This document shows, in pieces, positions 1 through 64,000 of a DNA stretch of 64,000 bases. Below the pieces are notes generated by a model. It saw nothing but the letters and a program-made list of their open reading frames with translations, was not told the origin of the DNA and searched no databases. How positions within the stretch are numbered: position 1 is the first letter of the stretch; the number at the start of each line of letters is the position of its first letter. Source of the DNA: Mycobacterium sp. (lineage in GTDB: Bacteria; Actinomycetota; Actinomycetes; Mycobacteriales; Mycobacteriaceae); contig RXJD01000010.1 of assembly GCA_003987775.1 (NCBI GenBank), positions 154,593-218,592 on the forward strand. Reading direction: 5' to 3'. Both the position numbers and the translations under genes were made by a program.

Positions 1-1212
1 CTTGATCTGTCCGTCGGCCATGCGGGTGAACATGTCGATCACACCGTCGCTGACGTCGGTGCGCAACGACCCGCGGGCAATGCCCCACTGGTCCTCGGTG
101 AACTCCCGGTCTTCGGTGCTGGTCACCGCCCGCTGGCCCGGCAAACCCGGCCCCATGTAACCCATTTCGCGTCCGCCCATCGCATTGGGCTGGCCGGTGA
201 GCGAGAACGGGCCGCTGCCGGGCCGGCAGATTGCTCCGGTCGCCAGATGCAGGTTGCAGATCGCGTTGGTGTTCCAGGTGCCGTGCGTGCTCTGGTTGAG
301 GCCCATCGTCCAGCAGCTCATCCAATTCGCGGCTTCACCGATCCAGCGAGCCGCGGTGCGGATGTCGTCGGCGGGAATGCCGGTGATGTCGCTGACGTGG
401 TCCGGGGTGAACTGTTCCAGGAAGCTGGGCATCACCTCCCAGCCGGTGGTGAATTCGGCGATGAAGTCCGGATCGGTATGCCCGTTGCGCACGATCAGGT
501 GCAGTAAGCCGTTGAGCAGCGCGAGATCCGAGCCGGGGGCGATCTGCAGGAACAGATCGGCCTTGGCGGCGGTCGCGGTGCGGCGTGGGTCGACGACGAT
601 CAGTTTCGCACCGGCTTTGACCCGTTCCATCATGCGCAGGAACAGGATCGGATGACAGTCGGCCATGTTGGCGCCGATGACCAAGAACACGTCGGCGTGG
701 TCGAAGTCTTGGTAGGACCCGGGCGGTCCGTCGGCGCCCAGCGACAGCTTGTAGCCCGAACTGGCGCCGGCCATGCACAGGCGCGAGTTCGACTCGATCT
801 GGTTGGTGCCGATAAAACCCTTGGCCAGCTTGTTCGCCAGGTACTGGGCTTCCAGTGACATCTGTCCCGAGACGTACAGGGCAACGGCGTCGGGTCCGTG
901 CTTGTCGATGATGCCCCGTAACCGCTTGGCGGAGCGCATGATCGCCGTGTCGGTGTCGACGGGTTCGAAGGGCTGACCACGGTCGGTCCGCGCGTATGCC
1001 GACTCGGCTCGTCCCGGTGCCGCAAGAAAATCAGCGGTGGTCGCCCCTTTGGTGCACAACCGCCCGAAGTTGGCCGGATGATCTTCTTGTCCAAGTGTTT
1101 TGGCGATGTGACGGCGGCCGCTTTCGGGATCCGTTGTGAGCTGCAACACCATGCCGCATCCGACGCCGCAGTAGGCGCACATGGTGCGCACCGCATCGTC
1201 GTGGGAGTGCAT
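1..1212 (-). CDS. Molybdopterin oxidoreductase, probable assimilatory nitrate reductase (N-terminal part)
   Basis: Reading right to left from an ATG at 1212, 404 codons stay open to the left edge, so the C-terminus is outside the window. Cys12, Cys15, Cys19 and Cys53 form the N-terminal 4Fe-4S ligand set (C-x2-C-x3-C-x33-C) of the bis-MGD molybdoenzyme family. Further on are the usual family segments: VFLVIGANMADCHP, KLIVVDPRRT and SGPFSLTGQPNAMGGREMG. The last segment is typical of NarB/NasA-type cytoplasmic nitrate reductases, which reduce nitrate to nitrite. The nitrate transporter gene narK1 nearby fits that role. The RBS is weak (AGAGG about 14 bases upstream). The alternative is a formate dehydrogenase-like enzyme, which the GPFSLTGQPNAMGG stretch argues against. 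Confidence 0.85.
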   Translation of the reverse strand, partial: MHSHDDAVRTMCAYCGVGCGMVLQLTTDPESGRRHIAKTLGQEDHPANFGRLCTKGATTADFLAAPGRAESAYARTDRGQPFEPVDTDTAIMRSAKRLRGIIDKHGPDAVALYVSGQMSLEAQYLANKLAKGFIGTNQIESNSRLCMAGASSGYKLSLGADGPPGSYQDFDHADVFLVIGANMADCHPILFLRMMERVKAGAKLIVVDPRRTATAAKADLFLQIAPGSDLALLNGLLHLIVRNGHTDPDFIAEFTTGWEVMPSFLEQFTPDHVSDITGIPADDIRTAARWIGEAANWMSCWTMGLNQSTHGTWNTNAICNLHLATGAICRPGSGPFSLTGQPNAMGGREMGYMGPGLPGQRAVTSTEDREFTEDQWGIARGSLRTDVSDGVIDMFTRMADGQIK

Positions 1213-1545
1213 GTTGGTTGTCCGACCTCTCGTCTCGCGCACACGGACCTGCGGAAAATCGTCCGGTAGTGATGTTTCGGTGCGGATCACCTGAGGTTTC
1301 AGCGGCTTTACGGACTTCTCGCAGCGGGATGTGGCGTGGTGTGCGGTGTCGGTAATTCGGCACGAAATTCGGGGTGGTGCCCGGCGCCGGCCTCACGGCG
1401 ACCGCGGTCTTCGTTGACCGGTGATCTTCGCCGAGGTTACCCACGCCGAGCCCCGCGAAAGGCCCTGCACCTGCGGTTTTGACCAAACCCGACGGACATT
1501 CACAGTGCGCGTCCAGCTGCGGGCCCCGTTCGTTAAGCTCGCGAG
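1213..1545. other. Intergenic region between the reductase and lppP
   Basis: This 333-base divergent spacer must hold promoters for both the reductase (leftward) and lppP (rightward). I see no convincing coding frame, no strong inverted repeat and no recognisable riboswitch in it. Frames that are open here have no RBS or recognisable protein sequence. Confidence 0.4.
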
Positions 1546-2046
1546 GTGCGTTGTCGGTTCGGTGCTGCCCTGCTCATGCTGGGGATGGCGGTCACAGGGT
1601 GTGACGACCACGCATCGGCGCCGCCGCAGGCGAAGCCGGCCTCCTGCAAGGAGTCAGACAGTCCCACCGCCGACACGGTGCGCCGGGCCATCGCCGCCGT
1701 CCCGGTCGAGGTGCCGGGTTCTGCCTGGGTGGAGTTCGCGCGCGGTCACACCAGGAAATGCCGGCTGAACTGGGTGCAGATCATCCCGACCATCGCCTCG
1801 GAGTCGACGCCGCAACAGCTGCTGTTCTTCGACCGCAACACCCCGCTGGGTTCGCCCACCCCGAACCCCAAGCCCTACATCACGGTGCTGGCGCCGGCCG
1901 ACGACACCGTGACCGTGCAGTACCAGTGGCGTAACGGCAGCGACGAGGAATGCTGTCCCACTGGCAAAGGCACGGTGAAATTCGAGATCGGGCCGGACGG
2001 CAGGCTCAAGGCGCTCGGTCCCATCCCGCACCAGCCGCCCAGCTAA
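1546..2046 (+). CDS. lppP: Lipoprotein LppP (LppP/LprE family)
   Basis: A 166-residue exported lipoprotein. The GTG start at 1546 gives a short signal peptide ending in the lipobox AVTGC (Cys19); an in-frame ATG at 1576 would leave too short a signal. The mature part, with DSPTADTVRRAIAAVPVEVP, QIIPTIASESTPQQLLFFDR and NPKPYITVLAPADDTVTVQYQW, matches my memory of M. tuberculosis LppP (Rv2330c) almost throughout. Four Cys follow the lipid Cys, including an ECC pair, suggesting disulfides. Its molecular function is unknown. It lies 140 bases upstream of narK1, in the same relative arrangement as Rv2330c and Rv2329c. Confidence 0.9.
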   Translation: MRCRFGAALLMLGMAVTGCDDHASAPPQAKPASCKESDSPTADTVRRAIAAVPVEVPGSAWVEFARGHTRKCRLNWVQIIPTIASESTPQQLLFFDRNTPLGSPTPNPKPYITVLAPADDTVTVQYQWRNGSDEECCPTGKGTVKFEIGPDGRLKALGPIPHQPPS

Positions 2047-2186
2047 CCGCCGGTCGCCGCCCCCTTCAGCACTTCTACAGCACACCTACAGCAGTTTCAG
2101 GCTGCTTACGGCGTGCTTGACCCAGGTTCCGCTGGCACGCTTGGTCTTCCGTGCGAGAGATCGTGCACGAAAGACGAAGGAGGGTC

Positions 2187-3641
2187 ATGGACCTGCAGAC
2201 GCTGCCGCGGCGAGCGGAGTCGTGTGAAGTCGTTGCGGCCAATGTTCGTGGCCCACGTCACATCTCACACTGGGACGCCGAGGATGTGGTGGCCTGGGAG
2301 GCCGGGAACAAGCTCATCGCGCGACGGAACCTGTTGTGGTCGGTCGTCACCGTTCACCTGGGCTACTCGGTGTGGACGCTGTGGCCGGTGATGGAACTGT
2401 TCATGCCGCAGAACGTGTACGGATTCTCGACGGGCGACAAGCTGCTGCTGGTCATTACCGCGGCCCTGGTCGGTGCGTGCCTGCGCATGCCCTACTCGGT
2501 GGCCACTGCGGTCCTGGGCGGGCGAAAGTGGGCGATCATTTCGTCGGCAGCATTGATCGTCCCGGTGGTCGGCACGATGGTGTTGCTGATGCATCCCGGT
2601 CTGCCGTTGTGGCCGTACCTGATCTGCGCCGCGCTCACCGGATTGGGCGGCGGCAACTTCGCGGCCTCGATGAGCAACGCCAACGCCTTCTATCCGCAGC
2701 GTCTCAAGGGCTCCGCCCTCGGATTGGCCGGCGGCGTCGGCAATCTCGGGGTACCGGCGATCCAGTTGGTCGGGCTGCTGGTGATCGCCACCGCGGGTGA
2801 CCGCAAGCCCTACCTGGTGTGCGGGCTGTATGCGGTGTCGCTGGTGATCGCATGCATCGGGGTGACCCGATCGATGAATACCGTTGCGCAGCATCACGTC
2901 AAGCCGGAAAAGCTGCGGCCGATCATCGCGGTGATGTTCGCCACCCGCGACACGTGGCTGCTCTCGCTGCTCTACCTCGGCACGTTCGGCTCGTTCATCG
3001 GATTCTCCTTCGCGTTCGGCCAGGTGCTGCAGAACAACTTCGTGGCCGGTGGGGAAACCGTCGCCCAAGCCAGTCTGCACGCCGCCGAACTCGCCTTCCT
3101 GGGCCCGTTGTTGGCAGCTGTGGCAAGGGTTTACGGCGGCCGGCTGGCCGACCGCATCGGTGGCAGCCGCCTGACGCTGATGGTGTTCACCGGCATGACG
3201 TTCACCGCGGGACTACTGATCGTCGCCAGCGCCCACCAGCACCGCCAGCACGGCGGCGCCGCCATGGCCGGCTACTTCGCCTGCTTCATAGCCCTTTTCG
3301 TGCTGTCCGGGCTGGGCAACGGATCGGTCTACAAAATGATCCCGACGATCTTCGAGGCCTGCAGTCGCTCGCTCGACATCACCGAAGCCGATCGCCGGGA
3401 ATGGTCGCGGATCATCTCCGGCGTCGTCATCGGGTTCGTGGCATCGGTCGGCGCGCTCGGCGGGGTCGGAATCGACCTCGCGCTGCGGGCGTCGTACCAG
3501 AGCACCGGTGCGGGCACCGAGGCATTCTGGATCTTCATGTGCGGCTACGCCGCGGCCGCCGCGCTGACCTGGCAGGCCTACGTCCGCCGCGCCGTCACCC
3601 CGGTGGTGCAGTCGGCGGAACTCGTTGTGAGCAAGGCTTAG
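2187..3641 (+). CDS. narK1: Nitrate/nitrite transporter NarK1
   Basis: A 484-residue major facilitator superfamily protein with about 12 membrane segments, moving nitrate or nitrite across the inner membrane. The nitrate signature GLGGGNFAASMSNANAF and the following KGSALGLAGGVGNLGVP are plain to see. A second, less exact copy (FVLSGLGNGSVYKMIPTIF) lies in the C-terminal half, as expected for NarK. I chose the ATG at 2187, directly after the strong RBS AAGGAGG (2177-2183), rather than the GTG at 2151, which has none. Its position next to lppP corresponds to Rv2329c. The stop overlaps the convergent acyl-CoA oxidase-like gene by 4 bases. Together with the reductase at the left edge it may supply nitrogen from nitrate. 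Confidence 0.93.
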   Translation: MDLQTLPRRAESCEVVAANVRGPRHISHWDAEDVVAWEAGNKLIARRNLLWSVVTVHLGYSVWTLWPVMELFMPQNVYGFSTGDKLLLVITAALVGACLRMPYSVATAVLGGRKWAIISSAALIVPVVGTMVLLMHPGLPLWPYLICAALTGLGGGNFAASMSNANAFYPQRLKGSALGLAGGVGNLGVPAIQLVGLLVIATAGDRKPYLVCGLYAVSLVIACIGVTRSMNTVAQHHVKPEKLRPIIAVMFATRDTWLLSLLYLGTFGSFIGFSFAFGQVLQNNFVAGGETVAQASLHAAELAFLGPLLAAVARVYGGRLADRIGGSRLTLMVFTGMTFTAGLLIVASAHQHRQHGGAAMAGYFACFIALFVLSGLGNGSVYKMIPTIFEACSRSLDITEADRREWSRIISGVVIGFVASVGALGGVGIDLALRASYQSTGAGTEAFWIFMCGYAAAAALTWQAYVRRAVTPVVQSAELVVSKA

Positions 3642-5578
3642 TCGGGGAGGTTCTCCGGGTGCAGCATCTCTGCGTAGCGCAGCTGCTCCGGGATGCCGAA
3701 CCCGTCGACCAGCGTCCGGGCGTGCGGGCGCAGCACCCGGCACCGGTCGTTGATGCCCCGGGTGACCGCCTTGGCGCGCTCGGTCGACAGGTACCGGTGC
3801 TCGATGAACCACGCCTTGTCCTCTTCGATCACCGACAACGCGTAGAGGTCGCACACCACCCCCAGCAGCTCGCGCGCCTTCCGGTCCGGGCATGACTCGA
3901 TGCCGGCGACGAAGGCCTCCAGCACCACCGTGTCGATGTGCGCCTTCGCGGCGTGCAACACGTGGTCCTGCACCGTGTTGAAAGCGTCGAAGGCCGACAT
4001 CTCCTTGGATTTGCCTTGCAGGCGGCGCGCCACCGACGACAGCAGGTAGTCCTCGCGGTCTTCGAACATCTGCACCTGGGTGCCGCGGTTGAACAGGCTG
4101 CCTTCTTCCTCGTTGTCCTGTCTGGCGTCGACGATGCGCTGCATGATCGCTTCGGCCGCAGTGCGTTTCTTCACCCGGTCGCCCACCGTGTTCGCCGCGA
4201 AACGCACCCACTCGACCGGGCTCATGCTCTTGATGTCGTCGGCGTAGGCGGTGAGCAGTTCCTTGGCCACCAGCTGGGTCAGCACATGGTTGTCACCCTC
4301 GAAGGTGGTGAACACGTCGGTGTCGGCCCGCAGGGCGATCAGCCGGTTCTCGGCCATGTAGCCCGCGCCGCCGCATGCCTCTCGGGCCTCCTGGATGGCC
4401 CGGGACGCGTGCCAGGTGTTGGCCGCCTTCAGCCCGGCGGCACGCGCCTCCAGCTCACGCTGTTCTTCGGCGTCCACCACGTCGGAGGTCTGCAGGTCGT
4501 GGCATTTGGACACCAACTCGTTCTGGGCGAACTGCAGCGCGTAGGACCGGGCGATCAGCGGGAACAGCCGCCGCTGGTGCACCAGGTAGTCCATGATCAG
4601 CACTTCGTTGTCATCATCGCCGGGCGCGCTGAATTGCCTGCGCTGCAACGCATAACGGGTGGCGATGTCCAGCGCGACGTGCGCCGCGTTACCGGCGCTG
4701 CCACCCACGGTCACCCGGCCCCGGATCAACGTGCCGATCATCGTGAAGAACCGCCGGTTGGCGTTGTCGATCGGCGAGGTGTAGGTGCCGTCCGGTTCGA
4801 CCTCGCCGTACTTGTTGAGCAGGTTGACTCGCGGCACCCGGACGTTGTCGAACATGATGCGGCCGTTGTCGACGCCGGGCAGGCCGCCCTTGTAGTGGCA
4901 GTCCGAGGTGGTGACCCCCGGCAGGTCGTTACCGTCGGCGTCACGCAGCGGGACCAGCACGCAGTGCACGCCGTGATTGACCGGCTTGCCGTCCTTAAGG
5001 GTGATCAGTTGCGCGAAAACCGCTGCGATGGTTGCGGTCTCGGCCGCGCCGCCGATGTAGTCCTTGCGCGACGTCGGGGTGGGGGAGTTGATGACGAACT
5101 CTTCGGTTTCGGCGTCGTAGGTGGCCGTCGTCTCCAGCGACTGGACGTCGCTGCCGTGTCCGGTCTCGGTCATCGCGAAACAGCCGAGCAGGTCGAGGGT
5201 GATGATGTCCCGCACGTAAGAGGAGTGGCGTTCGGTGCCCAGGTTCTCCACGGCGCCGCCGAACAGGCCCCACTGGACACCGGCCTTGACCATCAGGGAC
5301 AGATCCGACATGGCCAGCATCTCGATCATCGTGACCGCCGCTCCGACGTCACCGGTGCCGCCGTGCTCCTTGCGGAACCCTTCGTCCGACACGCCGGCGG
5401 CCGCCATCATCTGCATCTGCTCGGCGACCTTCGCGCGGGCGATGACAGTGTTCGGGGTGTGGTGCGGACGGAAAGCCTCGTGCGAGAGCTTGGCCCGCGT
5501 CTCGTTCTTCACGTCCCGCCAACGCCCGTCGAGCGCGTCGCGGATGTAGTCGGCAGTGCTTTTGGTGTCGGATGCCAT
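3638..5578 (-). CDS. Acyl-CoA oxidase-like flavoprotein (acyl-CoA dehydrogenase superfamily)
   Basis: 646 residues, which is the length of acyl-CoA oxidases rather than the roughly 380 of ordinary acyl-CoA dehydrogenases. The flavin-binding stretch CFAMTETGHGSDVQSLETTA lies near residue 135. The C-terminal part has CGGAGYMAENRLIALRADTDVFTTFEGDN, where the Glu of TFEGDN is in the place of the catalytic base of oxidases. It probably oxidises an acyl-CoA to the 2-enoyl-CoA; whether oxygen or an electron-transfer flavoprotein is the acceptor cannot be read from sequence. The ATG at 5578 is the natural start. It stands alone between narK1 and a small secreted protein gene and is not part of the conserved Rv2330c-Rv2313c order, so it is likely an insertion relative to M. 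tuberculosis. Confidence 0.85.
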   Translation of the reverse strand: MASDTKSTADYIRDALDGRWRDVKNETRAKLSHEAFRPHHTPNTVIARAKVAEQMQMMAAAGVSDEGFRKEHGGTGDVGAAVTMIEMLAMSDLSLMVKAGVQWGLFGGAVENLGTERHSSYVRDIITLDLLGCFAMTETGHGSDVQSLETTATYDAETEEFVINSPTPTSRKDYIGGAAETATIAAVFAQLITLKDGKPVNHGVHCVLVPLRDADGNDLPGVTTSDCHYKGGLPGVDNGRIMFDNVRVPRVNLLNKYGEVEPDGTYTSPIDNANRRFFTMIGTLIRGRVTVGGSAGNAAHVALDIATRYALQRRQFSAPGDDDNEVLIMDYLVHQRRLFPLIARSYALQFAQNELVSKCHDLQTSDVVDAEEQRELEARAAGLKAANTWHASRAIQEAREACGGAGYMAENRLIALRADTDVFTTFEGDNHVLTQLVAKELLTAYADDIKSMSPVEWVRFAANTVGDRVKKRTAAEAIMQRIVDARQDNEEEGSLFNRGTQVQMFEDREDYLLSSVARRLQGKSKEMSAFDAFNTVQDHVLHAAKAHIDTVVLEAFVAGIESCPDRKARELLGVVCDLYALSVIEEDKAWFIEHRYLSTERAKAVTRGINDRCRVLRPHARTLVDGFGIPEQLRYAEMLHPENLPD

Positions 5579-5835
5579 GACCCGACCGTAGCCCGTCGCC
5601 TGCTCTGCCGGAACAGGTCAGCCCTATGAACACAGTGTGTCGCAGAAATCTTTCAGTGATGTCGTGCTTCGTCGTGTTCGTTGCCGTCAGCCACGACCAC
5701 GCCGAGCACCGTCGGGCAGGGTACCCGGGCATTTTGATCTGATTCCGGCACAAGGGAATTGGCCAGCGCACCGATAGTTGGCGCACTATGGCGACGCTAT
5801 CGTGCGGCAAAGCGGAGCGGGGCTGGCGTGTGCGA

Positions 5836-6165
5836 CTAGGGGCACATGAAGCTGATCGGCGGGCACTGCCTGATGGTGATCGCCTCGATGGGCGGATTGT
5901 CGCCGTCCCACATGGAGATCGGCATGCCCTGCGAGGTCAGGTTGCCCATCCCGTAGTTGGTCGCATACCAGGTGTGGCAGACGCTCCAGTCCCAGTCGAC
6001 GAACTGGTTCGTCACATAGGGCATCTGCTTAGGGTTGCCCGGGCACCACCGGTGCGGCTGCGTTGTGTCCGCGTGGGCGACACCCAGACCCAGGCCGGTG
6101 AGTACCGCGGACCCGGCCAGCGCTGAGGCCGCGAGGACTTTCCTGGTTGTGTTGGCCAGTCGCAT
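5836..6165 (-). CDS. Small secreted protein with cysteine/tryptophan-rich mature part
   Basis: 109 residues from the ATG at 6165, which has a strong RBS (AAAGGAG, spacing 8); longer upstream starts would bury the signal peptide. The N-terminus RLANTTRKVLAASALAGSAV followed by a hydrophobic run and AHADT is a classic Sec signal cleaved after AHA. The mature domain has four Cys and several Trp (RWCPGNP, DWDWSVCHTWY, ITIRQCPPISFMCP), a composition I associate with a group of small mycobacterial secreted proteins of unknown role. I do not recognise a function. The upstream gap to 6397 belongs to its promoter. Confidence 0.75.
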   Translation of the reverse strand: MRLANTTRKVLAASALAGSAVLTGLGLGVAHADTTQPHRWCPGNPKQMPYVTNQFVDWDWSVCHTWYATNYGMGNLTSQGMPISMWDGDNPPIEAITIRQCPPISFMCP

Positions 6166-6397
6166 GACGGCTCTCCTTTGTTCCCACACGCAGGCGCGGG
6201 AAACACCCCACAGGTGGTTCGCGCGCCAGTGCATTCGAGCCATTGTCAGGTCATCAAATGGCTCTTGATCTCTGTTTGGATGGAGATTATTGGCGCTGGT
6301 TTGCGAAATTCTTGCGCCCGGACGTGCCAATTGCGGGCTTGCGGGTTACCAGTTGTGCTGTGCAGCGCGGGCACCGCGCGCCGTTTACGTCGGGCAG

Positions 6398-8890
6398 TCA
6401 GGCCTTGTCGCGGCGTGGCGACGTGGCCGCCGGACGCAACCGGTAGCGAACGAACCCGAGCCACACCAGGGCGAGCAGTCCCAGCATGAGCATGTCGAAC
6501 ACCCACCAGCCCGAATAGTGACTCCACATCGCGTTGTGATCGGCCAGCTTGTCGATCCGTCGCAAGTCCACGGTGGCTGCGGCGGCCGCAAAGCCCCATT
6601 GAGCCGGAATGAACCAGGAGACCTGGTCGTAACCCCAGGTACCCACCAGCGAGACGAGTCCGCCCGCGAACAACAGTGAGGCCAGCAACGCCGGGATCAA
6701 TAGGGGCAGCACCTCGGCCATCGACTTGCCCAGCGAGGACAACGCGAGCCCCACGATCGCCGACACGACGGCCGTCGCCGCCACGGTGACGTACAGCTCG
6801 ATGCCCGCTGCCAGTGGGGAAGTGCCGAACAGCGCCGCGCCATGCTTGGGCCCGCCTTTGCCTACGATCACGATGGCGGTCAGGACGGCGGCCTGCGCCG
6901 CGGCGATCAGGCCGAAGACGGCGAGTTTGGCCATCAGGTAGGCCGATGCCGACAGTCCGATCGTCTGCTCCCGCCGGAAGATCCGGCGTTCGGAGACCAG
7001 GCTCCCGATCGTCAGTACGGTGCCCATGAGGACCGCGGCGAAGTTGAGCGCGGCCAGGATCTCGATCGCTTCGTGCGCATTCGCCGACGACGGGCCGGAC
7101 CGGCTCAACCCGGAATTCCCGGGGATCAGCAGCGTCAGCGCGCCGAGGGCGAAGGGCAGCGCAAGCAGCAACAGCGAAAAGACGAGGCTGGCGGCCAGCA
7201 GCCGCAACTGCCGACGGGCCACCAGCCGGAACTGACGTTTGACGCCGGGCACGGGTGCGAGCCGCTGTGGTCTGGCGATCGACGGCGGCGTCGGCGAGAC
7301 CGCAGCCTGTTGTCTGATCAGGAAGGCGTGGTGCGCGCCGTGCGGGTCCGCGCTGATTCGCCCGAAGATCTCCAGCCAGTCGGTGGTGCCCAGCGCCGAG
7401 TCGATGTGCGAGGGCGGCCCGGCGAACGCCAACTGGCCCGCCGGCGTGAGCAGCAGCACCTGGTCGCACATGTTGAGGTAGGCCGGCGACGTGCCGGACA
7501 CCACCACCACGCAGCCGAGGTCGGCCTGGCGGCGTAGCAGCGCCATCACGTGGTTCTCCTGGACCGGGTCAAGCCCGGCCCCCGGCCCCTCGACCACCAG
7601 CAGCGACGGCCTGGTCAGCAGTTCGACCGCCAGCGACACGCACCGGCGCGCTTCGGGCGGCAACTTGGCGACCCGGGTCGTGCGATGCGGCGTGAGTTCG
7701 AGTTCGTCGAGGACCTGGTGCACGACCCGGTCACGGTTCTCCGGCGAGGTGTCCGGCGGCAGCCGCAGCTCGGCCGCATATGCGAGGGCGCGCTCCACGG
7801 TGAGCCGGGGGTGCACCCGGTTGTCGCGCGGAACCACCCCGATGCGCAGGCGCATCACGTCGGGCTCGGCGTGCGCGTCGTGGCCGTCGACGGTCAGCAG
7901 ACCCGAACTCACCGGCCGGCTGCCGGCGAGCAGACCGGTCAGGGCGAAATTGCGTGCCGCCGACGGCCCGACCACGGCGATCAGGGAGCCCGGGGGCGCC
8001 GTGAACGTCACGTTCGACAGCACCTCGCGGCCATCCACAGTAAGTCCCAGCTGATACCCGGCGACGCCGATGGTGCGCGCGCCCGGCAGCAGCGGCAACC
8101 GGCTGGTCTGGGGCGGGAGCTCGTCGGGTCTGTTGTCGCCGGGCAGCAGTTTCCGGCCCGCCTCGGTCATCCGCTCGAGCAGGCCCGGGCCCGTGGCCGG
8201 GGCGTCGTCCGGTGCCGGCGGGGCGGCAGATTCGTCCGCCGGCACGTACCGGAATGGCCTGGTGGGTCGCTCCAGCGGGGAGTGCTCGACGGGGCCATAT
8301 ACGGCGGCGGGCTGGGCCGGGATGCTGGTCGTCGCGGGTTCTTCGACGGGCTGCGCCGGGATGCTGGTGGTGGGTGGGTCCGCCGGTGCGGCGGGGATGC
8401 TGGTGGTGGCGGGTTCCCCGATGGGTTGCGCCGGGATGCTGGTGGTGGGTGGGTCTGCCGGTGCGGCGGGGATGCTGGTGGTAGCGGGTTCGGCGTCGTG
8501 CGCCCGAACAGGTTGCGGCAGCGGAGTTTTGACTCCCAGCGGATCGGTGGTCGGGGGCGGGGCGTCGTCGGGTGCGGTGACCTCGAAGCGCAGCCGCGGC
8601 CCGCGCTGCGGGTCGCCGATCGCAATCGTCTGACCGTCCCGGATATCGATGGTCGACATCCGCGCCCCATCCAGAAACAAGCCTTGATGGCTCTGATCGA
8701 CGGCCAGCCAGTGGGTACCGGCGAAGCGCAGCACCACATCGGGGACGGGTTGTGTGTCGGGGCCGCCGGGGTCCAGTCGGACGTCGCAATGTCCGCCGTG
8801 CCCCACGATCACGTCGCGGCCCGGCGCGAAGACGTACCGCATCGATCCGACCCACACGGTCAACGGGGAGACGTCAGGGATGGCCGTCAC
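6398..8890 (-). CDS. FHA-ABC membrane protein related to Rv1747, with all catalytic motifs degenerate
   Basis: 830 residues. Layout: FHA-like domain about 10-105, proline-rich linker 106-265 with five TTSIPA motifs, one ABC nucleotide-binding domain about 275-510, and a six-helix ABC2-type membrane domain about 545-815. Order, length and local identity (KGGPKHGAALF, IFRREQTIGLSASAYLMAK, DQVSWFIPAQWGFAAAAATVDL) match my memory of M. tuberculosis Rv1747, but the second FHA domain is missing. Walker A is GPSAARNFA at 308-316 instead of GPSGAGKST. The signature SGGQ is PPEA (411-414), Walker B DEP is EGP (434-436), the Q-loop Gln is Arg (355), and the switch His is Thr (467). In the FHA domain GR is GH (30-31) and the SRxH motif is gone. 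It should not hydrolyse ATP or bind phosphothreonine normally. GTG start at 8890, weak RBS. Confidence 0.9.
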   Translation of the reverse strand: MTAIPDVSPLTVWVGSMRYVFAPGRDVIVGHGGHCDVRLDPGGPDTQPVPDVVLRFAGTHWLAVDQSHQGLFLDGARMSTIDIRDGQTIAIGDPQRGPRLRFEVTAPDDAPPPTTDPLGVKTPLPQPVRAHDAEPATTSIPAAPADPPTTSIPAQPIGEPATTSIPAAPADPPTTSIPAQPVEEPATTSIPAQPAAVYGPVEHSPLERPTRPFRYVPADESAAPPAPDDAPATGPGLLERMTEAGRKLLPGDNRPDELPPQTSRLPLLPGARTIGVAGYQLGLTVDGREVLSNVTFTAPPGSLIAVVGPSAARNFALTGLLAGSRPVSSGLLTVDGHDAHAEPDVMRLRIGVVPRDNRVHPRLTVERALAYAAELRLPPDTSPENRDRVVHQVLDELELTPHRTTRVAKLPPEARRCVSLAVELLTRPSLLVVEGPGAGLDPVQENHVMALLRRQADLGCVVVVSGTSPAYLNMCDQVLLLTPAGQLAFAGPPSHIDSALGTTDWLEIFGRISADPHGAHHAFLIRQQAAVSPTPPSIARPQRLAPVPGVKRQFRLVARRQLRLLAASLVFSLLLLALPFALGALTLLIPGNSGLSRSGPSSANAHEAIEILAALNFAAVLMGTVLTIGSLVSERRIFRREQTIGLSASAYLMAKLAVFGLIAAAQAAVLTAIVIVGKGGPKHGAALFGTSPLAAGIELYVTVAATAVVSAIVGLALSSLGKSMAEVLPLLIPALLASLLFAGGLVSLVGTWGYDQVSWFIPAQWGFAAAAATVDLRRIDKLADHNAMWSHYSGWWVFDMLMLGLLALVWLGFVRYRLRPAATSPRRDKA
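8306..8491 (-). repeat. 75-bp tandem repeat coding the TTSIPA linker
   Basis: Two complete 75-bp units plus a half unit, in frame inside the FHA-ABC gene (residues 134-158, 159-183, 184-195). Each 25-residue unit carries two TTSIPA motifs spaced 12 and 13 residues apart, giving five in all. Confidence 0.85.
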
Positions 8891-8958
8891 CTTTCATCGT
8901 GGAGTGCTGACTCAAGTGTCTACCCGCTGAGGCGGTCCCTCCACTCGCAATGACCGGA

Positions 8959-9435
8959 TCAGAGTGTGTGGCGGCCCGGTGTGGTAGCGGAGTTTTCCAG
9001 CAGACGCCGCAGCACCTCGACGGCTTCCGTCAGCACCTGACGGTCGCCGGGGTCGAGACGGGCCAGCTGCGGTGCGATGGCGGCGGCCCGGTCCCTGCGC
9101 ACCGCGTTGAGTGTGTGAACACCATTGGGGGTGATCTTGATACGGACCGCGCGGGCGTCGCCGGGGTCGATGGTCCGGGACACCAGCCCGGCATCCTCGA
9201 GCCGGCGCACCTGAGTCGTCATCGTCGGCTGGGAACAGTGGTCCACCGCGGCCAGGTCGCCGATGCGGGCTTCCCCCTGGGCCTCGATGGTTGCCAGCAG
9301 CCGGGCCTGTGCCGACGGCAAGGGCATCTGGATCCGCTGGGTGGCCAGCCGGTTCAACCGCGCGACCACTGCCAACAGGTCGGCTCCCAGACCGTGCGCG
9401 ACGTCAGCGTCTTTTGCCGCGGCGGACGAAGTCAT
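8959..9435 (-). CDS. MarR-family transcriptional regulator (Rv2327-like)
   Basis: 158 residues with a winged-helix DNA-binding domain: the stretch RIGDLAAVDHCSQPTMTTQVRRLEDAGLVSR near 58-88 is the MarR recognition helix region, followed by the wing DPGDARAVRIKITPNG. The C-terminal helices should make the dimer. It stands divergently from the ECF transporter genes, in the same place as Rv2327 in M. tuberculosis, and a perfect 7-3-7 palindrome lies 12 bases upstream of its start, which suggests autoregulation and control of the transporter. The ATG at 9435 is used. The ligand is unknown. Confidence 0.88.
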   Translation of the reverse strand: MTSSAAAKDADVAHGLGADLLAVVARLNRLATQRIQMPLPSAQARLLATIEAQGEARIGDLAAVDHCSQPTMTTQVRRLEDAGLVSRTIDPGDARAVRIKITPNGVHTLNAVRRDRAAAIAPQLARLDPGDRQVLTEAVEVLRRLLENSATTPGRHTL

Positions 9436-9447
9436 ACATCCATCGTT

Positions 9448-9464
9448 GCATAGCTTTGCTATGC
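9448..9464. promoter_or_regulatory. Palindromic operator between marR gene and ECF transporter
   Basis: GCATAGCTTTGCTATGC is a perfect inverted repeat with 7-base arms and a 3-base centre, in the divergent spacer. Length and position are typical for a MarR dimer site. Assignment to the adjacent regulator is inference. Confidence 0.7.
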
Positions 9465-9553
9465 GAGACCAATCGTGAAAGGCGTCACCCCAAATGCCCG
9501 GCGGCCCGTGTGCTGGTCACCCTGCGACGAGCGGACCTGGCAGAATCGGTCGA

Positions 9554-11611
9554 GTGAGCGAGACCGGGCCACCCCCTTCGCGCGCTCGGGGTGGACCGCT
9601 GCGACCGAGTGAACTGGCGCAAGCATCGGTGATGGCTGCGCTGTGCGCGGTGACCGCCATCATCTCCGTCGTGGTGCCGTTCGCCGCGGGGCTCGCGCTG
9701 CTCGGCACCGTGCCCACCGGGTTGCTGGCCTACCGCTATCGCCTGCGCGTGCTGATCACCGCGACGGTCGCGGCCAGCGTCATCGCCTTCATCATCGCCG
9801 GCGGCGGGGGATTGATGGGCGTCATCCAGAGCGCCTATATCGGGGGGCTCACCGGAATCATCAAGCGGCGGGGACGCGGCACGCCCACCGTCGTGGTGTC
9901 GTCGGTGATTGCCGGCCTGGTGTTCGGCGCCGCCAACGTCGGGATATTGATGGTGCTGACGCGCCTGCGGCACCTGATGCGCGACGCGATCAGCGCGAAC
10001 GTGAACGGGCTGGCCTCGTTCTTCGGCCGGGTCGGCTTGCAGGATGCCGGGTTCTGGCTCAAGAAGCTCTACGCCGGCGCTCTGCACTACTGGCAGTTGG
10101 TCCTGCTCGGCGCGGTGGCTCTCGGGGTCGTCTTCATCTCTCTGATCGGGTGGTGGGCGCTGTCCCGGCTGCTGGAACGGATGCGGGGCATCCCGGACGT
10201 GCACAAGCTGGACGCTCCGCAGGGCGATGTCCCCGACGCCACCGTCGGCCCGGTCCCGGTGCGGCTGGACCACGTGCGATTCCGCTACCCCGGAGCCGGC
10301 CAGGACGCGCTGCGCGAGATCAGCCTGGACATCGGCGAGGCCGAACACGTCGCGATCACCGGCGCCAATGGCTCCGGCAAGACCACGCTGATGCTGATTC
10401 TGGCCGGCCGGGAGCCCACGTCGGGCACGGTGCAGCGGCCAGGGGCGGTGGGGCTGGGCAAGCTCGGCGGCACCGCCGTCGTCCTGCAACATCCCGAGAG
10501 TCAGGTGCTCGGCACCCGCGTCGCCGACGACGTGGTCTGGGGGCTGCCGCCGGGGACCACGACCGACGTCGAGAAGTTGCTGCGCGAGGTGGGACTGGAA
10601 GATCTGGCCGAGCGCGACACGGGCAGCCTTTCCGGCGGTGAACTGCAGCGCCTGGCGCTCGCGGCCGCGCTGGCCCGCGAGCCCGCCATGCTGATTGCCG
10701 ACGAGGTCACCACCATGGTGGACCAGCAGGGCCGCGAGGGCCTGCTGAATGTGTTGTCCGGCCTGACGAAACGGCACAAGACGGCGTTGGTGCACATCAC
10801 GCACTACAACAACGAGGCCGAATCTGCCGACCGGACAATCAAACTCAGTGATTCCCCGGACAACTCCGGGATGGTGCAGCCCGCCGGAGACGCGCAGCTG
10901 CCGACCGTGGGAGTGGGCGGAACACGCAGCGGGTCGACGCTCGAACTCGTGGGTGTCGGGCACGAATACGGCATCGGAACCCCGTGGGCCAAGACGGCGT
11001 TGCGCGACATCAACTTCGTCGTGGAGCAGGGTGACGGCGTGCTCATCCACGGAGGCAACGGCTCGGGCAAGTCGACGCTGGCGTGGGTGATGGCGGGTTT
11101 GACGACCCCGACGAGTGGTGTCTGCCTGCTCGACGGCCGCCCCACCGACGAGCAGGTGGGCGCGGTGGCGCTGTCGTTCCAGGCGGCACGGCTGCAGCTG
11201 ATGCGCAGTCGCGTCGACTTGGAAGTGGCCTCAGCGGCCGGTTTTTCGCACAAGGACCGCGACCGGGTCATCTCGGCACTCGGCGTGGTCGGACTCGACC
11301 CTGCGCTGGCCGGCCGCAGCATTGACAAGCTCAGTGGCGGCCAGATGCGCCGGGTGGTCCTGGCCGGGCTGCTCGCCTGCAAGCCGAAAGCCCTTATTCT
11401 GGACGAGCCGCTGGCCGGCCTGGACGCCGAAAGTCAGCGCGGCCTCCTGCGCCTGCTGGAGGATCTGCGGCGGGAGCGGGGTCTGACGGTGGTGGTCATC
11501 TCGCACGACCTCGTCGGGATGGAAAGCCTCTGTCCGCGCACCCTGCACCTGCGTGACGGTGCTCTGCAGCCGGCCTCGACGTCCGGCGTACGACCGGGGG
11601 GCGTGGCGTGA
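9554..11611 (+). CDS. ECF transporter: membrane domain fused to two ATPase domains (Rv2326c-like)
   Basis: 685 residues from the GTG at 9554 (the motif [21 protein letters not shown] then starts at about residue 18, as I recall for Rv2326c). Residues 20-200 are hydrophobic with five or six helices, resembling a substrate-binding S component. Two complete ABC ATPase domains follow: Walker [10 protein letters not shown] near 270 and GGNGSGKST near 500, signatures LSGGE near 359 and LSGGQ near 593, Walker B LIADE and LILDEP. The first ATPase thus has the odd ADE Walker B end. This is an EcfS-A-A' fusion that should pair with the EcfT protein encoded next, whose start overlaps its stop. The substrate, probably a vitamin or metal, is unknown. 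Confidence 0.9.
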
Positions 11612-12456
11612 CGACGACGTCTCATCCGCGGCAGCGAGAGAACCGCCGACCCGGTCGCCCGGTGGTGTTGCTGGTTCCCATTCCCGGCTCCTCGCCCATC
11701 CACGAACTGTGGGCCGGGACGAAGCTGTTGGTGGTGTTCGGCATTTCGGTGCTGCTGGCGTTCTACCCGGGTTGGGTGACCATCGGGTGCGCCGCGGCCC
11801 TGGTGCTGGCGGCGATCTGGATCGCCCGTATCCCGCGCGGTGCGCTGCCGTCGATACCCCGCTGGCTGTGGATCGTGATCTTCATCGGTGGTTTCACCGC
11901 GGCGCTGGCCGGCGGTGATCCGCTGGTCTCGGTATCCGGGCTTGAGCTAGGACTCGGCGGTTTCCTGAACTTTCTGCGGATCACCGCGCTGACACTGGTG
12001 CTGCTGGCGCTGGGCGGCCTGGTGTCCTACACCACCAACGTCGCCGAAATCGGGCCTGCGGTGGCCACTTTGGGCCGGCCGCTGCGGCTGCTGCGGCTGC
12101 CGATCGACGAGTGGGCGGTGGCACTGGCGTTGGCGTTGCGCGCCTTCCCCATGTTGATCGACGAGTTCCAGGTGTTGTACGCGGCGCGGCGGCTGCGGCC
12201 GAAACCGGTGCCGCGCAGTCGCAGAGGGAAGCGCCAGCAACGCCGGATGGAGGTCATCGACCTCCTCGCGGCCACCATCACCGTGACGCTGCGCCGCGCT
12301 GACGAGATGGGCGATGCCATCACCGCGCGCGGCGGCACCGGTCAGTTGTCGGCCCACCCGCGGCGGCCCAGGCTGGCGGACTGGCTGACGATCACGACCG
12401 CCGCGCTGGTCTGCGGCGCGGGTGTGGCGATTCAGACGATCCTTTCCGCGCACTAG
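11608..12456 (+). CDS. ECF transporter T component (EcfT; Rv2325c-like)
   Basis: 282 residues, GTG start overlapping the preceding stop by 4 bases, so translation is probably coupled. Hydrophobic helices occupy the first two thirds. The cytoplasmic coupling region has the two short Ala-Arg-Gly type motifs of the family: AARRLRP near 192 and ITARGGTG near 235. EcfT transmits ATP hydrolysis from the two ATPase domains of the neighbouring fusion protein to the substrate-binding subunit. The C-terminal end is convergent with the Lrp regulator, four bases apart. Confidence 0.9.
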
Positions 12457-12460
12457 TCGA

Positions 12461-12907
12461 TCACGGCCGCATCCGGTCGATCAGGTTCGAGAGCACCACG
12501 ATGCTTTCACTGCGCTCGATGTCGGCGCTGGATCTGATGCGTTCCAGCGCGGTCTCCAGGTGCCGCATGTCCCGGGCTAGTACGTGCAGGATCGCGTCGG
12601 ATGTGCCGGTGACGGTGGCTGCGCTGACCACCTCGGGGATGTCCACCCACGCCTCGCGCAACTTCTCCGGCGCAATCCGGCCGTGGCAGAACACCTGGAC
12701 ATAGGCCTCGGTGTTCCAGCCGAGCGCGTTGTGGTCGACGACGGTGGTGAAGCCCCGGATCACCCCGCTGTCGAGCATCCGGTCGACGCGGCGCTTGACC
12801 GCCGGTGCGGAGAGGTTCACTTTCTGACTGATCTCGGCGAAGGTGGCCCGGGCATGCTCGGCCAGTTCGACCAGGATGCGCTCGTCCGTGTCGTCGAGTC
12901 GGTCCAT
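12461..12907 (-). CDS. Lrp/AsnC-family regulator (Rv2324-like)
   Basis: 148 residues: N-terminal helix-turn-helix (DERILVELAEHARATFAEIS then KVNLSAPAVKRRVDRML, about residues 7-45) and a C-terminal RAM effector/oligomer domain with GTSDAILHVLARDMRHLE. It is transcribed away from an arginine/ornithine catabolic operon, exactly the place of Rv2324. Feast/famine regulators of this class usually sense an amino acid, here probably arginine or ornithine (inference). Regularly spaced GCGCAA motifs in the shared spacer are good candidate binding sites. Confidence 0.9.
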   Translation of the reverse strand: MDRLDDTDERILVELAEHARATFAEISQKVNLSAPAVKRRVDRMLDSGVIRGFTTVVDHNALGWNTEAYVQVFCHGRIAPEKLREAWVDIPEVVSAATVTGTSDAILHVLARDMRHLETALERIRSSADIERSESIVVLSNLIDRMRP

Positions 12908-12929
12908 ACCACACCTCCGTCAGTCGTGT

Positions 12930-13007
12930 GCGCAACAGATCGTCACTGTGCGAAGCCTAGCGCAATAAATCAACGGTAAGTGCGCAATGTAGTTCGTTTG
13001 CTTGCGC
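12930..13007. promoter_or_regulatory. Phased GCGCAA motifs, candidate Lrp/AsnC sites
   Basis: Three direct GCGCAA copies at 12930-12935, 12960-12965 and 12982-12987 and one inverted copy TTGCGC at 13002-13007. Start-to-start spacings are 30, 22 and 20 bases, close to whole DNA turns. They fill the spacer between the Lrp regulator and the arginine operon. Function is inferred. Confidence 0.5.
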
Positions 13008-13034
13008 CATAGCGGCCCCATAGCGTTGATATTT

Positions 13035-13898
13035 ATGACGGACAACTATGTGGACGCCCGATTCGCGCCGGGGGCCCGGCACGTCACGGGGCGCGACCGC
13101 ACTCCGACCGCCCGGCATTATGCGATGACACCGCCGACCTTCTTCGCCGTCGAATACGCGATCAACCCGTGGATGGACACCAGTACGCCGGTCGACGTCG
13201 GGCGCGCCACGGCCCAGTGGGAACGGCTGCGCCAAACCTATGTTCGGCTGGGCCACCGGGTCGATGTGGTCGAGCCCGTGGCAGGCCTGCCGGACATGGT
13301 GTACGCCGCCAACGGCGGTTTCGTCGCCCAGGAGGTCGCCGTCGTGGCCAGGTTCCGGTTCGCTGAGCGTGCCGACGAGTCCCGGGCCTACGCGAACTGG
13401 ATGGCCTCGATCGGCTACCGGCCCGTGTCCACCCGTCACGTCAACGAAGGCCAGGGTGATCTGCTGCTGGTCGGCGATATGGTGCTGGCAGGCTACGGGT
13501 TTCGCACCGACCCTCGCGCGCACGCCGAGATCGCCGCTGCGCTGCGAATGCCGGTGGTGTCGCTCGAACTGGTGGATCCGCGCTTCTACCATCTCGATAC
13601 CGCGCTGGCCGTGCTCGACGAGCACACCATCGCGTACTACCCGCCGGCGTTCAGCGAATCGGCTCAGACCCAGTTGCGGGCGTTGTTCCCCGAGGCCATC
13701 ACCGTCGGCACCCCCGACGCATACCTCTTCGGGCTCAACGCCGTCTCCGACGGCTACCACGTTGTACTGCCTTCCGCGGCAACGGGATTCGCACAACAGC
13801 TACGGGCGTACGGCTTCGAGCCGATCGGCGTCGACCTGTCCGAACTGCTCAAGGGCGGCGGCTCGGTGAAGTGCTGCACATTGGAGGTGCACTCGTGA
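13035..13898 (+). CDS. Arginine-modifying hydrolase, DDAH/arginine deiminase-like (Rv2323c-like)
   Basis: 287 residues from the ATG at 13035. The family catalytic framework is visible: MTPPTFFAVEYAINPWM near 30, DMVYAANGG near 87, RHVNEGQGDLL near 135, YHLDTALAVLD near 185 (His) and the near-terminal GGGSVKCCTLE, where one of the two Cys is the nucleophile. Such enzymes hydrolyse the guanidino group of arginine or methylarginines. Because rocD and rocE follow, arginine to ornithine (or citrulline) is the likely reaction. The last codons overlap the rocD start (GTGA), so the genes are an operon under the divergent Lrp regulator. Substrate choice between arginine and dimethylarginine cannot be settled from sequence. 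Confidence 0.85.
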   Translation: MTDNYVDARFAPGARHVTGRDRTPTARHYAMTPPTFFAVEYAINPWMDTSTPVDVGRATAQWERLRQTYVRLGHRVDVVEPVAGLPDMVYAANGGFVAQEVAVVARFRFAERADESRAYANWMASIGYRPVSTRHVNEGQGDLLLVGDMVLAGYGFRTDPRAHAEIAAALRMPVVSLELVDPRFYHLDTALAVLDEHTIAYYPPAFSESAQTQLRALFPEAITVGTPDAYLFGLNAVSDGYHVVLPSAATGFAQQLRAYGFEPIGVDLSELLKGGGSVKCCTLEVHS

Positions 13899-15118
13899 CC
13901 ATTCTGGCGGACCTGACCGACACGGCCATCGCGCTGGTGGAAAGGCATGCAGCGCACAACTATTCACCGTTGCCGGTGGTGGCTGCCAGCGCCGAAGGGG
14001 CCTGGATCATTGATGTGGACGGCCGTCGCTACCTGGACTGTCTGGCCGCCTACTCGGCGGTCAACTTCGGCCATCGCCACCCCGAGATCATCGCGACGGC
14101 TCACGCCCAGCTCGATACGGTCACGCTGGTCAGCCGCGCCTTCCACTCCGACCGCCTCGGTCCCTTCTGCGCGGCACTGGCCGAGTTGTGCGAAAAGGAC
14201 ATGGTGTTGCCGATGAATTCGGGCGCCGAGGCGGTCGAGAGCGGCCTGAAGGTCGCCCGCAAATGGGGCACCGATGTCAAGGGCGTCCCGGCCGGCAAAG
14301 CCAACATTATCGTGGCGGACAACAACTTCCACGGCCGCACGATCAGCATCGTCAGCTTCTCCTCGGACCCGGTGGCGCGTGGCGGATTCGGTCCGTTCAC
14401 CCCCGGATTCCGCTCCGTGCCGTTCGGCGACGCAACCGCCCTGGCCGGGGCGATCGACGAGCACACGGTCGCGGTGCTGCTCGAGCCGATCCAGGGCGAG
14501 GCGGGCATCATCGTGCCGCCGGACGACTACCTGCCCGCGGTGCGTGCGCTGTGCAGCGAGCACAACGTGCTGATGATCGCCGACGAGATCCAATCGGGAT
14601 TGGCGCGTACCGGTTACACCTTCGCCTGTGACCGGTGGGGCGTGGTGCCCGACGTCTACCTCCTCGGCAAGGCGCTGGGCGGGGGCGTCGTCCCGCTGTC
14701 GGCGGTGGTCGCCGACCGGGACGTCCTCGGCGTGCTCAATCCCGGTGAACACGGCTCGACGTTCGGGGGCAACCCGCTGGCGGCTGCGATCGGCACCACC
14801 GTGGTGGACATGCTGGCACGCGGCGATTTCCAGTACCGCTCGGCCAGACTGGGTGCGCACCTGCACGAGGGGTTGAGTGCGCTGGTCGGTCATGGCGTGA
14901 CGGCGGTGCGCGGCTTCGGGTTGTGGGCTGGTGTCGATATCGACCCGGAGCTGGGTTCCGGTAAGCAGATCAGCCTGCGGCTGGCCGATCGCGGAGTGCT
15001 GGTCAAGGACACCCACGACTGGACGCTGCGGTTCGCTCCGCCGCTGGTGATCACCGCCTCGGAGATCGACTGGCTGGTGGGGCAGTTCGCCGCCGTGCTG
15101 CGGGAGGCCCATACTTAG
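13895..15118 (+). CDS. rocD: Ornithine aminotransferase RocD
   Basis: 407 residues, class III PLP aminotransferase, converting ornithine and 2-oxoglutarate to glutamate semialdehyde and glutamate. The PLP lysine lies in YLLGKALGGGVVPLSA near 258; the pocket sequences MNSGAEAVESGLKVARKWG, EPIQGEAGI and ADEIQSGLARTG are present. I use the GTG at 13895, which overlaps the upstream stop and has GGAGG 8 bases before it, not the GTG at 13871. The reading frame is complete and uninterrupted. In M. tuberculosis, as I recall, this gene is split into rocD1 and rocD2 (Rv2322c, Rv2321c). Confidence 0.93.
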   Translation: MTILADLTDTAIALVERHAAHNYSPLPVVAASAEGAWIIDVDGRRYLDCLAAYSAVNFGHRHPEIIATAHAQLDTVTLVSRAFHSDRLGPFCAALAELCEKDMVLPMNSGAEAVESGLKVARKWGTDVKGVPAGKANIIVADNNFHGRTISIVSFSSDPVARGGFGPFTPGFRSVPFGDATALAGAIDEHTVAVLLEPIQGEAGIIVPPDDYLPAVRALCSEHNVLMIADEIQSGLARTGYTFACDRWGVVPDVYLLGKALGGGVVPLSAVVADRDVLGVLNPGEHGSTFGGNPLAAAIGTTVVDMLARGDFQYRSARLGAHLHEGLSALVGHGVTAVRGFGLWAGVDIDPELGSGKQISLRLADRGVLVKDTHDWTLRFAPPLVITASEIDWLVGQFAAVLREAHT

Positions 15119-15142
15119 CTGACACAGCGATGGGAGGCGCAG

Positions 15143-16588
15143 TTGCCGACTACTTCGATCCCCCTGCGGGAACAGATGCTGCGCCGCCGCCCGGTAGGTG
15201 GTGCGCCCGTCGCACAGGGGGCCGCTTCTGAGCTCAAACGCAGCTTCGGCACCTTCCAGCTCACCCTCTTCGGCGTGGGGTCGACCGTCGGAACCGGAAT
15301 CTTCTTCGTGCTGTCCCAAGCGGTGCCCGAGGCCGGGCCCGGCGTGCTCGTCTCCTTTCTGGTGGCCGGCATCGCGGCCGGGCTGGCCGCGATCTGCTAC
15401 GCCGAATTGGCCTCCGCCGTGCCGGTTTCCGGCTCGTCATACTCGTACGCCTACACCACCCTGGGCGAGGCGGTGGCCATGGTCGTGGCGGCGTGCCTGC
15501 TGCTGGAATACGGAGTGGCCACCGCGGCGGTGGCCGTCGGCTGGAGTGGTTACCTCAACAAGCTGCTGCACAACCTGCTGGGAGTCGAACTGCCACACGC
15601 CTTGTCGGCGGCACCATGGGACAAGACGCCACCGGGTGTCTCGCACGGTTGGGTCAACCTGCCGGCGGTCATCCTGATCGTCTTGTGCGCGCTGTTGTTG
15701 ATCCGTGGCGCCAGCGAATCGGCCAAGGTGAACACGATCATGGTGCTGATCAAGCTCGGCGTGCTAGGTCTGTTCGCGGTGATCGCCTTCACCGCCTTCA
15801 ACGACGACCACCTCAAGAACTTCGCGCCGTTCGGTGTCGCCGGCATCGGCACGGCGGCGGGCACCATCTTCTTCTCCTACATCGGCCTGGACGCCGTCTC
15901 GACCGCGGGTGACGAGGTGAAGGACCCGCAGAAGACCATGCCGCGCGCATTGATCTCGGCGCTGGTCGTGGTAACCGGCGTCTACCTGCTGGTCGCGCTG
16001 TCCGCGCTCGGCACTCAGCCGTGGCAGGACTTCGGTGCCCAGGAGAATGCCGGGCTGGCCACCATTCTCGACAACGTCACGCACAGTCGATGGGCCGGCA
16101 CGGTGCTGGCCGCGGGCGCGGTCATCTCGATCTTCACCGTCACGCTGGTCACCATGTACGGCATGACCCGCATCCTGTTCGCGATGGGCCGCGACGGCTT
16201 GTTACCCGCCCGGTTCGCGACGGTGAATCCGACGACCATGACCCCGGTGAACAACACCGTCATCGTCGCGGTCGCCGCGGGACTGCTCGCGGCGTTCGTG
16301 CCGCTGGACAAGCTGGCGGACATGGTGTCCATCGGTACCTTGACGGCGTTCATCGTGGTGTCCCTGGGCGTGATCATCCTGCGCGTGCGCGAACCCGATC
16401 TGCCGCGTGCCTTCCGGGTCCCGGGATATCCTGTGACACCGCTGCTTTCGGTGCTGGCCTGCGGGTACATCCTGGCAAGCCTGCACTGGTATACCTGGCT
16501 GGCGTTCAGCGGCTGGATCGCGGTAACGCTGATCTACTACTTCGTGTGGGGCCGGCATCACAGCGCCTTGAATGAGAACCCGCCGTGA
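15143..16588 (+). CDS. rocE: Cationic amino acid permease RocE
   Basis: 481 residues with about 12-14 membrane helices, APC superfamily, cationic amino acid transporter group. The first helix has FGVGSTVGTGIFFVLSQAVPEAGPG, the substrate and ion-binding GxG bend of the family, and FFSYIGLDAVSTAGDEVKDPQKTMP is the typical helix 6 region. It should import arginine or ornithine for the two enzymes encoded before it. A TTG start at 15143 with GGGAGG 8 bases upstream seems right. The stop overlaps the start of the universal stress gene, so the operon continues. Confidence 0.9.
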   Translation: MPTTSIPLREQMLRRRPVGGAPVAQGAASELKRSFGTFQLTLFGVGSTVGTGIFFVLSQAVPEAGPGVLVSFLVAGIAAGLAAICYAELASAVPVSGSSYSYAYTTLGEAVAMVVAACLLLEYGVATAAVAVGWSGYLNKLLHNLLGVELPHALSAAPWDKTPPGVSHGWVNLPAVILIVLCALLLIRGASESAKVNTIMVLIKLGVLGLFAVIAFTAFNDDHLKNFAPFGVAGIGTAAGTIFFSYIGLDAVSTAGDEVKDPQKTMPRALISALVVVTGVYLLVALSALGTQPWQDFGAQENAGLATILDNVTHSRWAGTVLAAGAVISIFTVTLVTMYGMTRILFAMGRDGLLPARFATVNPTTMTPVNNTVIVAVAAGLLAAFVPLDKLADMVSIGTLTAFIVVSLGVIILRVREPDLPRAFRVPGYPVTPLLSVLACGYILASLHWYTWLAFSGWIAVTLIYYFVWGRHHSALNENPP

Positions 16589-17463
16589 GCGTCGTCGTCG
16601 GATACCGGGCCGACAAGGTAGGCCTTTCGGGGCTGTACCTGGCGGTCGGCATCGCCCGGACACTGCAGACGTCGCTGACGGTGGCGACCATCGTGCCCAA
16701 GGGCTGGCCCACGCCGTCGCTGGCCCGCGTCGACGCCGAATACGAGCACTGGGCCGAGCATCTCGCCGAGAACTCCGCCAATGAAGCCCGGGCCTTTCTG
16801 TCCCCGTTGACCGAGGGGCTCAAGGTCAACTACCGGCAGTGTGCACACCGCTCGGTATCGACGGGATTGCTCGAAGTGGCCGAGGAGGTGGGCGCGGAGA
16901 TGCTGGTGCTCGGCTCGCTGCCGAGCGTGCGGCGCGTGCAGATGGTGGTCGGTACCACCGCCGACTGGCTGCTGCACTCCTCGCCGGTGCCGGTGGCGAT
17001 CAGCTCGCCCGGATACCACTCGACGACAGGCAGATTGACCCGCCTGACATGCGCCTACTCCGCGATCCCGCAGGCGGTGAGCGTGGTGCGCCAGTGCGCG
17101 GCGTACGCCGAGCGGATGGGAGTACCGCTGCGGGTGATGACCTTCGCCGTCCGGGGCCGGACGATGTATCCACCCGATGTGGGACTGGACGCCGAGGACA
17201 GCATCCTCGAGGCGTGGGCGGTGCAGGCGCGCGACGTGCTGGAGTCGCTGAAGGCCGACGGCGTCGTGGGCAAAGGCGTTGCGCTGCAGGTGGTTACCGC
17301 GCGCAGCTGGGTCGAGGCGCTGCACAGCGCGGACTGGGTCGACGGCGAGATCCTGACGCTGGGCACGTCGCCGGGCGGCGATATCCGGCGAGTGTTCCTC
17401 GGCGTCCGCAGCGGCAAGATTATTCGCCACAGCCCGGTGCCGGTGCTGGTGCTGCCCGGCTGA
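16585..17463 (+). CDS. Tandem universal stress protein (Rv2319c-like)
   Basis: 292 residues made of two universal stress (UspA-fold) halves of about 145 residues. The halves end with the related stretches DWLLHSSPVPVAIS and KIIRHSPVPVLVLPG. The first half has MLVLGSLPSVRRVQMVVGTTAD where the ATP-binding G-x2-G-x9-G loop normally lies, but the spacing is not canonical, so nucleotide binding is uncertain. The GTG start overlaps the rocE stop by 4 bases. This is the position of Rv2319c. Coupling to an amino acid permease suggests a regulatory role for transport, which is inference. Confidence 0.85.
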   Translation: MSVVVGYRADKVGLSGLYLAVGIARTLQTSLTVATIVPKGWPTPSLARVDAEYEHWAEHLAENSANEARAFLSPLTEGLKVNYRQCAHRSVSTGLLEVAEEVGAEMLVLGSLPSVRRVQMVVGTTADWLLHSSPVPVAISSPGYHSTTGRLTRLTCAYSAIPQAVSVVRQCAAYAERMGVPLRVMTFAVRGRTMYPPDVGLDAEDSILEAWAVQARDVLESLKADGVVGKGVALQVVTARSWVEALHSADWVDGEILTLGTSPGGDIRRVFLGVRSGKIIRHSPVPVLVLPG

Positions 17464-17468
17464 CGTCG

Positions 17469-18806
17469 CTAACGCGTCTCCACCCGGTAGACGTCGACAG
17501 GCTCCGGCAGTCCCTTGAGCTGGTGTGCGCCAAAGCTTTCGAACAGCAGCCCCGAGCCCGCCGACAGATCGCGGACGGTGCGGCTGGCGAGCACCTCACC
17601 GGACCCGGCCATCGCTCCGATGCGGGCGCCGATGTGAACCGCCAGGCCGCTCCACTCCTCGCCTCGCCGCTCGCACTCACCGGTATGGATGCCGGCGCGG
17701 ATCGGGATATTGCGGGCGGCGAGGGCGGGCACCAACTGCAGCGCGCAGCGAGCCGCCTTCGTCGGCGCATCGAACAACGCGAAAATTCCGTCGCCGGTGT
17801 GGCTGACGCGTGTTCCGCCGTAGCGCGAGAGCAGGCTGTCCACCACGCTGTCGTGGCTGTTGAGCTGGTGGCGCCATGCCGCGTCGCCCACCGCGCTGAG
17901 TTTCTCCGTCGAACTGACGATGTCGGTGAACAGCACCGTCTTGAGGACCCGCTCGTCGGCGGGAGCGCCTGAGGTCTCCGTGAAGAATTCGTTGGCCGCT
18001 GCACCCAGCTCATCGAGGACGTCGAAGGGGGTGTGCGGGCCCGGCGACAACAGGTCGAAACGGGCGTTGGGTATGGCGGCGGCGAGTGCCGCCGCGGATT
18101 CCACCGGCACCAAGCGATCACCGTGACGAGCCAGAACCAGGGTCGGCACCTGCACGGCGCCGAGAACGGCACGTACGTCGGTCTCCATGAACGCCTGCCA
18201 CCAAAGCTTGGCCATCGAAGGACTGGACACCGAACGTTGCAGCTTGCCGAACAGTTGCCGGACACCGGAGACCTCGGCGGCCGTCCCGTAGAAAATCTCG
18301 GCCAATGCGCCTCGGCCCCAGTCTCTTTCGACTTCGTCGAGCTGGGATTGCACCTCGGCAGGGGAGAACCCCCACGGATAGTCGGGCGGATCCTGGGAAA
18401 AACGGGCGGCGCTGCCGAACAACCCGAGCCGGCTGACCCGATCGGGGTGGGTGGCGGTGTACAGGATGCTCACGGCGCCGCCTTCGCTGGTACCGAACAG
18501 GCTGACCCGCTCGATGCCCACCGCTTCGACTATCGCGGCGAGATCCTCGACGCGTTCGTTCAGCGACAACAAGTGTGTCGCAGGATCGGAGATGCCGCTG
18601 CCGCGCCGGTCCCACACGACCAGGCGCATCTGCTGCGACGTCAGTTCGATGGCGCGCAGGTAGGGACTGTCGGGTTCGTCGATGGTGTCGACGTTGCCGA
18701 CCACCCACCCCGGCACCCAGATGAGCGTCGGACCGGATTCGCCGAAGATCCGGTACGCCAGGCGCACGTCGCCGTTGCGGGCGTAGCGCACGCCGTCGTC
18801 ACTCAT
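17469..18806 (-). CDS. Alpha/beta hydrolase fused to class III nucleotide cyclase (LipJ/Rv1900c-like)
   Basis: 445 residues. Residues 10-275 are an alpha/beta hydrolase with the nucleophile elbow GTSEGG (Ser107) and VWDRRGSGIS near 64. Residues 287-445 are a class III adenylate/guanylate cyclase domain with metal-binding Asp295 (FTDIVSST) and Asp339 (HTGDGIF). Other catalytic positions look unusual: the transition-state Asn position reads His (GLAVHIGARIG, His391) and the substrate Lys position reads Ser (Ser335), while Arg395 is kept. I recall similar departures in Rv1900c, which is still active. The ATG at 18806 follows GAGG; a longer start would add 24 unconserved residues. It is inserted between the Rv2319c-like and usp genes and faces alkB. 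Confidence 0.85.
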   Translation of the reverse strand: MSDDGVRYARNGDVRLAYRIFGESGPTLIWVPGWVVGNVDTIDEPDSPYLRAIELTSQQMRLVVWDRRGSGISDPATHLLSLNERVEDLAAIVEAVGIERVSLFGTSEGGAVSILYTATHPDRVSRLGLFGSAARFSQDPPDYPWGFSPAEVQSQLDEVERDWGRGALAEIFYGTAAEVSGVRQLFGKLQRSVSSPSMAKLWWQAFMETDVRAVLGAVQVPTLVLARHGDRLVPVESAAALAAAIPNARFDLLSPGPHTPFDVLDELGAAANEFFTETSGAPADERVLKTVLFTDIVSSTEKLSAVGDAAWRHQLNSHDSVVDSLLSRYGGTRVSHTGDGIFALFDAPTKAARCALQLVPALAARNIPIRAGIHTGECERRGEEWSGLAVHIGARIGAMAGSGEVLASRTVRDLSAGSGLLFESFGAHQLKGLPEPVDVYRVETR

Positions 18807-18886
18807 ACGGAGATGGTGGCACCTCGCGGGTCCGGGAGAGTAACACGGGTTCGCGACTGAACAGATCACCAAATTCATGCATCAGT

Positions 18887-18910
18887 TGAACAAATCAGCT
18901 GATATGTTCA
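18887..18910. promoter_or_regulatory. 24-bp palindrome upstream of alkB
   Basis: Arms TGAACA/TGTTCA enclose the perfect palindrome ATCAGCTGAT with one unpaired A on each side, so 11 of 12 base pairs match. It sits 51 bases before the alkB start in the spacer shared with the hydrolase-cyclase gene. It is a strong candidate operator for the TetR regulator encoded third in the operon. Confidence 0.65.
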
Positions 18911-18961
18911 TTGCAGCAGACGACGACGTCCGCGGCCAGACGATGACGGAGGAGGTTCGCG

Positions 18962-20182
18962 ATGGCGAACATGGTGAAGCTGAATACCGGCGGTGACGTC
19001 GCGGTATGGCGGGACCGGAAGCGATACCTATGGCCCCTTGGCCTGATCCTTCCGACGTCCCTGCTGGCGGCCGTCGGGATGGCCTGGCTATTCGGCCGGC
19101 TCGGATGGGCCGCTGCCACGCCGGTGCTGTGGTGGGTCGGACCGATTCTGCTCTACGTGCTGTTGCCGATTCTCGACACCTTCTTCGGCGCCGACGACCA
19201 GAATCCGCCCGACGACGTGATCGAGTACCTGGAGAACGACAAGTACTACCGGTACTGCACTTATGCGTTCATACCCCTGCAGATGGCCAGCCTCGTCGTG
19301 GCGTGCTACCTCTGGTCGGCGCACGACCTGAGCTGGCTGGGAATCAGCGGCGGCCTGGGCCTGATCTCCAAGATCGGGGTCATGGTGACGATGGGTGTGA
19401 TCGGCGGGGTCGGCATCAACACCGCGCACGAAATGGGCCACAAGCGCGAGGAACTGGAGCGCTGGCTGTCCAAGGTGACGCTCGCCCAGACCCTCTACGG
19501 GCACTTCTACATCGAACACAACCGCGGCCACCACGTCCGCGTCTCCACCCCGGAGGACCCGGCCAGCGCACGCTTCGGTGAGAGTTTCTGGATGTTCCTG
19601 CCGCGCAGCGTCTTCGGCTCGCTGAAGTCGGCATGGGAACTGGAGAAGACGCGGATGCAGCGACTTGGCAAGTCCGCGTGGAGTATTCACAACGACGTGC
19701 TCAACGCGTGGGTGATGTCTTTGGTGCTGTTCGGCGCGCTGACGGCCGCTTTCGGATGGCAGGTGTTGCCGTTCCTGATCATTCAGGCGGCCTACGGTGC
19801 GTCGCTGCTGGAATCGGTGAACTTCCTCGAGCACTACGGACTGTTGCGGCAGAAGACGCCGTCGGGACGTTACGAACGCTGCGCCCCGGTGCACAGCTGG
19901 AATTCCGACCACATCGTCACCAACGTCTTCCTGTACCACCTGCAGCGCCACAGCGACCACCACGCCAACCCGGTGCGGCGTTACCAGACCCTGCGCAGCA
20001 TGGACGGGGCGCCGAATCTGCCGAGTGGATATGCCACGTTGATCGGGTTGACCTACTTCCCTCCGCTGTGGCGCCGGCTGATGGACCATCGCGTCATGGC
20101 GCACTACGGCGGCGACATCAGCCGGGTGAACGTCGATCCGCGCAAGCGTGACAAGGTCCTCGCCAGGTACGGAGCCTCTTGA
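18962..20182 (+). CDS. alkB: Alkane 1-monooxygenase AlkB
   Basis: 406 residues, integral membrane non-haem di-iron hydroxylase that oxidises the end carbon of n-alkanes. All histidine boxes are visible: HEMGHK (about 156-161), EHNRGHH (about 184-190) and LQRHSDHH (about 327-334), plus NFLEHYGL. Six hydrophobic segments are present. The ATG at 18962 has GGAGGAGG 8 bases upstream. The stop overlaps the rubredoxin start (TGATG), so electrons are supplied by a co-translated partner. The operon is not at this place in M. tuberculosis, where alkB is Rv3252c. Confidence 0.95.
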   Translation: MANMVKLNTGGDVAVWRDRKRYLWPLGLILPTSLLAAVGMAWLFGRLGWAAATPVLWWVGPILLYVLLPILDTFFGADDQNPPDDVIEYLENDKYYRYCTYAFIPLQMASLVVACYLWSAHDLSWLGISGGLGLISKIGVMVTMGVIGGVGINTAHEMGHKREELERWLSKVTLAQTLYGHFYIEHNRGHHVRVSTPEDPASARFGESFWMFLPRSVFGSLKSAWELEKTRMQRLGKSAWSIHNDVLNAWVMSLVLFGALTAAFGWQVLPFLIIQAAYGASLLESVNFLEHYGLLRQKTPSGRYERCAPVHSWNSDHIVTNVFLYHLQRHSDHHANPVRRYQTLRSMDGAPNLPSGYATLIGLTYFPPLWRRLMDHRVMAHYGGDISRVNVDPRKRDKVLARYGAS

Positions 20183-20382
20183 TGGCCGCCTATAAATGCC
20201 CTGATTGCGACTATGTCTACGACGAAGCTACGGGTGCGCCTCATCTGGGCTATCCGGCGGGAACCAGCTGGGACGACGTGGAGGATGGCTGGCGCTGCCC
20301 GGACTGCGGCGTCCGAGAGAAGTTCGACTTCAACCCGCGGCGCGCCCACTCGACGGCAGGAGCTGAGCCCGATGCGCAATAG
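20182..20382 (+). CDS. rubA: Rubredoxin, electron donor to AlkB (RubA-like)
   Basis: 66 residues with two iron-binding knuckles, CPDCDYVYDE and CPDCGVREKFDF, the single FeS4 site of rubredoxins. It carries electrons from a reductase to AlkB. The ATG overlaps the alkB stop. The C-terminal 15 residues beyond the fold are a short unstructured tail. Only one rubredoxin is encoded here; M. tuberculosis has two (rubA and rubB) after alkB, as I recall. No rubredoxin reductase gene is in the window. Confidence 0.92.
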   Translation: MAAYKCPDCDYVYDEATGAPHLGYPAGTSWDDVEDGWRCPDCGVREKFDFNPRRAHSTAGAEPDAQ

Positions 20383-21010
20383 TCTCGGGTGGATGGTTGA
20401 GCCGACTTCCCCGCGAAACCGCAGCCCGTATCAGAACAACGCCGTTGCCTTGATGCGCAACGGGGTGCTGGACGCGATGCAGCGGTTGCTTGTCGAACGC
20501 AGGTGGTCGACGATCACCATGGCCGATGTCGCCAAGGCGGCGGGCATCAGCCGGGGCACCCTCTACAACGAGTTCGGTACGCGGAGGGGTCTGGCGCGCA
20601 ACTACGCGCTGCGGCTGACCGACAGCATCATCATCGGGATGGAGGCGGCGGTCCATGATCATCCCGACGATGGCTACGGCACCCTGCACTCGGCATTCAG
20701 CCAATTCTTCACCCATGCCGACACCGATCCGCTGGTGCGGGCGTTGCGGACTGAAGACGCGCCCAATGACCTACTCCGGATGATCACCGTCGAAAGCCAA
20801 TTCATCGTTGATTACGCCGCGGAACACCTGGCCGAGATCTTCCAGCGAAGCTGGGTGGGGGCCGAAGCCTTTGATGCCCATGTACTCGGCCGGACCATCG
20901 CCCGGTCCGCGCTGAGCTTTCTCGCCCTGCCGCCGGTCGGTGCCGAGGACGCGGCGACGACCATCGCCCACGTTCTGGCGCCGTTCCTCAACTCGATCCG
21001 GCGGGACTAG
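20372..21010 (+). CDS. TetR-family regulator of the alkane operon
   Basis: 212 residues. The helix-turn-helix is ITMADVAKAAGISRGTLYNEFGTRRGLARNYA at about 44-75; the rest is the helical ligand and dimer domain. The ATG at 20372 has AGGAG 9 bases upstream and overlaps the rubredoxin gene by 11 bases; an ATG at 20393 is a weaker choice. TetR genes after alkB-rubredoxin (Rv3249c, AlkX of other actinobacteria) repress the operon and are released by fatty acids or alkanes, so the same loop through the palindrome at 18887 is probable. Confidence 0.88.
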   Translation: MRNSLGWMVEPTSPRNRSPYQNNAVALMRNGVLDAMQRLLVERRWSTITMADVAKAAGISRGTLYNEFGTRRGLARNYALRLTDSIIIGMEAAVHDHPDDGYGTLHSAFSQFFTHADTDPLVRALRTEDAPNDLLRMITVESQFIVDYAAEHLAEIFQRSWVGAEAFDAHVLGRTIARSALSFLALPPVGAEDAATTIAHVLAPFLNSIRRD

Positions 21011-21027
21011 TCACCGGTCCGCGCCAC

Positions 21028-22344
21028 CTACCGGGAGGCGGCGGCGTTGGCCGCGGCCTGGGCCTGCTGCAGCGTCGTCGCGATATCGCCTCGGCCCAGG
21101 AACATGTCGTCGAAAAAGGGCTGCAGGGCCTCGTTTCCGGCGGCGAATCCCACCCCGCCGGGCGCCGGGATCCGTGGCCCGCCCAGGACCGCGAAGAACG
21201 GCCCGACGTCCACGCCCCTGGCCTTCCAGTACGCGAAGTAGCCCGGCTGGGCCGACAGCACCGCCGGGATGGCCGCGCCTTCGCGGCCCAGATAGGCGTT
21301 GCCTTCGCTGCTGCCCATCCAGGCCAGCACCTGGCGCACGGCATCGGGGTGCTTGGATGCCGAATTGCCCGCTGCGGCAATCCCGTTGGTGACCGTGACG
21401 CGGCCCTTGGGGCCGATCGGCATCATCGCCACCCCCCAGTGGAAGGTGGCGTCGCGCGCCACCGCGGCCAGGCTGTAGGTCCCGGACTGGAACAGCGCCA
21501 TCTTGCCGGCCAGGAACTGGTTGCGGGAGAAGTCGCCGTTGTCGTTGGTGTCGGAGGCCGGCGGTGCGACGTGGTCGGTGTTGATCAGTCCCACGAGGTA
21601 GCGGAAAGCCAGCAGCGACTCGGGATTGTCGAACGCGAACTCGTTGCCGCGCTGGAACACTCCGCCGGCCGAGCCGATGTAGTTGAGGTAGATCGCCTGC
21701 GGGTCGTTGGCGGCGTTGTATCCCCACTGACGCACCCGCCGGGGCTCGAAACCCGGTGTGCCGGCGAGGTGCCCGTCGGCGTCGACGGTCAGGCGGGCCA
21801 GCAGCGGCCGCAGGGTGTCGTCGCTGCCTGGGCTCCAGCGCAGGGTGTCCAGCACGGCGGGATCGACGCCGGCCGCGGCCAGGAGGTCGGCGTTGTAGAA
21901 CACCGCGATGCCGGCGTCGGTGAGTTGCGGCACCCCCCATAGGACGCCGTTGCGGGTGAACTGCTCGGTGACCGCCGGGTCCCAGCCCTGGTCCGGCCCC
22001 TCGATCTTGATCAGGCGGCCGCTGTCGGCGTACGCGTCGAGGTAGGCGTTGGACACCCAGAAGATGTCGTCGGCGCTGCCGCCGGCCACGTCGGTGCGCA
22101 GGGTGTCGAAGTAGTTCGAGAACGCCACCATGTTGGTGCGCACCTCGATGTCGGGGTGCGTGCGCGTGAAAGCCCGGAAGGACTCCTGGTAGACCCGCGC
22201 GATGGGTTCCGCCCACAGTCGCACCGTCACCACGATCTTGCCGTTGTCCCCGGCGCGGCCCATCAGAATCGCCGTCGTCATCAGCAACGCGGCGGTCAGC
22301 GTGAGCGCCAGCGCGAACACGGTCGAGAATCTTGGCTTAGTCAC
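21028..22344 (-). CDS. uspC: Sugar ABC transporter substrate-binding protein UspC
   Basis: 438 residues, family of extracellular solute-binding proteins (MalE/UgpB fold). Start chosen at the GTG at 22344, preceded by GAGGG, giving a basic N-terminus and a hydrophobic anchor (FALALTLTAALLMTTAILMG). Ligand-cleft stretches such as NGVLWGVPQLTDAGIAVFYNADLL are recognisable. It corresponds to Rv2318, reported to bind amino sugars. No Cys is present near the N-terminus, so this copy does not look like a lipoprotein and may be held by an uncleaved anchor. It lies downstream of uspA and uspB in one leftward operon. Confidence 0.9.
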   Translation of the reverse strand: MTKPRFSTVFALALTLTAALLMTTAILMGRAGDNGKIVVTVRLWAEPIARVYQESFRAFTRTHPDIEVRTNMVAFSNYFDTLRTDVAGGSADDIFWVSNAYLDAYADSGRLIKIEGPDQGWDPAVTEQFTRNGVLWGVPQLTDAGIAVFYNADLLAAAGVDPAVLDTLRWSPGSDDTLRPLLARLTVDADGHLAGTPGFEPRRVRQWGYNAANDPQAIYLNYIGSAGGVFQRGNEFAFDNPESLLAFRYLVGLINTDHVAPPASDTNDNGDFSRNQFLAGKMALFQSGTYSLAAVARDATFHWGVAMMPIGPKGRVTVTNGIAAAGNSASKHPDAVRQVLAWMGSSEGNAYLGREGAAIPAVLSAQPGYFAYWKARGVDVGPFFAVLGGPRIPAPGGVGFAAGNEALQPFFDDMFLGRGDIATTLQQAQAAANAAASR

Positions 22345-22440
22345 GTGAGCCCTCGCTCGCGGGCCGCCGTCGAGATTGCCGTGAGGGTCGTGATCCCGCG
22401 TGATTCGCAGCCGTGGGGGCAATCTCGGCGCAACCCCGGC

Positions 22441-23262
22441 TCACTTGAGTCCCGAGACCAGAATCGAGGACACGATGTGCCGCTGGAACGCCAGGAACAG
22501 CACGATCAGCGGCACGATCGCGACCGTCGTCGCCGCCATCACCAGCGTCCACTGCGAGTTGTAGCGGGACTGCAGGTCGGCGGTGGCCACCGTCAGCACC
22601 CGCCACTTGCGGCCGCTGGTGATCACCAGCGGCCACATGAAGTTGTTCCACTGCGAGACCACGGTGATCATCGTCAGCGCGGCCAGCACCGGCTTGCTCG
22701 ACGGCAGGATCACATGCACCAGCACGTCCAGCGTGTTGGCGCCGTCCAGATGCGCGGCGTTGATCAGGTCATCGGGGATGATCCGGAAATGCTCGCGCAG
22801 CAGGAAGATCGCATACGGCGAGCCGAACATGAACGGAATCACCAACGCCCAGAAGGTGTTTCGCAGTCCCATCTGGGCCATCATCAGATACAGCGGCACC
22901 ACCGTCACCGTGCCCGGCACCATCAGGGTCGCGACGTAGACCCAGAACAGGGCGTCACGGCCGGGGAAGTGCAGCCGCGCGAACGCGTAACCGGCCAGCA
23001 CCGAGAAGGTCATCTGCCCCAGCAGGATCACCGTGGTCATCAGCGCGGTGACCGCCGCCGCGCGGCCGAACCCGGTGCCCACCAGGTCGGTGTAATTGGT
23101 CAGGGTCGGCGGGTGCGGCCACTGCAGCGGGGAACCGGTGGCGAACTGGTGCTCGGAGGTGAACGAGGTGAGTAACCCGAGAGCGAACGGCGCCACCGTG
23201 ATCAGCGCACCGGCGAGCAGTCCGGCGTAGATCAGCCCCAACGACGCCCTAGACGAGGTCAT
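22441..23262 (-). CDS. uspB: Sugar ABC transporter permease UspB
   Basis: 273 residues, six membrane helices, MalG-type permease. The EAA cytoplasmic loop that contacts the ATPase reads NAAHLDGANTLDVLVHVILPSSKP at about 167-190. It overlaps uspA by 14 bases. No ATPase gene is in the operon, so a shared ATPase encoded elsewhere must energise it, as is known for this system in mycobacteria. Rv2317 equivalent. Confidence 0.92.
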   Translation of the reverse strand: MTSSRASLGLIYAGLLAGALITVAPFALGLLTSFTSEHQFATGSPLQWPHPPTLTNYTDLVGTGFGRAAAVTALMTTVILLGQMTFSVLAGYAFARLHFPGRDALFWVYVATLMVPGTVTVVPLYLMMAQMGLRNTFWALVIPFMFGSPYAIFLLREHFRIIPDDLINAAHLDGANTLDVLVHVILPSSKPVLAALTMITVVSQWNNFMWPLVITSGRKWRVLTVATADLQSRYNSQWTLVMAATTVAIVPLIVLFLAFQRHIVSSILVSGLK

Positions 23263-24121
23263 AGCTGATCCGTCTGCGGAAGTAGAGGTGCTGAACGAAG
23301 GTGACGCCGACCAGGATGACGAACAGCACGACGGCCATCACCGCGGCGCGGCCGATCGACGCCGCACCGAACGCCTCGGAGTAGATCTGGTGGGCCACCA
23401 GGTCGGTGCTGCCCTCTGGGCCCCCGCCGGTCAACGCGTAGACGGTGTCGAAAACCTGTGCGGTGCTGACGATCCCGGTGACCAGGACGAAGAACGTGGT
23501 GGGCCGCAGCATGGGCAGGGTGATGCGCCAGAACCGCTGCCACACGCCGGCGCCGTCGGTGCGCGCGGCGTTGTGCACGTCCTCCGGGATCGCCAGCAGG
23601 CCGGCCAGGAAGGACAGCGAGACGTAGCCGACGTTGGTCCAGATGACGACGGCCGACACCATCGGCAGGGCGAGGTCGGGGTTGGTCAGCCACTCGATGC
23701 GCCGTCCGAGCAGGGTGCTGACCGCGCCGTCGGTGGGCGCCAGAATCCAGCGCCACAACACCGCGATCGCCAGTGGCGCGCAGATCCACGGCAGCACGTA
23801 CAGCGTGCGGAACAACCCGCTACCCGGAAGCCGCGGGGCCAGCAGCAGGGCGGCCAGCAGGCCCAACGCCGTCTGCGCCGGCACGACGAGCGCGACGAAG
23901 ATCGCGGTGACCACCAGCGAGTCGGCGAAGTCGCCGTCGTGCAGTACCGAGCGCCAGTTCGCGAAGCCGACATAGTGCAGCGGCCCCAGCAGGTCCCAGC
24001 GATAGAGGCTGAGCCACACCACCACCAGGATCGGCAGCAGCAGGAAGGCGACGACGCCGAACAGGCTGGGCGCCAGCAATGCGTAGGCCAGCGCGGTGGA
24101 GCGGCGTGGCGCGTCGGGCAT
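23249..24121 (-). CDS. uspA: Sugar ABC transporter permease UspA
   Basis: 290 residues from the ATG at 24121, the same length I recall for Rv2316. Six membrane helices, MalF-type permease; the EAA loop is NAARTDGAGVWQRFWRITLPML. An open frame continues upstream to 24970 but lies opposite tldD and is not protein-like. Only 33 bases separate its start from the divergent tldD start, so both promoters are compressed into or overlap the neighbouring genes. Confidence 0.92.
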   Translation of the reverse strand: MPDAPRRSTALAYALLAPSLFGVVAFLLLPILVVVWLSLYRWDLLGPLHYVGFANWRSVLHDGDFADSLVVTAIFVALVVPAQTALGLLAALLLAPRLPGSGLFRTLYVLPWICAPLAIAVLWRWILAPTDGAVSTLLGRRIEWLTNPDLALPMVSAVVIWTNVGYVSLSFLAGLLAIPEDVHNAARTDGAGVWQRFWRITLPMLRPTTFFVLVTGIVSTAQVFDTVYALTGGGPEGSTDLVAHQIYSEAFGAASIGRAAVMAVVLFVILVGVTFVQHLYFRRRISYDLV

Positions 24122-24154
24122 GAATGTATTAAAGCCGGTCGTTACGGTGTACCC

Positions 24155-25672
24155 GTGACACCGAACCGGGGAATCGACGCCGACTTCCTTGACCTGCCGC
24201 GGCAGCAGTTGGCGGATGCCGCGTTGTCTGCGGCGAGAGCGGCCGGGGCCAGTTATGCAGACCTGCGGATTCACCGCATCAGCACCGAGATAGTCCAGCT
24301 GCGCGACGGCGAACTCGAGACCGCCGTCCTGTCCCGCGACATCGGGCTGGCCGTGCGGGTGATCGTCGCGGGCACGTGGGGTTTCGCCTCCCACGCCGAG
24401 TTGTCGCCGGAGGTGGCGGCCCGCACCGCGCGGCACGCCGTGCAGGTGGCCACGATCCTGGCGGCGCTGAACACCGAACAGGTCAGGCTCGCCGCCGAGC
24501 CGGTCTACACCGACGCGATGTGGGCGTCGGACTACCAGATCGACCCGTTCGGCGTTCCGGCGTCCGAGAAGATCAGCGTGCTCGAGGAGTACTCCCGGCG
24601 GCTGCTGGACGCCGACGGCGTCGACCACGTGTCGGCCACCTTCAACGCCGCCAAGGAACAGACCTTCTACGCCGACACCTTCGGATCCTCGATCACCCAG
24701 CAACGGGCGCGGCTGCAGCCGCAACTCGAGGCGACGACCGTCAACGCCAAGGCGGGCAACTTCGAGTCGATGCGCACGCTGGCGCCCCCCATGGCGCGCG
24801 GCTGGGAGCTGGTGGCCGGCGACGACATCTGGAACTGGTCCGCCGAGCTCGCGGAGTTGCCCGACCTGCTCTACGAGAAGGTGCATGCGCCCTCGGTGGT
24901 GCCGGGCCCCACCGACCTGGTGATCGACCCCAGCAATCTGTGGCTCACCATCCACGAATCCATCGGCCACGCAACGGAATACGACCGAGCCATCGGCTAC
25001 GAGGCCGCGTATGCGGGTACGTCGTTCGCGACTCCGGACAAACTCGGCACCATGCAGTACGGCTCACCGGTGATGAACGTGACCGCCGACCGCACCGTCG
25101 ATTTCGGTTTGGCCACAGTCGGTTACGACGACGAAGGGGTCGCCGCCCAGAGCTGGGACCTGGTGCGCGACGGCGTGTTCGTCGGCTATCAACTCGACCG
25201 GGTGTTCGCTCCGAGACTGGGGGAGCCACGCTCGAACGGGTGCTCCTACGCCGACTCCGCCCACCACGTGCCGATCCAGCGAATGGCCAACGTCTCGCTG
25301 CAGCCGGGACCGGAGGACCTGAGTACCGAGGATTTGATCAGCCGGGTCGACGACGGCATCTACATCGTCGGCGACAAGTCGTGGTCGATTGACATGCAGC
25401 GCTACAACTTTCAGTTCACCGGGCAGCGGTTCTACCGCATCCGCGACGGTCGTCTGTACGGGCAGTTGCGTGACGTGGCCTACCAGGCGACCACCACCGA
25501 CTTCTGGAATGCGATGGAAGCGGTGGGCGGCCGGTCGACGTGGCGACTGGGCGGCGCGCTCAATTGCGGCAAGGCCCAACCCGGTCAGATCGCACCGGTC
25601 AGCCACGGCTGCCCGTCGGCGTTGTTCCGCGGCATCAACGTGCTCAACACCCGGACCGAGGGCGGCCGATGA
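24155..25672 (+). CDS. tldD: TldD-family metalloprotease (Rv2315c-like)
   Basis: 505 residues, equal to Rv2315c as I remember it. The zinc site motif HESIGHATEYD (H267, H271) is the HExxxH of TldD. The C-terminal glycine-rich part GVFVGYQLDR, GCPSALFRGINV is typical. TldD forms a heterodimeric protease with TldE/PmbA that trims modified peptides or degrades unfolded ones. The GTG start at 24155 gives the family N-terminus; the upstream open frame lies opposite uspA. Its stop overlaps the start of the partner gene. Confidence 0.92.
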   Translation: MTPNRGIDADFLDLPRQQLADAALSAARAAGASYADLRIHRISTEIVQLRDGELETAVLSRDIGLAVRVIVAGTWGFASHAELSPEVAARTARHAVQVATILAALNTEQVRLAAEPVYTDAMWASDYQIDPFGVPASEKISVLEEYSRRLLDADGVDHVSATFNAAKEQTFYADTFGSSITQQRARLQPQLEATTVNAKAGNFESMRTLAPPMARGWELVAGDDIWNWSAELAELPDLLYEKVHAPSVVPGPTDLVIDPSNLWLTIHESIGHATEYDRAIGYEAAYAGTSFATPDKLGTMQYGSPVMNVTADRTVDFGLATVGYDDEGVAAQSWDLVRDGVFVGYQLDRVFAPRLGEPRSNGCSYADSAHHVPIQRMANVSLQPGPEDLSTEDLISRVDDGIYIVGDKSWSIDMQRYNFQFTGQRFYRIRDGRLYGQLRDVAYQATTTDFWNAMEAVGGRSTWRLGGALNCGKAQPGQIAPVSHGCPSALFRGINVLNTRTEGGR

Positions 25673-27042
25673 TCACACCTCAGCACGTCATCAACATCGT
25701 CCTGGACGAGGCCGCCAAGATCGGGCGTGCCGACGAGACCATGGTGCTGGTCACCGACAAGGTCGAGGCGACGCTGCGTTGGGCGAACAGCACGATGACC
25801 ACCAACGGCGTCGCGGTCACCCGCAGTGTGACCGTGATTTCCATTGTGCGCGAAGGTGATAGGGCCTTCGTGGGAACCGTGGTGACGGGCGAGGCGGACC
25901 CGACGGTGCTGCCCGGGCTGGTGGCGTCATCGCAGGATGCGGCCCGCACCGCCCCGGAGGCCGGGGACGCGGCGCCGCTGCTCGGCGGCTCTGGGGAGCC
26001 CGCCGACTGGGACGCTCCGGTACCCGGCACCGGGACGGGGGTGTTCAGCGGTATCACCGGTCCGCTGTGCACGGGTTTCCGGGGCAGCGACCGGTTGTTC
26101 GGCTATGCGCACCACAGTGTTTCGACGACATTCCTGGCGTCGTCGACCGGCCTGCGGCGGCGCTACACCCAACCGTCGGGGTCTATCGAGCTCAACGCCA
26201 AGCGCGGTGACGCCAGCGCCTGGGCGGGCATCGGCACCGCGGATTTCCTTGACGTGCCTATCGATTCGCTGCTTGCGGAACTCTCCACGCGACTGGGCTG
26301 GGCGTCGCGCACGGTGGAACTGCCCGCCGGCCGATACGAGACGATCATGCCGCCCTCCACGGTCGCCGACATGATGATCTACCTGGCCTGGAAAATGGCC
26401 GGGCGCGGCGCCCAGGAGGGCCGCACCGCGCTCTCGGCGCCCGGCGGCGGGACCCGGGTGGGGGAGCGGCTGACGGATCTGCCGCTCACCATGTTCTCCG
26501 ACCCGATGGCTCCGGGCCTGGCGTGCACCCCTTTTGTTGCGGTGAGCAACTCCTCAGAGACCATGTCGGTCTTCGACAACGGCATGGAGATCAACCAGGT
26601 CGACTGGGTCCGCAACGGCGTGATCAACGCACTGGCCTATCCGCGCGCTACGGCGGCGCGCTTCGACGCGCCGGTCGCGGTTGCCTGCGACAACATCATC
26701 ATGACCGGCGGATCGGCCGAACTGGCCGACATGATCGCCTCCACCGAGCGGGGACTGCTGTTGACCACGCTCTGGTATATCCGCGAGGTCGAGCCCACCA
26801 CCCTGCTTCTGACGGGTCTGACGCGCGACGGGGTGTACCTCATCGAGGACGGCGAGGTGACCGGCGCGGTCAACAACTTCCGGTTCAACGAAAGCCCGCT
26901 GGATCTGTTGCGGCGGGCGACCGAGGCGGGCGTCAGCGAGAAGACGCTGCCCCGCGAGTGGGGCGATTGGGCCACCCGGGCGGCGATGCCGTCACTGCGG
27001 ATACCCGACTTCCATATGTCGTCGGTCAGTCAGGCGCAGTAG
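25669..27042 (+). CDS. pmbA: TldE/PmbA-family partner subunit (Rv2314c-like)
   Basis: 457 residues, start ATG overlapping the tldD stop (ATGA). It shares the TldD fold but lacks the HExxxH zinc motif: the corresponding place reads [21 protein letters not shown], as in TldE/PmbA, the non-catalytic subunit that builds the active cavity with TldD. The C-terminal [34 protein letters not shown] is characteristic. Co-translation with tldD fits a 1:1 complex. Confidence 0.92.
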
Positions 27043-27052
27043 CGTACGAAAG

Positions 27053-27892
27053 ATGTCCCTTCCTGCTGACCAGCTGACCAGGCTGGTCGCGTTCTCCGGT
27101 GGGCGTCTGTCGGGTTTGGTGCGCCAGGTGTGCGCCCAGACCATGTCGCTGCCGCCCCTGCCAAACCCTGTTGCCGTCGACGCGCCCGAGTCCGACGCCG
27201 AAACGGTCGTCGCCGAATTCGCCGAGCAGTTCAGCGCCGACGTCTCGGCGATCACCGTCGAGCAACGGGCGCTGCTGTTCAAACACCTGGGCGACAACAC
27301 TTTTCGCGTTGTCGTCGCGATGTTCATCGCCGACTTCGTGCCGCGGGTGCGGGCCGGGTTCGAGGCCCTGGGTGTCGGCTCGGAATACCTGGAATGGGTG
27401 AACGGGCCGATCGCCTGGGACACCGCGCGGGATCCCTCGGATGAGTTGTTCAGCCGATTTCTGCCCAGGGTGGCCCGCGAGCGTGCCCTGGACCCGGTGA
27501 CCTCGGAGCTGGTGCGACTGCGTGGCGCGACCGCGCACAACTGCCGCCTGTGCAAGTCGCTGCGCGAGGGACACGCACTGGATGCGGGCGGTACGGAGTC
27601 GCTGTACGACGAGATTGCGCAGTTCCAGACGTCGGCCGTATTGGATGAACGCGCAAAGTCAGCGCTGCGGTATGCGGATGCGTTAATTTGGACCCCTGCG
27701 CACCTCGCCGTCGACGATGCCGCCGAGGTGCGCTCCCGGTTCTCGCCGGACGAGGCCGTGGAATTGACGTTCGACATCATGCGCAATGCGAGCAACAAGA
27801 TCGCCGTGTCGTTGGGCGCCGATGCGCCGCGTGTGGAGTCCGGGACCGAGCGGTACCTGATCGACGTCGACGGTCAGACGGTTTTCAGCTGA
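27053..27892 (+). CDS. Carboxymuconolactone decarboxylase/AhpD-like protein (Rv2313c-like)
   Basis: 279 residues. A helical protein with the redox-like motif [18 protein letters not shown] near 163-180, where CRLC is the CxxC of the AhpD fold. AhpD-type proteins act in peroxide defence or as small thiol oxidoreductases; the substrate is unknown here. Ten bases separate it from the pmbA stop, so it may be the third gene of that operon. Its 3' end overlaps the convergent P-type ATPase by 19 bases. The ATG at 27053 has only a weak RBS. Confidence 0.75.
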
Positions 27893-30447
27893 CCCCTACG
27901 CAGGCGCTTGTCCAGCGCGTCGACGGCGAGCAGGACCGGCATCGACGCGAGTGCCGCGACCCACCCCCACAGCGGCGGATTCCACTGGCCCAATAGCCGC
28001 GCGATCGGCGGCACCCACAGCTCGACCAGGGAGATCGCCAGGCCGGTCAGCGCCGCGGGTACCAGCAGCCGGTTGGTGAACCAGCCCAGCGCCCCCGGCC
28101 ACCGGGACGACGATCGGCAGGCGAAGACGTTGGCCGTCTGGGCCAGGACGACCGTGATGAAGGCCGCGCCGGATGCCGCCGCCAGCTCGTGCCCGGCGGG
28201 GAACGCGTTGCCGGGGCGCCAGCCGAGGGCCCACAGGGACACAACGAAGGCGGCCAGCGACAGGACCGCTTCGAGCGGACCCAGCAGGCCGAAGGCCCGG
28301 CGCAACACGGTGCGGTTCATCAGGCGGCCGTGCACCGGGGGCCCTTCGAGCAGGTGCCTGGCAGGTGGCTCGGCGCCGAGTGCGACCGCGGACAGGGTGT
28401 CGGTGCCGAGGTCGAGCGCGATGATCTGCAGGACGCCGAGCGCCAGGGGGAAGAACCCGCCGGAGAGCGCCCAGACCAGGAACGGCGCCAGCTCGGCGAC
28501 GTTGTCGGTGAGGTGGTAGGTCAGGAAGCGGCGGATGTTGACGAAGGTCGCGCGGCCCTGCTCGATGCCGGCGACGATGCCGGCGAAGGAGTCGTCGAGC
28601 AGGACCAGGTCGGCCGCCGCGCGGGCGACGTCGGTGCCGGACCGGCCCATCGCCACCCCGATATCGGATTCATGCAGTGCCGGAGCGTCGTTGACGCCGT
28701 CTCCCGTCATCGCCACCACGTGACCCCGGGAACGCAGCGCGCGGGCGATGCGCAGCTTGTCCTCCGGTGACACCCGGGCGATGACGACGCCGTCGTGGTC
28801 CAGCAGAGTCGCCAGTTCCTGCTGATCCTCAGGCAGCTCGGATCCCGAGAGCACCGGCGAGTCGGGGAACCGCAGGCCCACCTCGTCGCCGATGGCGGTC
28901 GCGGTCGCCGGATGGTCACCGGTCACCATCGCCACCTTGACGCCGGCCGTGCGACAGGCGCGCAGGGATGCGGACACGTCGTCACGAGGCGGGTCCTGCA
29001 GCGCCACCAGGCCCAGCAGGCGCAACCCGTGCTCGCAGTCGGTCTGATCGCGCGGTGTGCGGCCGTTGCGCGGGGCCGCGGCGACGGCGAGCACCCGCAG
29101 ACCGCGCGCAGTGAGGGCCTCCATCGCCTGGTGGGGCGCCGGATCGTCGTCGCAGAGCGGGAGTACGGCGTCCGGCGCGCCCTTGACCACGATCTCGTCG
29201 GCCAGCACCACGGCCATCCGGCGCAGCCGGGGGTCGAAGGGAAACCGCAACTCGGCCGGCCCGGTGCGGCGGTCCTCGACGGTGTCCACCCCCAGTCGGC
29301 GGGCGAGGGTGTCCAGGGCCGCTTCCATGGGATCGCCGTGCGCCCGCCACTGACCGTCGACCTCTTCGGCGTATCCGGTGGAGCAGCGTTCGGCGGCCAG
29401 CGCCAGCCTCCGGGCGGCGCCCTGGGCGTCGGGGGAGGATGGCGTCAGGGTGGCCGTCGGTCCGTAACCTGCTCCGTCGACGCTGACTGTGCCGGCGGGC
29501 GTCCATGTTTCGACGACGGTCATCTGGTTGCGGGTGAGGGTGCCGGTTTTGTCGGTGCAGATGAACGTGGTCGAGCCGAGTGTTTCGACCGCCTCGAGGT
29601 TGCGCACCAGGATCTGCCGCTTGGCCATCTGCTCCGAGCCCCAGGCCAGCGACAGCGTCACCGTCGGCAACAGCGCCTCCGGGACCAGAGCCACCGTGAC
29701 ACCGATCGCGAACACGAAGGCCTGCTGCACCGGGTTGCCGATCAGCAGGCAGACGAGCAGGAACAGCACGCCCACGCTGACCGAGATCGCCGCGGTGAGC
29801 CGGACGACGCCGTTCAGGCCGCGCGTCAGCGGGGTGTCGGGTTTCGTGGTCGACGTCGACAGGCGGGCGATCCCGGCCAGTCGCGTCCGTTCGCCGATCG
29901 CGGTGACCCGGGCGCGCGAGTCGCCCTCGACGACGAAGGTGCCGGCGAAGAGCGCTTCGCCCTCGGCGACGGAGTTGGCCTGGCTCTCGCCGGTGAGCAT
30001 CGAGGAGTCGACGAGCAACCGATTCTCGGCAAGCACCACCGCGTCGGCGGGCACCCGGTCGCCGCTTTCCAGCAACAGCACGTCGTCGACCACCACGTCC
30101 TCGGCCTCGATCAGACGCCGCCGGCCGTCGCGGAAGACTGTTACGCGGGTTGGCAGCATCTCCTGCAGTCGGTCGGCCGCGCGATCCGCCCGGGCCTGCT
30201 GAATCAGGGCGAAGACGCCGTTGAGGACGATCACGGCGATGATCGCGATGCTGAGTTGGGGGAGCTTCGCGAAGAAGGCCAGCGCCGCGGCTGTCCACAG
30301 CAATACGGCGAAGAAGTGCGTCAGTTCGCCGAGCATGCGACGGAATACGGACGGCCGCTTCGCCGCGGGCAAGGTGTTGGCGCCGTCGCGCGCCCGGCGC
30401 TCGGTCGCCTCCGACGTGGTCAGCCCTGCTGTGGTCACAGCGGCCAT
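27874..30447 (-). CDS. P-type cation-transporting ATPase (P2-like)
   Basis: 857 residues. Phosphorylated Asp299 lies in [15 protein letters not shown], the actuator loop is LTGESQ (about 151-156), and the hinge is [22 protein letters not shown]. The membrane helix 4 motif reads VPEALLP (255-261), close to the PEGLP of calcium/cation P2 pumps and unlike the CPC of heavy-metal pumps. Four helices precede the catalytic loop and about six follow. The ion (calcium, magnesium or another) is not decided by sequence. The ATG at 30447 has GAGGGGAG 5 bases upstream. It is transcribed divergently from the lipoprotein gene. Confidence 0.9.
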
Positions 30448-30597
30448 GTTCTCCCCTCGTTCGCCGGGTGGGCAGGGGCCGTACCGAATGACTTTATCTT
30501 TGGTATCGAGGCACCGCGGCCCGGAAACTGGTGGCCCTCAGCGCGGTTCACGGTATCGTGAGCAAACAAATCAAGATCGCAACAGCAGCGAGGAGTC

Positions 30598-31368
30598 ATG
30601 GCGGTTAGAGCGGCTTTCGCCATCATGCTAGTCGCAATGTTCGCGCTGACCGGCTGCTCCGGATCGGGTGGTAAACCGGCGCGGCAAACGCCGACCGGTC
30701 ATGACAACCCATCGCGCCTACCGCCGATCTACCCGGGGACCACGGTGTCGTTCCCACCGTCCACCTCGCCTGAGGCGTCATCTCCGAGCCCTACGTCGTC
30801 GTCGGCTCCGGTTTCGCGCACCATCCCGGGTGACGGGACCTTCCGGACCGGAGTGGATCTGGTGCCGGGCACCTACCGTTCGCAAGGTGGCGACTCCTGC
30901 TACTGGGAGCGACTGCGGGGCTTCGGTGGACAGACCGCCGACATCATCGCCAACGGGGCGGGCATCCTGCCCCAGACGGTGACGATCGCGCCGACCGACG
31001 CGGGGTTCCGGTCCCAGGGCTGTGCTCCGTGGACGCTGGTGACGGACAGCGCAACGACGACGACCACAACAACCACCACAACGACGACCACATCCGTCGC
31101 CCTGCCGGCGGGTGCTCAGGCCTGCCCGCCGACGTCCGGGCCGGCCGGCGGCTTCGCACACTCCGCGGTCGGATCCGCCGACACGTCATGCCCGTTCGCC
31201 GAACAGGTGCGGCTCGCCTACGGCGCCGGTGGTCCGGCCAGCGTGACACCTCGCCAGGTCGAAGCCGACAGTCCGGTGACCGGCCAGCACTACTCCATGA
31301 CCTGCGCCTCGAACGGCTCGATGGTGGTGTGCAACGGCGGCAACGGCGCCGTTGTGTACGTGTATTGA
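30598..31368 (+). CDS. Lipoprotein with poly-threonine spacer
   Basis: 256 residues. Signal peptide with lipobox LTGC (Cys20) and RBS GAGGAG 3 bases before the ATG. A Pro/Ser/Thr-rich region (30-75) leads into a small domain with GTFRTGVDLVPGTYRSQGGDSCYWERL, a module found in secreted actinobacterial proteins. Then a run of 13 Thr (about 150-162, coded by mixed ACG, ACC, ACA codons) and a C-terminal Cys-containing domain of about 80 residues ending in GNGAVVYVY. The Thr run is likely a glycosylated spacer. No function is known to me. Confidence 0.85.
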   Translation: MAVRAAFAIMLVAMFALTGCSGSGGKPARQTPTGHDNPSRLPPIYPGTTVSFPPSTSPEASSPSPTSSSAPVSRTIPGDGTFRTGVDLVPGTYRSQGGDSCYWERLRGFGGQTADIIANGAGILPQTVTIAPTDAGFRSQGCAPWTLVTDSATTTTTTTTTTTTTSVALPAGAQACPPTSGPAGGFAHSAVGSADTSCPFAEQVRLAYGAGGPASVTPRQVEADSPVTGQHYSMTCASNGSMVVCNGGNGAVVYVY

Positions 31369-31396
31369 GTTGTCTGTCGACGGGTACCGTCTGTGC

Positions 31397-31903
31397 ATGC
31401 CTTTTCTGCGTGAGAGTGCCATTCGCGGCCGGCGGCTGCGGCCGCACGAAGCCCTGGGGGAGCGGATCGCGATGAGCCGTCTCGGCGCGCAGCTGGGGAT
31501 GCATCTGGCTCCCCGGATCGACAAGGTGCTCATTCCGCGGACCAACGGACGGCTGAGCACCGCCGGCGTGAACCGGACGGGGCTGGTGACCTCGACCGGC
31601 GCGAAGTCCGGCAGGCCGCGCACGAATCCGCTGACACTGATTGAGGATTCGGACGGGCTGCTGGCGATCGGCTCCAACTACGGGCGGCCCTCGCACCCGG
31701 GATGGAGTGCCAACCTGTTGGCGCACCCCGAATGCACCGTCGAGTACCAGGGGCCGCCGCGGCAGTATCGCGCCGAGTTACTGACCGGGCAGGCGCGCGC
31801 CGATGCGTGGGCCAAGGCGGTCGACTTCTTCATCGGGTACGAGAACTATCGTGCCCGGTGCGCGCCGCGGGAGATCAGAGTGTTCCGGCTGCGGCCGGTG
31901 TAG
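31397..31903 (+). CDS. Deazaflavin-dependent nitroreductase family protein (Ddn-like)
   Basis: 168 residues, FDOR-A/Ddn family that uses reduced coenzyme F420. The split-barrel core is visible as VTSTGAKSGRPRTNPLTLIEDSDGLLAIGSNYGRPSHPGWSANLLAHPECTVEY (about 67-120), the family signature; the N-terminal helix region is shorter than that of Ddn. The ATG at 31397 is used. It is convergent with the desaturase, seven bases apart. The physiological substrate is unknown. Confidence 0.88.
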   Translation: MPFLRESAIRGRRLRPHEALGERIAMSRLGAQLGMHLAPRIDKVLIPRTNGRLSTAGVNRTGLVTSTGAKSGRPRTNPLTLIEDSDGLLAIGSNYGRPSHPGWSANLLAHPECTVEYQGPPRQYRAELLTGQARADAWAKAVDFFIGYENYRARCAPREIRVFRLRPV

Positions 31904-31910
31904 GGCTGAT

Positions 31911-33152
31911 TCAGAGCGTTCTGGCTGTGGCCCTGCGGCGCACCCTGGTGAGCGCGGTCTTCAGACCCCGCCGGCGTCCGGCTATCAGGTCAGCCTCAAC
32001 GGGCGTGAGGTGTGCGAACATTCGCTCGCTCCGGGTTTCCGGCGCGTTGTCAGCGGTGGCCCGCAGAAATCTGTTCGGCAGCGACAACTTCGCGACGGTG
32101 CGCCACGTCCTGCCGTACTGAACGGCGAAAGATGCTGTGGTGTAAGGCAAGTCGTATTTCTCGCACAGCGCTCGCACTCGCACCGAGGCTTCGCGCAGCC
32201 GGTTGCTCGGCAGATCGGGGAACAGATGGTGTTCGATCTGATGGCACAGGTTGCCGCTCAAGAACCGCAACACGGGCCCTGCGTCGAAGTTGGCACTGCC
32301 CAACATCTGGCGCAGATACCATTCGCCCCTGGTTTCACCGGCCATGTCGGTCTTGGTGAATTTCTCTGCGCCGTCGGGGAAATGGCCGCACACGATGACC
32401 GCGTGCGCCCAGATGCTGCGGATCACATTGGCGACCGCGTTGGCTTTCAGCGTCGAGGTGTAGGTGGCGGCCGGTGACAGCGCGGTGAGGGCGGGGAACG
32501 CGACGTAATCCTTGACGATCTGCCGGCTGACCTTGGTGACGAACTCGCGCGTCCGCTGCCGGGCGATGTCGCCGTCGGGGCCGTCCTCGAAGTACTTTTC
32601 CAGGTCGACGGTCTGCAGGCCGATCGCCCACTCGAACGCGAGCGCGAGTATGAGGTTGTACGGCAGGTTTCCGATGTTGTAGGGCTGCCACTGCTGGTCG
32701 CGGGTGACTCGCAGAATGAAATAGCCCACGTCGTCATCCATGTCGAGGATGTTGGTGTACTTGTGGTGCTGGAAGTTGTGGGCGTTGCGCCAGTGCTTGG
32801 ACGCCGCGTTCATGTCCCACTCCCATGTGGTGGAGTGGATCTCCGGATCGTTCATCCAGTTCCACTGGCCGTGCATGACGTTGTGGCCGATCTCCATGTT
32901 CTCGATGATCTTGGCCACCGCGAGGGCCGCGGTTCCTGCCCATTTGGCCGGGCGTTTTGCGCTGCCGGCGAGCAAGACCCGCGCGGTGAGTTCCAGGGCG
33001 CGCTGGGCGGCGATGGTGCGGCGGATGTAGCGGGCATCGCGCGCGCCCAGGGACTCCTCGATGTCGCGCCGGATGGCGTCGAGTTCAGTGCCCAGATTCT
33101 CGATGTCGGCATCGGTCAGGTGGGCGAAGGCCGCAACCTCCGTGATCGCCAT
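31911..33152 (-). CDS. Membrane fatty acid desaturase (DesA3-like)
   Basis: 413 residues from the ATG at 33152 (RBS AGGGGAAA). The three histidine boxes of the di-iron desaturases are HNVMH (90-94), HNFQHH (125-130) and HQIEHH near 320. Hydrophobic stretches flank them. The family includes mycobacterial DesA3 (Rv3229c), an acyl-CoA delta-9 desaturase, which takes electrons from the reductase Rv3230c. No such reductase gene is adjacent here, so this may be a paralogue that borrows one from elsewhere. Confidence 0.88.
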   Translation of the reverse strand: MAITEVAAFAHLTDADIENLGTELDAIRRDIEESLGARDARYIRRTIAAQRALELTARVLLAGSAKRPAKWAGTAALAVAKIIENMEIGHNVMHGQWNWMNDPEIHSTTWEWDMNAASKHWRNAHNFQHHKYTNILDMDDDVGYFILRVTRDQQWQPYNIGNLPYNLILALAFEWAIGLQTVDLEKYFEDGPDGDIARQRTREFVTKVSRQIVKDYVAFPALTALSPAATYTSTLKANAVANVIRSIWAHAVIVCGHFPDGAEKFTKTDMAGETRGEWYLRQMLGSANFDAGPVLRFLSGNLCHQIEHHLFPDLPSNRLREASVRVRALCEKYDLPYTTASFAVQYGRTWRTVAKLSLPNRFLRATADNAPETRSERMFAHLTPVEADLIAGRRRGLKTALTRVRRRATARTL

Positions 33153-33565
33153 GTATTTCCCCTGTTGGTGTCGGTTCAGTGCCCGCGGCTGATCGGCAGA
33201 GTCGGCGGAGCCCCCCTTGCTGGGCCGACCAATGAGGCTAATCGTTGTGCGGGTTCTTCGCGCGTCGAGGACGTACCGCTGCGCTGCGTCCAATGCCTCT
33301 GCGCGCCAAAGTTGTTCGTCTGTCCAGCCTAACTGTCGCGAGATGAGGCGGGTGTTGGTGCTACTTAAGTGGCGGCTTTGTATGTGCGGGTGCCGCCGTC
33401 ACCAGGCCCTTGGGACTGAGGTTTCAGCTTAGGCGGTGGCGTCGGGATGTGGCGCCAGGACACGCGTGCCGGGTCGCGATTAGGGCGTCCGACCAGCGTG
33501 TTGTCACTGGCAGCCGGCGGGCGAGCTAAGGTCTAGGTCGTGCTCGGCGACGCTGCGGCGTCTCG
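33153..33565. other. Intergenic region before the tRNA gene
   Basis: 413 bases without a credible coding frame. It carries the promoter of the leftward desaturase and of the rightward tRNA; sequence just upstream of the tRNA includes a candidate -10 element. Nothing else stands out. Confidence 0.4.
33501..33532 (+). promoter_or_regulatory. Candidate promoter of the tRNA gene
   Basis: TTGTCA at 33501-33506 and TAAGGT at 33527-33532, the latter matching the mycobacterial -10 pattern TANNNT, lie 34 bases before the tRNA. The 20-base spacing is longer than ideal, so this is tentative. Confidence 0.3.
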
Positions 33566-33639
33566 GGGGCGGTAGCTCAGTTGGTTAGAGCCGCGGACTC
33601 ATAATCCGTTGGTCGCGGGTTCGAGCCCCGCCCGCCCTA
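33566..33639 (+). tRNA. tRNA with anticodon CAT (tRNA-Met or tRNA-Ile2)
   Basis: Complete cloverleaf of 74 nt: acceptor 33566-33572 pairs with 33632-33638 (one G-U pair at the end), D arm GCTC/GAGC, anticodon stem GCGGA/TCCGT with loop CTCATAA, T arm GCGGG/CCCGC with loop TTCGAGC. CCA is not encoded. The CAT anticodon is shared by elongator tRNA-Met and by tRNA-Ile2 (lysidine-modified); sequence alone does not decide, and it lacks initiator tRNA features. Repeats and a decayed copy of its 3' half downstream mark it as an integration site. Confidence 0.93.
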
Positions 33640-33659
33640 CTTCAGAGGTGTATGACGTC

Positions 33660-33701
33660 GGTTGATGCTTGACAGTTATTTCGGTTGATCCTTGACACTC
33701 C
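33660..33701 (+). repeat. Repeat copy A, tandem 15-mers, possible IS end
   Basis: Two copies of the 15-mer GGTTGATSCTTGACA (33660-33674 and 33683-33697, 23-base period). The last 35 bases (33667-33701) recur at 36080-36114 in the same orientation with two mismatches. Tandem subrepeats of this type occur at the ends of IS21-like elements, but no transposase gene is present. Confidence 0.6.
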
Positions 33702-33886
33702 GGTCGCATCGGCCGGTGGCGTGTCCGCATCAGATGCCCGCTGAGGTCGAGTTGCACGGCCCGGCACCTGGACGGAACCGGTTCCGGCCCCGTACTGAGC
33801 ACCTACGGCCTCGGCGAGATCGGAAGAGGCCCGGTGGCCGCGGAGTAGTCTGCGGATTGCCGCCGAACCGATTGAGGAGCGCCAGT

Positions 33887-35026
33887 GTGAGCCTGCAATT
33901 GACCGACGAACAGAACGGCATGGTCGACACGCTCCGGCAGTTCGCCGCCCGGGAGTGTGGCACCCGGGACAAGCGACTCGAACTCACCAACGGCGGTACG
34001 ACGCACCACAATCCGGATGTCGCTCGCAAGCTGGCCGATCTGGGATTCCTGGGGCTGTCGATCCCGGAGGAGTACGGTGGCGCCGGCGGCGGTCTGTTCG
34101 ACGCGTGCCTGCTCGTCGAGGAACTGGCCTACAACCAGATCCCGGTCGGAAGTTACGCCGTCACGCTGATCGTCTCGCACATCTACCTGAACTTCGCCTC
34201 GGAGGATCTCAAGAAGGAGATCCTCGGTGGGGTGGTCGCCGGCGGGGCGACGTCGATCGCGATGTCGGAGCCCGGCTCGGGGTCCGACGTGGCCTCGCTG
34301 CGCTGCAAAGCCGAAAAGGTCGACGGCAGCTACCGCCTGAACGGCCAGAAGATGTGGATCTCCAACGCGCACTACTCCGACCACGTCCTGCTGGTCGCCC
34401 GCACCGCCGACACCGGGGACAAGCACCAGGGCATCTCGATGTTCTCGGTGCCGACGTCGACCCCCGGTGTCGAGATCCGGCCGATTCCCACCATGGGCGC
34501 GGAAGTCAACGACGTGTTCTTCACCGACGCCGCAATCGGGCGGGATCGGCTCATCGGGACCGAGGGCCAGGGTTGGCTGCAACTGATCGCGGGCCTGAAC
34601 ACCGAACGGGTCATCGTCGGGGCGCTGGCCCTGGGGCAGGCCCGGCGCGCCTTCGACGACACCCTCGACTACGTCAAGACCCGCCAGCAGTTCGGCCGGC
34701 CGGTGGGCACCTTCCAGGCGCTCTCGCACCGGTTGGCCGAGCTGGCCACCGAGATCGAGTGCACCCGTCTGCTGGTGCACGACATCGCGCAGCGCGTCGA
34801 CGAGAATCCCGGCAAGCTCATGCCGCAGGAGGCCTCGATGGTCAAGCTGAAAGCCACGGAGATCGCCAAACGTGCTGCCTTGGAAGGCATTCAGATGATG
34901 GGTGGCATGGGCTACGCCACTGAGGGCGGCATGGAGGAGCAGTTCCGCGCCGCGGTCGTCGGCACCATCGCCGGCGGCAGCAGTGAGATCCAGCGCGACA
35001 TTATCGCCAAGACGCTGGGATTGTGA
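33887..35026 (+). CDS. Acyl-CoA dehydrogenase
   Basis: 379 residues, FAD enzyme of fatty acid beta-oxidation or a related pathway. The FAD/substrate signature is SIAMSEPGSGSDVASLRCKAEKV and MWISNAHYSDHVLLVART (about 118-165), and the C-terminal end is MMGGMGYATEGGMEEQFRAAVVGTIAGGSSEIQRDIIAK. The Tyr usually preceding the GGT/EGT turn is replaced (TIAGGSSEIQ). The GTG at 33887 with GAGGAG 8 bases upstream is the start. It forms a convergent pair with the enoyl-CoA hydratase gene and is enclosed, with it, by two 35-bp repeats next to the tRNA. Confidence 0.88.
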   Translation: MSLQLTDEQNGMVDTLRQFAARECGTRDKRLELTNGGTTHHNPDVARKLADLGFLGLSIPEEYGGAGGGLFDACLLVEELAYNQIPVGSYAVTLIVSHIYLNFASEDLKKEILGGVVAGGATSIAMSEPGSGSDVASLRCKAEKVDGSYRLNGQKMWISNAHYSDHVLLVARTADTGDKHQGISMFSVPTSTPGVEIRPIPTMGAEVNDVFFTDAAIGRDRLIGTEGQGWLQLIAGLNTERVIVGALALGQARRAFDDTLDYVKTRQQFGRPVGTFQALSHRLAELATEIECTRLLVHDIAQRVDENPGKLMPQEASMVKLKATEIAKRAALEGIQMMGGMGYATEGGMEEQFRAAVVGTIAGGSSEIQRDIIAKTLGL

Positions 35027-35038
35027 CCGGCTCCGGGC

Positions 35039-35845
35039 CTACGCAGTGCCCCCACGCCGGGATGCGAACGCGCGCAGTGCCGCCCGGTGGTCCTCGGTCA
35101 TCAGGCTGATCACCTGGGAGCGCATCTCGGTCTCCAGATGCTCGCGCAGGCCGCCCGCGCCGATGCTGGCGTTGAGGAGTTGCTTCGACATCTGCACCCC
35201 GAGGCGGGGCTGGGCCGCGATCTTCGCGGCCATCGTGATCGACGACTGCACCGGATCGTCCACGACGTGCTGGACGAGTCCAAGCCGAAGACCGTCCTGC
35301 GCGCCGATGGTCCCCCCGGTGTAGAAGACCTCGGCCGCGGCCCCCGCCCCGATCAACCTCGGCAGCAGCCACGAGAGCCCCATGTCCCCGATGGTGACGC
35401 CGAGTTTGACGAAGGGCGCCATGAAGGCGGCGTCGGGCGCGCAGATCCGGATGTCGGCCGCGGCGGCCAGGGCGAAGCCGCCGCCCACCGCGGGGCCGCT
35501 CACCGCCGCGATCACCGGTTGCGGTATCTCCCGCATGGCCAGCGCGCACGAGACGGCGTCGCGCATGGCCGAGAACGCCACGTGGACCGGATCCCGATCT
35601 GGCGCGGCCGGATTCGCATCGGTGAGATCCATGCCGGCGCAGAAAGCCGGGCCTACGCCGGAGAAGACGATCGCGCCGCAGTCCTCGCGTTCACCCAGCG
35701 CCCGGAACGCTCGGGTGAGCACACCGAGGGTCGTCGTGGTCAGCGCGTTGAACTTCTCCGGCCGATTGAACAGAACGACGCCGACGCCGTCGTCGCGAAG
35801 TTCCACGGACAGTCCTTCGAAGGCGTCCGGTTCGAATGCGGTCAT
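35039..35845 (-). CDS. Enoyl-CoA hydratase/isomerase family protein
   Basis: 268 residues, crotonase fold. The oxyanion-hole segments are [12 protein letters not shown] (about 62-73) and [19 protein letters not shown] (about 105-123); [21 protein letters not shown] is the region that carries catalytic acids, where Asp takes a place often held by Glu. It probably hydrates or isomerises an enoyl-CoA. The ATG at 35845 has an excellent RBS (AAGGAGG). Its 3' end faces the acyl-CoA dehydrogenase gene 12 bases away; the two could serve the same degradative pathway though they are not co-transcribed. Confidence 0.88.
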
Positions 35846-36222
35846 GGTGCCCCACCTCCTTGTCTCGGCGCACACACCCTACGCACGGCGGCATCGTCAC
35901 CGATCAGAACGTGGCACTGTCAAACTGCTCGCACGGCGGAACCAGGCCGGAGAGCTGCGGGCCCGCCCCGGATCTCCGGGGTATCGCCAACTGGGCTGAA
36001 TACTCCCGACAATCAACCGGTCACGCTGAAGTCCTTGCGCGGCAACGTCGTTCTGATCCGGCGTCTGCCGCCGGCGCTTGCTTGACAGTTGTTTCGGTTG
36101 ATCGTTGACACTCCCTGGACGAGGGAGTGAGCATGGCCGAGCGGCGGGATTAGCCCGCGACGCCCCCGATTGCCGATGGGTTGTCGACTTGTCAGGTGTC
36201 CGAAAAGTCACGTCACTCGCTG
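35846..36222. other. Intergenic region with repeat copy B
   Basis: 377 bases between the hydratase start and the end of the PE_PGRS gene. It contains the second 35-bp repeat and a hairpin, followed by ATGGCCGAGCGGCGGGATTAG, a five-residue dead frame that could be the cut-off start of a transposase. No gene is seen. Confidence 0.4.
36080..36129 (+). repeat. Repeat copy B followed by a perfect hairpin
   Basis: Bases 36080-36114 match 33667-33701 with two differences. Overlapping its end, CACTCCCT (36109-36116) pairs with AGGGAGTG (36122-36129) around a 5-base loop. Such a repeat-plus-hairpin edge could be the trimmed end of a mobile element; it could also act as a terminator. Confidence 0.55.
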
Positions 36223-38187
36223 TCAGGACTGACCGCTCAGACCGGTGCCCCCACCAAACCATTTGGCGCCGGCACCACCTTCGCCACCAGCACCACCGAC
36301 ACCGACGATGGCGCCTTTGCCGCCGCGGCCTCCCATGTTGGCATCCCAGTTGTTACCGGTGGCCCCGCCCGCCCCGCCGGCGGAACCGTCTGCGCCGGCC
36401 CCGCCGTTGGCAACCCCGGCGCCAAGGAACGCATTTATCGCGAGGGCGCCACCGCCGCCGCCGCCGCCGGTGCCGGCTCCGCCAATTCCGGGGTTGCCGC
36501 CCTGGCCGGTGCCGGGTGCGACACAGGAGGCCCAACCGCCCACACCGCCTGTGCCGCCGACACCCGCGGGGGAGGCGGCCCCGCCGCCGCCACCGCCGCC
36601 GCCGCCGATGGCGACACCGTTGTCCGTGACACCGCCGCCCCCGCCGCCGCCGCCTGCGCCCCCGAATCCGCCTGTGTTCCCAGACGCGGTGCCACCGGCG
36701 CCGCCGCCCCCGCCGTGGCCGCCTCCGGCGGCCAATCTGAAGCTCAAGCCGTCGACTTCAAAGGCGCCACCGCCCGTGCCGCCGACACCGCCCGTGCCGC
36801 CGGTGCCGCCGCCGCCACCGCCACCGGTGCCGCCGGTGCCGCCACCGCCGGCGCGGCCGCCTAACCCGCCGCCGCCACCGCCACCGCCGACGAGCACGTC
36901 GCCGGTGCCCGAAATACCCATGTTGAAGCCGCCGGTGCCTCCAGCGCCGCCGGTCCCGCCGCCGCCGCCGGTGCCGTTGATACCAGTGCCGCTGGAGTTG
37001 CCCCCGAAGCCACCGGCGCCGCCGACACCACCGTTGCCGCCGAAACCGCCGAAGCTGAACCCGCTGTGGGCGTTGCCCGCGCCACCCGTGCCGCCTGCAC
37101 CGCCGGCGCCGCCGGTACCGCCTAGGCCGCCGCTGCCCGGGTGCCCCAACAACATTCCGCCGGCGCCACCTGCTCCTCCTGCGCCGGCGGCACCGCCAGC
37201 CCCGCCGGTGCCACCATTGCCAGCCACGATGTGGGCTGCGTCTGGTGTCGCGCCCGCGCCACCTGTCCCGCCGGGTCCACCGGCGCCGCCTGTGCCGCCC
37301 GCCCCGCCGAATCCGCCCAGCAGCGCCTGGTTGGCGCCGCCGGCGCCACCTTGACCGCCGGCCCCGCCTACGAAACCCGTCCCGCCGTTCCCTTGTGCCA
37401 CGGTGCTGTCGACGCCCGCATGACCGCCCCCGCCGCTACCACCGGCCCCGCCGGTTCCACCCGCGCCGTTCAACGACAACAGCTGTATGTTTGCCCCGCC
37501 GACTCCACCGTTTCCGCCGGGCGCACCAGTCCCGCCAGTCCCGCCAGGCCCGCCCGCTCCTCCATTACCGCCTCCGATCCACCCATTGGCGCCCCCGGCC
37601 CCGCCGTTACCGCCGATCCCTCCCGACGAGCCGCCGATCCCGCCGGCCCCACCGTTACCGCCGTGGCCCCACAGGCCGGCCGCGCCGCCGGCCCCGCCGC
37701 TACCGCCGGCCCCGTTGCCAGTGCCTGGCTTGCCCGACCCACCGTTGCCGCCGTTGCCGATCAGCCACCCGCCGGCCCCGCCGGCTTGTCCGGTACCCGG
37801 CAGTCCGTTGGCGCCGTCACCGATCAGTGGGCGCCCGGTCAGCGTCAGGAAGGGTGCATTGATCGCGCCCATTACCGCGTCCTGCGCGGCCTGCAGCGGT
37901 GAAGCGGCGGCGGCCTCCGCGCTGGCATACGAGCCGGCACTTGTGGCCAGAGCCCGCACAAATTCGTCACTGAACGCGGTCGCCTGCGCCTTGAGCGCCT
38001 GGTACTCCTGGCCGTGGGCGGAAAACAGCGCCGCGACGGCCGCCGACACCTCGTCCCCGGCAGCGGCCAGCACCTGCGTTGTCGAGGTTGCCGCCACCGT
38101 ATGTGCGGCCCGAAGCGCCGACTCGATACGGGCCAAATCGGCTGCGGCCGTGGTCATCAACTCCGGCGCCACAATCACAAACGACAT
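36223..38187 (-). CDS. PE_PGRS family protein
   Basis: 654 residues. Residues 1-95 form the PE domain ([20 protein letters not shown]), ending in the ESX secretion signal YASAE (YxxxE). The linker has the conserved [11 protein letters not shown] near 120, then about 520 residues of Gly-Gly-Ala/Gly-Gly-Asn repeats that are predicted to bind calcium and form PGII sandwiches. The protein should be exported by ESX-5 to the cell surface. The ATG at 38187 has GAAGGAA 6 bases upstream. It is the nearest gene to the decayed tRNA copy. Confidence 0.95.
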
Positions 38188-38346
38188 GTCGGTTCCTTCG
38201 GCTCGGTGACATCTGTGCCCGAACGTCGCCAGCCATCGGCTCGCATCAGAGGTTGTCCGCGGTCCGCGGTCATGGTGTCTTCCTCCGTGTGGCTCGGCGG
38301 CAACAGCACGACCCAAGCGTTGCCCTATCCGACGGAGGTGTCTTAG

Positions 38347-38358
38347 GTAGTCCACTAC
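38347..38358. promoter_or_regulatory. GTAGT-N2-ACTAC palindrome upstream of PE_PGRS gene
   Basis: GTAGTCCACTAC, perfect 5-base arms, 160 bases upstream of the PE_PGRS start. The same palindrome with another centre lies between the divergent PE_PGRS genes at 53720-53731. Confidence 0.5.
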
Positions 38359-38556
38359 TTCAATCGCCGCACTGAACGGATCCACGCGTAATTTGACAGC
38401 CCCGCGAACGTTGGGCGCGGTGGCAGCCCGGCGGCAGACACTTCTGGGTATGAGCGTCATCGTGGGCACGGTCGTCGGCGGCAGCAAGATGAAGTTCAAC
38501 GTGATCAATGACACCGTTAAGGTCGCTCGGTGGTCGGCGGCTCCGAAAGCGACCTG

Positions 38557-38608
38557 TAATCCGTGAAAAGCGGCTCTGAGCCCCGCCCGCCCCGCCTCAG
38601 ACGTGCAC
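38557..38608 (+). repeat. Decayed copy of the tRNA 3' half, att-like
   Basis: TAATCCGT (38557-38564) and GAGCCCCGCCCGCCC (38578-38592) are identical to 33602-33609 and 33623-33637 of the CAT tRNA, at the same distance from each other within one base. Similarity continues past the tRNA end (CTCAGACGTG against TTCAGAGGTG). The middle part, including the T-loop, has decayed, so it is no functional tRNA. Confidence 0.7.
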
Positions 38609-38617
38609 ATTCAAAAC

Positions 38618-38920
38618 TTAGATTTGGGACTCATCGGTTATCCATCGTTCAGGTGGATCCGCTGACCTGTGCCCAGGCGTCCCGTACGGCGCGTAGGGCG
38701 TCCCTCGCCGTGACCTGGAGGCGGGTTTGTCAATGTCTTCGCTCAGCCGCCCGTGCGGCAGGTGGGTGCGTGCCAATGCTGTGCCACCGATGAAGTGGAT
38801 GCTGTCGCCGAAGTCCCGGGCCAGGAACGCCAAGAGGTGAGAGATGAGGTGATCACGTTCGACCTGTTCAGCTGCGACACCGAATTGTTCTGCGACGGAG
38901 GCCTTTTCGTCGCTGTTCAC
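38618..38920 (-). pseudogene. Truncated AbiEii-type nucleotidyltransferase toxin
   Basis: The first 63 or so residues are the start of an AbiEii/MenT toxin: DHLISHLLAFLARDF, then FIGGTALARTHLPHGRLSEDID with the GG-T/S nucleotidyltransferase motif and the SEDID metal ligands. Family members have roughly 200-300 residues, but this frame stops after 100 with a non-family tail. One frame over, the DNA codes TRLQVTARDALRAVRDAWAQ and a stop at 38649, which looks like a natural toxin C-terminus. An internal deletion with frameshift is the simplest reading. The GTG start overlaps the antitoxin stop. The broken end is 10 bases from the decayed tRNA copy. Confidence 0.75.
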
Positions 38921-39558
38921 TGATGGGTCCAGCCCCTGGCGCGCTTCAGTGATGCGCCACGTCGCTGTTCGATCGCCAATGCCTTCAGGCGGTCCTCATC
39001 GCTGCGCTCGTACAGCGCCGCGACGGCGGCCGGAACATCGATTTCGGCGTCGCCGAGTTCAGGGCGGTGGGCAAGATCCAGGATTGTCTGCTCGGGTGTG
39101 GTAACCAGGGTCGATCCGAGTTCGGTCTCGTAGCGTTCGGCGTCCAATCGTTGGGTGTCCCGCTTGACGAAGCGGACAACCGCAGTGCGGTCAGACAACA
39201 CGATGGGGCGATGCTGGGCTGGGACGGCGACGGTCGCTGTGGCCAGTGCGCGTGGAATCACTCCGTAAAGCCGTGCGGCGCTGACGCCCATGACGACTAT
39301 GTCGTCCGGGCCGTAGATCGCCGAAGCGATACCTGCCGCAGCGGTTTCCAGGCCCGGCATCCAGCTGCGTCCCACCAGTTCCCGCGGCACGACGACGTAG
39401 TAGCCGTCGGTGAGACGGTGCAGGAGTCCGCGTTCGCGCAGACGGGCCACCTCAGCAGCGGGGTACGCGTAGGTGTGTTTCGCCTGCGCGGGGCGGAACG
39501 TGCCGAGTGGATGCGCGGCCAGGCGAGTGGGGACCGCTGTGCTGTGCTTTCGCGCCAT
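38917..39558 (-). CDS. AbiEi-type antitoxin (type IV toxin-antitoxin)
   Basis: 213 residues, apparently intact. The N-terminal winged helix (YAYPAAEVARLRERGLLHRLTDGYYVVVP, about 31-60) is the AbiEi DNA-binding part; the following domain has SAARLYGVIPRALATATVAVP and TTPEQTILDLAHRPELG, recurrent in this family. AbiEi represses its own promoter and neutralises AbiEii. The ATG at 39558 has AAAGGAG 6 bases upstream. Because the toxin gene is broken, this is an orphan antitoxin that might still protect against related toxins elsewhere in the genome. Confidence 0.8.
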   Translation of the reverse strand: MARKHSTAVPTRLAAHPLGTFRPAQAKHTYAYPAAEVARLRERGLLHRLTDGYYVVVPRELVGRSWMPGLETAAAGIASAIYGPDDIVVMGVSAARLYGVIPRALATATVAVPAQHRPIVLSDRTAVVRFVKRDTQRLDAERYETELGSTLVTTPEQTILDLAHRPELGDAEIDVPAAVAALYERSDEDRLKALAIEQRRGASLKRARGWTHQ

Positions 39559-39582
39559 GATCGCTCCTTTACTACGCAAACC

Positions 39583-39599
39583 ATAGGCTAAAAACCTAT
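39583..39599. promoter_or_regulatory. Inverted repeat upstream of abiEi
   Basis: ATAGG and CCTAT arms separated by CTAAAAA, 25 bases before the antitoxin start. AbiEi proteins autoregulate through inverted repeats at this place, so it is a candidate operator. Confidence 0.45.
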
Positions 39600-39650
39600 T
39601 AAATGCATACTGGAAGCTCCGCGCCGCGACGTCGGCGGTGGTGATCGACG

Positions 39651-39941
39651 GACTACGTCACGGAACCGCGCACCGGCGATCTCGAGCTCAAGATCGGCCT
39701 GCACGCCGGCCCGTGCATCGCGGTGGACCTGAACGAGCGCCTCGACTATTTCGGCCAGACAGTGAACATTGCGGCCCGCGTCCAGGCGATCGCGGACTCG
39801 CGCCAGATCGTCTGCACCGACCATGTGCGTGAGGCGCCGGGTGCGGCCGAGGTGATAACCGAACTGAACCCGGTAGGCGCGCGCGAGAGGGCGGCTCTCA
39901 AAGGGGTCGACGGTCACGTTGGTGTCTGGCGCTATCGGTAG
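39651..39941 (+). pseudogene. C-terminal remnant of a class III adenylate/guanylate cyclase
   Basis: About 96 codons in frame with the stop at 39941, including LELKIGLHAGPC, LDYFGQTVNIAARVQAIADSRQIVCTD and a typical cyclase tail LKGVDGHVGVWRYR. The transition-state Asn and Arg (VNIAAR) are present but the N-terminal metal-binding half is absent. There is no start codon with RBS, and the frame runs into unrelated sequence upstream near 39650. This is a decayed gene end. Confidence 0.75.
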
Positions 39942-40057
39942 GTCGGCACCGTGCCGCGCGGCGCGGGTCTCGAACTATCGTGCGCCACTGGGCATTTCAT
40001 TACCCGACCAGCACCCCTGAACGTCGTGGCCCTGGCTATCCCCGCAAAACCTCAGGA

Positions 40058-41374
40058 CTACGCGGGCTTGCGGGCCGAGTTATCCGTGCTGGCCGTTGGG
40101 ACCGGCTCGTCGCCGTCTGTCCGGGCCACCCCCGCGGCGAGGTGCTTCAGCAGCTCGGCCTGGATCAGCCGACGTCCGGGCGCGAGCCGGTGCGAGAGCC
40201 CGTTCAGCAGGATCAGCGTGCGCCCGACGAGCGCGAAGTCCTCCGGGATCTTGCGCAGGCTCGTCTCGCCCAGTATCTCGAAGAAGCCGGCCTCGGTGTC
40301 GCTGTCGCCGATCATCATCAGCATCAGCGTGCGCAGGTTGTCGGGTTTCATCGACGCGACGTCGAAGCCAAGCTGCTCGGCCGCAGCCAACGCGGATCGC
40401 GAGTCGCCGATCATCGCAGAGACCATCATCGTCGCGACGAGCCGCGCGAATCCCGGCGGCAGCTCCTTGGCCAAGCCGAAATCGAGAAGGCCGATCCGGG
40501 CGTCGGGCAGGATCAGCAGGTTCCCGGGGTGCGGATCGCCGTGGAAGAAGCCTTGTTCGAAGATCATGGTGCCGTAGAGCGCGCCGATCTTGCGCGCGAT
40601 CTCCGCGAGCTTGTGGCCCGCTGCGACAAGCTCTTTCGTACGCGCGACCTGAATGCCTTCGAGATACTCGAGCACGATCACGTTGTCGCCGCACAGCTCT
40701 GGATGGACGCGGGGGACGACCACGAAGGGGACGTCAGTGAGGTTCTTCGCGAGCCGCTCGGTCGAGCGCACCTCGCGCCGGAAGTCGAGCTCAAACTCGA
40801 TGAAGCGCGTCGTCTCGGTGACGAGCGCTCGCAGGTCGATGCGCCGCTGGACGAGCATGACGATCCTCACGACGCGGCGCAGCATGCCGAGGTCGAGCGG
40901 AATGATCTTCGGGATCTCGGGATAGCGGATCTTGAGGACGACCTGGCTGCCGTCGCGCAGCGTCGCGCGGTGCACCTGCGCCAACGAAGCGGCGGCGAGG
41001 GCCCGGCGGTCGATCGTCGCGAAGACCTCATCAAGAGGGCGGCCGAGGTCGCGCTCGACGAGCGGCCGCAGCGTCTCGAAGGGGCGCGGCGGCACTGCGT
41101 CGTGAAACTGGCTCAGTTCCTCGATGAAGGGCGCCGGGAAGAAGTCGGCCCGTGCGCCCTGGATCTGGGCGGCCTTGGTGAAGGCTCCGGCCAGCGAGAG
41201 CGCGACGCGCTTGATCTCGCGGGCCGCTGCGCCGTGCGCGCGCTGCCAGTCGGCGTCGTTCGTAGGCCACAGCGCGCTTCGATCGCGCGCCAGGAGCGCC
41301 AGGTAGCGGGGCAGGACGCGCACGACCGCAAGCGCCACGCGCAGGACTCGGACGATTCGGAAGTGCCGGATCAC
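40058..41374 (-). CDS. ABC1/AarF/UbiB-family atypical kinase
   Basis: 438 residues. The family motifs are KAAQIQGARADFFP (about 67-80, in place of KxGQ), AAASLAQVHRATLRDG (A-rich nucleotide loop), KIRYPEI (lysine), EFELDFRREVRSTERL, and the metal-binding HGDPHPGN and LDFGLAKELPPG. Such proteins bind ATP and support quinone or lipid metabolism; the true substrate is unknown. It is next to, and divergent from, a cytochrome P450 gene. The use of GC-ending Ser/Arg runs (many GCG/CGC) and the lack of synteny suggest both came together from another actinobacterial lineage. Confidence 0.85.
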   Translation of the reverse strand: MIRHFRIVRVLRVALAVVRVLPRYLALLARDRSALWPTNDADWQRAHGAAAREIKRVALSLAGAFTKAAQIQGARADFFPAPFIEELSQFHDAVPPRPFETLRPLVERDLGRPLDEVFATIDRRALAAASLAQVHRATLRDGSQVVLKIRYPEIPKIIPLDLGMLRRVVRIVMLVQRRIDLRALVTETTRFIEFELDFRREVRSTERLAKNLTDVPFVVVPRVHPELCGDNVIVLEYLEGIQVARTKELVAAGHKLAEIARKIGALYGTMIFEQGFFHGDPHPGNLLILPDARIGLLDFGLAKELPPGFARLVATMMVSAMIGDSRSALAAAEQLGFDVASMKPDNLRTLMLMMIGDSDTEAGFFEILGETSLRKIPEDFALVGRTLILLNGLSHRLAPGRRLIQAELLKHLAAGVARTDGDEPVPTASTDNSARKPA

Positions 41375-41512
41375 GAAGCCGCAGCGCGCCTTTGCTATCG
41401 ATGTACCGATAGGAGAGGCGCTACGCGCGCGCTTGGGGCGATCGTGAACACGGTGTTATTGTGGCCGGTTAGTTGGTCATTCTCAACACGTGCTCGCCCA
41501 GAGGACCCCGCC

Positions 41513-42808
41513 ATGACGTCTCGTGTCTGGCAGCGCTCGGCGCCTTCTCGCGACCGGTCGTCACCCCCTCCTTCTCCTGACGGCTCCGCTGACTTCGACC
41601 TGTTCCTGCCGCTGCGTAGCGCCGGCTCGCTCGAGAACCCCTACCCGGTTTACTCCCTGATCCGCACCGTACGGCCCGTGCTCGAGGTGCCGGTCCCGAA
41701 CTACGCCGGCCCCGGCGTGTGGATGCTGACGCGCTACCGCGACGTCCACTCGGTGTTGCGCGACCCGCGTTTCTCGGTCGAGCGCCTGCGCGCGCCCCTC
41801 GTGCGCGACAACCTCGACCGGATGCCGGAGTTTCTGCGCCGGAGCGCCACGGGCATGCGCTCGATGCTGGTCATGGACCCGCCAGACCACACGCGCGTCC
41901 GCAAGCTCGTCAACAATGCCTTCACGCCCAAGCGCGTCGCCGCGCTGCGCGGTCACATCGAGGCGATCGTCGGCGAACTCGCCGACGAGGCGCAGGCGAA
42001 AGGCACCTTCGACCTGATTCACGACGTCGCCGAGCCGCTCCCGGCCATCGTGATCGCTGAGCTGCTCGGCGTCCCGGCGGAGGACCACCGTCAGTTCCGT
42101 CAGTGGTCGAGCGCGATGATCAACGGCTTCGGATCACCCAGCGCCGAGGCACGCGCGACCAGCGCGGAGGCGGCGCGCCAGGTCTTCGACTACCTCGCCG
42201 ATATCATCGCTGCCCGCCGCCGCGCCCCGCGCGAGGACCTGATCAGCGCGATGATCGCGGCCCAGGAGGAGCGCGACGCGCTCACCGATGCAGAGCTGCT
42301 CGCGACCGGCAACCTGCTGCTGCTCGCCGGCCATGAGACAACAACGAACTTGATCGGCAACGGCACGCTCGCCCTGTTGCGCGAGCCCGATCAGTGGAAG
42401 CGGCTGTGCGAGGAGCCCGCGCTGCTCCCGACCGCAATCGAAGAGCTGCTCCGCTACGACGGGCCCGTGCAGGCGACGGTGCGCGTCGCGCTTGAAGACG
42501 TCGAGATCGACGACCAGGTCATCCCGGAGGGCTCGCTCGTGCTGGTGAACATCGGCTCGGCAAACCACGACCCCGACACGTTCAAGGACCCAGACCAGCT
42601 CGACCTCGCGCGCGCCCCAAACCCACACCTCGCGTTCGGGTTCGGCACGCACTTCTGCCTCGGTGCCCCGCTCGCGCGGCTCGAGGCGCGGCTCGCCTTC
42701 GACGCACTGACGAAGCGGTTCCCGGGGCTCTCGCTCGTGGATGACCTGCCGGTGTACCGGACGAATCCGGTACTGCGCGGGCTCACGCGCCTCAAGGTGG
42801 CGGCGTAG
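41513..42808 (+). CDS. Cytochrome P450
   Basis: 431 residues. The I-helix oxygen-binding motif is LLLLAGHETTTN, the K-helix ExxR is EELLRYDGP, and the haem loop is FGFGTHFCLGAPLARLEARLAF with the thiolate Cys near residue 382. It resembles bacterial class I P450s of the CYP107-like type and needs ferredoxin, but no redox partner is adjacent. The ATG at 41513 has GAGGA 8 bases upstream; the frame is open much further left, opposite the kinase, but without protein-like sequence. The substrate is unknown. Confidence 0.92.
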   Translation: MTSRVWQRSAPSRDRSSPPPSPDGSADFDLFLPLRSAGSLENPYPVYSLIRTVRPVLEVPVPNYAGPGVWMLTRYRDVHSVLRDPRFSVERLRAPLVRDNLDRMPEFLRRSATGMRSMLVMDPPDHTRVRKLVNNAFTPKRVAALRGHIEAIVGELADEAQAKGTFDLIHDVAEPLPAIVIAELLGVPAEDHRQFRQWSSAMINGFGSPSAEARATSAEAARQVFDYLADIIAARRRAPREDLISAMIAAQEERDALTDAELLATGNLLLLAGHETTTNLIGNGTLALLREPDQWKRLCEEPALLPTAIEELLRYDGPVQATVRVALEDVEIDDQVIPEGSLVLVNIGSANHDPDTFKDPDQLDLARAPNPHLAFGFGTHFCLGAPLARLEARLAFDALTKRFPGLSLVDDLPVYRTNPVLRGLTRLKVAA

Positions 42809-42901
42809 GCGCAACGCATTACAGCCCCCGCTCAAATCAGGTATGGCGCTGGCTGACGGTGACATCCGGGATCAGTGGCGTGGCGAGTAGCGTCAGCTCT
42901 C

Positions 42902-43906
42902 GTGGAGATCTCCTGCGCGTTTGCGACGTCGTCGACCACTCCCCAACACGTCCAGCTGGCTGAAGAGCTGGGCTACACACGTGCATGGCTCTACGACTCG
43001 CCGGCGCTCTACCCTGACGTGTGGATGGTGCTGAGCCGGTGCGCCGAGCGCACGACTCGCATCGGCCTCGGTCCCGGGGTGCTTGTCCCCAGCCTGCGAC
43101 ATCCGATGGTCAATGCTGCCGCGATCGCCGAGCTCGCGGATCAGGCACCCAATCGTGTGGCCGTCGCGATCGGCTCGGGGTTCACGGGGCGCTTCACGCT
43201 GGGGCAGCGACCGATGCCGTGGCGGCGCGTCGCCGAGTACGTCCGCTGTCTCAAGGCGCTACTGGCAGGCGATCCGGCCGAGTGGGACGGTGCCACGATC
43301 CAAATGCTGCAGCTTCCCGGCTTCGGCGCGCCGCGGCCGCTGGCTGTGCCCATTCTGATCGGTGCGGACGGTCCCAAAGGGTTGGCGGTGGCGGCCGAGC
43401 TGGGCGACGGCGTCTTTTCCGCGGCCGTCCCTCAGCCGGACGCCGTGAAGGCGGCCGACTGGCGCGCGTTGCTGGCGTTCGGCACCGTCCTAGACGACGG
43501 TGAGGAGTTGACGTCGCCGCGGGTGGTCGCTGCCGCCGGCCCGGCCGCTGTGGTGCTCTACCACGCGATGTACGAACGGGGCGGCGCAGCGGCCGTCGAC
43601 TCGTTGCCTGGTGGACGTGGCTGGCGCGCAGCGATTGAGGCTGTGCCCCAACACGAACGGCATCTCGCGATCCACGCCGGTCATCTCGTCGAGGCGAACC
43701 CTCGGGACGCACCTCACGTCGCGGAGCTGGTCCCGATGGCGAGCTCGATGGCTTTGACGGCGACCCGTGACGAGATGCCGGGCAAGATCGCCGCGTTGGG
43801 TGCTTCGGGCGTCACCGAAGTGGCGTATCAGCCGGCGGGTCCGGATATCGAGCGTGAACTACGTGCGTTTGCCGCCGCTGCCGGCCTGACCGGCGTCGGC
43901 AACTAG
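42902..43906 (+). CDS. LLM-class F420-dependent oxidoreductase
   Basis: 334 residues with the luciferase-like TIM barrel: VEISCAFATSSTTPQHVQLAEELGYTRAWLYDSPALYPDVW at the N-terminus, then TRIGLGPGVLVPSLRHPMVNAAAIAELADQAPNRVAVAIGSG, typical for F420-dependent flavin-like hydride transfer enzymes. I prefer the GTG at 42902 because family members begin with EISCAFATS, but neither it nor the GTG at 42875 has a clear RBS. It lies between the P450 and a phosphotransferase gene, all rightward, so an operon is possible though spacers exceed 90 bases. Confidence 0.85.
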   Translation: MEISCAFATSSTTPQHVQLAEELGYTRAWLYDSPALYPDVWMVLSRCAERTTRIGLGPGVLVPSLRHPMVNAAAIAELADQAPNRVAVAIGSGFTGRFTLGQRPMPWRRVAEYVRCLKALLAGDPAEWDGATIQMLQLPGFGAPRPLAVPILIGADGPKGLAVAAELGDGVFSAAVPQPDAVKAADWRALLAFGTVLDDGEELTSPRVVAAAGPAAVVLYHAMYERGGAAAVDSLPGGRGWRAAIEAVPQHERHLAIHAGHLVEANPRDAPHVAELVPMASSMALTATRDEMPGKIAALGASGVTEVAYQPAGPDIERELRAFAAAAGLTGVGN

Positions 43907-44052
43907 CGGCAGCGCCAATCACGCACTGCCACAACGTAGTTGCGGGCCGCCGTGTCGAATGCGGCCGGCCGCCGATGTAGTCGTGCGATCGAACCGGCGG
44001 CACATTGACACGACTCCGTAGGGAGCCGCCTTCCACACGTAATGTGGCACCG

Positions 44053-45123
44053 ATGGACGGTGTTGCAGAACTGGTACCGGTGCTACCGGCGCACCGCTTT
44101 GATGAAGGCGCCCTCGCACGGCACCTGCGCGGCCAACTGCCGGGCTTCGACGGTCCATTGAGCGTTCGCCAGTTCCAAGGCGGACAGAGCAACCCGACCT
44201 TTCACCTGCACACCGCCGAGGGTGAGTACGTCCTTCGCAAGAAGCCCCCGGGCACGTTGTTGCCGCGGGCGCATGACGTGCAACGCGAACACCGCGTGAT
44301 GTCGGCGTTGCGCGACACCGATGTGCCGGTACCCCGCATGCGCGTGCTGTGCAACGACGAATCCGTCATTGGCACAGCTTTTTTCATCATGGATTACGTC
44401 CCCGGGCGCATCTTTCACGACCCGGCGCTACCCAACAGCAGTCCGGCACAGCGTGCGGCGATCTACGATGACCTCGCTCGGGTGCTCGCCGCGCTGCATG
44501 GTGTGGACTGGCGTGCAGCAGGACTGGAGGGGTTCGGCCGGCCGGAGGGGTACTTGCAGCGTCAGGTGGCGCTGTGGACGAGGCAGTGGCAGGGCGCGCG
44601 CGTGGAAGACATGCCGGAGATGGACATGCTGGCGCAATGGCTGCCAGAACACCTGCCATCGGACAATGAGCCGTCGTGCATCGCGCACGGCGACTACCGC
44701 TTGGGTAATGTCCTGATCCATCCGAGCGAGCCCCGGATTGTTGCGGTCTTGGACTGGGAACTGGCAACCATCGGCCATCCGTTGGCCGACCTCGGCTATA
44801 CCTGTCTGACTTACCATCTTTCGCCGGAATTCAGCGGCACCAAAGGCGTGGCGGGACAGGACCTCACGGGCACCGGCATACCCGATGAGCAAGCCTTCGT
44901 GGCGAGCTACTGTCGGCACGCGGACCGGGAGCCACCCCGGTCGCTCGACGCCTTCATCGTGTTCTCCATGTTCCGCCTCGCCTCCATCACCGCTGGCGTG
45001 TGGCGGCGCGGGCTCGATGGCAATGCGGCCGACTCCCGGGCCGGCACATCAGAGGTTCGGGACCGCTACCGCGCCCTGGCGCGGATGGCGTGGGCTTTGG
45101 CGCAACGACTTTCGGATGGGTGA
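44053..45123 (+). CDS. Phosphotransferase family protein (APH-like, ACAD10/11 N-domain type)
   Basis: 356 residues with a protein-kinase-like aminoglycoside phosphotransferase fold: substrate entry FQGGQSNPTFHLHTAEGEYVLRKKPPG (about 41-67, with the ATP-binding Lys), catalytic HGDYRLGNVLIH and metal-binding VLDWELATIGHPLADLGY. The sequence is of the group fused or linked to acyl-CoA dehydrogenases, which phosphorylate hydroxyacyl-CoAs in 4-hydroxy acid breakdown, rather than antibiotics. The ATG at 44053 lacks a good RBS. Antibiotic resistance should not be inferred. Confidence 0.85.
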   Translation: MDGVAELVPVLPAHRFDEGALARHLRGQLPGFDGPLSVRQFQGGQSNPTFHLHTAEGEYVLRKKPPGTLLPRAHDVQREHRVMSALRDTDVPVPRMRVLCNDESVIGTAFFIMDYVPGRIFHDPALPNSSPAQRAAIYDDLARVLAALHGVDWRAAGLEGFGRPEGYLQRQVALWTRQWQGARVEDMPEMDMLAQWLPEHLPSDNEPSCIAHGDYRLGNVLIHPSEPRIVAVLDWELATIGHPLADLGYTCLTYHLSPEFSGTKGVAGQDLTGTGIPDEQAFVASYCRHADREPPRSLDAFIVFSMFRLASITAGVWRRGLDGNAADSRAGTSEVRDRYRALARMAWALAQRLSDG

Positions 45124-45425
45124 GGCGGCCCGACTTGCCATTTCTCCGTTCGGCAGCCTTGTTCGGCCAATGCGCGGCAAGGAAGGCTGCGCGAGGGGTT
45201 GAAGGAGCAAGATTCATTTGGCTCAAATTTATTGCAGTACAAGTGATTTAACAGTGACGAACGTGCATTCACAGCTCGAGCACCGCATAATACGGACACT
45301 GTGAGCGATGGATAGCCGATCTGCGGTAGGTGCTGCGAAGTTGCGTACTTTTCTTGGATGGGTGGCGCGCACGAGTGTCCGACTGCCGAGCACAGGAGGT
45401 CGCCCAACCGACGAGCACATTGACA
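45124..45425. other. Comparatively AT-rich spacer
   Basis: About 300 bases, noticeably richer in A+T than the surroundings around 45205-45260 and 45285-45355. No RBS-supported frame. It separates the phosphotransferase from a decayed gene and may be a transfer junction. Confidence 0.35.
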
Positions 45426-45599
45426 ACAGCCAGGATGATGCTGGGCTACGCCGGACCCGAGGGCGCGGCCATTAACGGCGACGAGGAGACTGTTTCTGAG
45501 CGCCTCGATGAACTGGCCGCGGCGGGCGTCGGCGTGTTTGTCGGAATTGTCTTCGACCCGTCCCGAGAGGTGCCTGAACGGAGCGTTCGTCGCTGCTAA
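45426..45599 (+). pseudogene. Gene end, possibly LLM-type oxidoreductase C-terminus
   Basis: 58 codons ending at the stop 45597-45599, with LGYAGPEGAAINGDEETVSERLDELAAAGVGVFVGIVFDPS. The GDE-xx-V-xx-RL-xx-L-xx-AGV pattern is what the last helices of LLM F420 enzymes usually look like. The rest of the gene is missing and no start is credible. Family assignment is tentative. Confidence 0.45.
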
Positions 45600-45642
45600 T
45601 GAGGGACCAGAGTGCCCAAAACGGACCTGGGAAGGAACTGGC

Positions 45643-47877
45643 ATGACAGCAGAAACCGGGACAGCGTTGCGGATCTGCCCGCTGTGCGAGGCGACCTGCG
45701 GCCTTACATTGACCATCGTCGACGGCAGGGTGGTCGGTGCTCGCGGCGACCGTGATGACGTGTTCAGTGCGGGTTTCATCTGTCCGAAGGGCGCGAGCTT
45801 CGGCGAGCTCGATAACGATCCCGACCGGTTGACCGGGCCCCTCGTCCGGCGTGAGGGAGTGCTGACCGAAACCAGCTGGGAGGAGGCCTACGCGGTCGTC
45901 GCAGACCGCCTGGGTGAGGTTATTCGCGAGCACGGCGGCCCATCCGTCGGCGTCTACTTCGGTAATCCGAGCGCACACACCGTCGCGGGTAGCCTGTACG
46001 CGCCGTTGGTCATTCGCGGTCTTGGCACCCGGCAGGTGTACAGCGCGAGCACGCTCGATCAGATGCCCAAGCACGTCGCGCTCGGCCTGATGTTCGGCAG
46101 CCCGGTCGCGTTCACGGTGCCCGATCTCGATCGCACCGACTATCTGGTCATCATCGGCGCCAATCCATTGGTGTCCAACGGCAGTTTGGCCACCGCCCCC
46201 GACTTCCCCGGTAAGCTGCGTGCGCTGCGTAAACGCGGGGGCAAGCTCGTCGTCATCGATCCCGCCCGCACGCGGACGGCCGAACTGGCTGACCGCCACC
46301 TCGCACCGCGACCCGGCACCGACGCCGTATTGCTGTTCGCCATCGTGCACGCGCTTTTCGAAGAGGGCCTTGTCGCAGAAGACCTCGGCGGAATCGCGCA
46401 GCACGTCAACGGCGTCGACGAAATCCGCGCACTGTCCGATGAATTCGCGCCGGAGGCTGTCGCTTCGCACTGCGGAATATCCGCTGATGACATTCGCGTG
46501 CTGGCCCGCGAGATAGCGGCGGCGCCGACTGCGGCCGTGTATGGCCGAATGGGTACCTCCACCGTGGAATTCGGTGCGATTGCCAGCTGGCTGGTAGACG
46601 CAATCAACATCCTGACCGGAAACCTCGACCGACCGGGCGGAGCGATGTTCCCGCTCGGCGCGACGGCGCCCACACCCCGCCCGCCGAAACCGGGCCGAGG
46701 GTTCCGAATCGGGCGTTGGCACAGCCGAGTCTCGGGCCACCCCGAGGTGATGTCGGAGCTTCCCGCCGCCGCGCTCGCCGAGGAGATCGACACCGCGGGG
46801 GAGGGTCAGATCAAGGCGATGATCACGATCGCCGGAAACCCCGTATTGTCGGCGCCCGACGGCGATCGGCTCGACCGCGCGCTCGACAGCGTTGATTTCA
46901 TGCTCAGCATCGACCCCTACCTCAACGAGACCACCCGTCACGCCGACGTGATCCTGCCGCCGCCCCCGCCGGCGCAGAGCGCCCACTTCGACTTCGCGCT
47001 CAACAACCTCGCGGTGCACAACAACGTGCGCTACTCACCGCCCGCTCTGCCGCTGGACGCACGGCCCGACGAGCCGGAGATCCTGTCGCGCATCGCACTG
47101 ATTCTCTATGGCCTGGCACCGGACGGCGACGTCGCGTTGGTTGACGATCAGGTGATTGCGACGACGTTGACCAAGGAGGTCGCCGACGCGGACTCACCCG
47201 TCGCCGGACGCGCGGTCGACGAATTGACCGCGATGCTTGCCCACGGCCCCGGCTACGAACGACGCCTGGACATGATGCTCCGGCTCGGGCCCTACGGCGA
47301 TGCCTTCGGCGCCAACCCCGACGGGCTCACTCTGGAACGGCTCAAGGCCGCGCCGCACGGCATCGACTTAGGTCCGTTGCAACCACGCCTTCCCGAGGTA
47401 CTCCGAACCCAAACGGCGCGAATCGAACTCGCGCCCGAGCCGCTGATCGCCGACGTGGCGCGGCTGCGCGACTCGGTCGGGCTCCGCCAAGGCCCGTTCA
47501 TGCTGATCGGCCGGCGCCATCTTCGCTCCAACAACAGCTGGATGCATAACGTGCCGGCGCTGTCAGGCGGCACCAACCGCTGCACCCTGCAGATCCATCC
47601 GGACGACGCCGCCGACCTCGGGCTCAGCGATATTGCGGTGATCAAGGGCCCGGGCGGTGACCTCATTGCTCCGGTCGAGGTGACCGATGCCATGCGGCGG
47701 GGCGTCGTCTCGCTGCCGCATGGGTGGGGACACGATCGCGGCGGCACGGGGCAGAAGCTCGCGGCAAGCCAGCCCGGTGTCAACGTCAACCAACTCAACG
47801 ACGGCACTCATCTCGACCCGCTATCAGGCACGGCCGTGCTCAACGGCATCCCGGTCGACATTGCCCCTGCGGGCTGA
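45643..47877 (+). CDS. Molybdopterin-dependent oxidoreductase (bis-MGD family)
   Basis: 744 residues. Cys12, Cys15, Cys19 and Cys47 make the 4Fe-4S site (ICPLCEATCG, FICPKGA). Later segments LDQMPKHVALGLMFG, DYLVIIGANPLVSNGSL, KLVVIDPARTRTAELADRHL and the C-terminal cofactor domain SNNSWMHNVPALSGGTNRCTLQIHPDDA, PHGWGHDRGG, VNQLNDGTHLDPLSGTA are typical of the DMSO reductase superfamily. No electron-transfer or membrane subunit is nearby, so it is a single-subunit enzyme. The substrate is unknown. ATG at 45643 with GGAAGGAAC upstream. It is not closely related to the reductase at the left edge. Confidence 0.88.
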   Translation: MTAETGTALRICPLCEATCGLTLTIVDGRVVGARGDRDDVFSAGFICPKGASFGELDNDPDRLTGPLVRREGVLTETSWEEAYAVVADRLGEVIREHGGPSVGVYFGNPSAHTVAGSLYAPLVIRGLGTRQVYSASTLDQMPKHVALGLMFGSPVAFTVPDLDRTDYLVIIGANPLVSNGSLATAPDFPGKLRALRKRGGKLVVIDPARTRTAELADRHLAPRPGTDAVLLFAIVHALFEEGLVAEDLGGIAQHVNGVDEIRALSDEFAPEAVASHCGISADDIRVLAREIAAAPTAAVYGRMGTSTVEFGAIASWLVDAINILTGNLDRPGGAMFPLGATAPTPRPPKPGRGFRIGRWHSRVSGHPEVMSELPAAALAEEIDTAGEGQIKAMITIAGNPVLSAPDGDRLDRALDSVDFMLSIDPYLNETTRHADVILPPPPPAQSAHFDFALNNLAVHNNVRYSPPALPLDARPDEPEILSRIALILYGLAPDGDVALVDDQVIATTLTKEVADADSPVAGRAVDELTAMLAHGPGYERRLDMMLRLGPYGDAFGANPDGLTLERLKAAPHGIDLGPLQPRLPEVLRTQTARIELAPEPLIADVARLRDSVGLRQGPFMLIGRRHLRSNNSWMHNVPALSGGTNRCTLQIHPDDAADLGLSDIAVIKGPGGDLIAPVEVTDAMRRGVVSLPHGWGHDRGGTGQKLAASQPGVNVNQLNDGTHLDPLSGTAVLNGIPVDIAPAG

Positions 47878-48143
47878 TGAGTAGGCGCTTCGCTCACGCA
47901 GCCGATGGTGGGCGCACGATACAGAGTGGGTCGCGATTCAGATTCGCGTGGCGAGGCAACGCGCCCAGGCGCAATGAACGCTCTGCTCATGTGGTCTCCG
48001 GCGGTGACTGGCTGGCGCTCGCCGAGAAATTCGGCTTGACGTCGCAGCTGGAAGACATAGCCACCCGTTGAGCGCGATTGCGGGTGGCCGCGCCAGCAAA
48101 GGGTTGCTTGCACTGCCGCAGCACGGGTACCCGCATGGGCACC

Positions 48144-50690
48144 ATGACCGAAACGTCCTACCGAAGCATCGATGACATCGACCCGTGCGTGCGTGTTTAC
48201 GGCACGCGGGTTCACAATCTACGAGGGATCGACCTCGTGGCACCTCGTGACGCATTGGTCGCGTTCACCGGCATCTCTGGATCCGGGAAATCGTCGCTGG
48301 CGTTCGGGACCATCTATGCCGAGGCCCAACGCCGCTACTTCGAATCGGTCGCTCCGTACGCCCGTCGCCTGCTCCTACCAACGGGCGCACCAAAGGTGGA
48401 TGACATCACCGGGCTGCCGCCCGCCGTCGCGTTGCAGCAGCGTCGTGGCTCGGCGACCTCGCGGTCGACGGTCGGCACCGTTACCACTCTGTCGAATCTG
48501 TTGAGGATGCTGTTCTCCCGCGCCGGAACCTACCCTTCGGGGGCCACAGAACGACTTGACTCCGACGCCTTCTCCCCGAACACCGCGGTCGGGGCGTGCC
48601 CGGAATGTCACGGGCTCGGGCGAATCCACCGGATGACCGAAGAGACACTCGTGCCAGACCCGTCGCTGAGCATTCGGGAGGGGGCCGTGGCAGCCTGGCC
48701 AGGGGCCTGGCAGGGACAAAACCTGCGCGACATCCTGATCACGCTGGGCTACGACATCGACAAGCCATGGCGGAAACTCCCCAAGCGGCAACGCAACTGG
48801 ATATTGTTCACCGACGAGCAGCCGACAGTCGAGATCGATCCGACGCAGCATCCCGTGCAGGCCGACTATTACTACAACGGCACGTTCACCAGCGCTGAGC
48901 GTCATGTCCGCCACACGTTGGCCAATTCGCACAGCGCGAAAATGCGCCGCCGCGTGCTGCAGTTCGTCGACAGCGTCGACTGCCCGCTGTGCGACGGATC
49001 CGGGCTCAGGCCCGAAGCGCTGAAAGTGACATTCGCCGGCCGCACAATCGCGCAGTACGCGGCGATGCCGTTGACCGATCTGGCAGAGACGCTGCGCCCG
49101 ACGGCATCTCGCAGCGATGCCGCTGCCGCATACGAGTCGGCGGAATCCGGCGAGCTCACGGAAGTGGCGACCATGATCGCCGCCGACCTGGTCGCACGCC
49201 TGCAAATACTGATCGATCTCGGCCTCGGCTACCTCACGCTCAGCCGCCGCACGCCAACCGTCTCACCCGGCGAACTGCAGCGCTTGCGGCTGGCTACCCA
49301 ACTGCGTGCCGGCCTGTTCGGCGTGCTCTATGTGCTCGACGAACCGTCCGCCGGACTCCACCCCGCCGACGCCGAGCCACTGCTCGATGTACTCGATCGG
49401 CTACGGCGGGCGGGCAATTCGTTGTTCGTGGTCGAACACGACATGGACGTGGTCCGTCGTGCCGATTGGATCGTCGACGTCGGACCCGGGGCCGGCGAGT
49501 TGGGCGGGCAGCTCCTCTACAGCGGCCCGGTAGCGGGTCTGGCGGACGTCGAGGAATCGGTCACTCGCAGATACCTTTTCGGCGGCTCGGAGCGGGCGCC
49601 ACGTCCGCCCCGCGCGCAGTCCGGGCGATTGCGACTTCGCGATATCTCCTTCCACAATTTGAGAGACCTCGACGTCGATCTGCCCTTGGGTCTGTACACC
49701 GCCGTCACCGGAGTCTCCGGTTCAGGTAAGTCGACGCTGGTGGTCAAGGTCCTCGGCGATGTCGTGAACAGCCATCTCGGAACGGCACGTGCGGCCGAGT
49801 CCGCCGAATCCGACGACGACGAAGCCGGCAGTGAGGTCATCGATCTTGATCGCGACGCGAGCGTGGGTGTCAGGGCAGACGGAGTCGAGGAGATCGACCG
49901 ATTGGTAGTGGTCGACCAGCGCCCGATCGGGCGGACGCCGCGCTCGACGTTGGCGACCTATACCGGATTGTTTGATGCCGTGCGCCGTGAGTTCGCCGCG
50001 ACCGCCGCGGCGCGTCGACGCGGTTGGACCGCGGGCAGGTTTTCCTTCAACGTGGCGGACGGCCGCTGTCCCACCTGTCAGGGGGAGGGGTTTGTAGCGG
50101 TCGAATTGTTGTTTCTGCCAGGCACATACGGCACCTGTCCGTCGTGTCGTGGCGCGCGGTACTCCGACGAGACACTCGAGGTGCGCTATCGCGACAGGAC
50201 GATCGCCGACGTGCTCGCGATGACGGTCGATGAGGCCTTCGAGTTCCTTGCCGACGTCGCCAGCGCATCGCGGAGCCTGACCACGCTGCGGGAGGTGGGG
50301 CTGGGTTATCTCCGTCTTGGACAGCCCGCGACCGAGCTGTCGGGCGGTGAGGCGCAGCGGATCAAGCTCGCCTCCGAATTACAGCGACCCCGGCGCGGGC
50401 ATACCCTCTACGTCCTCGACGAGCCGACCACAGGGCTACATCCGGCCGACGTGGATCTGCTCGACGCGCAGCTGCATCGTCTGGTCGAGGCGGGCAACAC
50501 CGTCGTGGTGGCAGAACACGACATGCGCATGGTCGCGGGCGCCGACTGGGTGATCGACCTTGGTCCCGGCGCCGGCAGCAATGGTGGCAGGGTGATTGCG
50601 GTGGGCCCGCCACGAACGGTGGCAAGGGCCGAAAACAGTCGTACCGCACCTTATCTCGCGAAGTGGCTGGCGCAGTCTGCTATCGCCTGA
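48144..50690 (+). CDS. UvrA-like excinuclease subunit lacking the UvrB-binding domain (UvrA2 type)
   Basis: 848 residues, against about 970 for housekeeping UvrA. Two ABC ATPase halves: Walker A ISGSGKSS near 39 and VSGSGKST near 528, second signature LSGGEAQRIKLASELQ and Walker B LYVLDEPTTGLHP. The left signature is altered to VSPGELQRLRLA. Zinc knuckles CPLCDGSGLRPEAL and CPTCQGEGF..CPSCRGARY are kept. After STVGTVTTLSNLLRMLFSRAGTYP the protein passes directly to GACPECHGLG, so the UvrB-contact region of about 130 residues is absent. Such UvrA2/DrrC-type proteins are tied to drug tolerance or DNA protection. An acidic insert (about 550-590) follows the second Walker A. An in-frame ATG at 48135 is an alternative start. 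Confidence 0.88.
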   Translation: MTETSYRSIDDIDPCVRVYGTRVHNLRGIDLVAPRDALVAFTGISGSGKSSLAFGTIYAEAQRRYFESVAPYARRLLLPTGAPKVDDITGLPPAVALQQRRGSATSRSTVGTVTTLSNLLRMLFSRAGTYPSGATERLDSDAFSPNTAVGACPECHGLGRIHRMTEETLVPDPSLSIREGAVAAWPGAWQGQNLRDILITLGYDIDKPWRKLPKRQRNWILFTDEQPTVEIDPTQHPVQADYYYNGTFTSAERHVRHTLANSHSAKMRRRVLQFVDSVDCPLCDGSGLRPEALKVTFAGRTIAQYAAMPLTDLAETLRPTASRSDAAAAYESAESGELTEVATMIAADLVARLQILIDLGLGYLTLSRRTPTVSPGELQRLRLATQLRAGLFGVLYVLDEPSAGLHPADAEPLLDVLDRLRRAGNSLFVVEHDMDVVRRADWIVDVGPGAGELGGQLLYSGPVAGLADVEESVTRRYLFGGSERAPRPPRAQSGRLRLRDISFHNLRDLDVDLPLGLYTAVTGVSGSGKSTLVVKVLGDVVNSHLGTARAAESAESDDDEAGSEVIDLDRDASVGVRADGVEEIDRLVVVDQRPIGRTPRSTLATYTGLFDAVRREFAATAAARRRGWTAGRFSFNVADGRCPTCQGEGFVAVELLFLPGTYGTCPSCRGARYSDETLEVRYRDRTIADVLAMTVDEAFEFLADVASASRSLTTLREVGLGYLRLGQPATELSGGEAQRIKLASELQRPRRGHTLYVLDEPTTGLHPADVDLLDAQLHRLVEAGNTVVVAEHDMRMVAGADWVIDLGPGAGSNGGRVIAVGPPRTVARAENSRTAPYLAKWLAQSAIA

Positions 50691-50726
50691 GAAGCGGACG
50701 CGTATGTGTCTTCGACGCCTCCGCAA

Positions 50727-50756
50727 GGACGGCCGTTCAGCTGCTGTGCGCCGTCC
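50727..50756. terminator. Stem-loop between convergent genes
   Basis: GGACGGC (50727-50733) pairs with GCCGTCC (50750-50756) around a 16-base loop, between the ends of the uvrA-like gene and the MTB12-like gene. No U-run follows, as usual in mycobacteria. Confidence 0.4.
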
Positions 50757-50772
50757 GCGCCGAAAGACGAAG

Positions 50773-51297
50773 TCAGTGCCCTGCGACGGCCTGCACCAGC
50801 ATGGTCGCCGATGGGCTCGACAACACCCAGTTACCGTTTTGATTGACGAACATGAGGGGCTTCGTGACCGGTGCCGGCAGCTTTGGCCCTGAGACGGCCA
50901 CGTCGGACATCACCGTAGCCGGACCGTTCTGTTGGATGTTGGAGACGGCAAACGACAACGGGAGCTGCCCGTTGCGATATGCCACTCTCAGCTCGTGATC
51001 CATCTCATGGCCCTCACCCGACCCGATGCCGCCTTCGACGAGGCCATCTTTGGTCCGGTATGACACGCCCGGATTGGAAAGGTCATTGAGGATGCCGGTC
51101 AACTGGTCAGTGGTCGGCAGGTTCAGTGCCGACGCGGGTTGCGGATCCTGCGGTAGCGGCGCGCCGGTCGAGACCAGTTGCACCTGAGGCGGATTCGAAG
51201 GCGCGATGCCCGCTGCGTCGTATGCCAGCCCGGTGACACCACCACCAACGACGGCCAGTGCAGCTGCGCTGAGCGCAACGGATTTCATGGACTTCAC
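50773..51297 (-). CDS. Secreted MTB12/CFP2-like low molecular weight antigen
   Basis: 174 residues from the GTG at 51297 (RBS AGGGGGGA); an ATG at 51288 is possible. Sec signal peptide followed by GAPLPQDPQPASALNLPTTDQLTGILNDLSNPGVSYRTKDGLVEGGIGSGEG and DVAVSGPKLPAPVTKPLMFVNQNGNWVLSSPSA, which parallels Rv2376c (MTB12/CFP2) from end to end as I remember it. It is an extracellular protein of unknown biochemical role and a T-cell antigen in M. tuberculosis. It is a paralogue, as the surroundings are not those of Rv2376c. Confidence 0.88.
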   Translation of the reverse strand: MKSMKSVALSAAALAVVGGGVTGLAYDAAGIAPSNPPQVQLVSTGAPLPQDPQPASALNLPTTDQLTGILNDLSNPGVSYRTKDGLVEGGIGSGEGHEMDHELRVAYRNGQLPLSFAVSNIQQNGPATVMSDVAVSGPKLPAPVTKPLMFVNQNGNWVLSSPSATMLVQAVAGH

Positions 51298-51530
51298 GGT
51301 TCCCCCCTGTTTTCGCACGGACGTGCGGGACCGTTTCCCGCATCTGTATGCCGACAACTTCTGCTGGGCACATCGTGCATCAATATGACGGTCCAAAACT
51401 GCTCTGCCTCAATCGGTATCAGGCTGTTAGGGAACTGTAGTGCGGCTGCTCATCCCCGACGCATGGCGAAAACACCGATTCGTGGGGGCGTAAGGGGGTA
51501 GACCCCGACCCGTGATAGCCGTGTGCGACG

Positions 51531-53510
51531 TCAGGGCTGACCGGCGCCCCCGTCATTGCTGTTGCCAACCGCGCCGTGCCCGCCGGATCCGCCGAGGCCA
51601 GCGGTGCCGCCGTCACCTCCGCTGTTGACGAATGCACCACCGTTGGCGCCGAGGCCAGCCGTCCCTCCACCGGCACCGTCGGTGCCGGTGCCACCGGCGA
51701 ACCCGTTCGGGGAGATCACGACGCCGCCGCCACCGCCGCCACCACCGGTGCCGCTGCCGCCACTACCCCCGGCGCCGAAAGCACCAGTCAAACCCAACGG
51801 AATGTGGGCCGCGGAGCCACCGTTGCCTCCGGCTCCCGCGTTGCCTCCGGCGGTGGCGGCTGCCCCGCCGCCGCCTCCGCCTCCGCCCGCAACTCGATTT
51901 GTCAGCGCAGCCACTGCAGTACCGCCCGCGCCGCCGCCGCCCCCGGCGCCGCCCGACCCGCCAAGGGCACCCGTCCCGCCACCGCCACCGTCGCCGCCGT
52001 GCCCGATGGCTACGGTGTTGCTGCCGTTTACGGTTGTCGCGTTGCCCCCGGTGCCGCCGGTGCCCCCGGTGCCGCCGGCGCCGTCGCCGCCGGCGTAGGC
52101 GCCGCCGCCACCGGCGTGGCCGCCACTCCCGCCGGCTCCGCCGCCACCCCCGCCGCCGCCGAAGACCGCGTTACCACTGGCTGTGCCGGTCTGGCCGGCA
52201 CCGCCGGTACCGCCGGTGCCGCCGTGACCCCCGCCGCCGCCGGTGCCGTTGACGCCGCTGCCGCTGGAGTTGCCGCCGGCCCCACCGGCGCCGCCGTTGC
52301 CACCGTGGCCACCTATGCCGGCGTAGCCCTTGGAAAGGGCGCCGTCGGCGGCGCCGCCGGTACCGCCCGTGCCTCCGCCGCCCCCGGTGCCGCCCCCGCC
52401 ACCGGCGCCGGCCTGCCCGAGGAACCCGCTAAACAACCCTGCGACGGATCCGTTCGCAGCGCCGCCGGCCCCACCAGCACCGGCGTCACCGCCATCGCCA
52501 CCAACACCCCCGCTGCCCCCGATCAGGGTGGGCAAGTTGTTGACGCCGTCTGCGCCGGTGCCGCCGTTCCCGCCCGCGCCGCCGTTGCCGCCGATGCCTC
52601 CCGCCCCGCCGGCCCCGCCGAGCAGGGCCTGGTTCGCGCCGCCCGCACCACCGTGGCCGCCGGCTCCGCCATGCCCGCCGTCCGCGCCAGCCCCGATCAC
52701 CGGGCCTGGAGGGAGTAGCCCGCCATACCCGCCGGTGCCACCCACGCCGCCGGCACCCCCGGCACCGCCGAACAGCGAGATCAGTTGCCGGTTAGCTCCG
52801 CCGGCCCCTCCATCCCCGCCATGCCCGCCACCCCCGAACGGGCCGGTGATGCCGTTGCCGCCGGCCCCGCCTGCCCCGGGCGCACCCCCGCCGATCCACC
52901 CGTTGAGTCCTCCCGCCCCGCCGTTTCCGCCTGCCGGACTGGAGATGGGCTTGCCGTTTCCACCGGCCCCGCCGTCACCGCCGTGGCCCCACAAGCCGGC
53001 CGATCCGCCGGCCCCGCCGTCCTTCCCGAGCGCGCCGGACCCACCGTTGCCGCCGTTGCCGATCAGCCACCCGCCGTCGCCGCCGGCCTGCCCGGTTCCC
53101 GGCGCCCCATCGGCTCCGTTGCCGAACAGGGGACGACCCGTCAGCACTTTGACCGGGTCGTAATTGAATAACCCGGTGGTCTGGATTTGACCGACCAGGC
53201 TCGTCAGCGGGTCCGCAGCGGCCGCCGCGTTGGCCGCCTCCGCGGTCGCATACGCCCCCGCGCCCGACGTCAGCGTCTGAACGAAGTGCTCGTGAAACAG
53301 CGCCGCCTGCGCGCTGATCGCCTGATAGTGCTGGCCACAGGCGCGGAACAGCTCAGAGATCACAGACGAAACCTCATCTGCACCCGCCGCCAGCACCACT
53401 GTCGTCGAGCCTGACGCCTCTGCAGCGGCAGCACGGAGCGCCGACCCGATGCTGCCCAAATCCGCCGCAGCCGCACCCACCAGCTCCGGTGCCACGCTCA
53501 TAAACGACAT
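51531..53510 (-). CDS. PE_PGRS family protein
   Basis: 659 residues. The PE domain ([24 protein letters not shown]) covers about 1-95 and ends with YATAE, the ESX-5 YxxxE signal. A 24-residue linker carries [17 protein letters not shown], and the remaining 510 residues are PGRS. The C-terminus is repeat, with no separate domain. It is divergent from the next PE_PGRS gene; the two share a 300-base promoter region. The ATG at 53510 is followed directly by the PE motif. Confidence 0.95.
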
Positions 53511-53810
53511 GGTGTCCCCTTACATCGGCGCGATAAGACCTCACACAACGCTTGAGCAGGGGCCTGCTCGCGTCGGTGATCTGATGTTGCCGCAGGCAAC
53601 GCGTGCGCAGCAGAGGCCGAAATACCCACATTGCCCCGTTGCCCCCGACCGCGACCGCTATCGCGTGCGACGGACCCGGCTTTGTCGGCCAACACGTCAA
53701 TCCCGTTCGCAAAACTTACGTAGTCAACTACTCAAGCCCTCAGCGATATGCCTGGATACGGTCTGCTTTCGAGCAACCGGATGGCCAACGACGCGGGAGC
53801 GAGGACAGCA
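53511..53810. promoter_or_regulatory. Shared promoter region of two divergent PE_PGRS genes
   Basis: 300 bases with the palindrome GTAGTCAACTAC at 53720-53731 (perfect 5-base arms). It is 80 bases before the rightward gene and 210 before the leftward one. No coding frame is credible here. Confidence 0.5.
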
Positions 53811-55280
53811 ATGTCGTATGTATTTGCGGTACCGGAGTCGGTGAGCTCGGCGGCCACGGACATGGCGCGGATCGGTTCCATGCTGCGCACCGCACATGCG
53901 GAGGCGGCGGCCTCGACGAGCACCGTCCTCAGCGCCGCCGCGGATGAGGTTTCGGCCGCGATCGCCTCCCTGTTTTCCGGCTACGGGCAGGAGTATCAGG
54001 CGCTCAGCGCCCGGATGTGGGCGCTTCAGGACCAGTTCGCGGCGGCTATCACGGGCGCGGGGGCCGCCTATGCCGCGGCCGAAGCGGCCAACGCAAACCC
54101 ACTGGAAGCCCTCACGCAAGGCGTGCTGAACGTGATCAATGCCCCCACCAACGCGTTGCTGGGCCGTCCGCTGATCGGCAACGGTGTCGACGGCGCCGCC
54201 GGGACCGGCCAGAACGGCGGACCGGGCGGGCTGTTGTTCGGCAACGGCGGCAACGGCGGTTCGGGGGTTGCCGGTGGCGGAACCGGCGGGCGCGGCGGTG
54301 ATGCGGGGCTGTTCGGCGACGGTGGCCGCGGCGGAGCCGGCGGAACCGGGGTGACCGGGGTTCAAGGTGTCGACACCGTCACGCGCAACGGGGGCGTTGG
54401 CGGGATCGGCGGTCGGGGAGGGGCGGGCGGCACCGGCGGGCTGTTGGGAGGCAACGGCGGTGCGGGCGGAGCGGGCGGCGCCGGCGGCTGGGGCGGTTAC
54501 GGCGCCACTGCTCCGAATGCGTTCGTTGCCGGCGGCACCGGGGGCAACGGTGGTGCCGGGGGTATGGGCGGGGCCGGCGGGGTGCACTTATCCCCGTTCG
54601 GCCTGGACGGCGCCGCAGGCCAGATGGGCGACGGTGGCCGTGGTGGTAACGGCGGCAGCGGATCCATCTACGGTGGCACCGGGGGCCTCGGCGGTGATGG
54701 GGGAGTCGGAGCGACCGGCGGTCGCGGCGGCGACGGTGGCAGCGTCGGCGCCGAAGCAAGCGGCATCAACAACACCAGCGTCGCCGGCGGTAACGGCGGC
54801 CACGGCGGCACCGGCACGGCAGGCGCCGGTGGGGCCGGCGGCAACGGTGGCAGTGCATTCATCAGGGCGGGCGGAGGAACCGGAAACGCCATCGGCGGCC
54901 AGGGCGGGGCCGGCGGCAGCGGCAGTACCGTAGGCGGCGCCGGCGGTGACGGGGGACCCGGCTCACTCATGGGATATAACTATGGCCCCGGCGGCGGCAG
55001 CGGCTACGCCATCGGCGGAGCCGGCGGTACCGGCGGGACCGGGCCGATAGGTGGTCATGGCGGTGACGCCGCTTACGCATTGAACTGGGGTAGCGGAACC
55101 GCCACCGGCGGCAACGGCGGTTACGGCGGCACTGGCAACCCCGGGCACGGCGGAAGCGGCGGTGACGGCGGCGACGCCCAGGCGACCACTCTGGCCAAAG
55201 CCTCCGCGGGTTTTGCCGGTCTCCCCGGTACCGGGGGAGGCGGCTCAGCCGGCAAAGCGGGAACGGCCAGCCAACTCTAG
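53811..55280 (+). CDS. PE_PGRS family protein
   Basis: 489 residues from the ATG at 53811 (GAGGA 6 bases upstream); the frame is open to 53748 but the PE domain starts at SYVFAVPESVSSAATDMARIGSML. The ESX-5 signal reads YAAAE. Linker GRPLIGNGVDGAAGTGQNG, then PGRS with several less regular inserts (for example around VTGVQGVDTVTRNGG and GYNYGPGGGSGYAIGG). It ends in a short SAGKAGTASQL tail. Confidence 0.95.
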   Translation: MSYVFAVPESVSSAATDMARIGSMLRTAHAEAAASTSTVLSAAADEVSAAIASLFSGYGQEYQALSARMWALQDQFAAAITGAGAAYAAAEAANANPLEALTQGVLNVINAPTNALLGRPLIGNGVDGAAGTGQNGGPGGLLFGNGGNGGSGVAGGGTGGRGGDAGLFGDGGRGGAGGTGVTGVQGVDTVTRNGGVGGIGGRGGAGGTGGLLGGNGGAGGAGGAGGWGGYGATAPNAFVAGGTGGNGGAGGMGGAGGVHLSPFGLDGAAGQMGDGGRGGNGGSGSIYGGTGGLGGDGGVGATGGRGGDGGSVGAEASGINNTSVAGGNGGHGGTGTAGAGGAGGNGGSAFIRAGGGTGNAIGGQGGAGGSGSTVGGAGGDGGPGSLMGYNYGPGGGSGYAIGGAGGTGGTGPIGGHGGDAAYALNWGSGTATGGNGGYGGTGNPGHGGSGGDGGDAQATTLAKASAGFAGLPGTGGGGSAGKAGTASQL

Positions 55281-55343
55281 GTCAGGTAGTGGCCGCTATT
55301 GAAACGGCGCCTCAGTGGCAAAGCCCATACGGCGCAGGCGACC

Positions 55344-57260
55344 TCAGCTCATCGAAAACAGCTGCTGCAGCACAACCACGCTCGCAACACGCTGCAGACC
55401 GCCCTCCACCGCGATGCGCTGATCGTCTGGGGACTCGAGCAATTGATCGAGCGCTGCGGAAACCCTGTTCATGTCGTAGATGGGCTGGTCCTTCGCCGCT
55501 TGCGAAGCAAAGGTGTCCCGGTAGAAGACGAGCATCGGGTCGCTCGGGTCGCGGGTCGGCGGCGTGGTGAAGGGATGTTTCTGGCGGTCGTAAACCTCCG
55601 GTATCAGCACGTCTTTCGCCGCTTCGCGCAGGACGTGCTTCTCGCGAATCCCCTTGACTTTCATATGGACTGGCACGCGGGCCGCGGCCTCGGCGACGCG
55701 ATGGTCCAGGAACGGTACCCGGCCTTCGATGGAGTGGGCCATCTCCATCCGATCGGCGAGGTAGTTCAGAATGAAGTTCGGCAGGACCGTTTTCGCGTTG
55801 ATGTACAGCATCTGGTTCAGGTGGTCGCGACCGGCGACGCGTTGCGCAATCGGCAGGCGATCCAGCGCGGCGATCAGCGGCTGAAACGCCCGAACCGATG
55901 GTGGAAGGTCGTCGCGGAGCAGTGGTGCCACGCTATTGGTTTGCGCGGCACCAACATTGAGTGTCGCCGGCAGCCAGCCGAGCCTGCGCTCGACCGCCTG
56001 CATTTCGGGACTGCTGACTTGGTTCGGCATCATCAGCGCGCGAGTCGCGGCATTGGCGCCGAGCATCTCGTCCAGGAGTGTCAATCTCTCGTCGGCGCTC
56101 AGTGTCGCGTCGTGGTTCAGCGCGTCGACCCGGTAGTACGGATACCCTCCCAGCATCTCGTCGGCGCCCTCGCCGGTGAACACCACTTTGATGCCGGCGG
56201 CTCTGACGGCACGGCTGAGTAGGTATTTGGCTACGCCATGTCCGTTGAACATCTGAGTTTCGGCATGCCAGACCGCGTCTGCGAATGAGTCCGCGATCTC
56301 TCGTCCGGTAATCGGTATGGGGTGGTACGTCGCGCCGACCCGTTTGGCCTGTTCTTCGGCGACGCGGGCCTCGTCGTAGAGCGGGTTCTCGAAGGTGAGC
56401 GTGAAGGCGCGAATCGGCCGGTTCGTCTCCTGCTGAGCGAGCCCCAGGACCGCGCAGGAGTCGATGCCGCCACTGAGATACGACGCGACCTCCACATCGG
56501 CAATCAGCCTCTGCCGCACCGCATCCCGGAGAGCCTGACGAAATTCGTCGACGATCTCGGATTCATTTCGCGGGTCCGCGCGCATCTGATCAGCAGTCGG
56601 CATCTCCCAATCCCAGTACGGGTAAATGCGGACAGCACCCTCTCGCGCAATCGCATAGCAGCCCGGCGGCACGGTACTGATGCCGGCGAACTCGGTCTTC
56701 TCGTGGGATCGTCCGAACCCTCCGGTAGCGCCCTCGAGATCCCACTTGGCGGGCACGCCGAGCGCCAACAGCGCCTTGATCTCCGAGGCGAAATAGACAT
56801 CACCGTCCACCGCCGCGTAGTACAGCGGTTTGACACCGAAGCGATCGCGGATCGCATACATCGCTCGTTGGCGTTCGTCGGCAATGATCACCGCGAACTC
56901 GCCGCGCAGTTGTGTCGCGGCCTGGACGCCGCGCTCGGCGTAGAGGTGCAGCGCGATCTCGCTGTCGCTGTCAGAGGAGAAGCGATAGCCGCGTGCCCGG
57001 AGTTGCTCGCGGATTTCGCGGTAGCCGTAGAACTCGCCGTTGACGACGAGGTGGACCATGCCGTCGGGGCTCGTCATCGGCTGACTTCCGTTGTTCAGAC
57101 CGATGATCGACAACCGCGTGTGTCCGAGCGTCCATTGCCCGTCCCGCGATGTCCAGGTGCCGGAGCCATCCGGCCCACGATGCTCCAAGAGCTTGAGCGC
57201 GGCATCACGCCGCTCAGTCGGAAGACCCCGGAGCGTCATCGCAGCGAATATCCCGCACAT
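55344..57260 (-). CDS. Glutamine-dependent asparagine synthetase
   Basis: 638 residues. N-terminal class II glutaminase with Cys2 nucleophile (MCGIF), RHGP-like EHRGPDGSG and VNGEFYGY; C-terminal synthetase with the ATP pyrophosphate loop SGGIDS (263-268), FTGEGADEMLGGYPYY and a conserved ENLADRMEMAHSIEGRVPFLDHR-like segment. It makes asparagine from aspartate, glutamine and ATP, or may use another acid in a specialised pathway. The ATG at 57260 must be the start because Cys2 has to be terminal; GGAGGG precedes it. M. tuberculosis has AsnB (Rv2201) elsewhere, so this is likely a second copy with its own role. Confidence 0.9.
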   Translation of the reverse strand: MCGIFAAMTLRGLPTERRDAALKLLEHRGPDGSGTWTSRDGQWTLGHTRLSIIGLNNGSQPMTSPDGMVHLVVNGEFYGYREIREQLRARGYRFSSDSDSEIALHLYAERGVQAATQLRGEFAVIIADERQRAMYAIRDRFGVKPLYYAAVDGDVYFASEIKALLALGVPAKWDLEGATGGFGRSHEKTEFAGISTVPPGCYAIAREGAVRIYPYWDWEMPTADQMRADPRNESEIVDEFRQALRDAVRQRLIADVEVASYLSGGIDSCAVLGLAQQETNRPIRAFTLTFENPLYDEARVAEEQAKRVGATYHPIPITGREIADSFADAVWHAETQMFNGHGVAKYLLSRAVRAAGIKVVFTGEGADEMLGGYPYYRVDALNHDATLSADERLTLLDEMLGANAATRALMMPNQVSSPEMQAVERRLGWLPATLNVGAAQTNSVAPLLRDDLPPSVRAFQPLIAALDRLPIAQRVAGRDHLNQMLYINAKTVLPNFILNYLADRMEMAHSIEGRVPFLDHRVAEAAARVPVHMKVKGIREKHVLREAAKDVLIPEVYDRQKHPFTTPPTRDPSDPMLVFYRDTFASQAAKDQPIYDMNRVSAALDQLLESPDDQRIAVEGGLQRVASVVVLQQLFSMS

Positions 57261-57536
57261 CGTTGTGCCCTCCGCAATCGTTCCCGGTCGCCCCGCGCCG
57301 ACCTTCAGCGTCGGCACGCTCACACGCCACCGGCTTGGCGGCGCAGCCATTTGAGCCTAACGCGGGGAATTTTCCCGATCGCCGATGGCGGCGCCGGGGT
57401 GAGCTACGTGGCCCTGTCATACGGCTCGCGACAAGCGGCCACCGCGACTAATGTGCTGCTGCACAGATAATTTGGCGGCTCTGCGCCCATCCCGGAAGCG
57501 AGTCCCACTTCTGCGACGCTTCTCGGTTTAAGGCAG

Positions 57537-58196
57537 CTAGTTTCCCTCGAGCCCGTATTTTGGCGCCACCTCGATGAGCTGGCCGGCCGCCAGGAGGTCC
57601 TTCACCCTGGTGTTGCCGAGGAAGTATTGGATGCCGCCACCCGGCTGCCCGGCGAATCCCTTGATCTTCCCCGACTGCACCGTCAGGTCCTTCACGACGC
57701 AGTAGACGTGGTAGTTGGCTTCCGGAGAGCCCTTGTAGGTGTTGAGGGACGACGGGGGCAAAGCCCGAGCGGCGAACGGCGTGTGCTTTTCGTTCGCAAG
57801 GAAGTTTGCTTCATCGGGCTGCCCGAACCGGTCGAACAGATGCCCCTTCTTCATCGTGAACGGCGTGGCGGGTCCGTCGAAGCCGAAGTTCGTCGGCCAC
57901 TTCCAACCCCTGGTGGCGTCGTAGTACGTGTCGAGGAATGCTTTCGGTTGCAGCGCGGGTGTTCCCAGTCGTTGGTAGTCGACCAGCAGCTTTTTCACCG
58001 CTCCGGTGGGCAACGTGGCCGGACCTAGCAGATTGCCCGAATACGGGTCGGGAACGGGGAAAGGCTGCGAGTTCTCCGCTGCAGGCTCGCCGGTGCCAGC
58101 TTCCGGGCACTGCTTGTCCGCGCTGGCAGTGGCCGGAAACAAAAGAGACAACACCAGCGCGATCAGCGCGCTGACAACGAGGGAACGGCGCCGCAT
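57537..58196 (-). CDS. Secreted stand-alone TNT-domain protein, putative NAD glycohydrolase
   Basis: 219 residues. A Sec signal peptide (1-26, cleavage after ATASA) leads to a domain that matches the C-terminal tuberculosis necrotizing toxin part of CpnT (Rv3903c) as I remember it: GWKWPTNFGFDGPATPFTMKKGHLFDRFG, TPFAARALPPSSLNTY, VQSGKIKGFAGQPGGGIQYF. The candidate active-site residues Arg123, Arg144 and Gln190 are all present. TNT hydrolyses NAD+ and kills host cells or bacteria. CpnT brings its toxin out through an N-terminal ESX-associated domain, which is absent here. No obvious immunity gene is adjacent. RBS AAGGAG 8 bases before the ATG. Activity is inferred. Confidence 0.85.
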   Translation of the reverse strand: MRRRSLVVSALIALVLSLLFPATASADKQCPEAGTGEPAAENSQPFPVPDPYSGNLLGPATLPTGAVKKLLVDYQRLGTPALQPKAFLDTYYDATRGWKWPTNFGFDGPATPFTMKKGHLFDRFGQPDEANFLANEKHTPFAARALPPSSLNTYKGSPEANYHVYCVVKDLTVQSGKIKGFAGQPGGGIQYFLGNTRVKDLLAAGQLIEVAPKYGLEGN

Positions 58197-58535
58197 CCAC
58201 GGACTCCTTCAGATTTGCTGTTAAGCCTGAAATGCACCCTAGCTGATGGCAACTCAGCCGTCTCGCGAACTGCGTCCAGCGCTCGAGCAACGGAGTTGAA
58301 GCAACGATTGGGTCCGAACAGCGTCGCCAGGAGAGTCCTACCACCACCACCGCCGCGGTGTCCGCGCAACGATAGATCAGACGTCAAATAAAAATACGTA
58401 TGACCAAGTTGAGGGGAGTGGCGCTTCTAGCTGGCATTATTCTGGCGCATCTTGACCATATCTCATAGTGGTCATACGCTTCAGGCATAAATGTCGGTAA
58501 CCTGCCTGTCGGGGCGCCAGAAAGTGGAGACATCG
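58197..58535. other. Spacer between TNT and P450 genes
   Basis: 339 bases holding the promoter of the leftward TNT gene and, on the right, A/T-rich sequence with repeated TGACCA elements. No gene is seen. Confidence 0.4.
58399..58476. promoter_or_regulatory. Repeated TATGACCA elements upstream of the P450 gene
   Basis: TATGACCA at 58399-58406, and TGACCA (58453-58458) facing TGGTCATA (58469-58476) across 10 bases. The two outer octamers are exact inverse copies. The nearest end is 59 bases before the P450 start. Candidate binding sites of the TetR protein encoded in the same operon. Confidence 0.5.
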
Positions 58536-59789
58536 ATGACCGTGAACAGCACCGCTCCCAACGTCTTCGACGCCGGCCTGCCCACGCTCGACTACAACCT
58601 CACCGCGACTCCGCAGGACATCGTTGAGGACGTCCGGATCGCGCAATCGCGTGCGCCCATCGCCATCGGGCCGATCGGCCCGGAAATACTGTCCTACGAA
58701 CTGGCGCGGGAAATGCTGCGGGACAGTAGGTTTCGCATGCCGCCGGGCATCACGCTGGCGGCGCAGGGTGTCACGTCGGGGCCGCTGTACGACAAATTGA
58801 TGAGCAGCCTCCTGGGACTCGACGGTCCACCGCACACCCGCCTACGCAAACTCGTTTCGCGAGCGTTCACGCCTCGTGCGACAGCGCGTCTGCAAGACAC
58901 GATCCACGAGGTGGTGAATGGGCTGATCGACCACGTGATCGACGCCGGACGTTGTGACGTCGTGGCCGACATCGCGCGGCCGTATCCCACGCCCATCATG
59001 TGCGCGCTCCTCGGTGCGCCCCGCGCGGATTGGCAGCTTTTCTCGGAATGGACCGATGAAGTGTTCAAAGCCTTCAGTTTCCAGACCGACGCCAACTTCG
59101 ACGAAGCCGCGATCATGCGGGCGTGGAGCGAACTCGACGCGTATGTGGACGACATGGTCGCCGCCCGCCGGAACACTTTGACCGATGACCTGCTCTCCGA
59201 GCTCATACGCGCCGAGAGCGACGGTGAACGGCTCAATCTCGACGAACTGCGGATGCTGGTCGCCGGCTTCTTGATGGCGGGCACGGATACCACGCGTAAC
59301 CAGTTGGCCGCGTCGGTGCAGGTGCTGTGTGACCATCCGGACCAATGGGCAAAGTTGGGTGAACAACCAGAGCTTGCGATGCAGGCGGTCGAGGAAAGCA
59401 TGCGGCATTCACCGGCGGTCTGTCTGGCGCCGCGCGCCGCCACCGAGGATGTCGAATTCGCCGGCTACACATTCCCGGCCGGGACCTTTGTACTCGTGAA
59501 TACCTTTGCAGCCAACCGCGATCCAGCGATCTACGCCGATGCTGACCGCTTCGACATCGCGCGACAGGACTTGCCCGCGATTCTGACGTTCGGCGGCGGT
59601 GCGCACTACTGCCTGGGGGCCAACCTCGCACGCCGGGAACTGGCAGATGCACTGACGATCCTCACCCGGCGCTTATCGGCACCGCATCGCGTCGGATCGG
59701 CCCCGTGGAAGTCCTTGCTGGGAATGTCCGGTCCGTTGACGCTGACGATCGAGTTCGACGCCGAACGGCTGGTGACCGCGGATGCGTAG
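58536..59789 (+). CDS. Cytochrome P450
   Basis: 417 residues. Conserved elements are LLGLDGPPHTRLRKLVSRAFTP (C helix), GFLMAGTDTTRNQ (I helix), EESMRHSP (ExxR) and FGGGAHYCLGANLARRELADAL with the haem Cys at about 359. The ATG at 58536 is preceded by GGAGA. The start of a TetR regulator overlaps its stop by 8 bases, so the two are co-expressed. The substrate is unknown; regulators of this type normally respond to the substrate of the enzyme they control. Confidence 0.92.
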   Translation: MTVNSTAPNVFDAGLPTLDYNLTATPQDIVEDVRIAQSRAPIAIGPIGPEILSYELAREMLRDSRFRMPPGITLAAQGVTSGPLYDKLMSSLLGLDGPPHTRLRKLVSRAFTPRATARLQDTIHEVVNGLIDHVIDAGRCDVVADIARPYPTPIMCALLGAPRADWQLFSEWTDEVFKAFSFQTDANFDEAAIMRAWSELDAYVDDMVAARRNTLTDDLLSELIRAESDGERLNLDELRMLVAGFLMAGTDTTRNQLAASVQVLCDHPDQWAKLGEQPELAMQAVEESMRHSPAVCLAPRAATEDVEFAGYTFPAGTFVLVNTFAANRDPAIYADADRFDIARQDLPAILTFGGGAHYCLGANLARRELADALTILTRRLSAPHRVGSAPWKSLLGMSGPLTLTIEFDAERLVTADA

Positions 59790-60465
59790 CCGCGGTTGGG
59801 CGGGAGCGACGCCCGCCTCAGATGAGGAGGCGATCGCCCGCATCCTGGATGCGGTAGACGAGGTGGTCGCTGAGCACGGACCAGCGATACGGCTTGCCGA
59901 CGTCGCCCGGAAACTCGGGGTCACCCGGCAGACGGTGTACCGCTACTTTCCCAACGCGGATGCACTGCTGATGGCCAGCGGTATGCGTGCGGTCGACGGA
60001 TTCCTCGATCAGGTCGTAGAACACCTCCGCGGGATCAACGATCCGGTCACCGCCGTCGTCGAATGCGTATCGTTCGGAGTCGAAAACCTCGGTGGGGATC
60101 CGCAATTGGAGAGCCTGTTGACCGAACGGCACGAGGGCGAAGCCGTCACCTCGCTGACTTCCGACACCGCGATCACCTTCTGCTTGTCGGTCTTTCACCG
60201 CCTCGATGTCGATTGGACGCTGCACGGCTTCGACGTCGCCGCGCTGGGTGAGCTTGCCGAAATGACCCTGCGGACCGTGCAGTCCCTCCTGACCGATCCC
60301 GGGCAGCGGCAGCGCGACGGAGTCGCATTGCGCCGCTTTGTCACGCGATGGCTCGGGCCGTCGATCCTCTATCAACGGATGACGTGGCTATCGGCCGATG
60401 AACGACCCAAATCCTCGGACCGGCAGATTGAAATGGAAATACGCACTCCGCTGCCTCAGGAATAG
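59782..60465 (+). CDS. TetR-family regulator
   Basis: 227 residues. Helix-turn-helix IRLADVARKLGVTRQTVYRYFPNADALLMASG at about 36-67, then an all-helical ligand domain. The start overlaps the P450 stop by 8 bases. It probably represses the P450-tetR operon through the TATGACCA repeats upstream, an inference from position alone. Confidence 0.88.
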   Translation: MRSRGWAGATPASDEEAIARILDAVDEVVAEHGPAIRLADVARKLGVTRQTVYRYFPNADALLMASGMRAVDGFLDQVVEHLRGINDPVTAVVECVSFGVENLGGDPQLESLLTERHEGEAVTSLTSDTAITFCLSVFHRLDVDWTLHGFDVAALGELAEMTLRTVQSLLTDPGQRQRDGVALRRFVTRWLGPSILYQRMTWLSADERPKSSDRQIEMEIRTPLPQE

Positions 60466-60692
60466 TGGGGCTGAGGCGTCGCCAATTACGCCCGCCCCAC
60501 CTTAAATTCCCCATCAGCTGCTAATGCGCTCGCGCAATGTTCGAGGTTAAGCCTCGTACGCCCGCGCCGACCCGGCGGTCCGGTCGGTTTGGGGCCGGTA
60601 TGCGGGCGTGCCAGCAAACTCGCCGGGTTTGGCGGGCCGTGTAGTCCCGCCAGCCCTGTCCGCGCGTGGTAACGCCGTTAAGGCGCGCGGCT

Positions 60693-63600
60693 CTAGGTGC
60701 CTCCGTTGCCGCCGGGGCCGCCGCCGCCGCCGTCGCCGCCATCAGGGTTCCGGTTCCCGCCGGTCGGGCCGCCGCCGCCGCCGCCCGAGGAGCCACCAAT
60801 GCCAGGTGTGCCGCTGCCGCTCGCGCCGCCTTTACCGCCGGTGCCTCCGCCGCCCCCGGTGCCGCCGGTGCCCCAGAAGTTGGGATCGCCGAACTTGTTG
60901 CCGTTGCCGCCGTCGCCGCCACTGCCGCCACTGCCGCCTTTGGCGCCGGAGGTGCCGAAGAATTGGTCTTCACCGCCTTTGCCGCCGGTCCCGCCGCTTC
61001 CACCGGCGCCTCCGTTTCCGCCGTCGCCGTTATAGGTATTGACAATAAGGTTCGGTCCGCCATTGCCGCCTTTGCCGCCGTTCCCGCCGGTCCCACCGAC
61101 TGTCGCGTTGCCGGCGGTGCCGCCATTGATGGCGTTACCGCCGTTACCGCCGGCGCCGCCGCTGCCGCCGCTGCCGCCGGCGCCACCGTCATAACCATCG
61201 ATATTCGGGTTGCCGTTGTTGCCATTGCCGCCGTTGCCGCCGTTGCCGGCGATGCCGCCGCTGCCACCCTTAGCGCCGTTGCCAGTGCCGCCGTTGCCGG
61301 CGTTGCCGCCGGCTCCGCCGCCGCCACCGTTGCCGCCGTTGCCACCGGTCCCGCTGCTGTTGCCGCCGTTGCCGCCGTTGCCGCCGTCGGCGCCGTGTCC
61401 TCCTTGGCCGCCTGCACCGCCGTCAAAGCCGCCGTCGCCGCCGTTGCCTCCGTTGCCGCCTGCGCCGGCGGTGCCGCCGTTGCCGCCGGGGTGCCCGAAC
61501 GTGCCGGCTGTCCCGCCGTTGCCGCCGCCGCCACCGACGCCGGCGTCGCCGCCGGCGCCGCCGGCGCCGCCGCCGTTGAGCACACCTAAGGCGAAGCCAC
61601 CGTTTCCGCCGGTGCCGCCGTTGCCGCCGGTAGCGCCGTTGCCGCCGTGATATTCGTCCGGCAAGGCGGAGTTCCCGGCGTTGCCGCCTTTGCCGCCGCT
61701 GCCGCCATTGCCCGCGTTGCCGCCGATTCCGGCGATGGCGCCGTTGCCGTTGCCGCCGTTGCCCCCATTACCGCCGGTGCCGCCGGTGCCGCCATGGCCG
61801 CCATCGTGGCTGCTGTTGCCGTTGCCGTTGCCGCCGCTGCCGCCGTCACCGCCGTCACCGGCATTTCCGCCCTTGCCGCCGCCTTGGCCGCCGTTGCCGC
61901 CATTGCCGCCGAACCCGCCATTGCCGGCGGCGCCGCCCTTACCGCCGTTCGTGACATTGCTTTCGCCGCCTGCGCCGCCTGAGCCGCCGGCGCCGCCGTT
62001 GCCGCCACCGCCGGCGTTGCCTCCGCCGGAGAGGGCGTTGCCCGTGTCGGTGGCATTTCGCGCATTGCCTCCGCTGCCGCCGGTACCGCCGATGCCGCCT
62101 TTACCCCCCGTTCCGCCGCTCCAGCCGTCCGTCACTAGGTCATTGGCGCCTTTGCCGCCGCTGCCCCCTGCGCCTCCGTTGCCGGCTTTGCCGCCGGTGC
62201 CAGCTGTTGCGCCGTAACCGTTGCCTCCAGTGCCTCCGTTGCCGCCGGCGCCACCGTTGCCACCGGGACCGCCGTCTCGGCCGGCGGCGGCGCTGCCGGA
62301 GCCGCCGGTCCCGCCGTTGTTGCCATCGCCGCCACTGCCGGCGTTTCCGCCCTTGCCCCCGCCGAGGCCGCCGGCGCCGCCGTTGCCGCCGTTGCCGCCG
62401 TTGCCGCCGAAGCCGCCGAAGCCGCCGGTGCCGCCAATTCCTGGGTCGCTGCCGGTGCCACCGAATCCAGCGTTGCCGCCGTCGCCCCCGTTGCCGGCGT
62501 TGCCGCCACCGACGCCGCCGACGCCGTTTCCGCCGCTTCCGCCGCTGCCGCCCTTGCCGCCGTTGCCGCCGTTACCGCCTGCAGTGCCGTTCTGGGAGAA
62601 TCCCAAAGGGTTTTTACCGTCTGCGCCATTTCCGCCGTTGCCGGCGTCGCCGCCATTGCCGCCGTTGCCGGCGATGCCGCCCAGGCCCTTGGTGCCGCCG
62701 GGGCCGTTGCCGGCTTCTCCGCCCAAGCCCGCGTTGCCACCGGGACCGCCGATTCCGCCGTCGCCGCCGTTTCCGCCGTTGGCTCCGGCCCCGGTGCCCG
62801 TGCCGTATGTGGGTCCGTTGCCGCCGCTGCCGCCGTTGCCGCCATTGGCGCCGTTGCCGCCCTTGCCGCCGCTGCCGGCGGTTCCGCCATTGGCGGCGCC
62901 ACCCTGGCCGCCTTGGCCACCGTTGCCGCCGGCGCCGCCATTGCCTCCGGCTTCGCCGTCGGTGGTACCGACCTTGTCGGTGCCGTCGGCGGCTGAGCCG
63001 GCGTTGCCGCCCGTGCCGCCGTTTCCGCCGGTGCCCGCCTTGCCGCCGGTTCCTGCGCCGCCGGAACCTGTACCGGCCAAGCCGGCCTTCCCTGCGCCGC
63101 CGCCGGCGCCGCCCTTGCCGCCGTTGCCGCCGTTGCCGCCGTCAGTGCCAGCGTCGGACAGGCCGGTGCCGCCGACGCCGCCGAGTCCGCCGTTGCCGCC
63201 GTTGCCGCCGCCGCCGTTGGTACCACCGACGCCGGCCGAGCCGCCGGTTCCGCCTTGGCCGCCGTCCCCGCCGGCGCCACCGGTGCCGCCGTTGATTTGG
63301 ACGCCCATGCCGTCTTTTCCGGCGGCGCCATCGCCGCCGTTTCCGCCGAGCCCGCCGTTGCCGCCGTTGCCAGAGGTGCCGGCGGAACCGCCTGCGCCGC
63401 CGGTCCCGGCGACGCCGGCGATTCCGGCGTTGCCTCCGGCCCCACCCATGCCGCCCTTGCCGCCGGGGGCGCCCAAGGTGACGGGGGCCGCCCCGCCGTC
63501 CCCGCCGGTGCCACCCACGCCGCCGCTGCCGCCGTTGCCGCCGCTGCCGTTGACGCCACCGGGCCCGCTGGCGCCGCCGGCCCCCCCATTCCCACCGGCG

Positions 63601-64000
63601 CCGCCGGCGGGGCCGGCGTTGCCGTCCGCCCCGGCCCCCACCGCGTCCGCGGTGCCGCCGTTGCCGCCATAGCTGCCGTTACCGCCGTGACCGCCGCTGC
63701 CGTAGCCACCCGCGGTCCCGCCGATGCCACCGATGCCGTTGCTGCCGCCGGCTCCGGCGTTACCGCCGTCACCGCCATTGCCGCCCGCACCACCGGCCAG
63801 GGCGCCGGTGCCGTCGGCGCCATGACCGCCATCGCCGCCTGCCGCGCCGCTGCCGCCCAGGCCGCCATTGCCGTTGATGGCCAGATTGCTGCCGTTGCCG
63901 CCCACCCCGGCGGCCCCACCGGCGCCACCGCGGCCGCCGCTGCCGCCGCTGTGACCGTTGAATTGCGCGATCCCGCCGTTGCCGGCCGCGCCGCCGCCGC
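60693..64000 (-). CDS. Very large PE_PGRS family protein, C-terminal part
   Basis: At least 1102 codons of uninterrupted Gly-Gly-Asn/Ala repeat, open to the right edge; the PE domain must lie beyond 64000. Repeats here are more regular and richer in GGNGGxGG than in the other three genes, with occasional inserts ([29 protein letters not shown]). No distinct C-terminal domain; the end is [12 protein letters not shown]. Assignment as PE_PGRS rather than another glycine-rich protein rests on repeat type and genus. Confidence 0.85.

What the first reader, a model, noticed from the sequence alone, without database searches (positions are those of the whole stretch)
6398..8890. Rv1747-type ABC protein with every catalytic and phospho-binding motif lost
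The gene is full length and open, keeps the fold-defining and membrane parts of Rv1747, but Walker A (GPSAARNFA), Q-loop, signature (PPEA), Walker B (EGP) and switch residue are all replaced, and the FHA domain lacks the GR and SRxH residues. The second FHA domain is absent. A selected pseudo-transporter, perhaps a dominant partner or a kinase decoy of Rv1747, would explain retention without catalysis. The comparison with Rv1747 is from memory.
Basis: partly seen in the sequence, partly recalled or inferred. Interest (0 to 1): 0.75.

Follow-up and report, generated by a model that had tools for sequence, protein, structure and literature searches.

The report
Selected dead FHA-ABC half-transporter in mycobacteria
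Many slow-growing mycobacteria keep a pump-like membrane protein whose ATP-burning and phospho-binding parts are ruined, yet natural selection has preserved the rest for a long time, so it probably works as a non-pumping partner or scaffold for its working relatives.

Summary
Window 6398-8890 (-) is an open 830-aa frame with the layout FHA-linker-NBD-TMD. Walker A, Q-loop, signature, Walker B and switch residues are all replaced, the FHA phospho-binding residues are gone, and there is no second FHA domain. It is neither an isolated oddity nor a decaying gene. I found 52 distinct sequences lacking the Walker-A lysine; they form one clade beside 72 intact paralogues. A MarR gene lies beside 26 of 37 loci checked; 10 of the other 11 are cut by contig ends. 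Codon evolution is strongly purifying: omega 0.11 for NBD and TMD; omega = 1 is rejected by over 1,200 lnL units. Several lost residues gave way to new near-fixed ones, e.g. K314N in 45 of 48 main-group sequences. The NBD is still predicted to fold as an ABC domain (pLDDT 92). Walker B loss is mainly a M. gordonae-group trait. The disordered linker keeps, and here repeats five times, acidic-TxxPhi sites of the Ser/Thr-kinase/FHA-ligand type. Best reading: a non-hydrolysing, phosphorylatable partner or scaffold for intact Rv1747-type paralogues. Dead and selected is well supported; the role is inferred.

The parts
6398..8890 (-). Degenerate FHA-ABC half-transporter gene, 830 aa (FHA1 remnant, disordered linker, pseudo-NBD, TMD)
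8573..8869 (-). FHA1 remnant (residues 8-106) with the phospho-Thr contacts R, S, H and N replaced
   Evidence: alignment to PDB 6CCD E 3.7e-11; residue tally in 38 degenerate sequences
8093..8572 (-). Disordered Pro/Thr-rich linker holding acidic-TxxPhi sites; no FHA2
   Evidence: pLDDT about 30
8308..8491 (-). Tandem array encoding five P[AP]TTSIPA units, each with an acidic residue just before
   Evidence: TRF, translation
7355..8077 (-). Pseudo-NBD (residues 272-512)
   Evidence: AF2 pLDDT 92.4, pTM 0.90; Foldseek best E 5.4e-20 to ABC NBDs
7943..7969 (-). Former Walker A, GPSAARNFA (G313R, K314N, T316A)
7826..7828 (-). Former Q-loop glutamine, now R355
7649..7663 (-). Former ABC signature, LPPEA
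7583..7603 (-). Former Walker B, LLVVEGP (DE kept in most orthologues)
7490..7492 (-). Former switch histidine, now T467
7640..7642 (-). Newly fixed cysteine C417 (R in 72 of 72 intact, C in 47 of 48 main-group degenerate)
7511..7513 (-). Newly fixed cysteine C460 (R in 72 of 72 intact, C in 47 of 48 main-group degenerate)
6425..7258 (-). ABC-2 type transmembrane domain (residues 545-822), under purifying selection
   Evidence: omega 0.109
8959..9435 (-). MarR-family regulator, 68 bp upstream on the same strand; putative operon partner and synteny marker

Best explanation
SHOWN: a duplicate of an FHA-ABC (Rv1747-type, ABCG-like) half-transporter at the MarR locus lost the Walker-A lysine, the switch histidine and the signature glycines, and by the Pfam sample the second FHA domain, in one common ancestor within the genus. 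It then lost FHA1 phospho-binding residues in most lineages, and Walker B in the M. gordonae group. It stayed under strong purifying selection, and in the main group new residues became near-fixed at former catalytic positions. INFERRED: the protein folds and sits in the membrane but neither hydrolyses ATP nor reads phosphothreonine. Its linker threonines are phosphorylated by Ser/Thr kinases and are read by the FHA domains of intact paralogues, possibly together with dimerisation through the TMD. It thus acts as a one-way phospho-ligand, scaffold or brake on Rv1747-type transporters, expressed under the adjacent MarR regulator. The ABCG5/G8-style arrangement, with one dead and one working site, is unlikely. 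Each ATP site takes Walker A/B from one subunit and the signature from the other, and this protein lacks both, so no canonical site remains in any pairing.
For: Monophyly: 52 sequences without K314, plus L066 whose P-loop region is cut off, form a 53-tip clade with no intact tip inside (SH-aLRT 95; an earlier 37-tip version had UFBoot 100). Synteny: MarR beside 26 of 37 loci, the acyl-CoA oxidase-like gene on the other side in 21 of those 26; MarR also flanks the early-branching copies. Selection: omega NBD 0.112, TMD 0.109, FHA 0.135-0.139; omega=1 worse by 1,276, 1,378 and 320 lnL. Intact groups: NBD 0.016-0.039, TMD 0.033-0.069. New constraint in the main group: 20 columns with one residue in at least 94% of intact and another in at least 90% of main-group sequences, e.g. 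K314N 45 of 48, G412P 46 of 48, R417C and R460C 47 of 48 (a first set of 35 gave 18 such columns). Fold kept: pLDDT 92.4. Linker: acidic-TxxPhi sites 136 observed vs 23.4 expected in shuffles, at least one in 35 of 36 linkers; the same kind of unit in Rv1747-group linkers (PPLTTSIPI in L091 and L161). Kinase preference for acidic upstream and Leu/Val at +3: PMC7164672 passage; FHA pT+3 rule and Rv1747 FHA I: PMC5549992 passages. Composite-site rule: PMC7756269 passages. Company: in the 60-genome draw, the 21 genomes with a degenerate copy have 4-9 family matches each, the other 39 have 0-3.
Against: No phosphorylation, binding or expression data exist for this protein. The linker motif was defined after looking at the sequences, composition shuffles ignore shared descent, and two of the recurring sites lie in conserved stretches next to the NBD that may be structural. 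The early-branching L099 has no such site, and L146, L140, L110 and L032 are not significant alone. The new fixed residues are a trait of the main group only: the four early copies L096, L099, L140 and L142 have none of R313, N314, P412, C417 or C460, and L146 has R313/N314 but not P412, C417 or C460. A motif scan found no kinase gene in the window. NBD selection is 3-7 times weaker than in intact paralogues. L034, L036 and L022 are frame-broken and L162 is an internal-deletion remnant, so the gene is dispensable in places. The co-occurrence with many paralogues is confounded by phylogeny.
Confidence: 0.42

Rival explanations
1. Non-hydrolysing subunit of a heterodimeric exporter: it pairs with an intact paralogue through the TMD and helps transport or substrate choice, like the degenerate half of ABCG5/G8 or Pdr5 NBD1.
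For: Half-transporter layout; Rv1747 is placed in the ABCG subfamily in PMC3908365 (passage); nearest solved NBDs include ABCG8, ABCG2 and ABCG25; TMD under purifying selection; Walker B Glu kept in 42 of 52, so Mg/ATP contact need not be wholly lost in most orthologues.
Against: Signature and Walker A are both lost in the same chain, so both composite sites of any heterodimer are damaged. In known asymmetric exporters the damage gathers in one site, spread over two chains (PMC7756269, passages). No paralogue was shown to be the partner.
Confidence: 0.25
2. Dominant-negative brake: it forms dead heterodimers with intact paralogues and lowers their activity when MarR allows its expression.
For: Same logic of two damaged sites; MarR gene 68 bp upstream on the same strand and conserved in synteny.
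Against: A pure brake does not need near-fixed new residues such as R313/N314, P412, C417 and C460, nor the multiplied linker sites.
Confidence: 0.15
3. Neofunctionalised NBD: the former ATP pocket binds another ligand or senses redox through the two new cysteines.
For: G313R 47, K314N 45, G412P 46, R417C 47 and R460C 47 of 48 main-group sequences; fold retained.
Against: The early-branching copies L096, L099, L140 and L142 lack all five and L146 lacks the cysteines and P412. The pocket was not analysed and the cysteines were not shown to be close in space.
Confidence: 0.1
4. Slowly decaying gene kept by chance.
For: omega higher than in intact paralogues; a few broken copies; progressive loss of FHA1 and Walker B.
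Against: omega 0.11, with omega=1 rejected; frame open in 36 of 52, most of the rest cut by contig ends; near-fixed new residues; one clade with a conserved locus.
Confidence: 0.05

Closest known systems
Rv1747 (M. tuberculosis FHA-ABC exporter, PknF substrate) and its closest relatives here (L002, L077, L083 group)
   Same: FHA1-linker-NBD-TMD layout, homology of FHA1 to PDB 6CCD and of NBD/TMD to intact paralogues, TxxPhi sites in the disordered linker
   Different: No FHA2, FHA1 contacts lost, all ATP-site motifs lost, different locus (MarR; no kinase motif found in the window), different clade
ABCG5/ABCG8 and Pdr5 (asymmetric ABCG/PDR exporters)
   Same: NBD-before-TMD type; replaced Walker A lysine and signature (PMC7756269, passages)
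   Different: In those, one complete site survives; here Walker A and signature are lost in the same chain, so no canonical site can be built
SUR1/SUR2 (ABCC8/9), ABC proteins that regulate a channel
   Same: ABC architecture used for regulation rather than transport (analogy only; their role is stated in PMC7756269, passage)
   Different: Another subfamily; SURs bind nucleotide (recalled)
MviN pseudokinase-FhaA complex of mycobacteria (Gee et al. 2012)
   Same: Degenerate enzyme domain whose phosphothreonine is read by an FHA protein (content recalled; only the title was seen, in a reference list)
   Different: A kinase fold, not an ABC half-transporter

Membership tests
FHA-ABC (Rv1747-type) exporter | Common ancestry of NBD and TMD | tested here: met
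   45-48% identity to five intact paralogues; nested in the family tree
FHA-ABC (Rv1747-type) exporter | Two FHA domains | tested here: not met
   No Pfam FHA; FHA1 remnant only; the three intact relatives scanned show two stretches
FHA-ABC (Rv1747-type) exporter | FHA phosphothreonine contacts (R, S, H, N) | tested here: not met
   H, P, D and Q in the window protein
FHA-ABC (Rv1747-type) exporter | Canonical Walker A, signature, Walker B, H-switch | tested here: not met
FHA-ABC (Rv1747-type) exporter | Operon with, or neighbour of, a Ser/Thr kinase gene | tested here: not met
   A regular expression for the kinase catalytic loop found none in window ORFs of 150 aa or more, but found one near each of L002 (in L185) and L004 (in L187); none near the tandem trio (L186)
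Asymmetric (degenerate-site) ABC exporter subunit | With a partner, one composite site remains canonical | tested here: not met
   Walker A and signature both lost in one chain, site rule from PMC7756269
Asymmetric (degenerate-site) ABC exporter subunit | Forms a heterodimer | not testable with these tools
   No complex prediction available
ABC ATPase fold | RecA-like core plus helical subdomain | tested here: met
   AF2 pLDDT 92.4; Foldseek probability 1.00 to ABC NBDs
Decaying pseudogene | dN/dS near 1, frame breaks | tested here: not met
   omega 0.07-0.14 and omega=1 rejected; breaks in a minority

The most novel reading that the evidence does not exclude
A dead ABC half-transporter turned, across many slow-growing mycobacteria, into a phosphorylation-dependent membrane scaffold. 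It has lost ATP turnover and phospho-reading but keeps and multiplies phospho-acceptor sites, so that intact FHA-ABC paralogues bind it but it cannot bind them back. It would be a bacterial pseudo-ABC transporter that tunes clustering or activity of the Rv1747-type exporters.
Probability: 0.28. Interest if true: 0.78.

Novelty: new variant of a known kind. Interest (0 to 1): 0.62.

Why it matters
Pseudoenzymes are well known among kinases, but an ABC half-transporter that has lost its ATP-site motifs together with its phospho-reader, and yet is conserved over many species, is unusual. If it controls the Rv1747-type exporters, which are linked in M. tuberculosis to cell-wall components and growth in hosts (PMC5549992 and PMC3908365, passages and abstracts), it gives a natural handle on how mycobacteria regulate that system. 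It also gives an evolutionary series (catalytic motifs and FHA2 first, then FHA1, then Walker B) for studying how an enzyme becomes something else.

Tried and rejected
Decaying gene: rejected for the family. ABCG5/G8-type asymmetric pair: kept only as a rival, because no canonical site is left. A fixed partner paralogue: I sorted paralogues by tree distance. The Z clade has members from G000, G006, G026, G030, G031, G045, G046, G047, G050 and G059; the copies of the early-branching G094, G106 and G140 that I had fall outside it, and other copies of those genomes were not fetched, so no partner is claimed. The full-length AF2 model was poor (mean pLDDT 53.4) and was used only for disorder in the linker. 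A narrower linker motif, T[TQSA][RSKQH][ILM], was post hoc and is present in 18 of 24 linkers; the broader acidic-TxxPhi test is reported instead and is also partly post hoc. Published description of this degenerate family: none seen in the listings of searches of the held library, which lacks most subscription papers.

Rows dropped before counts: from trees and tallies, L011-L014, L164, L166 and one L003 piece (overlapping fragments); L007 served as outgroup only; L066 has no P-loop region. L040 and L060 are full-length degenerate copies missing from trees and tallies because my BLAST filter saw only their N-terminal piece. Loci with the same protein as another (for example L019, L026 and L129) were counted once, and partial hits listed were left out. 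The omega sets hold 33 (NBD, TMD) and 23 (FHA) sequences, found before the later loci; the FHA set included L022 with an out-of-frame N-terminus, and without it omega is 0.135. The first switch count included NBD parts of the frame-broken L034 and L036.
Full report
WHAT IS THERE. The gene at 6398-8890 (-) is open and 830 aa long. It has an N-terminal FHA remnant (residues 8-106), a disordered Pro/Thr-rich linker, an ABC domain (272-512) and an ABC-2 membrane domain (545-822). All ATP-site motifs are replaced. The same genome holds five full-length relatives at 45-48% identity over the NBD and TMD, all with intact motifs. The closest named relatives found are M. gordonae strains (83-89%), so the host is of the M. 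gordonae type.

HOW WIDE. A scan of named genomes gave orthologues in M. gordonae, M. asiaticum, M. intermedium, M. vulneris, M. interjectum, M. colombiense, M. palustre, M. lepraemurium, M. terramassiliense and strains without species names. That these are slow growers is recalled. In an even draw from the genus, 38 of 118 genomes had a match at E <= 1e-170. One of the 38 (G095) has only two intact copies. In the other 37 I read the protein itself, each with a degenerate former Walker A. For three of these (G030, G059, G106) the match that passed the cut-off was an intact relative and the degenerate copy is a separate one. So at least 37 of 118 carry it; early-branching copies score below the cut-off, so this is a lower bound. 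None of 24 genomes of the same order outside the genus had a match at E <= 1e-120. In the draw of 60 genomes the 21 genomes with a degenerate copy have 4-9 family matches each at E <= 1e-60, and the other 39 have 0-3; some matches may be split pieces in draft genomes.

ONE ORIGIN. In a 94-tip tree, 35 main-type and 2 divergent degenerate sequences formed one clade with UFBoot 100, inside the intact family. With later loci, the 52 sequences lacking the Walker-A lysine and one with that region cut off form a 53-tip clade without any intact tip inside, SH-aLRT 95, in a tree of 126 tips. Of 37 loci with a degenerate copy examined for neighbours, 26 show the MarR gene; 10 of the other 11 are cut by a contig end and L021 has 1.9 kb of other sequence in front. 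In 21 of the 26 the acyl-CoA oxidase-like gene follows; L115, L096 and L099 show none, and L053 and L054 have little flank. The early-branching copies in G030, G059, G094, G106 and G140 also lie next to the MarR gene. The seven intact sister loci examined, most with short flanks, showed none of these neighbours.

ORDER OF LOSS. The earliest branch of the main group, L146, already has GPSAARN, LSAEE and no switch His, but still has a recognisable FHA1 with GR, SRIH and N (43 bits). L140, L142 and L096 have weaker FHA1 (37, 38 and 33 bits), L099 none at E <= 0.05. In the seven degenerate proteins scanned none shows a second FHA stretch, while the three intact ones show two. Over 52 degenerate sequences: K314 is N in 45, G412 is P in 46, the switch His is kept in 0, the Q-loop Gln in 1, and the Walker B Glu in 42. 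The Walker B Glu-to-Gly change is found in 6, the M. gordonae group; two others have Gln and two Asp there. In the 38 with an aligned FHA region, R is kept in 9, S in 5, H in 4 and N in 10 (the loop alignment is approximate).

SELECTION. GY codon models with F3X4 frequencies gave omega 0.112 (NBD, n=33), 0.109 (TMD, n=33) and 0.139 (FHA, n=23; 0.135 without one frame-broken row). The M. gordonae subgroup gave 0.071-0.077. Five intact paralogue groups gave NBD 0.016-0.039, TMD 0.033-0.069 and FHA 0.038-0.080. With omega fixed at 1 on the same tree, log-likelihood falls by 1,276 (NBD), 1,378 (TMD) and 320 (FHA without L022). So the gene is constrained, but its NBD has lost the extra constraint that a working ATPase shows. 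In a first set of 35 main-type sequences against 56 intact, 18 columns had switched from one conserved residue to another, K314N, G412P, R417C and R460C in 35 of 35. In the larger set (48 main-group, 72 intact) the counts are G313R 47, K314N 45, T316A 47, G412P 46, R417C 47 and R460C 47 of 48, with 20 columns in all at thresholds of 90% and 94%. This speaks for new constraint in the main group. It does not extend to the early copies: L096, L099, L140 and L142 have none of R313, N314, P412, C417 or C460, and L146 has only R313 and N314 of these.

FOLD. The NBD alone, with 29 aligned sequences, is predicted with mean pLDDT 92.4 and pTM 0.90. Foldseek gives LptB, FtsE, ABCG2, ABCG25 and ABCG5/G8 NBDs. 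The model's helix after the former P-loop starts at A311; I did not analyse the pocket further.

LINKER. The window linker carries five P[AP]TTSIPA units in an array with a 75-bp period. Sites with an acidic residue in positions -1 to -6 and I/L/M/V/F at +3 number 136 in 36 degenerate linkers against 23.4 in composition shuffles; 35 of 36 have at least one and 31 of 36 pass p<=0.05 singly. Against this: the definition was refined after seeing the data, the sequences are related, L099 has none, and two recurring sites adjoin the NBD. Linkers of the Rv1747 group carry similar units, e.g. PPLTTSIPI in L091 and L161, though five of the 14 tried there had no bounds found. M. tuberculosis PknA-dependent phosphosites prefer acidic residues upstream and Leu/Val at +3 (PMC7164672, passages). 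FHA binding depends on the +3 residue, and Rv1747 FHA I binds Rv2623, whose phosphorylatable T237 is a pTxxV site (PMC5549992, passages). GarA is phosphorylated at the similar VETTSVF (PMC4322841, passage). Rv1747 clusters after PknF phosphorylation (PMC7761784 and PMC9312465, passages).

MECHANISM. Each ABC ATP site combines Walker A/B, Q and H of one NBD with the signature of the other (PMC7756269, passages). This protein lacks both halves, so a homodimer has two dead sites, and a heterodimer with an intact paralogue has two damaged ones. It is therefore unlikely to power transport. With its reader (FHA) broken, its acceptor linker kept and multiplied, its fold and membrane domain under selection, and its host rich in intact paralogues, I favour a phospho-ligand, scaffold or brake acting on those paralogues. 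My odds: dead about 0.93, selected about 0.95, the phospho-scaffold role about 0.4.

Noticed in passing
G000 contig C104 62311-69039 (L186): Three intact FHA-ABC genes in tandem in the window's own genome, also in tandem in G006 (L076).
   Followed up: partly
G000 contig C114 (L187, kinase-motif ORF 4546-6594 minus beside FHA-ABC 6616-9228 plus): An intact FHA-ABC paralogue lies divergently next to an ORF with a Ser/Thr-kinase motif; a second kinase-motif ORF lies about 1.8 kb upstream of the Rv1747-type copy in L185.
   Followed up: partly
window 8308-8491 and contig ends of L017, L018, L025, L026, L028, L029: Many draft assemblies break inside the linker-coding region of this gene, so its repeat number is probably often misassembled.
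   Followed up: no
L162 (G029), L034, L036: An internal-deletion remnant beside MarR in G029 and frame-broken copies in M. lepraemurium and M. terramassiliense suggest independent losses.
   Followed up: partly
window 5836-6255 minus: A small ORF with a signal-peptide-like start lies between this gene and the acyl-CoA oxidase-like gene; found by tblastn (at least 35% of its length) only in the M. gordonae-type loci L016, L017, L018 and L107; no Pfam family.
   Followed up: partly
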